A stretch of DNA of 35,796 nt, from contig DUVZ01000142.1 in assembly GCA_012840785.1 (NCBI GenBank), forward strand, positions 1-35,796, in the 5' to 3' direction. Below the pieces are notes generated by a model that saw only the letters and a program-made list of their open reading frames with translations, was not told the origin of the DNA and made no database searches. A program made the translations under genes and the position numbers. Shown piece by piece: positions 1 to 35,796 of the stretch (its first letter is position 1; each line of letters starts with the position of its first letter). Source of the DNA: Bacteroidales bacterium (GTDB taxonomy: Bacteria; Bacteroidota; Bacteroidia; Bacteroidales; Dysgonomonadaceae).

Positions 1-2
1 CC

Positions 3-1436
3 GATGCTTCTGTTAAAGAGAGCCAAGAGCGCATGATTTCTGCTTTACGCTTCAATGGTTATAAATTTCCTCGCAAACAAATTATTATAAATATGTCTCC
101 TGCCGATATTCGTAAAGAAGGTTCGGCATATGATTTACCTCTTGCTATTGGAGTAATGGCTGCTTCAGAATCTTTAAAAACAGATAAACTTGCAGATTAT
201 ATTATGATGGGAGAGCTCTCGCTTGACGGTACAATTCTTCCTATAAATGGTGTTTTGCCTATTGCTATTTTAGCAAAAGAGAGTGGTTTTAAAGGATTTA
301 TTTTACCAGAAGAGAATGCTAAAGAAGCCGCTGTAGTGGAAGATTTAGAAGTATTAGGAGTAAAGAATATAAAGGAAGTTGTTGAGTTTTTTAATGATGA
401 GAGTGTTGTAACTCCTACTTTTGTTGATCTCGATAAAGAGTTTTCAAACTATAATACTACCTTCGATTTTGATTTTTCTGATGTAAAAGGGCAAGAAAAT
501 GTAAAGCGTGCTATAGAAGTAGCTGCAGCAGGTGGTCATAATATTGTAATGATTGGTCCTCCAGGGTCAGGAAAATCGATGATGGCAAAAAGAATGCCCT
601 CTATTTTACCACCTTTCACTGTGGAAGAAGCTTTAGAAACCACTAAAATTCATAGTGTTGCTGGACGTATTGACACAAATACTGCACTAATGCCTCGACG
701 TCCTTTTCGTTCGCCACATCACACTATCAGCGATGTGGCAATGGTTGGTGGAGGAGCTTTTCCGCAACCAGGTGAAATAAGTTTGGCACACAATGGTGTT
801 TTGTTTCTCGACGAACTACCAGAATTCAATAGACGTGTGCTAGAAGTAATGCGTCAACCATTAGAAGACCGTCGAATTACAATTTCACGTGCAAAGTTTA
901 CAGTTGAGTATCCTGCAAGCTTTATGTTAGTTTCTGCTATGAATCCATGTCCTTGTGGATTTTACAATCATCCAGATAGAGAATGTGTTTGTGCTCCAGG
1001 TTCAGTACAAAAATATTTAAATAAAATTTCTGGCCCTTTGCTTGATAGAATAGATATTCATATTGAAATTGTTCCTGTTCCCTTCGATAAAATATCAGAT
1101 AGATCGCCTGCTGAACATAGTTCTGAAATACGTAAACGTGTTATAATGGCACGTAAAATTCAGGACGAACGTTTTAAGAATTTCGAAGGCGTATATTCCA
1201 ATGCTCAAATGACATCGAAATTGATTAATAAATTTGCTCTTCCCGATGCAACAGGCTTGCAGTTATTAAAAACAGCCATGGAACGCCTCAATCTTTCTGC
1301 AAGAGCCTATGATAGGATATTAAAAGTATCTCGCACTATTGCAGATTTAGAGGGAGCTGAGAAGGTAGAGCCTGCACATTTAGCCGAAGCTATTAATTAT
1401 CGCAATCTAGATAGAGAAACTTGGGCAATTCAGTAG
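3..1436 (+). CDS. YifB family Mg chelatase-like AAA ATPase (ComM-like), 5' end outside window
   Basis: Frame is open upstream of the ORF start (DASVKESQERMISALRFNGYKFPRKQIIINMSPAD); Walker A GPPGSGKSMMAKRMP; PFRSPHHTISDVAMVGGG and CPCGFYNHPDREC motifs typical of YifB/ComM. Confidence 0.93.
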   Translation, partial: DASVKESQERMISALRFNGYKFPRKQIIINMSPADIRKEGSAYDLPLAIGVMAASESLKTDKLADYIMMGELSLDGTILPINGVLPIAILAKESGFKGFILPEENAKEAAVVEDLEVLGVKNIKEVVEFFNDESVVTPTFVDLDKEFSNYNTTFDFDFSDVKGQENVKRAIEVAAAGGHNIVMIGPPGSGKSMMAKRMPSILPPFTVEEALETTKIHSVAGRIDTNTALMPRRPFRSPHHTISDVAMVGGGAFPQPGEISLAHNGVLFLDELPEFNRRVLEVMRQPLEDRRITISRAKFTVEYPASFMLVSAMNPCPCGFYNHPDRECVCAPGSVQKYLNKISGPLLDRIDIHIEIVPVPFDKISDRSPAEHSSEIRKRVIMARKIQDERFKNFEGVYSNAQMTSKLINKFALPDATGLQLLKTAMERLNLSARAYDRILKVSRTIADLEGAEKVEPAHLAEAINYRNLDRETWAIQ

Positions 1437-1557
1437 GTCAACTTTAGTTTTGTAATCTAAATCTACTTAAAGTATTTTCATCTAATTGATAGCTTATCTG
1501 ACAATCTACATAAATTACAATATAGATATATCGATTATACTGTCATAAAAGGAGGAT

Positions 1558-1579
1558 AATTGTGTACTTTTGCACAATT
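1558..1579 (+). promoter_or_regulatory. Bacteroidetes-type -7 element TACTTTTG (1565-1572) enclosed in a 7-bp inverted repeat (AATTGTG/CACAATT)
   Basis: AATTGTG-TACTTTTG-CACAATT read directly, about 28 bp upstream of the antiporter start. Confidence 0.55.
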
Positions 1580-1606
1580 GTTTTAAACTAAAGAATAAAA
1601 AAGTAG

Positions 1607-2572
1607 ATGTTTATATTATCAATATTGATAATTGCTGGTTTTGCTGCATTAATATTTGGTGCAAATTGGCTAGTTGATGGGGCATCAGCCCTTGCCAAGA
1701 AATACAATGTATCCGATTTGATAATTGGACTTACAATTGTCTCTTTTGGTACATCAGCCCCCGAATTAGTCGTAAATTCATTAGCTTCATACAACGGATA
1801 TTCCGATATTATATTAGGTAATATATTAGGTAGCAACAATTTCAACCTCTTTATTACCCTTGGTATAGCTGGATTAATATATCCTATGAGGGTGCAGAAA
1901 TCCACAATTTGGAAAGAGATACCAATCTCATTTGGTGCTGCTCTTCTCTTTTATATGATGGCAAACAATTTTTTCTTCAGCGATACTACAGCTGTACTTA
2001 GAATTGATGGGGTTGTTCTTTTATTGTGTTTTGTAGCTTTTTTGTTTTATGTTTTCAAGGAGATGAAAGCAGGAAAAGAGCCTATAGAAGAGATTATTTA
2101 TATACCTAAATCAAATTTTAAAATATGGAGCCTCATAATATTGGGTTTGGCTGGATTAATAATTGGTGGACAGCTAGTTGTAGACAATGGTGTTAAATTG
2201 GCCACTTTATTAGGAATAAGCGAAAAAATTATTGGGTTAACAATTATTGCAGTCGGCACTTCTTTGCCCGAATTGCTAACTTCAGTTGTAGCAGCTTTAA
2301 AGAAAAATAGTGGAATTGCTATAGGTAATATTATTGGTTCTAATATTTTCAATATTTTACTCATATTATCTGTAAGCTCTTTGATTGCTCCAATTGAGTT
2401 TCATTCATATTTCAATTTAGATTTATATATATTATTAGGAGGTACTATATTTCTCTTTCTTTCTATGTTTGTTGGTAAAAGGAATAGATTAGATAGGTGG
2501 CAATCGGCTTTTCTTTTGATTTTCTATTTAGTTTATTCAGGATATTTAGTTTGGTTAGAATTAGCTCATTAA
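1607..2572 (+). CDS. Calcium/sodium antiporter (YrbG/CaCA family)
   Basis: Two alpha repeats with GTSAPELVVN and GTSLPELLTS motifs, multiple TM segments. Confidence 0.92.
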   Translation: MFILSILIIAGFAALIFGANWLVDGASALAKKYNVSDLIIGLTIVSFGTSAPELVVNSLASYNGYSDIILGNILGSNNFNLFITLGIAGLIYPMRVQKSTIWKEIPISFGAALLFYMMANNFFFSDTTAVLRIDGVVLLLCFVAFLFYVFKEMKAGKEPIEEIIYIPKSNFKIWSLIILGLAGLIIGGQLVVDNGVKLATLLGISEKIIGLTIIAVGTSLPELLTSVVAALKKNSGIAIGNIIGSNIFNILLILSVSSLIAPIEFHSYFNLDLYILLGGTIFLFLSMFVGKRNRLDRWQSAFLLIFYLVYSGYLVWLELAH

Positions 2573-2657
2573 TTAGTAAATATGTAATATATTTCTCTTC
2601 TTAATAATGAAATTGTTATTTTTGTATTTCGTAAAGAAACAAACAATCGTATATATT

Positions 2658-4208
2658 ATGCTACAAAAAACTTATTTAAAACTTTTAGGTCTCTCTAGTT
2701 TATCCTTACTTACTGCAGGATGCACTGAGAAGAGTAAAGAAATTAATTCTGAGTTGCCTAAAAAGCCTAATGTTATTATCATTTTGGCAGATGATATTGG
2801 ATATGGTGATTTAAGCTGTAATGGCGAGCCTACCATCAATACACCTAATGTGGATAATCTTGCATCACAAGGTGTTCGTTTTACCGATGCTCATGCAGTA
2901 GCGGCTACTAGTACTCCCTCACGCTATTCAATGCTTACAGGAAACTACAATTGGCGCCGCACTGATACTCACATTGCTGCAGGAGATGCAAAAATGATTA
3001 TCGAACCCCATGAATATACCATGGCTCAAATGTTTCAACAAGCTGGATATACTACTGCAGCTATTGGTAAATGGCATCTTGGATTGGGCAAAGAGAAAGG
3101 ACAACAAGATTGGAACGGCAAGATTGATTATGGACCACGTGAAATAGGTTTCGACTATTCTTATATAATGGCTGCCACGGGTGATCGTGTTCCTTGTGTT
3201 TATATAGAGAACCAGCGTGTAGCAAATTACGATCCAGAACACCCAATAGAGGTAAGCTATACAACTCCCTTTCCAGGAGAGCCATTGGGTAAAGATCATC
3301 CTGAACTTTTGACTGTGCAGAAACCAAGCCCAAACCACGGTCACGACCAAGCTATTGTAAATGGAGTTTCACGCATTGGATATATGAAAGGTGGCGGAAA
3401 AGCTCTTTGGTTGGATGAAAATATTGCTGATAGTATAACAGCTCATGCAGTATCTTTTATAAAAGAGAGCAAAGACAAGCCTTTCTTCTTGTACTTTGGC
3501 ACAAACGATATTCATGTTCCTCGTGTTCCACATCCACGTTTTAAAGGAAAAAGCGGAATGGGACCTCGTGGAGATGCTATTTTAGAATTTGATTGGAGTG
3601 TAGGACAAGTTGTGCAAGCTGTAAAAGATATCGGTGCAGAAGAAAATACTATCATTATCATAACTAGTGACAATGGTCCTGTTTTGGATGATGGATATAT
3701 AGATCAGGCAGTAGAACTACTGGGAGACCACCGCCCATGGGCAGATTTTAGAGGAGGCAAGTATAGTAGCTTTGAAGCTGGAACTCGCATTCCTTTAATT
3801 ATTGCTTTGCCAGGATATACAAAACCAATTGTATCGGATGCTCCAGTATCTCAAATAGACTTTTTTGCTTCGTTTGCAAAACTTACTGGAGTTAATCTCC
3901 CAGAAGGAGCAGCCAAAGATAGTAAGAATCAAATAGAGGTTCTTTTAGGCAATTCTACTCTAGGTCGTGATTATGTAATAGAATCGGCTGGTACACTTTC
4001 AGTGTCGGATGGCGAGTGGAAATATATTGAACCAAGCAATGGGTCTAGATATAACAGACTAACAGATATAGAATTAGGCAACGATACGCTTCCCCAGCTA
4101 TACAATCTAAAGGACGATATAGGTGAAAAGAACAATCTTTATCTTGATAATCCAGAGAAATTAGAAGAATTAAAAAATATATTGGAAGCAGAAAAAAACA
4201 AATTCTGA
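2658..4208 (+). CDS. Arylsulfatase, lipoprotein, serine-type active site
   Basis: Lipobox LLTAGC; PNVIIILADDIGYGDLSCNGEP; signature STPSRYSMLTGNY; GKWHLG. Start placed at the internal ATG (MLQKTYLKLLG) giving a lipoprotein signal. Confidence 0.9.
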   Translation: MLQKTYLKLLGLSSLSLLTAGCTEKSKEINSELPKKPNVIIILADDIGYGDLSCNGEPTINTPNVDNLASQGVRFTDAHAVAATSTPSRYSMLTGNYNWRRTDTHIAAGDAKMIIEPHEYTMAQMFQQAGYTTAAIGKWHLGLGKEKGQQDWNGKIDYGPREIGFDYSYIMAATGDRVPCVYIENQRVANYDPEHPIEVSYTTPFPGEPLGKDHPELLTVQKPSPNHGHDQAIVNGVSRIGYMKGGGKALWLDENIADSITAHAVSFIKESKDKPFFLYFGTNDIHVPRVPHPRFKGKSGMGPRGDAILEFDWSVGQVVQAVKDIGAEENTIIIITSDNGPVLDDGYIDQAVELLGDHRPWADFRGGKYSSFEAGTRIPLIIALPGYTKPIVSDAPVSQIDFFASFAKLTGVNLPEGAAKDSKNQIEVLLGNSTLGRDYVIESAGTLSVSDGEWKYIEPSNGSRYNRLTDIELGNDTLPQLYNLKDDIGEKNNLYLDNPEKLEELKNILEAEKNKF

Positions 4209-4243
4209 TTCTCTCTATTGTAAAAAGCAACAACTATATTTCT

Positions 4244-5815
4244 ATGCAAAAAATTAATTCAAAACTCTTATATCCTTTAGCAGGATTAGCCACATTGGCA
4301 TCTTGTGGAGGTGGAGAGAAAGCTGAGCTAGCAAAGCCATTAAACATCGTTTATATCATGACTGACGATCATACACGTCAGATGATGAGTAGCTACGACA
4401 ACAGGCACATCGAAACCCCTAATTTAGATAGAATTGCTGAAGGTGGCGTTCTTTTCGAGAATGCTTTTGTGTGCAACTCCATTTCGGGTCCTAGCCGTGC
4501 AGCATTGTTAACTGGTAAACACAGTCACAAAAACGGAAAGATGGACAATCATACAAAGTTTGATGGAGACCAACAAACTGTTCAACAATTGCTAAAAGGC
4601 GCTGGTTACCAAACAGCTATGATTGGCAAATGGCATTTAGACAGTGAACCAACCAATTTCGACTTCTGGGAAATACTTCCAGGGCAAGGCGATTATTACA
4701 ATCCTGTTTTTATTACACCCGAAGGAAATAAAAACTATGAAGGCTATGTAACAGACATCATTACTGATATGAGCATCGATTGGATGGAGAATGAAAGAGA
4801 CAAGGAAGAGCCTTTCTGTCTGTTTATTCACCACAAAGTTGCACACCGCAATTGGATGAGCGATACTACTCATTTATCACTTTATGAAGATAAAGTGTTT
4901 GAACTTCCAGGTAATTTTTATGACGACTATGAAGGTCGTATTGCCGCTGCAGAACAAGAAATGAGCATTGCCAGTGATCATGATATGGATATCGTAAACG
5001 ACCTTAAAATGATGCGAGAAGGTGTTGAAACTAGACTTTCAGGTGGATATATTCATGGAACTTACGCGCGGATGAATGAGGCACAAAAAGCTGCATGGGA
5101 CAAACATTATAATCCTATTATTGAACAGTTTTATGCAGCTAATCTAAAAGGAAATGAACTAGCAGAATGGAAGTATCAACGCTATATGCGCGACTATGCT
5201 AAAACCATTAAATCACTTGACGAAAATGTTGGTCGTGTACTCGATTACCTTGAACAAAACGATATGTTGGAAAATACAATTATTATTTACACATCAGATC
5301 AAGGTTTCTATATGGGCGAGCATGGTTGGTTCGACAAGCGCTTTATGTATGAAGAGTCGATGAGTACACCACTTGTTATGCACCTACCTTCTCACTTAAA
5401 GAAAAGAGGCAATATTTCGGTTCTAGCTCAAAATATCGACTTTGCACCCACTATGTTGGACATTGCAGGAGCTGATATTCCGGAAGATATTCAAGGTGTT
5501 TCATTGTTACCATTGTTGAAAGACGAAGTTGACCCTAAAGATTGGCGCAAATCATTGTATTACCATTTCTATGAATTCCCATCAGAACATATGGTTAAAC
5601 GTCATTATGGAGTAAGAACAGAGCGTTACAAATTGATTCACTTCTACAATGATATAGATTCATGGGAGCTTTTCGACCTACAAGAAGATATAGAGGAAAT
5701 GCACAATCTATATGGAAAGCCTGGATATGAAGAAATTACAAAAGAGCTAAAAGCAGAATTGAAAAATTTACAAGAGAAATATGACGACCCGATACGTGAA
5801 GTGTATCCGTTGTAA
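4244..5815 (+). CDS. Sulfatase, lipoprotein, serine-type active site
   Basis: Lipobox LATLASC; NIVYIMTDDHTRQMMSSYD; signature SGPSRAALLTGKHSHKNG; GKWHL; TSDQGFYMGEHGWFDKR. Confidence 0.92.
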   Translation: MQKINSKLLYPLAGLATLASCGGGEKAELAKPLNIVYIMTDDHTRQMMSSYDNRHIETPNLDRIAEGGVLFENAFVCNSISGPSRAALLTGKHSHKNGKMDNHTKFDGDQQTVQQLLKGAGYQTAMIGKWHLDSEPTNFDFWEILPGQGDYYNPVFITPEGNKNYEGYVTDIITDMSIDWMENERDKEEPFCLFIHHKVAHRNWMSDTTHLSLYEDKVFELPGNFYDDYEGRIAAAEQEMSIASDHDMDIVNDLKMMREGVETRLSGGYIHGTYARMNEAQKAAWDKHYNPIIEQFYAANLKGNELAEWKYQRYMRDYAKTIKSLDENVGRVLDYLEQNDMLENTIIIYTSDQGFYMGEHGWFDKRFMYEESMSTPLVMHLPSHLKKRGNISVLAQNIDFAPTMLDIAGADIPEDIQGVSLLPLLKDEVDPKDWRKSLYYHFYEFPSEHMVKRHYGVRTERYKLIHFYNDIDSWELFDLQEDIEEMHNLYGKPGYEEITKELKAELKNLQEKYDDPIREVYPL

Positions 5816-5838
5816 TTAGCTCTTAAAACAATATTTTA

Positions 5839-5874
5839 AAAACCGATTCTAAATTATACGAATCGGTTTTTTTC
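5839..5874 (+). terminator. Intrinsic terminator after the sulfatase pair
   Basis: AAAACCGATTC-N10-GAATCGGTTTT followed by a T run. Confidence 0.85.
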
Positions 5875-5911
5875 ATGTTATAGATACCGATAAAGGTATA
5901 AATTATGGGTG

Positions 5912-6802
5912 TTATCTCTTTATTTTTCTCACTCCATATTCATTAAATAGAATACCCCCTACAATAAGTAATAATCCAATAAATGTTGTAAAGTATATCT
6001 GTTCACCTAATACAGAGCGAATAATGAATAGAGAGATAAAGGGAGAGAGATAACACAACTGATTAATAAGAGATGGATTGTCTGTTTTTTTGAGTGCTAA
6101 ACTAAAAAATATAAAAGGGATTGCCATTTCAAACAAACCTACATATATGGCAGACAATAATCCTTTAGATGAATACAACTGTATGTCTATAAAAAATAGT
6201 CCAACAAGTAGAAATAAAGAACCAAAGAAAAAGCTTATAAATAGCGCCAATATATTATCAATGTGCTCACTCTTTTTGTTGAATATCCAAAACGAAGCCC
6301 ACACAAATGCACTCAAAAATGCAAGTATCAACCCTGTTATTGAAAGTTTTACCCCTACAATTGTACTAGAGCCAAGTGAAATAAGCGCCACTCCACCTAG
6401 CGATATTGCCATGCCTAAATACTTTAATAGAGGTATACGTTCTCTTGTAACTAATGCTAATAGCAATGTAAGCACAATAGCCCACGAATAATTGATTGAT
6501 TGAGCAATTTGAGCCGGAAGCAAATCATATGCTTTAAATAGAATTAAGTAATATCCTGCAGGACTGAGCATACCTGTAATAGCAAAAAGTACCCACTCTT
6601 TGCGAGTAATTGATTTTACAAGATACCATTTCTTCTGAATAGTGATTAATAAAGCAAAAAGCATCGATGCTGTAATTGCTGCTACAAGCAAGAGTTCATA
6701 ATAAGAATAATGTCTCAAACCTATTTTAAACGCCGATGCTACAGTAGACCAGCTTGCTACAGCAATAGCAATATAGATTAATGATTTTGATGAATCTTTC
6801 AT
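5912..6802 (-). CDS. DMT superfamily transporter (EamA)
   Basis: About 10 TM segments; two EamA-like halves (AQSINYSWAIVLTLLLALVTRERI... NQLCYLSPFISLFIIRSVLGEQI). Confidence 0.88.
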   Translation of the reverse strand: MKDSSKSLIYIAIAVASWSTVASAFKIGLRHYSYYELLLVAAITASMLFALLITIQKKWYLVKSITRKEWVLFAITGMLSPAGYYLILFKAYDLLPAQIAQSINYSWAIVLTLLLALVTRERIPLLKYLGMAISLGGVALISLGSSTIVGVKLSITGLILAFLSAFVWASFWIFNKKSEHIDNILALFISFFFGSLFLLVGLFFIDIQLYSSKGLLSAIYVGLFEMAIPFIFFSLALKKTDNPSLINQLCYLSPFISLFIIRSVLGEQIYFTTFIGLLLIVGGILFNEYGVRKIKR

Positions 6803-6852
6803 TTATTCAACTAATTGTATTTATACACTTACTATTTTGCAAGGTTATACTT

Positions 6853-7527
6853 TTATTTTTTATCAAAATGGTGGTCATCCCAATATTTACTAAAATAGTG
6901 TCCCCATCTAAATCCACGTTTGCTAAATTCCTCCACAATTGGATGATTAGGGTGCAATGTTCCATTCACTGTTGTGTCTAACACCGCTCCAAGAGGCTGA
7001 TTGGAGCGATTCTCTATTTTCCATCTCAGTGGATTGAAGCGAGGATTTATGTCTATTGCCATTCCTTTTGCATGGAGAGAGTAGCTGGTGTTTCGATAAC
7101 AAAAACTATAGGTGTTGTTGTTAGCCATTGATAGACTGTCGCTCCAATTGTAGGCTACAATGGGTATTGCTCTTTCAATTACAAACTCCTGCTCAAGCAT
7201 CAGCTCAAATATCTCCTTTATATCGGCTACAAGTCGTTTGTTGGTCAATATTTGTCCTTTATGTAGTTTGCTATCTGTAGATATATAGGTTACATCTATT
7301 AACTCTAACTCATCAATAATATTTTGAGGTGCATTTGCACCTTCAATAGCTTCAGTAAAAGTGAAACGGCTATCAATTATAATGGTGTCTGTTTCTTGCT
7401 TCTCTTCTTTTACAATGTTGTTTTCTGCAATTGTTTCTTCTATAGATTTCTTCTCTTCATTGCTTTTATTTTGATGGCAAGCATTGAAAACTATTAAAAT
7501 TGACAGAGTTAGAAAAAAATAGCGCAT
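6853..7527 (-). CDS. M15 family metallopeptidase (D-Ala-D-Ala carboxypeptidase-like), lipoprotein
   Basis: Lipobox VFNAC; SLHAKGMAIDINPRFNP and GFRWGHYF...DDHHFD match M15 zinc-binding motifs. Confidence 0.88.
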   Translation of the reverse strand: MRYFFLTLSILIVFNACHQNKSNEEKKSIEETIAENNIVKEEKQETDTIIIDSRFTFTEAIEGANAPQNIIDELELIDVTYISTDSKLHKGQILTNKRLVADIKEIFELMLEQEFVIERAIPIVAYNWSDSLSMANNNTYSFCYRNTSYSLHAKGMAIDINPRFNPLRWKIENRSNQPLGAVLDTTVNGTLHPNHPIVEEFSKRGFRWGHYFSKYWDDHHFDKK

Positions 7528-7545
7528 AGATGATGAAGTTTTTGT

Positions 7546-8208
7546 TTATTTACCTTTTGTCTGTTTAGGAGCATAATCTTTCAAATTGCAAGCACCTCCA
7601 GCAATTTCCCACAGATAGAGAGAAGCAACAGAAGCATAAGGAGAATATCTTCTTTTATATTTTTGGAACAACTTCTTGTCTATTTTTCTATGACGATGGA
7701 GCATTCGCAATCCGCGATGAATAGCAAGGTCGCCCCAACTCATAATATTAGAACGTTGCATACTGAAAATTAAAATCATCTCAGCAGTCCAAATTCCTAC
7801 ACCGTTTAGTGCAGTAAGTTTTTTTACTACTTCTTCGTCCGTCAGAGTATAGAGTTCATCGATATCCAACTCTCCATCAACTATAGCAGCAGCAGCCTGT
7901 TTAATATAGTTTGCTTTTCGCATCGACATACCACATTGTTGTATCTCTTCAACTGGTGCGTTATTCAATGCTTTGGGTGTAATATCAGGGTATTGATTCT
8001 TGAAACGTCCCCAAACTGTATCCATTGCTTTTGACGATATTTGTTGTCCTATTATAGAGTTAACCAATGCAGTAAATAAATCTGGAATTACTTTGCGTTC
8101 AATTGGTCCAATTTCATCAATGACTGCACCAAGCGCCGAATCTACATTTTTTAGATACTCTATCTCCTTCTCTCCATATATAAAGATTGTTGTCATATTT
8201 TTTTGCAT
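7546..8208 (-). CDS. DNA-3-methyladenine glycosylase 2 family protein (AlkA-like HhH-GPD)
   Basis: HhH LTALNGVGIWTAEMILIF with the catalytic Asp in WGDLAIHRGLRMLH. Confidence 0.9.
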   Translation of the reverse strand: MQKNMTTIFIYGEKEIEYLKNVDSALGAVIDEIGPIERKVIPDLFTALVNSIIGQQISSKAMDTVWGRFKNQYPDITPKALNNAPVEEIQQCGMSMRKANYIKQAAAAIVDGELDIDELYTLTDEEVVKKLTALNGVGIWTAEMILIFSMQRSNIMSWGDLAIHRGLRMLHRHRKIDKKLFQKYKRRYSPYASVASLYLWEIAGGACNLKDYAPKQTKGK

Positions 8209-8386
8209 TTATGATTCACACAAAAATAGGCAAAATGTATAGTGAAAAGACTCTTTATCACTAATTTATTTTAGCTATGCATTGGTTGCTTTAAGTTAAT
8301 TTGTTATGTTTGTTTTTTAATTTTCTATTACACTATTTAGCCTAATCAACTACTTCTATTATTACCATTTAAAATAACCTAAAAAT

Positions 8387-10441
8387 ATGACTCGTTCGTT
8401 ATTGCTTGTATTGATATTTGCTATTGGCTTCATCTTTTCGTTGAAAACTATAGCGCAGACAAATAATTGGCGTTCGCATCTTGAGCAGCTTGCAGAGGAG
8501 GCTGTAGATGAAGTGGCTATCAACAATATGTATGAAGAGTTGATTATGTTGGAACAAAACCCTATGAATCTTAACACCGTTACTCGCAGTCAATTAGAAC
8601 TGTTTCCCCTACTATCTATCAATCAGGCAAATGCAATAATAGAGTTTTTAGAAAAGAATAGACCTGTTTATACTCTGTTTGAATTACGCAATGTCTATAT
8701 GCTTGATTATGCAACTGTAGAGTTGATATTGCCTTTCTTTTATGTGGGTGAAATGATAAAAGAGAAAAAGCCATTCAATTTTGATCAATTTGTAAAGAGT
8801 TCACGTCACAATGTACAAGTAAGATTCGATAAAACTTTAAACCAAAGAGCAGGTTATGGCAGTTTTTCCGACTCTGTTTTAGCTAAATACGCTAATAGGA
8901 AGTATGTTGGAGAAGATTTTTATCACTCCTTTAAATACTCAGTATCTTATCGAGACAAGTTTCAAGCAGGTGTTGTGGGAGAAAAAGATGCTGGAGAGCC
9001 CTTTTGGAAGCCCCATTATAAGAAAGGATACGACCATTATGGATTTCACATGATGCTGCGCAATGTGGGCAAATTAAGAGCCTTGGCTGTTGGAGATTAT
9101 CGGTTGTCATTTGGGCAAGGGTTGGTTTTAAACAATGATTTTATGTTGGGAAAAAGTTTTTTCTCAAACAATACAATAAAACAAACTAGTTTGCCAAAGC
9201 GCCATTTCTCTACTGCCGAAAGTGGCTTCTTTAGAGGTGCAGCAGGTGTTATTCGATTGCAGAATGTTGATATAACAGCATTTTACTCCAATCAATCTAT
9301 CGATGCCAATGTGAAAGATGGTGAAGGAATAACCTCTTTTAAAACAGATGGATACCATCGTGTACCCCTCGATTTCGAAAAACGAAATAATACTAGAGAA
9401 CAAGTGATGGGTGCAAATATCAATTATCGATTAAATAGACTTCAAATCGGTGTAAGTGGTTTGCATCATGCCTATAATAGATTTTACAATCCAACTCTTC
9501 GATACTACAATGCCGACTATTGGCGGGGTAGTGAAAGTTTTAATTTAGGTATAGATTACTCTTATCGTTTTTCAAACTTCAATTTTGCTGGCGAGACTGC
9601 TCGCTCCGAAAATGGAACATTTGCCCATATTCATATATTGGAATACTTTCCATCAACTTTAGCCAGTTTTACTCTGTTGTATCGCAACTTCCCCTCTACC
9701 TATCATGCAATGTATGCTAAAGCTTTTGCCGATGGCAGCAGGGTGCAAAATGAGCGTGGCTTGTATTTAGGCACCACATTTTATCCATTTGCAAGGGTTA
9801 CAGTCTCTATGTTTGGTGATTATGTGAAATTTCCAACGCCTAAATACAACACACAAGAGCCATCATCAGCAATAGATTTGTATGCCATGGCAACATACAA
9901 CTTTTCGAGAGATACATTTATCGAGGCTCGTTATAAATTTAAGCGTAAAGAGAAGAATGTGAAACTTCCTGATGATAATATTACCACTGTTCTCCCCTAT
10001 CAGACCCATAAATTGCGTTTACGCTATCTAAAAACGTTTTATAGCGGTTGGTATCTTAGAACTACATTTGATTTTGCTAACTATCAAACTCAACGTTTTC
10101 CTTATGAGTTGGGATATATGATTTCTCAAAACTTTGGACATCGTGGCAATAAAAAAATACACGGAGATGGGTTTATAGGATATTTCGATTCAGATAGTTA
10201 TGATGCTAGACTCTATTCATACGAACGTAATATTATGAGCACATTTTATATGCCCTCTTTTTATGGCAAGGGATTACGGGCAGCTCTATCGATGCGTTGG
10301 AATATTAAAAACAACTTGTCGTTTTCTGCTAAAGCATCACAAACCCGCTATTTTAATCGAGATACTATTGGCTCTGGCACAGAGCAGATAAATGGTAATA
10401 GCAGAACTGATGTTTTTACTTATTTAGTGTGGAAATTTTAG
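8387..10441 (+). CDS. Helix-hairpin-helix domain protein with large C-terminal beta-rich (outer-membrane-like) region
   Basis: Signal peptide; NTVTRSQLELFPLLSINQANAIIEFLEKNRPVYTLFELRNVYMLDYATVELILPFF (tandem ComEA-type HhH), then aromatic, beta-strand-like sequence ending in VWKF. Confidence 0.78.
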   Translation: MTRSLLLVLIFAIGFIFSLKTIAQTNNWRSHLEQLAEEAVDEVAINNMYEELIMLEQNPMNLNTVTRSQLELFPLLSINQANAIIEFLEKNRPVYTLFELRNVYMLDYATVELILPFFYVGEMIKEKKPFNFDQFVKSSRHNVQVRFDKTLNQRAGYGSFSDSVLAKYANRKYVGEDFYHSFKYSVSYRDKFQAGVVGEKDAGEPFWKPHYKKGYDHYGFHMMLRNVGKLRALAVGDYRLSFGQGLVLNNDFMLGKSFFSNNTIKQTSLPKRHFSTAESGFFRGAAGVIRLQNVDITAFYSNQSIDANVKDGEGITSFKTDGYHRVPLDFEKRNNTREQVMGANINYRLNRLQIGVSGLHHAYNRFYNPTLRYYNADYWRGSESFNLGIDYSYRFSNFNFAGETARSENGTFAHIHILEYFPSTLASFTLLYRNFPSTYHAMYAKAFADGSRVQNERGLYLGTTFYPFARVTVSMFGDYVKFPTPKYNTQEPSSAIDLYAMATYNFSRDTFIEARYKFKRKEKNVKLPDDNITTVLPYQTHKLRLRYLKTFYSGWYLRTTFDFANYQTQRFPYELGYMISQNFGHRGNKKIHGDGFIGYFDSDSYDARLYSYERNIMSTFYMPSFYGKGLRAALSMRWNIKNNLSFSAKASQTRYFNRDTIGSGTEQINGNSRTDVFTYLVWKF

Positions 10442-10505
10442 AAAGTGTTTTTGTCTTTGCATGCATAAATTTACCAAAACCAGAAAGTGAGAATAGTGAA
10501 AGTTG

Positions 10506-10790
10506 ATCTCCATTGCGTATTTGAGTTTCAACTCATGTTTTTCAAATCCACCACAGTAGATTTGAGTTTTATCTCTTGATTGTGCAATCCACCATGGTAG
10601 TTTGAAGTTTTATCTCATGGTTGTTAAAATCCACCACAGTAGATTAGAGTTTCACTCCTTGATTTTGTAATTCACCGCAGTAGATTGAAGTTTCATCCCT
10701 TGATTGACGTATCTACCACGTTAGATTGGAGTTTTGTCTCTTGATTTTGTAATCTACCATGGTAGATTTGATTTCTGACTCTTAAAGTTT
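10506..10790. repeat. Degenerate tandem array, 7 units, about 41-bp period, palindromic core TCYACCNNGGTAGA
   Basis: Core-containing units start at 10506, 10546, 10587, 10629, 10670, 10711 and 10752 (spacings 40, 41, 42, 41, 41, 41). The last core TCTACCATGGTAGA (10753-10766) is a perfect 14-bp palindrome. Confidence 0.9.
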
Positions 10791-10855
10791 GCTTATGCTT
10801 GATAAGTGTAAATTAAAATGCAATAAACATTTCGATTTGATATGGCAGAGATATG

Positions 10856-10891
10856 AAAAGCCTTAATAGTGCTTCAACTATTAGGGCTTTT
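10856..10891 (-). terminator. Hairpin terminator downstream of the DUF4332 gene (possibly bidirectional)
   Basis: AAAAGCCTTAATAGT-GCTTCA-ACTATTAGGGCTTTT, 15-bp stem with a single mismatch. Confidence 0.8.
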
Positions 10892-10921
10892 CCTAAAAAT
10901 ATTTTTACTAGAATCTTACTA

Positions 10922-11329
10922 TTAGTAAGTAACCATTGGTTCTAGTTTTTTAGCCTGCTCAATAAAATCTTCAACTTGGCTTAACGCTGGAACCGAACGA
11001 GTAATTTTCTTTTCTTCCTGAACCTCTACCAGTTTTGCATGTAGATTTTCAGCATTTCTGTTTCTTAATTCTTTAACAGTGTCAACGCCAGCTGCTTTCA
11101 GTAATTCAGCAAATTGCGATGCAACACCATTGATACGAAATAGGTCGGCCATATTTACCCAAACTAGAATTCTACTCTCATCAAGTCCAGATTCGTTAGC
11201 TATTTTTTTTCTGCCAGCTTTTGATGCACCTGCTTCTAATAATCCCTCTACAGTTTTAACACCTGCTGCTGCTAATTTTTCTTGGTATACTGGTCCGATA
11301 CCTTCAATTTCTGTAATTTTCTTTGCCAT
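10922..11329 (-). CDS. DUF4332 (helix-hairpin-helix-like) domain protein
   Basis: ITEIEGIGPVYQEKLAAAGVKTVEGLLEAGASKAGRKKIA... typical of DUF4332. Confidence 0.88.
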   Translation of the reverse strand: MAKKITEIEGIGPVYQEKLAAAGVKTVEGLLEAGASKAGRKKIANESGLDESRILVWVNMADLFRINGVASQFAELLKAAGVDTVKELRNRNAENLHAKLVEVQEEKKITRSVPALSQVEDFIEQAKKLEPMVTY

Positions 11330-11360
11330 AATTTATTTTTTTATAGTTTAACATTGACGG

Positions 11361-11804
11361 CTAGAAGCCAAATTTCTTTCCTAAACCTCCAAGGATTTTA
11401 TCTTTTGCAGAACCTTTCAAAAGATCACCAAAGATATCTTTTACTCCCTCTTCGTTTGATTTTCCTTTATCCGATGTGAAATCGCTAAATTTATCTATTA
11501 TAAAAGGTATGGCAATACCTCCAATTTTATCGGCAACACCTTTTGGTAAACCCAATTTAGACATTAGATTGCTAACAGTGCTGTTTATTAAATTGCCAGC
11601 TAATGGCGAAGAACCTCCACCCTTACCAAGAAGACTCATAATATCATTGAGTTTTCCTTTACTAGCCGAGTCCATCAAGCCTGTTTTGAAAGTATCTGTT
11701 ACTACATTGGCAACACCATCAAGCTTACCTTCTTCTACTTCGGTTTTCCCCGCCAATTGACTAACCAATCCTCCTTTTACTGTATTTAAAAATTGATCTA
11801 ACAT
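11361..11804 (-). CDS. DUF937-like hypothetical protein
   Basis: Gly/Lys-rich small protein, MLDQFLNTVKGGLVSQLAGKTEVEEGKLDGVANVV...; immediately upstream of, and co-directional with, the DUF4332 gene. Confidence 0.6.
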   Translation of the reverse strand: MLDQFLNTVKGGLVSQLAGKTEVEEGKLDGVANVVTDTFKTGLMDSASKGKLNDIMSLLGKGGGSSPLAGNLINSTVSNLMSKLGLPKGVADKIGGIAIPFIIDKFSDFTSDKGKSNEEGVKDIFGDLLKGSAKDKILGGLGKKFGF

Positions 11805-12104
11805 AGTTAAGCTGTTGTTATTTGTGAATAAAATTCTAATTTATTTTATTTGAAATCAATAGTATACTACATCTGCAAATACTATTTAGAAACATACAAT
11901 GTATTGTTAAAGTTCAATTTCCAATTAAAAAACAGGCTTAAACCTCAATTAAAAAGCCAATATACGAATAATTACTTTATTTAGTTATATTATAACAATT
12001 AGTTTGCGGAAAAGACATTAATTGATTCTAATTCTCAAAAAATATTCTTCACCTATTTTTATCTATGTTGTAGCTAACTTTTAGTAAGCGACTGTTTTTT
12101 TGAC

Positions 12105-12112
12105 TATTTTTG
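12105..12112 (+). promoter_or_regulatory. -7 element TATTTTTG upstream of the ABC-F gene
   Basis: Matches the Bacteroidetes TAnnTTTG consensus, 18 bp before the probable ATG at 12130. Confidence 0.5.
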
Positions 12113-12129
12113 TACAAACATTTATACTG

Positions 12130-14007
12130 ATGGCAAATCCTATATTACAAATTGATACGCTCACTAAATCGTTTGGACACCTCCTGCTGTTCGAGGATAT
12201 CTCTTTTGGTATTGCACAAGGCGACCGAGTGGGATTGATAGCGCGCAATGGAACTGGAAAGACTACACTTTTGAATATAATTGCAGGCAAAGAGCCTTAC
12301 GATTCGGGCAGGGTTGTATTTCGCAATGATATTAGGGTTGCCTATCTTCCACAAGACCCTGATTTTAAAGCCGGTCAAACAGTTCTTGAAGCTTGTTTTA
12401 CATCCGAAAACGAAGTTGTGCAACTCATAGCTCGATACGAAGAGATGATATCAACGGGCAATCACGAAAACCTAGACGAGGTGCTTTCTCAAATGGATTT
12501 AATGCAGGCATGGGATTATGAGCAAAAGGTGAAGCAGATATTGAACCAGTTGAATATTACGCGTTTAAATCAAAAAGTGGAGGAGCTATCAGGTGGTCAA
12601 ATAAAACGTATTGCATTGGCAAATGTGCTTATATCGGAGCCAGATTTTATTATTTTGGACGAGCCTACCAATCACCTCGATTTGGAGATGGTAGAGTGGT
12701 TAGAAGATTTTCTAGATAGATCGAATGCTACGTTGCTAATGGTAACGCACGATAGGTTTTTCTTAGATAGGGTTTGTTCGCAAATTATTGAAATTGATGA
12801 TAAACAACTCTATCAATACAAGGGCAACTACTCTTACTTTCTAGAAAAGCAAGAAGAGCGCATTCAATTACAAAGTACAGAGGTTAGCAAAGCAAAAAAT
12901 CTATTCCGTAAAGAGTTGGAGTGGATGCGAAAACAACCCCGTGCACGTGGCACAAAGTCAAAATCGCGTATCGAAGGATTTTATTCTTTGGAAGAGAAAA
13001 CAAGGAGAACACGCAATGACGAAAACATACAGTTGGCAGCCAAGGGCTCGTATATTGGTAAAAAGATATTTGAAGCTAAAAATGTATCAAAGCGTTTCGA
13101 CGACATAAAGATAACTGAAGATTTTAGCTACATCTTCACGCGCTACGAAAAAATGGGGATTGTTGGCAAGAATGGCACCGGTAAATCTACATTTATAAAA
13201 ATGCTTTTGGGTGAAGTAGAACCAGATAGTGGCTATTTTGATGTGGGCGAAACTGTTACGTTTGGTTATTACAGCCAAGATGGTTTGCAATTTGACGATA
13301 ATATGAAGGTAATTGATGTGGTACAAAATATTGCAGAGGTTATCGATTTGGGTGATGGACACAAATTGACAGCATCGCAGTTTTTGCTGCACTTTATGTT
13401 TGCTCCAGAAAAGCAACACGATTTTGTAGCCAAACTTAGTGGAGGCGAAAGAAGACGTTTGTATCTATGTACTGTTTTAATAAAAAAACCCAATTTTTTA
13501 GTGCTAGACGAGCCTACTAACGATTTAGATATTGTTACATTGAGTATTCTGGAAGAGTATTTAGCCAACTTCAAGGGGTGTGTTATTGTTATTTCACACG
13601 ATAGATACTTTATGGATAAAGTGGTAGATCACCTAATGGTTTTTGAGGGTGATGCAGTTATTAGAAATTTCCCTGGCAACTATTCTCATTATCGCGAGTG
13701 GAAACAATTGGAAGAGAGGAGAGTTAGCGAAGAGGTGAAAGCTGCAAATGTAGAGGCAAAGCCTCAAGCGCCAGTAAAGGAGAAGGTAAAAGTGAAGCTT
13801 ACCTATAAAGAGAAAATAGAGTTTGAGGGGCTTGAACAAGAGATTGCCGATCTAGAAACAGAGAAAGAAGAGCTTACCGAAAAGCTCTCCTCTGGAAAAC
13901 TCTCTTCTGACGATTTGGTAGAGAGCTCAAACAGAATAACCACTCTTATGGAGTTGATCGACGAAAAAACAATGCGTTGGTTAGAGTTGAGTGAATATGA
14001 AGCATAG
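12130..14007 (+). CDS. ABC-F family ATP-binding protein (Uup-like)
   Basis: Two ABC domains (GRNGTGKTTLLN-type Walker A, LSGGQIKRIALA, LDEPTNHLD; GKNGTGKSTFIK, LSGGERRRLYL, LDEPTNDLD) and a C-terminal coiled coil. Start moved to the internal ATG MANPILQIDTL. Confidence 0.93.
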   Translation: MANPILQIDTLTKSFGHLLLFEDISFGIAQGDRVGLIARNGTGKTTLLNIIAGKEPYDSGRVVFRNDIRVAYLPQDPDFKAGQTVLEACFTSENEVVQLIARYEEMISTGNHENLDEVLSQMDLMQAWDYEQKVKQILNQLNITRLNQKVEELSGGQIKRIALANVLISEPDFIILDEPTNHLDLEMVEWLEDFLDRSNATLLMVTHDRFFLDRVCSQIIEIDDKQLYQYKGNYSYFLEKQEERIQLQSTEVSKAKNLFRKELEWMRKQPRARGTKSKSRIEGFYSLEEKTRRTRNDENIQLAAKGSYIGKKIFEAKNVSKRFDDIKITEDFSYIFTRYEKMGIVGKNGTGKSTFIKMLLGEVEPDSGYFDVGETVTFGYYSQDGLQFDDNMKVIDVVQNIAEVIDLGDGHKLTASQFLLHFMFAPEKQHDFVAKLSGGERRRLYLCTVLIKKPNFLVLDEPTNDLDIVTLSILEEYLANFKGCVIVISHDRYFMDKVVDHLMVFEGDAVIRNFPGNYSHYREWKQLEERRVSEEVKAANVEAKPQAPVKEKVKVKLTYKEKIEFEGLEQEIADLETEKEELTEKLSSGKLSSDDLVESSNRITTLMELIDEKTMRWLELSEYEA

Positions 14008-14031
14008 TGTCTATTATTACGATACCCTCCC

Positions 14032-17000
14032 CTACCCTACAACTTCAATTAAACTGCCCTCGTCGATATCATTTTTAATGAACAGTGCTTTTGGAATGCG
14101 CTCTTGCAGCTCTTCTACGTGAGAAATAATACCAACAATACGGTTTCCTTTCTGAAGGTTGCTTAATGTCTCAAAAACAATATCTACCGACTCGGCATCT
14201 TGTGTTCCAAACCCTTCATCTATAAAGAAGAAGTTCTTTTCAGAGTTTGTTAATCCTTGCACATTTTCAGCCAAAGCAAGTGCTAGAGATAGCGATACCT
14301 GAAAGCTTTGTCCCCCAGATAGTGTCTTAACAGACCGTGTGCGTCCATTGTTGAGATAATCTACCACCTCAAATTCGTTTTTATCGTTTATCTGTAAGCT
14401 AAGCTGGTTTTTGGTTAGTCGATGGAATCGCTCGTTGGCTATAGCACACAAGTTTTTGAGATAGATGCTCGATACATAGTTTACAAAACCATTTGCTGTG
14501 AAAAGCTGAGTGAGAATCGAGATATTTGCTTTGCGGTTTTCTAACTTCTCTTTTTCTATTAACAGCTCTTTCTTTTCTTGGTATTCTTTCTCAGTACGTT
14601 CAAGGTCGTTCTTCAAAGTAGTTAGCTTGTTTCTCAGATTGATAATCATCTCTTCGCTCTCTTCAAATTCATGTTTTCTTTCTTCAAACTCTTCAGGTGA
14701 AAACGATTTGCCCTCCAATCTCTTTTCTAACTCTTCTACTGATTGCTTCAACGTATTATAGTTTATTCTAAAACTCTCTATGAGCACTCTCTCAGCCTCC
14801 ACATCGCGCCTGTGGCTTAGCAGTTGTTCAATTGCCTCTATCGACTCAAAAGAACTCTCAGCAAGCTTAGATTCAATTAAAGCACTGTTCTCACTCTCCT
14901 CTCTGCTTAATTGAGCAATCTGTTTTTCAAAAGCTTCTTTGGTAGCTTTCTGAGAAGATATTAGTAATAGTAAATCAGTCTTCTGCTTTTCTAGTGCTGC
15001 ATGCTCATCTTGTTTTGTTTTGATAAGTTGCTTCTGTTCTGAGATAATTTGATTGACTGTTTCAGATGTTTTGTTTTCAAAATCAGGTAGTTGAAGGAGT
15101 TTTAGTTGCTGCGAGTTTGACGCTATAAGCGTTTCATTATATCTGTTTTCTTCTTCTATTTTAGCTAACAACTCTTTTGCTTCTGTAAACTTCCTGCTTG
15201 TTTCTTCCAATACTCTGCGGTTCTCCTTTTGCAGATTTTCAAGCTTGTCTTTTTCAACAATCAATTGATCATTTTCTGCTTTCACAATTTTAAAAGCAGC
15301 TTCATCATCCGCTGAAAAACCATCCCACACAAATTGCGATACTTGCTTTTGCAGCTCCTCTTCGATGTTTTTTAGCTCAGCTTCAATACTCTCTCTGTTT
15401 TTATTATAACTGTTTTTCGTCTCTTGCAGTTTGGTCAACTCCAAATAGGTAGCCGTATTCAACTTTAATTGCTTATCAAGCGTTTCTAATTGTCGTTTGT
15501 TGTCCAATATATCTGCGCCAACATCTTCTGTCTCTATCACTTGTGGATGCTCTAGTGAGCCACAAAGTGGACAAGCTGCCCCTTCATGTATTTCGTTAGC
15601 AAATTGAGCTATCTTTTGTTTTACCTCTAGCTGTGTTTTTTGTCTGTTTGCTTTAGCTACCTGTTCATTTAACTGTTTGCTTTGTGCCTCTATTGCCTCT
15701 TTCCAACTGTTTTTATCATAATTCAACTCCTCGAATTTGTTGTCGGTAGTTTCAATTTGTTTACTTATATCCGTTAGCTTACCACTCCTATCCGCAAGTT
15801 GTTTTTTTAAGGCATTGTTTGCAGAAAACCAAAGTTCGACAGCTGTTAGCGTCTTCGCATCTATCAGCTTGCTCTTAATCTCTTCTACTTTTATATCAAC
15901 TTTATTTATCTCCTTTGTGATTGTATCAACCTCTTTTGATAGATTATCCACCACAGTTCGTCCTTTTTCTGTACGTTCTTCTCCTTTTTTTATAGCTGAT
16001 CTATAGGTCAATATTTGACTAATGAGTTCTAAATCTACTACCTCTTGTTTCTCCGTATCAATAGCGTCGATAAAAGGTTTAAGGGTAGTTAAGCTCTCTG
16101 CAGTTTTGGCAAATTTCTCTTTATTCACTGCCAACTCTTTTGCTATATTGTTTAGATTGGCATTTTCATAAGCCAGTTTCACACCAAGCTGATGCTTCAA
16201 TCTCAATATTTCATCAAACTGCTGATGTGTTTGCACATATAGCTTCAGAGATTTTTCTGTCTTTTCAATCTCTTTTTTGCGTTCTTCTTCAGCTACAAGT
16301 TTTTTATTTTGTTGCTGCAATAAGTTGAAGTCAGCATTTAGTTGCTTCAACTGTTCAAAAGCTTCATTCAGTTTTTTGTGCTCTTCAAGTTTTATGTCAA
16401 ATGTAGCTTTTTGGTCCGTGTATATCTTTGTCTTTTCATTTATTGCCTCTTCCGAGATATTTTCGTAGCCTGATAGCTTTCCTATCAACATGTTCAGTTC
16501 ATGCTCATTGGCATTGTATATACCTTTAGCGTTGTTATAAAGATCATACTGGTAGAGGTTGAATATTTCCTTCATCATCAAAGTACGGTCTTTGCCACCA
16601 AGTTCAATAAACTCTTTAAATTTTCCCTGTGGAATAATTATAGTGCGTTTAAAATTTACTCCACTCAATCCAATTATTGGTTCTGCATTGTCAATTTCCA
16701 AAGGCATCCAAGCTTCCTCTTTCCATTCGTAGAATGCAGCGGCGTGAATTTTTACATCATTAAAGTTCTTGCTGTTTCTTCTATACTCCTTAACAGCTCT
16801 ATATTTCTTGTTTTCATAGTTTAGGAATTCGAAATCAATATACATTCTATTTGATTTCAAATTCATCATATTGTAATTTCTATTAGTTCCACCCATTCTT
16901 TCAGAGTCGCCATAGAGTGAAAATGAAATAGCCTCTAATATGGTTGACTTGCCTGATGCTACAGCTCCAAATATTCCAAATAATCCAGCGTCGGTGAGTG

Positions 17001-17070
17001 CTGTAAAGTCTATAGTTTGTTGCTTCTGATAGGAGTATACTCCTTCTAAAGTTAATTTTACTGGTATCAT
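14032..17070 (-). CDS. sbcC: Exonuclease SbcC (SMC-like ATPase)
   Basis: Walker A GAVASGKSTILEAISF; long coiled coil; CPLCG zinc hook; LSGGQSFQVSLSLALALAE; FIDEGFGTQD. ATG overlaps the end of sbcD by 4 bp. Confidence 0.95.
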   Translation of the reverse strand: MIPVKLTLEGVYSYQKQQTIDFTALTDAGLFGIFGAVASGKSTILEAISFSLYGDSERMGGTNRNYNMMNLKSNRMYIDFEFLNYENKKYRAVKEYRRNSKNFNDVKIHAAAFYEWKEEAWMPLEIDNAEPIIGLSGVNFKRTIIIPQGKFKEFIELGGKDRTLMMKEIFNLYQYDLYNNAKGIYNANEHELNMLIGKLSGYENISEEAINEKTKIYTDQKATFDIKLEEHKKLNEAFEQLKQLNADFNLLQQQNKKLVAEEERKKEIEKTEKSLKLYVQTHQQFDEILRLKHQLGVKLAYENANLNNIAKELAVNKEKFAKTAESLTTLKPFIDAIDTEKQEVVDLELISQILTYRSAIKKGEERTEKGRTVVDNLSKEVDTITKEINKVDIKVEEIKSKLIDAKTLTAVELWFSANNALKKQLADRSGKLTDISKQIETTDNKFEELNYDKNSWKEAIEAQSKQLNEQVAKANRQKTQLEVKQKIAQFANEIHEGAACPLCGSLEHPQVIETEDVGADILDNKRQLETLDKQLKLNTATYLELTKLQETKNSYNKNRESIEAELKNIEEELQKQVSQFVWDGFSADDEAAFKIVKAENDQLIVEKDKLENLQKENRRVLEETSRKFTEAKELLAKIEEENRYNETLIASNSQQLKLLQLPDFENKTSETVNQIISEQKQLIKTKQDEHAALEKQKTDLLLLISSQKATKEAFEKQIAQLSREESENSALIESKLAESSFESIEAIEQLLSHRRDVEAERVLIESFRINYNTLKQSVEELEKRLEGKSFSPEEFEERKHEFEESEEMIINLRNKLTTLKNDLERTEKEYQEKKELLIEKEKLENRKANISILTQLFTANGFVNYVSSIYLKNLCAIANERFHRLTKNQLSLQINDKNEFEVVDYLNNGRTRSVKTLSGGQSFQVSLSLALALAENVQGLTNSEKNFFFIDEGFGTQDAESVDIVFETLSNLQKGNRIVGIISHVEELQERIPKALFIKNDIDEGSLIEVVG

Positions 17071-18284
17071 GATTGTTGATTGATAACTTCTTTAAATAAA
17101 TCTAGAATTTCTTGATTGGGGTTTTGACCTTTTACCGATTTGAAATAATCGGCAAATAGCGCTGTTACATCTTGATTCAAATTCACTTGCTTTGTGCTCA
17201 AATCCATCCTATTCTCATTAGTTACAATAGGTATGATATGTACAATTCCTTGATGTGCACTGTGTAGTCGTTTCGAGTCTTCAGGTTTTAGATAATCATC
17301 ACTCTCTATAGTAAGCTCCACCAAGGTGTTTTGATTCTCACTCAACCACGCCACAGCCATATCCATATCAATGCTTTTGAATCTTTTACGCACCAACAGT
17401 TTACCCTCCTTCAAGGGTATTCGCTCTTGCTCTACTGTTTTATTTTGCTCTGCTTTAATGATGTTTACATATTTTTGTTGTCCTGCTTCTGCAAAGGAGT
17501 ACGCCAAAGGGCTACCAGAATATATTACAGGTTGCTCATCGCTGCCTACATTTTGAAAACGATGAAGATGCCCTAGAGCAACATACTGTATTTGTGAAGG
17601 AATTGTGTCTGAATAGACAAGGTCGGCATTGCCAATTTTCAAGGGTTTTTCACCATCGGGTTCTTCTAAAGTCTCACCACCCCTTTTTTGCATGAATAGG
17701 TGTGTTGTTAGCATGTTCACTCCATGCTCATCACAATAAGTCTCTGCTATTTTGCCCCAACTTTTCTTTAGAGCCTCTTGCAGTGCTACATTCTTCTCTT
17801 CACCAAAATACTCTTTCATCCTCATTTCATTGGCATAAGGTGTAGCTATTATTCGAAGAGGATAGCTGTAGTTGGGTAGTTTAAACTCTATAAATCCATC
17901 ATCTGTTTTTGTTATTTCAAACCCATCATCCAATTGCAGTGTTTGCACTTTTGTGTTGGGAAGTCCCATAAATATTATTCCACACTCTCGTGCCAATGGA
18001 TCTGGTGAATCAATTCTACTAGGCGAGTCGTGATTGCCAGCAATGGCTATCACAGGGCGTTTGCCTTTGTTGGTCAATCGTTTCAATGTTTTGTACAACA
18101 GCTCTATTGCCTCTACAGGAGGATTGAAGGTGTCGAAAAGGTCACCTGCCACAATAACTACATCAACAGCTTGTTCATCAGCTATTTCACAAATTTCATT
18201 TAGTACAAGTATCTGTTCTTCCAGTCGATTGAAATTGTCCAATCGTTTTCCTAGATGCCAATCGGCTGTGTGGAGAATTTTCAT
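17067..18284 (-). CDS. sbcD: Exonuclease subunit SbcD
   Basis: MKILHTADWHLGKRLDNFNR; VVIVAGDLFDTFNPP; IAGNHDSPSRI; ALGHLHRFQ. Confidence 0.96.
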   Translation of the reverse strand: MKILHTADWHLGKRLDNFNRLEEQILVLNEICEIADEQAVDVVIVAGDLFDTFNPPVEAIELLYKTLKRLTNKGKRPVIAIAGNHDSPSRIDSPDPLARECGIIFMGLPNTKVQTLQLDDGFEITKTDDGFIEFKLPNYSYPLRIIATPYANEMRMKEYFGEEKNVALQEALKKSWGKIAETYCDEHGVNMLTTHLFMQKRGGETLEEPDGEKPLKIGNADLVYSDTIPSQIQYVALGHLHRFQNVGSDEQPVIYSGSPLAYSFAEAGQQKYVNIIKAEQNKTVEQERIPLKEGKLLVRKRFKSIDMDMAVAWLSENQNTLVELTIESDDYLKPEDSKRLHSAHQGIVHIIPIVTNENRMDLSTKQVNLNQDVTALFADYFKSVKGQNPNQEILDLFKEVINQQS

Positions 18285-18492
18285 TTCATGAAGATTATAA
18301 TGGGTTTAACACAAAAATAAGATTAATTTCTATTATCACATGCGATAACTCTTAATAAATTAGCTGTTCTTATTGTTGTGTTTGCAGGTTTAGCCGATGT
18401 TGCGATATTTCAATTGTTTTACAATCTAATTACACCTTCACATTATTACAGATTATGGAAGAGAACCCAATGATAGATTCTATTGCTTTTTG

Positions 18493-18500
18493 TACATTTG
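18493..18500 (+). promoter_or_regulatory. -7 element TACATTTG upstream of tcdA
   Basis: TAnnTTTG match in the 5' intergenic region. Confidence 0.45.
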
Positions 18501-18629
18501 CACTGAAATTGATTTTTAATTACTTGTTTCATAACTTATGAGCGCTTGAACTGTGCTTGTATAGGTTTTATAAAAGAGAGGCTATATATGCAAAAAGGTA
18601 ATCATAACCCAGTGGTAAGCAACTCAATC

Positions 18630-19373
18630 ATGGACTCATTCACTCGTGTAGAGTTGCTTCTTGGCAAAGAGGCTTTAAATCAGATTACCTCTAAAAGAGT
18701 TATCTTGTTTGGTGTTGGAGGTGTAGGCAGCTGGTGTGCCGAAGCTTTGGTGCGCAGTGGAATAATGCACTTAACTATTGTAGATCCAGATAGGGTAAAT
18801 GCATCTAATATTAACAGACAACTGCCAGCTACACAAGGTTCTATAGGACAATTAAAAGTTGATGTATTAAAGAGTCGCTTGCTTGAAATAAATCCAGAGG
18901 CTCAGATTGAAGCTCTTGCACAAATATATACAGAAGAGGCAGCGGCTTCATTTAATCTAAATAGCTACGACTATATAATTGATGCAATAGACACCCTTAC
19001 ACACAAAGCACACTTACTTTTAGAAGCTTGTAAAACTGATGCCATTGTGTTTGCTTCAATGGGTGCAGGGCTTAAAATGGACCCTACACGCATTCGCATT
19101 GATGAATTTTGGAAGGTGAAGGGATGTAAGTTGGCATCGGCACTGCGTCAAAGATTTAGAAAGACTGAAAAGCCTTCTAAAAAAATTCTATGTATATACA
19201 GCGAAGAGATGCTACGCAACAAAGGAGACAACCACGAGATTGAAGAGAGAGAAGTAGAGGGCGTTATTAGTAGCTACAAACCACATACCAATGGAGCCAT
19301 GCTCCATATAACTGGCATATATGGCTTTATGTTGGCTAGCTTGGTTATTAATGATATCAATGATGGCCTCTAA
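18630..19373 (+). CDS. tcdA: tRNA threonylcarbamoyladenosine dehydratase
   Basis: MDSFTRVELLLGKEALNQITSKRVILFGVGGVGSWCAEALVRSGI; NINRQLPAT; DAIDTLTHKAHLL. Family N-terminus begins at the internal ATG at 18630. Confidence 0.93.
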   Translation: MDSFTRVELLLGKEALNQITSKRVILFGVGGVGSWCAEALVRSGIMHLTIVDPDRVNASNINRQLPATQGSIGQLKVDVLKSRLLEINPEAQIEALAQIYTEEAAASFNLNSYDYIIDAIDTLTHKAHLLLEACKTDAIVFASMGAGLKMDPTRIRIDEFWKVKGCKLASALRQRFRKTEKPSKKILCIYSEEMLRNKGDNHEIEEREVEGVISSYKPHTNGAMLHITGIYGFMLASLVINDINDGL

Positions 19374-19441
19374 AATAGAGATTAACATTGGACAGATAGC
19401 ACTCTCTCTCGAATAGTAGAGACTACTTTAGCTATTCAACC

Positions 19442-19855
19442 TTACTTGATAGCATTATCATCTCTGGCTTCAAGTATGGGTAGGCTAGCTTCAGTTGCTA
19501 TATAAATCTTATCGCCATCCATTTTGTCAATATTTCTAACCCATAAATATTGAATATACTTAGTAGTTAGTTTGCCATTCTCTATTTCTATTGCTTTTGC
19601 CATACCTTTGGCTCTCTCTATTTCGGCCAAGCTGTTAAGTTTTTGCGATTCTAAGTTGGCTTTAGCCTCTTCTATCTGAATCATTCTGTTCTGCTCAGCT
19701 CTAGCCATCTCAGCCTTACCCATATTCTGGGCAGCTTCAATAGCTATTTTTGTTCTCCAAACATTGTACTTTGGTATCCCAAACAATAAACCCAATACTA
19801 CACCAAATAATACTACAATTACTAAAACTGTTGTGTAAAAACCGTATTTATTCAT
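19442..19855 (-). CDS. Small membrane protein with SPFH/prohibitin-C-terminus-like coiled coil
   Basis: Single N-terminal TM followed by AEMARAEQNRMIQIEEAKANLESQKLNSLAEIERAKGMAKAIEIENGKLT. Confidence 0.65.
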   Translation of the reverse strand: MNKYGFYTTVLVIVVLFGVVLGLLFGIPKYNVWRTKIAIEAAQNMGKAEMARAEQNRMIQIEEAKANLESQKLNSLAEIERAKGMAKAIEIENGKLTTKYIQYLWVRNIDKMDGDKIYIATEASLPILEARDDNAIK

Positions 19856-19896
19856 CTTTATTTCAAGTTAAGTTGGTTTGTGTGTTTATGCTTAAT

Positions 19897-21780
19897 TTAT
19901 TTTATCTCTAAGCCTAATTCATCTGTAAGCTTTTTTAAAGCTGGATTTGTTTCTGTCATTTCTTGAAATATCTCTTGCGAGGTGAAAGCTTTCTTATTCA
20001 CAATGGTATCAGATATTTCAATTTTCATTTCAATAAAATCGTTTTTCAACTTATCATGAAGCCAATCTAAAATCGACCTCAAATTGCTCTCTATATACTC
20101 TTTGTTTATATCTGTATTTACAGTTATTTCTATTGTAGTATCATCTACCTTTTTTGGAAAGTACAACGACATAGTGTTCATCAACAACCTCTCTTCGGTG
20201 AGGGTTTTTGTGAAACTTTTCCAGGCCTCTATCAATGCTTCTTCGGTAAAAGAGGCTTTTCTTGTCCCTTTTTTGCTGCTTTGGCTATCTTCATCATCGC
20301 TATCTTGTTCCTCTGCAGAAGTGATAGATACTCCATGATTGGATATGGAAAAGGTTTTGGGTTGATGACCAGCAATGCGTGGTTTACGAGCAGGTTCTTT
20401 TTCTTCTTTGGGTGTTGTTTTAGTTTGTGTCTCTTTCTCCTTTGAAACCTGTGGAACATAGTGAGGGTCGCGTTCTGTTAATCGGCTATCTTCTTTTTTC
20501 TCATGTTCAACAGTTTTTTCAACTTCCTCTTTTTCAGGTTTTGGTTTTTCTACTTCCTCTGCTTTTGTTTCCACCTGTTTTGTTGGAGCTGTAGCTTGTG
20601 CTCTTTTTTCGGGGACATGTGTACGAGTTGTTTGCGATGAGTCTATCTGTTTGATAGGTTCTCTTTTTTTGGGTTGCTCCCCTGCCCCTTCTGATAGTTG
20701 ACACATGCGTATAAATGCCAATTCAAGCAATAGGCGTTTGTTTTTGCTAACGCGATAGTTAAGGTCACATTCGTTGGCTATTTCAATTCCTTTGTATAGC
20801 AATTCATACGAGCATAGCTTGGCACTCTCGATGTAGCGCTTCTTTATCTTTGGACCCACTTCAAACAGCATTGCCGAGCGAGGGTCTTTACTTATCATTA
20901 GGTTTCGAAAGTGCGATGCCATGCCAGATATAATATGTTGTCCCTCAAATCCATGTTTAAGAATATCATTAACGATGAGTAGACTGTCCACCACACTGCC
21001 TTGCAGTATAGCATCGGTTAGTTTAAAATAGTACTCATAGTCCAATACGTTCAAGTTTTCTATAACAGCCTGGTAGGTTACATTGCCTCCAGTATAACTT
21101 ACTGTTTGGTCAAAGATTGATAGTGCATCACGCATTCCACCATCTGCCTTTTGAGCAATAATATTTAGAGCCTCCTCCTCTGCCGTTATATTTTCTTGTT
21201 GTGCAACATATTTAAGATACTCTACAATATCGCTTAAACTAATTCTATTAAAATCGTATACCTGGCAGCGTGACAGAATAGTAGGTATAATTTTATGCTT
21301 TTCGGTTGTTGCCAAAATAAAGATGGCATGCTTGGGGGGTTCTTCCAATGTTTTCAGAAAAGAGTTGAAAGCCTGTGTTGATAACATGTGCACCTCATCG
21401 ATGATATACACTTTGTATTTACCAATTTGTGGAGGAATGCGCACTTGGTCTATCAAATCGCGTATATCTTCTACCGAGTTGTTCGATGCAGCGTCCATTT
21501 CATGGATGTTGTACGATCTATTCTCGTTGAATGCAACACAAGACTCGCAAGCATTGCAAGCTTCGTTTTCTGAAGTAAGATTGAAACAATTAATTGTTTT
21601 TGCAAAAATTCGTGCACAGGTTGTCTTGCCCACCCCTCTTGGACCACAAAACAGATAGGCATGTGCCAACTTGTTGTTTGAGATGGCATTTTTCAACGTA
21701 GTTGTTAGTGCATTCTGACCAATAACTGATTTAAAAGTAGCTGGGCGGTATTTCCGTGCCGAAACAATATAATTGTCCAT
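19897..21780 (-). CDS. dnaX: DNA polymerase III subunit gamma/tau
   Basis: ARKYRPATFKSVIGQ; CGPRGVGKTTCARIFAKTINC; VYIIDEVHMLSTQAFNSFLKTLEEPP. Confidence 0.97.
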   Translation of the reverse strand: MDNYIVSARKYRPATFKSVIGQNALTTTLKNAISNNKLAHAYLFCGPRGVGKTTCARIFAKTINCFNLTSENEACNACESCVAFNENRSYNIHEMDAASNNSVEDIRDLIDQVRIPPQIGKYKVYIIDEVHMLSTQAFNSFLKTLEEPPKHAIFILATTEKHKIIPTILSRCQVYDFNRISLSDIVEYLKYVAQQENITAEEEALNIIAQKADGGMRDALSIFDQTVSYTGGNVTYQAVIENLNVLDYEYYFKLTDAILQGSVVDSLLIVNDILKHGFEGQHIISGMASHFRNLMISKDPRSAMLFEVGPKIKKRYIESAKLCSYELLYKGIEIANECDLNYRVSKNKRLLLELAFIRMCQLSEGAGEQPKKREPIKQIDSSQTTRTHVPEKRAQATAPTKQVETKAEEVEKPKPEKEEVEKTVEHEKKEDSRLTERDPHYVPQVSKEKETQTKTTPKEEKEPARKPRIAGHQPKTFSISNHGVSITSAEEQDSDDEDSQSSKKGTRKASFTEEALIEAWKSFTKTLTEERLLMNTMSLYFPKKVDDTTIEITVNTDINKEYIESNLRSILDWLHDKLKNDFIEMKIEISDTIVNKKAFTSQEIFQEMTETNPALKKLTDELGLEIK

Positions 21781-21987
21781 AATAATATATATTTTGAACT
21801 ACAAATCTAATGAAAAAAAATGACTTTATACAGTGTAAAGCAATATCCAATTTAAACTAAAATGTGTAACCCTAATAATATTCAGATTATAAATAATAGA
21901 TTGCTACTTTCTGATTAAAAATGATTGTTTGGTAGGTGATTTTTATTTCGAGTAATTTTATTGTTGATATATTACTAAACGATGGAG

Positions 21988-22060
21988 TTTTGCTCAGTTT
22001 TCCCTTAAAAGTGCCCTTTTTGACCCTTTTTTTGCTGTTTTCGCTCTTTTTTCAACATTT
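21988..22060. other. Helically phased A/T-tracts (predicted intrinsically curved DNA)
   Basis: T/A-tracts centred near 21989.5, 21999.5, 22008.5, 22019, 22030, 22039.5, 22049.5 and 22059, mean spacing about 9.9 bp. Confidence 0.7.
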
Positions 22061-22731
22061 CCACCGCGGTGGATGGAAACTTTGCACTATATCTCCAATT
22101 TTCACCGTGGTGAATTTGAAAAATGCACAATAAATTGAATTTTCTACGTGGTGGATGAGAAATTCGCACTTTATTCTGAATTTTCTACAAGGTGGATAGG
22201 AATAACGCATTTTGTTTTCAATTTCCACCGTGGTGAATTTAAAAAATGCACTTTATTTTCAATTTTCACTTCGGTGAATATGAAAAACAGACAATTATTT
22301 AAATTTTCTACGAGGTGAATTTGATTTTTACACAAAAACTTCAATATTCACCGCGGTAAATTTGAAAAACACAAAAAACACTCAATTTCCACCGCGGTGT
22401 TTTGTCCGTTTATGGTGCTAAGTTTGTAAACACCGCGGTGGATTTTGTAATTCAAGTGCGAAGTTTGTAAACACCACGGTGGAAATTGCAGTTGAAGCGC
22501 AAAGTTTGTAAACACCACGGTGGATTTTGCAGTTGCAGTGCAAAGTTTAAAAACACTTTGGTGAATGTTTCAATTGCAGTGCAAATTTTCTAGACACGAT
22601 GGTGGATGCTCCATTTATGGTGCAAACTTTGTGATTGCCTTGGTGGATGATGCAATTGCAGTGTGAAATTACTAATCATCACGGTGGATGCTCAAATTAC
22701 AGAGCAAAGTAAGTAAACACCAAAGTGGATT
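22061..22731. repeat. 17-site palindromic array with exact 41-bp period and mirror symmetry about the 9th site
   Basis: GGTG (or 1-nt variant) of each core starts at 22068, 22109, 22150, 22191, 22232, 22273, 22314, 22355, 22396, 22437, 22478, 22519, 22560, 22601, 22642, 22683 and 22724. Best cores include CCACCGCGGTGG (22061-22072) and CACCGCGGTGG (22431-22441). Confidence 0.95.
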
Positions 22732-22794
22732 ATCGAAAAGCTACCTACTAATCTGTTGTTTAACTATTCACGATAAAAGATTCATGTTAAATAC

Positions 22795-22826
22795 TTTTGT
22801 AAAGAGAGGTTAAGTCCTTACTTTTG
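22795..22826 (+). promoter_or_regulatory. Promoter: -33 TTTTG and -7 TACTTTTG, 19-bp spacing
   Basis: TTTTG (22795-22799) and TACTTTTG (22819-22826), upstream of the lipoprotein gene. Confidence 0.65.
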
Positions 22827-22938
22827 TTTTGTCTTAACAATATTATTTTTTCTTACAAAAAGTTACGTCAAAATAGCAGCTCTATCGGCATAGATAATGG
22901 GTTATTTAATACACGCTCACTTTTTAGCAATAGTAATC

Positions 22939-23925
22939 ATGAATAAATCGTATATCACTCATTTGCTTATAATGTTTGTGCTATTAATGTTCGCAAGTTG
23001 CGGATTGCACAGATCTACTGCTGAATTTGATCAATCGTTTAGTGAAATAGAGAATGCAATTTTGGTGCAGCATCACAATCCAAATTTCCCTTTACCCAAT
23101 ATCCCCGAATCAATTGTGGATGGGCAAGAGAGGGCAATCTACTTATCTAAACACTATTGGGATGAATTTCCATTCAACGATGTTTCGCTTATAGATAAAC
23201 CGCAGGTTACCGAGCAAGCCTTTGTTGACTATATACACGTTTTGAAGTTTATTCCATTTAAATATGCTAGTAGATCGATAAAATATTTATTTGTTCAGGC
23301 GCAGAGCAATCCTAATATGTATGGGCACTTTGCCTCTCTGTTTGAGAAATATTATTACATTGCCGACTCTCCCTTTTGCAACGAAGAGTTGTATATTCCT
23401 GTATTAGAGACTATTCTTAAATCGGATATGTTGACTAAAGAGGATTTCGAGAAGTATGATTATCAAAAAGAGATGATTCATAAGAACAGGGTTGGCTCCA
23501 AAGCTACCGATTTTGTATACACCCTTGAGAATGGAGATTGGAAAAGAATGCATGCTCTCAAGAGCAACTATTTGATACTCTTTTTCTCCACTCCCGAATG
23601 TAGCAAATGTGTGTCTGTAGCTGATGAGATACAAAATTCAGATGTTTTAGGAAAGGTTTGTTCTCTTAATAGTTTTAGCAGAAGCATGCTTTCGGTATTG
23701 CATGTTTATCCAGGATCTAATGTTCCTCTATGGCAAGAGTCACTTGCATCTATGCCTAAAAAGAATTGGATACATGCATACGATAGAGCTAGAGTATTAA
23801 CCAATAAACGGGTTTATAATCTTAAAAAGCTTCCTACAATATATCTGCTAGACGAAAACAAACGAATTATTCTTAAAGAGACCTCTTTAGAGGAAATAGA
23901 GAGTTACTTCTTGTCGAAAGAGTAG
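22939..23925 (+). CDS. DUF5106-like lipoprotein with C-terminal thioredoxin-like domain
   Basis: Lipobox MFASC; KATDFVYTLENGDWKRMHALKSNYLILFFSTPECSKCVSVADEI. Start at the internal ATG MNKSYITHLL. Confidence 0.72.
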   Translation: MNKSYITHLLIMFVLLMFASCGLHRSTAEFDQSFSEIENAILVQHHNPNFPLPNIPESIVDGQERAIYLSKHYWDEFPFNDVSLIDKPQVTEQAFVDYIHVLKFIPFKYASRSIKYLFVQAQSNPNMYGHFASLFEKYYYIADSPFCNEELYIPVLETILKSDMLTKEDFEKYDYQKEMIHKNRVGSKATDFVYTLENGDWKRMHALKSNYLILFFSTPECSKCVSVADEIQNSDVLGKVCSLNSFSRSMLSVLHVYPGSNVPLWQESLASMPKKNWIHAYDRARVLTNKRVYNLKKLPTIYLLDENKRIILKETSLEEIESYFLSKE

Positions 23926-23961
23926 TAAATTGGTTTCTATATTGAACTGCATTGCAAAAGA

Positions 23962-23991
23962 AAGGGCTCGAATATAAATATCCGAACCCTT
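23962..23991 (-). terminator. Hairpin terminator after flavodoxin
   Basis: AAGGG(C)TCG...CGA(A)CCCTT stem; T-rich on the minus strand. Confidence 0.6.
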
Positions 23992-24029
23992 CGCTACACT
24001 ACAACTTAATTATTCTATTTAGAAAGCAA

Positions 24030-24533
24030 CTAAACAAATATTTCTTTCAATTGCTCTATCCATTTGGTCAAGCGCTCTTCAGTCTCGTCATATTCATTGT
24101 CTTCGTCAAGTGCAAGTCCCAACCACTTTTCATCCTCCACTGCCAGGCTATCATCATAAGTATATCCTTCGTCAGCAATTTCACCCACAATTTTCACTTT
24201 ATCTTTCAATTCATCGTGCAAGATAAATATCGACTCGGCAAATGAGTCAGAAAACGATGCGCTGTCGCCCAAACCAAATATGGCAACTGTTTTATCTGTA
24301 AAATCCATTTTTGAAGAAAATGTTGGAAGAAAACCGTCCCAGTCGTCTTGCAAATCACCTATGCCTGTTGTAGAAGCACCTAATATTAAGTATTGGTAGG
24401 GTTTTATTTCATCAATAGAAACGCTTCCAACATCAAAAACGTCAGCTTTACCGTCAAACATATCCTTTATTCTATTAGCTACAGTTTCTGTGTTTCCACT
24501 TGAGCTTCCGTATAGTATGGCTATTTTATTCAT
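24030..24533 (-). CDS. fldA: Flavodoxin
   Basis: MNKIAILYGSSSGNTETVANRI; LGASTTGIGDLQDDWDGFLP; FGLGDSASFSDSF. Confidence 0.95.
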   Translation of the reverse strand: MNKIAILYGSSSGNTETVANRIKDMFDGKADVFDVGSVSIDEIKPYQYLILGASTTGIGDLQDDWDGFLPTFSSKMDFTDKTVAIFGLGDSASFSDSFAESIFILHDELKDKVKIVGEIADEGYTYDDSLAVEDEKWLGLALDEDNEYDETEERLTKWIEQLKEIFV

Positions 24534-24675
24534 TGTCTCTTGTTTTATGTTTAGTATATTTATTGTGTTATTAAAAGTATAAACACAAAACTAGAAATAT
24601 TGTTTGATTATTTAATTCTATTAGCAGTTTTATTGTAAGTAATATTTCGCATCGTTGTATAAAATGGTGCAAGTG

Positions 24676-24706
24676 TTGGATATACTCAAAAAAACAGTTA
24701 CTTTTG
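24676..24706 (+). promoter_or_regulatory. tRNA-Arg promoter: -33 TTG and -7 TACTTTTG, 20-bp spacing
   Basis: TTG (24676-24678) and TACTTTTG (24699-24706), about 25 bp before the tRNA. Confidence 0.65.
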
Positions 24707-24730
24707 CAATACAAATGTCATTTGTATGTT

Positions 24731-24802
24731 GGCGCGATAGTTCAATGGATAGAATAGGAGTTTCCTAAACTTTAGATCCGGGTTCGATTCCCGGTCGTGC
24801 TA
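24731..24802 (+). tRNA. tRNA-Arg(CCT)
   Basis: Cloverleaf read by eye: acceptor GGCGCGA/TCGTGCT, D-stem GTTC/GAAT, anticodon arm GGAGT-TTCCTAA-ACTTT (CCT), T-arm CCGGG-TTCGATT-CCCGG. Confidence 0.93.
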
Positions 24803-24829
24803 CTAATTTCCTAATAAGTCTCTACCCTA

Positions 24830-25452
24830 CTATCTAACAAGCTTAATCTTTGGAAAGTATTTGACTACTTTCTCCTTATTGATTCGTGCAGAGTTTACGA
24901 TAATCAAAACTATGTTGTAGAGATGCATAAATGAGATAAAGACAAGGTTTGTTATAAGCATAGTTGTTATGATTCCCGCATCAATATTTCCTGTTGAGTT
25001 TATTCTATATCCTGCACTGGAAGATATTATTATAAACCCGATAAATAAGACTATTGTCCATGTAATTTGAAAGTTCAAGATGTCTTTAGCTATCTTGTTG
25101 ATATCTTTAACTTTGTCTTTTTTAGAAATCCAAATTATTAGAGGAATTAGAATTCCTAATAAGGGAAACAATATAAAGCTTAGAGCCGATAGGTTTAGAC
25201 TTGTAAGAAGTCCTTTATCTTCATATTCAGCCCAATCAAGTATTTCATCTGGAGCAACTCCGAATGTAGCTCCAATTCTTTTAAGAGAATTGCCTCTTGG
25301 CTCAGTCTCTCCATTTTCAACTCTTTGAATTGTGCGTAAACTTAACCTTGCCTTTTCAGATAACTCTTCTTGTGAGAAACCTTCCTGTTTCTTAGCTCTT
25401 TAATTTTCTTTGCTAATTCTTTGTTTTTCATATCTAATATTCTTTTGTTCAT
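24830..25452 (-). pseudogene. XRE-type HTH regulator fused to DUF4870-like membrane domain, frameshifted
   Basis: Minus strand: MNKRILDMKNKELAKKIKELRNRK, then -1 nt, then GFSQEELSEKARLSLRTIQRVENGETEPRGNSLKRIGATFGVAPDEILDW...FPLLGILIPLIIWISKKDKVKDINKIAKDI... Confidence 0.8.
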
Positions 25453-25578
25453 AGCAAATGTACAGTAAAAGAACTTTATTGATAACGTCACATCTATGAC
25501 AAGTTTACGTCATTTGTGTCAAAAGGTTGTATTTAAGGTTTTTGTATGGCATATATCCGTTTGCGGTAAATCTATAGC

Positions 25579-26157
25579 TTACTCATCTTTTTTGATGTAA
25601 TAATTAATTATTCTCTCCGTTTGCCCGTTTTCTGCGAGTTCTAGCAAAGTTCTGTTTACAGTGAAGGTAAGTTTTGAATTGATTGGAAATGCAAAACCAT
25701 ATCCTTGCTTTGAATATTCAGCTTTATTGATGTAAAACTTTTCAGCATTGTTGTTTTTTAGATAGTATAGAAGTTGTGGACGGTCAAACACTACAGCTTC
25801 TACTTCTTTACTTTCTAATCTTTCAATAGCTTCATTTAAATTATTTGTACCGATAGCTATTACATTATGTTTATTTAAAAATCCTTCCGAGGTTGACCCA
25901 GAGATAGTTGCAGCCTTACGACCCGAAAGTTGTTCGATGGTCGAAATTGTGGTTGAGTCAAGTGAAGAGAGTGTAAGTATGCTTGCAATTCCTGCAACCA
26001 TAGATGTTGCAAAGATGATGGATATTACCATCCAAGTACCTGTAATTATTCTACCTAGCAATGTTATTGGGGCTTTGTCGCCATAGCCTGTAGTAGTCAT
26101 AGTTACAATAGCCAACCACATACCCGTTATTATCTTTGTGTCAAAAGAAAAAAACAT
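25579..26157 (-). pseudogene. N-terminally truncated GluR0-like ligand-gated potassium channel
   Basis: Begins at the pore helix (MWLAIVTMTTTGYGDKAPITLLGR), then M3 and the S2 lobe of a periplasmic-binding fold. S1 lobe and M1 absent; in-frame TAA directly before the ATG. Confidence 0.75.
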
Positions 26158-26178
26158 TTACTACCAATTCTCTAAACA

Positions 26179-27414
26179 ATGAAACAATTCAAATATCTAG
26201 TAGTTGCACTACTTCTACTATCGTTATGCATAGAAGCAAGTGCTCAAATTGAATCATCAAATGAAGTACGTCCCAAAACCCCCATTATGGGCTGGGCTAG
26301 TTGGAACAACTATCGTGTTGAAATTAATGAAGATATTATTAAAGCTCAAGCAGATGCTATGGTTTCATCGGGTTTGAGAGATGTTGGATACAGCTTTATC
26401 AATATCGACGATGGATTTTATGGTGGTAGAGATGAAGAGGGGAATCTTTTGGCACACCCTGTGAGGTTTCCTAGTGGTATGAAATCGTTGGCACAATATA
26501 TTCACTCAAATGGTTTATATGCTGGCATTTATTCAGACGCAGGCATTAATACCTGTGCCTCTTTTTGGGATAAAGACACTATTGGTGCGGGTATGGGGCT
26601 TTATGGTCACGAAGTGCAAGACTTGACGCTCTATCTGAAAGAGTGGAACTACGATTTCATCAAGGTAGATTGGTGTGGAGGCGAATGGATGGGACTTGAT
26701 GAAGAGGTGCAATATAAGCATATAGCCAATTTGGCGCGGAGCATAAAACCATCGGTTGTTTTCAACATTTGTCGTTGGCAGTTTCCTGGTATATGGGCTA
26801 CACAAGTGGCTGATTCGTGGAGAATATCAGCAGATATAGATAATCAGTTCAGTTCAATACTTGCTATTATTGACCTAAATGCCGATTTGTGGAAATATGC
26901 TTCTTATGGACATTACAACGATATGGATATGTTGCAAGTGGGTCGTGGAATGAGTTACGAAGAAGACAAGGCACACTTCACGATGTGGGCAATGATGCAC
27001 TCTCCCCTACTCTTAGGCAATGATTTGACAAGCTTATCAGACAAAACTATAGAAATAATTACCAATAAAGATATTATTGCTCTTAATCAAACGAACTATG
27101 TATACCAAGCCCGCCGAATGGTTGATTATGGAGACCTGGAAGTTTGGGCTAAGCCATTGATTGACTCTATGAGTGGCGAGGTTGCTGTAGCACTTTTGAA
27201 TCGCTCTGAAGAGTCGCAACCTATCAAGTTTTTATTGGAGCAAGTAGGTTTAGAGGCATCCAAAGGCTATAATATGAAAGATTTGTGGTCGAAAGAAACT
27301 TTTGATACTGCTACAGACCTTGAGGTGATACGCAAAGTACCCTCTCATGGTGTTGTAGTATTAAAGATTAAGGGAGTATCTATTCCTTTTAATGTGTTTC
27401 AGTATAAAGACTAA
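26179..27414 (+). CDS. Alpha-galactosidase, GH27
   Basis: Signal peptide; TPIMGWASWNNYRVEINE; FINIDDGFYGGRD; DFIKVDWCGGE; FTMWAMMHSPLLLGNDLT. Confidence 0.93.
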   Translation: MKQFKYLVVALLLLSLCIEASAQIESSNEVRPKTPIMGWASWNNYRVEINEDIIKAQADAMVSSGLRDVGYSFINIDDGFYGGRDEEGNLLAHPVRFPSGMKSLAQYIHSNGLYAGIYSDAGINTCASFWDKDTIGAGMGLYGHEVQDLTLYLKEWNYDFIKVDWCGGEWMGLDEEVQYKHIANLARSIKPSVVFNICRWQFPGIWATQVADSWRISADIDNQFSSILAIIDLNADLWKYASYGHYNDMDMLQVGRGMSYEEDKAHFTMWAMMHSPLLLGNDLTSLSDKTIEIITNKDIIALNQTNYVYQARRMVDYGDLEVWAKPLIDSMSGEVAVALLNRSEESQPIKFLLEQVGLEASKGYNMKDLWSKETFDTATDLEVIRKVPSHGVVVLKIKGVSIPFNVFQYKD

Positions 27415-27444
27415 AAAAAAGGGACATATCTTTCGATACATCCC
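27412..27444 (-). terminator. Terminator for the SulP gene
   Basis: Minus strand GGGATGTATC-GAAA-GATATGTCCC followed by T8. Confidence 0.6.
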
Positions 27445-27473
27445 TCTCTCAAATTTTGTTATGCCTATTGCCG

Positions 27474-29006
27474 CTATTTTACCCTATCCAATGGCAATTT
27501 ATAGGTTGGATCTTCCAATACATTCACCTCAATAATCTTATCAGCATTTTTGAGCAGTCTTTGACAATCTTTGCTTAAGTGTTTTAGTTGTATCTTTTTC
27601 CCTACTTTCATATAGCGCTCTGTTAGCTTGTTGAGGGCTTCAATGGCTGACATATCTACTACACGACTCTCTTTAAAGTCAATTACCACCTCTTGAGGGT
27701 CGTTCAGCACATCAAACTTTTCGTTGAATACCGCAGTAGAACCAAAGAAGAGAGGTCCATATATTTCGTAGTGTTTCACTCCATTCTCGTCGATATGCTT
27801 TCTTGCTCTAATGCGCTTAGCATTGTCCCAAGCAAACACTAGCGCAGAAATTATAACTCCTACAAATACCGCCAATGCAAGGTTTCCTAATACTACTGTT
27901 ACAAGCGTAACCACTACAATTACAAACACATCCGATTTAGGCATTCTATTGAATGTGCGCAAACTTGCCCACTCAAAAGTGCCAATAGCTACCATTATCA
28001 TCACTCCTGTGAGTGCAGCCATTGGTAATTGCTCTATCACTCCCGAACCAAACATCACAAACATTAGGAGCGCCAATGCTGCAACAATTCCCGAAAGTCG
28101 TGCCCTTGCTCCTGACGATATGTTAATTAAGCTCTGTCCAATCATTGCACAACCACCCATACCTGAAAATACCCCAGATAACATATTGGCTACACCTTGC
28201 GCCACAGCTTCTTTGTTGCTACTACCACGGGTTTCTGTTATTTCATCTACAATATTTAGTGTCAACAAGCTTTCGATAAGCCCTACTGCCGCCATAATAG
28301 CTGCATAAGGAAAAATAATGCTTAAAGTTTCAAATGTAAATGGAACATTGGGTAGGTGAAATGGGGGAAAGCCACCTTGAATAGAGGCAATATCACCCAC
28401 AGTATGTGTGTTGATGCCAAATGCCATTACTAACCCAAACACGGTGAGGATTGCTACAAGCGATGCAGGAATTGCCTTGGTTATTTTGGGCAAACCCCAA
28501 ATAATGAGCATGGTAAGAAGCACCAACCCAAGAAGCACAAAGAGTGGTGTACCTGTCAGCCAACTTCCTGTAGGGTCTTTAAATTGGTCGAGTTGTGCCA
28601 TAAATATGATTATTGCCAATCCATTTACAAACCCAAATATTACAGGCTGAGGCACTAGTCGCATCAGCTTACCCAATTTGAGCACACCAGCTAACACTTG
28701 AATAACTCCAGCTAATACAACAGTTGCAAATACATACTCCACACCATGCGATATAGCTAAAGCTACAATTACCACAGCTACAGCACCTGTTGCACCCGAT
28801 ATCATTCCTGGGCGTCCACCAAGAATGGAGGTAACCAATCCCATTACAATGGCAGCATAAAGTCCCGTTAAAGGTGAGAGTCCTGCAATAAGAGCAAATG
28901 CTATTGCTTCGGGAACTAAGGCTAAAGCCACAGTTAACCCAGATAGTATCTCGGTTTTATAATTGATTTTCTATTTGATGTCGAAAATACTTAAAATCTT
29001 TTTCAT
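27474..29006 (-). pseudogene. SulP family sulfate/anion transporter with STAS domain, interrupted by in-frame TAG at codon 12 (residual ORF 27474-28931 from a GTG)
   Basis: ALALVPEAIAFALIAGLSPLTGLYAAIV; STAS domain QEVVIDFKESRVVDMSAIEALNKL. Upstream in frame: ATG AAA AAG ATT TTA AGT ATT TTC GAC ATC AAA TAG AAA ATC AAT TAT AAA ACC GAG ATA CTA TCT GGG. Confidence 0.75.
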
Positions 29007-29047
29007 CTGTTGAATAGTTTTGATAACCTAACCCCCACTTGCTAGGA

Positions 29048-29075
29048 GATTTGTGATAGAAGATTTGTGATAGAA
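29048..29075. repeat. Perfect 14-bp tandem duplication
   Basis: GATTTGTGATAGAA x2. Confidence 0.9.
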
Positions 29076-29162
29076 GATACCTATCAATGTTGATTTTGTT
29101 TTGCAATTACAATCAGTTATTGTTTGATTGATATGCTTTTACCTTTCTTTTTTTTGAAGGCG

Positions 29163-29170
29163 CAAAAATA
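29163..29170 (-). promoter_or_regulatory. Minus-strand -7 element TATTTTTG, candidate SulP promoter
   Basis: CAAAAATA on the plus strand; TAnnTTTG on the minus strand. Confidence 0.45.
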
Positions 29171-29374
29171 GCACTATTAAATGACAATCGGAAATAAAGA
29201 AAAGAAGTTAGGCTATAAGTGGGAGTTAATAATCTGCTTTTTCTTTCAAAAAACGATCTGCTTGGCTCTATAAATCTGCTGTTTTCTGTGTAATATCAAA
29301 CTTGATAATCTATTAACTATTTATAAATGAGGATAACTGCCCTACTCCATTTTATTTATATGCTTAAATTTTAC

Positions 29375-29382
29375 TATCTTTG
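29375..29382 (+). promoter_or_regulatory. -7 element TATCTTTG for ychF
   Basis: TAnnTTTG match about 29 bp before the ATG. Confidence 0.55.
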
Positions 29383-29410
29383 CAGGTTCAAAAATTAAAA
29401 CAAATAAATA

Positions 29411-30514
29411 ATGGCATTACAATGCGGTATTGTTGGACTTCCTAATGTAGGTAAGTCTACCCTTTTCAACTGTTTATCGAATGCAAAAGCGCAAGCAGCT
29501 AACTTTGCATTCTGTACTATAGAACCCAATATTGGAGTAATAACTGTTCCAGACGAAAGAATAAATAAATTATCGGAGATAGCTAAGCCACAACGTGTAC
29601 AACCTACTACAGTAGAGATTGTGGATATTGCAGGCTTGGTAAAAGGAGCTAGCAAAGGCGAAGGACTTGGTAATAAGTTTCTTGCTAACATTCGTGAAAC
29701 TGATGCGGTGTTGCACGTGTTGCGTTGCTTCGACGACGAGAATGTAACACACGTTGACGGGAGTGTTAACCCAGTAAGAGACAAAGAGATTATAGATATA
29801 GAGTTGCAACTTAAAGACCTTGAAACAATTGAAGCACGCATCGACCGTGTGGAAAAGATTGCAAGAACTGCCAAGGATAAAGAAGCACAGAGAGCTTTCG
29901 ATATTTACTCAAAGCTACGAGATGCTTTACTTAAAGGGGAGTCTGCTCGTAGTGTTAAATTTGACAATAAAGATGATCATGAAATAGCCAAAGAGTTGTA
30001 TCTGCTAACAGCTAAGCCCGTAATGTATGTTTGTAATGTGGACGAAGAGAGTGCTGTATCTGGCAACAAATATGTGGAGCAAGTGCGTGAAGCTGTGAAG
30101 CACGAGAATGCGCAAATCATTGTTGTAGCAGCCAAAACTGAATCTGAAATTGCAGAGTTGGAAACATACGAAGACCGTCAAGAGTTTCTAGCTGAAATTG
30201 GTTTAGAGGAATCGGGTGTTAACCGATTGATAAAATCGGCTTATCGATTGCTCAACCTTAAAACATATTTTACTGTTGGACCACTAGAGGTGCGTGCATG
30301 GACTTTTGAAGATGGATGGAAAGCACCACAATGTGCGGGTGTTATACATACCGACTTTGAAAAAGGATTTATTCGTGCCGAAGTAATAAAGTATGAAGAT
30401 TTTATCAGCTATGGCTCAGAGAATGCGGTAAAGGAAGCTGGGAAAATGAGTGTAGAGGGAAAAGAGTATGTGGTGCAGGATGGAGATGTTATGCATTTTA
30501 GATTTAATGTTTAG
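29411..30514 (+). CDS. ychF: Redox-regulated ATPase YchF (Obg-like)
   Basis: MALQCGIVGLPNVGKSTLFNCLSNAKAQAANFAFCTIEPNIGVI; C-terminal TGS domain. Confidence 0.97.
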   Translation: MALQCGIVGLPNVGKSTLFNCLSNAKAQAANFAFCTIEPNIGVITVPDERINKLSEIAKPQRVQPTTVEIVDIAGLVKGASKGEGLGNKFLANIRETDAVLHVLRCFDDENVTHVDGSVNPVRDKEIIDIELQLKDLETIEARIDRVEKIARTAKDKEAQRAFDIYSKLRDALLKGESARSVKFDNKDDHEIAKELYLLTAKPVMYVCNVDEESAVSGNKYVEQVREAVKHENAQIIVVAAKTESEIAELETYEDRQEFLAEIGLEESGVNRLIKSAYRLLNLKTYFTVGPLEVRAWTFEDGWKAPQCAGVIHTDFEKGFIRAEVIKYEDFISYGSENAVKEAGKMSVEGKEYVVQDGDVMHFRFNV

Positions 30515-30584
30515 TTCTCGCAGCAAAGTGTGTTTCTTGTAAAGGCAATAAAACGCTAACAAGAGATTTGATATAAATAGAGTA

Positions 30585-30614
30585 GGGGGTATCACTTTTT
30601 GTGCGCCCCCTTTT
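30585..30614 (+). terminator. Terminator between convergent ychF and the Crp/Fnr gene
   Basis: GGGGGtatCAC-TTTTT-GTGcgCCCCC then TTTT. Confidence 0.65.
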
Positions 30615-30623
30615 CTATTTCAT

Positions 30624-31319
30624 TTAAAGCACTTTTCTCAACTCATCTCTCTTTAATACTGTTATCTGTCGTTTGTCGATAGCTATCACCCCTTGTTCAA
30701 CCAATTCGCTTATCGAACGGGCTAGAGAAGGACGCTGCACACCAAAATACTCTGCCAATTGTGTGCGGTTTCTTTTAAGTATAAAGCTGTTTTTCTCTTC
30801 TGTGGTATGTTCCAAAATAAAGAGCGAAAGCTTTCCTTTAATGCTTTTGATGGATATCATTTGTAGTTTTTGTGACAAAAACACGCTCATATTAGAATTC
30901 AATCTCAGAAAATTGCTCAACAAGGTTTCGTTTCTCATCATTTCGTTCAACCATACATCCTTTGGAATCAACAAGAAATGACACTCCTCAATGGTAATTA
31001 CATCTACAGGGAAACGATTGTTTTGTGCAAACATAAATGCAGGAGCTAGTGGACGTACCGCATCAATAAACTCTATTTCTAGCAGATTACCTTCTTGCGT
31101 AATCATCTCGGTACGCACAGTTCCTTTCACTAATAGGTATAGGTGTTTTATCTCATCGCCTTGTCTAGCAACAGTTTCGCCTTTCCCAACTATTTTTCTA
31201 TTGCTCACCAATCGGTTAAGAAAAGCTTTCTGTTCGGCTCTGTCTATTTCTGTAAATAGGGGGCATGTGGAGATATCGTAATCAAGCATACTCAAAATGT
31301 TGTTTGTTTGGTTTATCAA
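30624..31319 (-). CDS. Crp/Fnr family transcriptional regulator (HcpR-like by context)
   Basis: cNMP-binding fold (VARQGDEIKHLYLLVKGTVRTEMI) and C-terminal HTH (RTQLAEYFGVQRPSLARSISELVEQGVI); divergent from hcp. Confidence 0.9.
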   Translation of the reverse strand: MINQTNNILSMLDYDISTCPLFTEIDRAEQKAFLNRLVSNRKIVGKGETVARQGDEIKHLYLLVKGTVRTEMITQEGNLLEIEFIDAVRPLAPAFMFAQNNRFPVDVITIEECHFLLIPKDVWLNEMMRNETLLSNFLRLNSNMSVFLSQKLQMISIKSIKGKLSLFILEHTTEEKNSFILKRNRTQLAEYFGVQRPSLARSISELVEQGVIAIDKRQITVLKRDELRKVL

Positions 31320-31368
31320 AGATAAGGAAGTTACCTACTTTAACATATAAATAACTGTTAATTATCAG

Positions 31369-31416
31369 ATGTGTAACTTGTGTTACACATTTAGGTAATT
31401 GTATTTGATACATTTG
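31369..31416 (+). promoter_or_regulatory. hcp promoter: 9-bp-arm palindrome ATGTGTAAC-TTGT-GTTACACAT plus -7 TACATTTG
   Basis: Palindrome 31369-31390; TACATTTG 31409-31416; arm symmetry checked base by base. Confidence 0.8.
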
Positions 31417-31468
31417 CATCAGAATAAAGGATTAGATAGTTATTAAACTCAATAAAAAATATAACACT

Positions 31469-33127
31469 ATGAGTAAAATGTTTTGTTACCAATGTCAAGA
31501 AACCGCTAAAAATGAAGGTTGCACCGTGAGAGGCGTGTGCGGAAAAACAGCAGATGTAGCCAATATGCAAGATTTGTTGATGTATTTGTGTAAAGGAATC
31601 TCGCACTACACTGTGCGTTTAAGAGCAAATGGGGTAGAGGTGTCTGAAATAAATAAATTTATTGTAGATAGTCTGTTTATGACTATTACCAACGCCAACT
31701 TCGATTTAAACAGATTTAAAGTTCGCATGTACATTGCTTATGAAATGCGCAATGCTGCAAAGAAAAAACTGCAAGAGTTAGGTGTAAACATCGACGATAT
31801 CACATACTCTGGTGTACATTGGATGGGTGAAACTGAAGAAGAGATGTTTGATAAAGCTCTTGAAGTGGGTGTGCTTGCTACTGAAAACGAAGATATTCGT
31901 TCGCTACGTGAGTTAACAATCTACGGATTGAAAGGAATGGCAGCTTATGCTGAGCATGCTTTTAATTTAGGCTTCGAAGACAATGAAATATATGCTTTTA
32001 TCCAACAAGCATTGGTGGATACAACAAACGACAACTTAAATGCCGATGAATTAACTCAGCTAGTATTAAAAACTGGTGAGGTTGGTGTAAAAGCAATGGC
32101 TTTGCTTGACAGTGCTAATACTGGTAGTTATGGTCATCCCGTAATATCGAAAGTTAGTTTAGGTGTTCGCAACAATCCTGGCATCCTTATCAGTGGGCAC
32201 GACATGAAAGATATGGAAGAGCTGCTAAAGCAAACCGAAGGAACAGGTGTAGATGTATATACACACAGCGAAATGTTGCCTGCTAACTATTATCCTGCAT
32301 TCAAAAAATACGACCACTTTGTGGGTAACTACGGTGGTTCTTGGTGGCAGCAAACCAAAGATTTTGAAACATTTAATGGCGTAGTTTTATTTACTACTAA
32401 CTGTATAGTTCCACCTTTGAGAAGCTCAACTTATGCCGATAGAGTTTATACAACAGGTGCATCTGGATTTGAAGGTTTCCCACATATAGCAGATAGAGAA
32501 GATGGCAAGACAAAAGACTTCTCGGCATTGATAGAGCATGCAAAAAAATGTGAGGCTCCTATAGAGATCGAAACTGGAGAAATAGTTGGTGGTTTTGCAC
32601 ACAACCAAGTGGCAGCTCTTTCTAGTCAAGTAGTTGAAGCTGTGAAAACAGGAGCTATCCGCAAGTTCTTTGTGATGGCCGGATGTGATGGACGCATGAA
32701 AGGTAGAAGCTACTATACAGAGTTTGCTCAAAAACTACCACAAGATACAGTAATTCTTACTGCAGGCTGTGCAAAATACAGGTACAACAAATTGGAACTT
32801 GGCGATATCAATGGTATACCTCGTGTTTTAGACGCTGGGCAGTGCAACGATAGTTATTCATTGGTAAAAATAGCATTAAGCTTGCAAGAAGCCTTTGGTT
32901 TAGATAGTTTAAACGATTTGCCAATTGCCTACAACATTGCATGGTATGAGCAGAAAGCTGTGATTGTATTATTAGCATTGCTATCACTAGGAGTAAAGAA
33001 TATTCATTTAGGACCCACATTGCCTGCTTTCTTATCTCCAAACATCGTGAATGTTTTAGTAAACAATTTTGCTCTTTCAGGCATTACATCAGTAGATGAA
33101 GACATGAAGGTTCTACTAGGTGCTTAA
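31469..33127 (+). CDS. hcp: Hydroxylamine reductase / hybrid cluster protein
   Basis: [73 protein letters not shown]. Confidence 0.97.
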
Positions 33128-33152
33128 CATTATCTTTAATTAAACTTATTGA

Positions 33153-33200
33153 AGCATGTGGCATTGGTGTAGGAATCGCTTATTGTCACATGCTCTTTTT
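33153..33200 (+). terminator. Terminator after hcp
   Basis: AGCATGTG...CACATGCT followed by CTTTTT. Confidence 0.6.
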
Positions 33201-33226
33201 AATTAACAGGTAAAATATTTATAATT

Positions 33227-33550
33227 ATGGCAACATTTGATACATCAAAAATATTTGCAATGGATAAATCCATTGAATATACTTCAGGAGGAATAGTTAG
33301 CAAACTAATAGTAAATAGTAAGGGAGGCAATGTAACGCTGTTCTCTTTCGATAAAGGGCAATCTCTTGCTGAACATAGTGCTTCGTATGATGCATTGGTG
33401 CAGGTGATTGACGGAGAAGTTGAAATTACTATTGACGCTAAACCTCACATCTTGAAAAAAGGCGATAGCATTATTATGCCTGCCAATGTGCCTCATGCAG
33501 TAAATGCTGTGGAGTCTTTTAAAATGATACTAACAATGATAAAAAACTAG
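33227..33550 (+). CDS. Cupin domain protein
   Basis: GQSLAEHSASYDALVQVIDGEVEITIDAKPHILKKGDSIIMPANVPHAVNAVESFKMILTM. Confidence 0.9.
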   Translation: MATFDTSKIFAMDKSIEYTSGGIVSKLIVNSKGGNVTLFSFDKGQSLAEHSASYDALVQVIDGEVEITIDAKPHILKKGDSIIMPANVPHAVNAVESFKMILTMIKN

Positions 33551-33557
33551 ATATACT

Positions 33558-34793
33558 ATGAGTGAATTTATAAACAACTCTTCACTTCGTAAGGAAAAAC
33601 TACGCAACCTGCTGCTGAGAGTGCATGCTGGTGAAAACATCGATTCTATTCGCCAAGAACTGATTGAAGCTCTTACCAATATACCCTACAACGAGGTAGT
33701 GGAAGTAGAGCAAGAGATGATTGACGATAAAGTATTGACAGAAGAAGAGATTCTTCAGTTTTGTGATATACATACAGATATCTTAGATGGAAAAATTGAC
33801 CAAAGTGGTGCAAAAACAATTCCTGCTGGTCATCCTGTAGATACTTTTCAGAAAGAAAACGTGGCTTTAAAGAGCGAAACAGAGAAAGCTTATGGCTTAA
33901 TTAAGTCTGTTAAAGACCTCACAAATGACAAGCTGCCAGGCTTTGTAATACAGATGCGTACCATCTTTAATGCACTTTCGGATATAGATAAACATTATAA
34001 AAGAAAAGAGTTTCTTTTATTTCCTTATATGGAGAAACATCTTATCACCGGTCCACCCACAGTTATGTGGGGAAAGCACGATGAGTTGAGAGGTTTCCTA
34101 AACATTGCTATTAAAGAACTAGAGGGTTCTATTACAACTGTAGAGCAAATGCAATCAATAATTGAGAAACATCTCAATATTGTGCTCGAATTGGTTGATG
34201 GCATGATAATGAAGGAGGAGGAAATTCTTTTCCCTATGGCTATGGATACCCTTACCGAAGAGGAGTGGTTCAGAATATATTCAGAGACTTTGGAGTTTGG
34301 CTTTTGCCTTATCGACCCCGAAGACGAATGGAAACCAACTGGTGTAACAATAGAGAAGCAAGAGTATATAGAGGCAGGTGCCATTCAGCTATCTTCAGGG
34401 TCGTTCGATGTTCAGCAACTAGAGGCTCTGTTCTTGCATCTCCCCATAGATATTACTTTTGTGGATGCAAATGATAAAGTTGCCTTCTTCTCACATAGTC
34501 CTAAAAGAGTATTCGAGCGTAATCGTTCTATTATTGGGCGCGATGTGAGTATGTGTCATCCACCAGGAAGTGTTCATATTGTTGAGCAAATTATTGCAGA
34601 CTTCAAAAGTGGGAAAGAGAACAAAGCAGTCTTTTGGATGTCTAACTTCCAAGGAAGGTTCATCTATATAGAATTTTCGGCTGTGAGGGACAAAGAGAAC
34701 AACTATTTGGGGATTGTTGAAATTACACAAGACATAACCAAAATGCGCCAGCTAGAAGGAGATCAGCGATTGCTCTCTTACGAAAAGAAGTAA
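33558..34793 (+). CDS. DUF438 / hemerythrin-like / PAS domain protein
   Basis: N-terminal DUF438-like; HYKRKEFLLFPYMEKH...MWGKHDELRGFL hemerythrin-like; C-terminal PAS (FVDANDKVAFFSHSPKRVFERNRSIIGRDVSMCHPPGSVHIVEQI). Confidence 0.88.
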   Translation: MSEFINNSSLRKEKLRNLLLRVHAGENIDSIRQELIEALTNIPYNEVVEVEQEMIDDKVLTEEEILQFCDIHTDILDGKIDQSGAKTIPAGHPVDTFQKENVALKSETEKAYGLIKSVKDLTNDKLPGFVIQMRTIFNALSDIDKHYKRKEFLLFPYMEKHLITGPPTVMWGKHDELRGFLNIAIKELEGSITTVEQMQSIIEKHLNIVLELVDGMIMKEEEILFPMAMDTLTEEEWFRIYSETLEFGFCLIDPEDEWKPTGVTIEKQEYIEAGAIQLSSGSFDVQQLEALFLHLPIDITFVDANDKVAFFSHSPKRVFERNRSIIGRDVSMCHPPGSVHIVEQIIADFKSGKENKAVFWMSNFQGRFIYIEFSAVRDKENNYLGIVEITQDITKMRQLEGDQRLLSYEKK

Positions 34794-34860
34794 TATCTTG
34801 AAGAGAGATAATTTATTATGTCTCTACTATTGACATAACAATAATTGAAAACTATATATT

Positions 34861-34896
34861 TATAGCAGTGTTTCTAACGAAATACTGCTATATTTG
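34861..34896 (+). promoter_or_regulatory. Inverted repeat TATAGCAGT-N14-ACTGCTATA overlapping -7 element TATATTTG
   Basis: Arms 34861-34869 and 34884-34892; -7 element 34889-34896. Confidence 0.5.
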
Positions 34897-34919
34897 TATG
34901 TAACAAAAAATTTAATAGT

Positions 34920-35147
34920 ATGGATTTAGTTGAAGTAATTGGCTATTTTGCCATGACATTCTTGGTACTTTCATTTATTCCAAAACAGATAGTACGCATT
35001 CGTGTTATCAATCTTATAGGCTGTCTTTTTTTTGTAGCTTATGGTATAATGCTCCAAGCGTGGCCTGTTGCAATATCCAATGGGTTTGTAGCAATTATAC
35101 AAATGTACCACTTGATAACAATGTGGAAGACAAAAAGCATAGAGTAA
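34920..35147 (+). CDS. Small membrane protein, YgjV-like
   Basis: Three TM segments: FAMTFLVLSFIPKQIVRIRVINLIGCLFFVAYGIMLQAWPVAISNGFVAIIQMYHLITMWK. Confidence 0.65.
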   Translation: MDLVEVIGYFAMTFLVLSFIPKQIVRIRVINLIGCLFFVAYGIMLQAWPVAISNGFVAIIQMYHLITMWKTKSIE

Positions 35148-35178
35148 AACCACACCATGTAGATTTAGAAATAATAAA

Positions 35179-35204
35179 AGTGCTAAGAAATTATTTTTAG
35201 CACT
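35179..35204. terminator. Hairpin between convergent genes
   Basis: AGTGCTAA-N10-TTAGCACT. Confidence 0.6.
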
Positions 35205-35245
35205 GTCACTGTATTTGATGCTATATCTTGGAATTACACTAGTAG

Positions 35246-35796
35246 TTACCCCGCTACATTAGTTTTAATGCCCAATTGATTCACTCTATTAGCAATTTCA
35301 TTCAATACATCAACAGGGGCTTTTATAAGCTGTTTTGCGGGAGTTTCTCTGTCAATAGTGTAAATCATCACCTCGCGAGGGTTGAGCTCTTCTACAAGCT
35401 CTAGCCATGCTGAAACCTCTTCTTCTGTGGTGTTGTCAACTGTCTGTCCGTTGAATGAGCCTCTCAAAAACATAGTTTGCAATACAAAGTCGCCATTAAA
35501 CTGTTTGTAAAGTTCTACTTGTTTGGCAACAGTGTAAGTTGGGGAGTTGGGTCGGTCTATTAGCTTAACTGTTTCATCAAATGCTGAATCGAGCTTCAAT
35601 ACAGGAATCTCCACTTTTTGTAGTGCTTCAAATATTGGTTGTTTACCCACACTAATTCCATTGGTGAGTACACTTATCTTTGCATTGGGGCTATACTTGT
35701 TGCGTAGTTCAATAGTATCATCTATTACACCTGCAAACTCTGGGTGCATTGTTGGCTCACCATTTCCTGCAAAGGTTATTACATCAATCTTTGCGC
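35246..35796 (-). CDS. Radical SAM protein, C-terminal part (N-terminus outside window)
   Basis: Frame open to the window edge: AKIDVITFAGNGEPTMHPEFAGVIDDTIELRNKYSPNAKISVLTNG (GNGEPT motif of radical SAM proteins). Confidence 0.85.
   Translation of the reverse strand, partial: AKIDVITFAGNGEPTMHPEFAGVIDDTIELRNKYSPNAKISVLTNGISVGKQPIFEALQKVEIPVLKLDSAFDETVKLIDRPNSPTYTVAKQVELYKQFNGDFVLQTMFLRGSFNGQTVDNTTEEEVSAWLELVEELNPREVMIYTIDRETPAKQLIKAPVDVLNEIANRVNQLGIKTNVAG

Follow-up and report, generated by a model that had tools for sequence, protein, structure and literature searches.

We have found an array of 17 short dyads at an exact 41 bp period in the stretch of DNA analyzed here (35,796 nt, called the window below). 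With a probability of about one half, this array and similar ones elsewhere in the genome are phased binding arrays for a putative homodimeric DNA-binding protein, carried in non-autonomous repeats. The chromosome has an estimated 40 or so arrays of a 12–14 bp dyad (YYACCNNGGTRR) locked at a 41 bp pitch, and this locus is one of them.

The 41 bp array and its surroundings

The array is found between two genes, both transcribed away from it. The features of this region, together with a second array in the window, are the following:

10535–10770, + strand: second array, six cores, from TCCACCACAGTAGA to TCTACCATGGTAGA, with spacings of 41, 42, 41, 41 and 41 bp
19897–21780, − strand: dnaX-type gene for the DNA polymerase III gamma/tau subunit (Pfam DNA_pol3_delta2, 1e-46; DNAX_ATPase_lid, 1e-16)
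21998–22059, + strand: conserved T/C-rich leader adjoining the array, consensus TTTTCCCTCAAAAACACCCTTTTTGACCCCTTTTTTGCTGTTTTCGCTCTTTTTTCAACATTT
22060–22401, + strand: left half of the array, nine dyad cores spaced at 41 bp, + units
22398–22433, no strand: switch point between the two orientations, GGTGTTTTGTCCGTTTATGGTGCTAAGTTTGTAAAC
22429–22733, − strand: right half of the array, eight cores spaced at 41 bp (starts 22429 to 22716), units reverse-complemented
22897–23925, + strand: gene for a DUF5106 and thioredoxin-like protein (Pfam DUF5106, 8.5e-43)

Cores were counted when they matched at least 9 of the 12 consensus positions, and simple consensus rules underlie all dyad counts given here. 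All 17 cores between 22060 and 22733 fall on a single exact 41 bp grid, compared with a maximum of 2 per grid in 500 dinucleotide shuffles. An earlier reading made from the sequence only had placed GGTG, or a variant of it, at 22068 + 41n (n = 0 to 16) without any indel, and a check of these positions bears this out. It had also asked for an autocorrelation: for lags of 41, 82 and 123 we obtain 0.66, 0.63 and 0.60, compared with a mean of 0.27. It had pointed to strong dyads as well: the 17 cores are real, but their quality varies and several of them are imperfect, especially cores 13–17, in the right half, and the cores at the right end are weak.

The array is bidirectional. Its left half consists of nine + units, whose cores start at 22060, 22101, 22142, 22183, 22224, 22265, 22306, 22347 and 22388, and its right half of eight reverse-complemented units. 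Spacers have a separate consensus in each half, the right one being the reverse complement of the left one. The idea that selection holds the spacing and the dyad rather than the sequence is thus supported as to spacing, but too strong otherwise, since spacers with such a clear consensus are not free.

The second array lies between the gene for an HHH_3-domain protein and a convergent DUF4332 gene, and its cores are at 10547, 10588, 10630, 10671, 10712 and 10753. Kinship counts and domains found in neighboring genes (DUF5106, fimbrillin-like and BACON) suggest that the genome belongs to the order Bacteroidales. A Pfam scan of 27 ORFs of the window agrees with the reported absence of parA/parB, and no Cas domain was found among the ORFs scanned. 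Elsewhere in the window (30627–33124), a Crp-family regulator gene is divergent from a gene for a hybrid-cluster (Prismane) protein, an HcpR-like arrangement.

Whole-length copies

Colinear copies of the array, with 77–79% identity over about 740 bp, are present in the same genome on two more contigs (C76 and C108). The leader is about 80–86% identical across the paralogs in C41, C76 and C108, and pieces of it can be recognized in C192 and C176. The switch point is the best-conserved stretch between paralogs: it is identical in C76 and has three differences in C108. Among the three paralogs of this class (type I), identity is 56% in the central NN of the dyad, 81% in the half-sites and 77% in the spacers, so that the center of the dyad is the most variable part of the array, while half-sites are modestly above spacers. 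No inverted ends can be recognized on type I arrays.

The three pairwise comparisons over the 682 bp array show 159, 149 and 136 substitutions and no indels. In the flanks of the type II repeats described below, in the same genome, there are 0.05–0.13 indels per substitution; at this rate, the roughly 220 independent substitutions should have been accompanied by about 12 or more indels. The length of the array is therefore under constraint, or else indels are erased by conversion. The source genome is a fragmented MAG with 5.8% contamination, in which contig ends may cut arrays and repeat assembly may be imperfect, but assembly errors are made less likely in this case by the identical spacing of three copies which have diverged.

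Dispersed dyads in the same genome

Pattern searches covered the assembly from which the window comes, 2.33 Mb in 362 contigs. The perfect dyad CTACCNNGGTAG is found 61 times, and the reversed control pattern is not found at all. Dyad pairs 41 bp apart occur on many contigs. The stretches examined come from part of the dyad-bearing contigs and have dyad clusters at about 36 loci, from which we estimate about 40 for the genome. The genome-wide search suggested by the sequence-only reading has found both the dyad and its 41 bp spacing at many dispersed loci. Spacings between neighboring dyads are exact multiples of 41 in 66 of 98 cases, and 20 more are off by one base (86/98).

These clusters are located in gaps between long ORFs. 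Gaps may be convergent, tandem or divergent, and these classes are not significantly different from background (divergent 2/22, P = 0.14). As neighboring genes are also diverse, a promoter-type regulon was discarded. A viral origin was discarded as well: the triple-dyad pattern has no exact match in viral contigs. Intrinsic curvature by phased A-tracts was another candidate that we have rejected, as the 41/4 harmonic of AA/TT is the top one in only 3 of 38 arrays.

Most of the other loci are homologous copies of an element of about 570 bp, which we call type II; about 28 copies have been aligned. They contain one dyad, followed 206–288 bp later by one to three more dyads, and the outer dyads are about 287 bp apart (7 × 41). 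Imperfect 13 bp inverted repeats (TTTTyGTTTCTwA) form the ends in many of the 16 copies examined. In this respect type II alone, and not the type I array, has what is expected of a MITE: dispersed non-coding copies with inverted ends. The first dyad, TCTACCNNGGTAGA, is invariant in 18/18 copies except for the central NN, with about 75% identity elsewhere; copies which have diverged by 25–30% still keep dyad and pitch. Their neighbors are unrelated and diverse, many of them housekeeping genes. No target-site duplication has been recognized in these old and diverged copies, nor have we seen an autonomous partner with a transposase ORF between type II ends. Several type II elements (L085, L078, L087 and L080) start or stop directly at the T-run of a hairpin similar to an intrinsic terminator.

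Related genomes

The congener G003 contains many homologous type II elements (57 matches). In the copies sampled, the distances between the first core and the following dyads are 205 and 246 bp, which correspond to 5 and 6 × 41, one 41 bp unit fewer than in the genome of the window (G000). Spacing that varied freely in related loci had been named in advance as evidence against the array; exact multiples are kept instead. On both arms the 3' half-sites have changed, TCTAC/GTAGA giving way to TCCAC/GTGGA, although some copies are mixed, and the first dyad has lost its symmetry on the right arm in this species.

None of 14 sampled G003 copies was found at a site common to the G000 loci, as judged from short flanks. 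One G003 element (L300) is located just downstream of the orthologue of window gene 5915–6802. In the window, the element is absent at this gene, and the corresponding 97 bp gap (5815–5912) is probably an empty site.

Another congener, G001, does not have the homologous family, with only two short matches. It has a private dispersed family (L284–L295) with a different dyad, ATTGT-N6-ACAAT, at 42–43 bp (23 matches), unrelated to the G000 dyad and not found in G000, G002 or G003. Its outer dyads are about 295 bp apart (7 × 42), compared with 287 bp (7 × 41) in G000. Two G001 copies examined have a common flank containing GCAGGAGCTCCCTC.

Among the samples searched, the element family is restricted to G000 and G003. 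Beyond the genus, no copy was found in a sample of 60 genomes of the family, except for one 38 bp match. The ACCNNGGT triple array was not found in 100 relatives, save for one match of another kind in G076.

Other arrays with similar periods

When GTDB contigs were scanned for a set of three dyads spaced at 41 bp, 59 stretches were obtained. Many of these are chance matches, including ordinary 41 bp tandem repeats of GC-rich genomes, and have been excluded as evidence. Others, in MAGs of Parabacteroides, Tannerellaceae, Dysgonamonadaceae and Kiritimatiellae, are families of a clearly palindromic type, and several of these families occupy multiple loci.

A sample chosen independently of the motif (1.125 Mb of stretches from several genomes) contains 15 non-coding tandem arrays with periods of 28–60 bp, and all 15 have a period of 40–42 bp; the remaining non-coding periods are 16, 18 and 21–23 bp. 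Compared with a uniform spectrum, this gives a nominal P of 2e-14, which is overstated: a single genome (G102) accounts for nine of the 15 arrays, those found in the same genome may be related to each other, and genomes G101–G108 were reached via motif hits, with no large outgroup control. Loci outside Bacteroidota (358 kb) contain three non-coding arrays away from the motif, with periods of 19, 21 and 21 bp.

In 400 kb of the Parabacteroides MAG G102 (L184–L203), we find about ten distinct 41/42 bp arrays, many of them palindromic, and a dozen 22–23 bp arrays; each array has its own unit. In L203 (6930–7338) the second palindrome has been swapped, while the first palindrome and the pitch are retained. 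In two 23 bp arrays (L187, 11742–11930, and L188, 10408–10561), changes in one arm of the stem of an 18 bp palindrome seem to be compensated in the other (CCACACG/CGTGTGG, CCACTCG/CGAGTGG). These look like cases of selection for a hairpin, unlike the 41 bp arrays of the window.

Adjacent 41 bp units in Dysgonamonadaceae (L121, 338–560, and L129, 4960–5300) have cores which differ and yet are palindromic: GCAACCGCGGTTGC, TTTCGTACCGGTACGAAA and TTGATCGCGATCAA. The Kiritimatiellae MAG RGIG3282 has seven TCTACCATGGTCGA arrays (L096, L108, L112, L120, L123, L125 and L138), with a second palindrome, for example CCATTGCATTGCAATGG, half a period away; those inspected are bounded by ends similar to TTTTTGGTAGATA and TATCTACCAAAAA.

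It is conceivable, although we would put it at clearly less than even odds, that these arrays form a general class, present in Bacteroidales and in one or more genomes of Kiritimatiellae. What is conserved in this class would be the pitch, equivalent to about two or four turns of the helix, whereas the palindrome would turn over between species. Such a pattern is expected if the arrays of each species co-evolve with a fast-evolving DNA-binding protein. We have found no report of other 41 bp palindrome arrays from Bacteroidales in the open-access literature.

Comparison with known repeats

Judging by their description, the closest precedent would be MITE464/PgRS of Porphyromonas gingivalis, together with BrickBuilt. 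The former contains 41 nt tandem repeats and the latter 23 nt repeats; PgRS and BrickBuilt are dispersed, intergenic and MITE-like, with about 10–20 copies per genome and sequences private to a species group (PMC4596501). We find the same 41 bp pitch at about 40 intergenic loci, with a type II body of about 570 bp, and both of these period classes (22–23 and 41–42) dominate our sample. On the other hand, the IS5-like ends of MITE464/PgRS (GAGACTGTTGCA/TGCAACGGTCTC; GAGACYRTTGCA type) differ from those found here: type II ends are TTTTyGTTTCTwA and type I has no recognizable ends, and IS5-family terminal repeats were found in neither. The description of PgRS considered here speaks of direct repeats and mentions no dyad (PMC4596501). 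The BrickBuilt repeat was found in none of 393 genomes searched.

REP/BIME sequences (GTAG- and CGTC-tagged) are also dispersed intergenic palindromes, placed beside unrelated genes and forming species-restricted families (PMC3733652). Our arrays share these features, but REPs are 20–40 bp hairpins with variable spacing. A link with RAYT proteins was discarded: Y1_Tnp has one gene in the genome of the window, it is present in 18 of 21 relatives, and up to 9 copies are found in genomes where ACCNNGGT arrays were not found, so its distribution is not specific to array-bearing genomes. CRISPR arrays also have a partly palindromic repeat and regular spacing, but the constant part here is a 12–14 bp dyad, the intervals have a consensus instead of being unique spacers, and no Cas domain was found in the window ORFs scanned.

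Possible explanations

We consider it most probable that each dyad would be bound by a sequence-specific homodimeric protein. The length of 41 bp is about four helical turns. All sites would therefore be on one face of the helix, and dimers may assemble cooperatively into a nucleoprotein strip. The features which point to such a protein are dyads conserved in sequence, with a free center, a fixed pitch and no covariation. The sequence-only reading had also proposed an array for a dimeric protein, and this part of it is supported: conserved, non-covarying dyads fit a predicted dimeric binder better than RNA hairpins. The segregation and silencing roles that it had offered find no support in our results. 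The arrays would have spread along with a non-autonomous repeat, and they may have been retained because the bound complex has a function, either in the architecture or anchoring of the host chromosome or to the benefit of the element that carries it. We slightly favor the host, since old and diverged copies retain dyad and spacing. The asymmetry of the first dyad in G003, the small difference between half-sites (81%) and spacers (77%) and the lack of A-tract phasing at the helical pitch count against this explanation. A single binder would also fail to account for the variety of palindromes which each of the other genomes with such periods contains.

A serious rival, which we consider possible with much less confidence, is that the repeats are non-autonomous MITEs, and that a transposase or recombinase provided in trans docks at their dyads. 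The array would then serve mobility only and not the host. Mobility of type II is likely. In favor of this rival, the copies share a conserved body and imperfect inverted ends, they are found beside unrelated genes, none of the 14 sampled G003 copies was found at a site shared with G000, one G003 copy is placed beside the orthologue of a gene which lacks it in the window, and the family is confined to these two genomes in the samples searched. The 41 nt repeats of MITE464/PgRS are a further parallel. A role of the dyads in transposition agrees less well with the persistence of dyad and pitch in copies 25–30% diverged, with type I arrays devoid of type II-like ends, and with our failure to recognize a target-site duplication or a transposase-bearing partner. 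A neutral minisatellite, in which slippage between short palindromes gave units with one hairpin (21–23 bp) or two (41–43 bp), is doubtful. These periods do correspond to a palindrome of about 20 nt taken once or twice, some arrays elsewhere (L129, L133 and L286) are nearly identical direct repeats, and species differ in unit number by one 41 bp step. Such an origin explains the expansion of units, but it fails to explain why indels are missing from three paralogs with 17 diverged units; the exact 205/246 bp phase across a dyad-less spacer in two species and the invariant dyad of diverged copies are also against it.

Expressed hairpins had been suggested as an alternative to a protein. A transcribed structured RNA, whether it formed many hairpins in a row or a single long one by pairing of the two inverted halves, appears very unlikely. 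Dinucleotide shuffles fold less well than either strand (z = −7.6 and −12.3), as expected for any inverted array rich in palindromes. However, pairing across the dyad is that expected from column shuffling, the RNAalifold covariation term is 0.28, with a double change in 5 of 42 pairs, and this lack of compensatory covariation makes RNA helices improbable. In addition, no Rfam match was found at the array, a 2 nt dyad center would be poor as an RNA loop, and copies occur in gaps of all three orientations. The F plasmid centromere sopC, bound by SopB, has about 12 copies of a direct repeat which is about 43 bp long and contains an inverted-repeat core, and the sequence-only reading had seen a similar logic in this array. 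The geometry is indeed similar, with a comparable period and sites on one face, but sopC is a single plasmid site beside sopAB, whereas we find about 40 dispersed loci with chromosomal neighbors, many of them MITE-like and beside unrelated genes, and no parA/parB-type domain in the window ORFs scanned. A single centromere-like site does not agree with these results, and a plasmid-type partition centromere is hardly credible.

Significance

If the wider pattern is true, these arrays would be a sizeable and mostly unremarked share of the intergenic DNA of Bacteroidales, in which geometry is fixed while sequence changes, and the 41 nt and 23 nt repeats of P. gingivalis would fall within it. A direct search for the putative binding protein would become possible. 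Natural variants, with periods of 41, 42 and 43 bp and different dyads in sister species, would then provide a test of the co-evolution of spacing and specificity.
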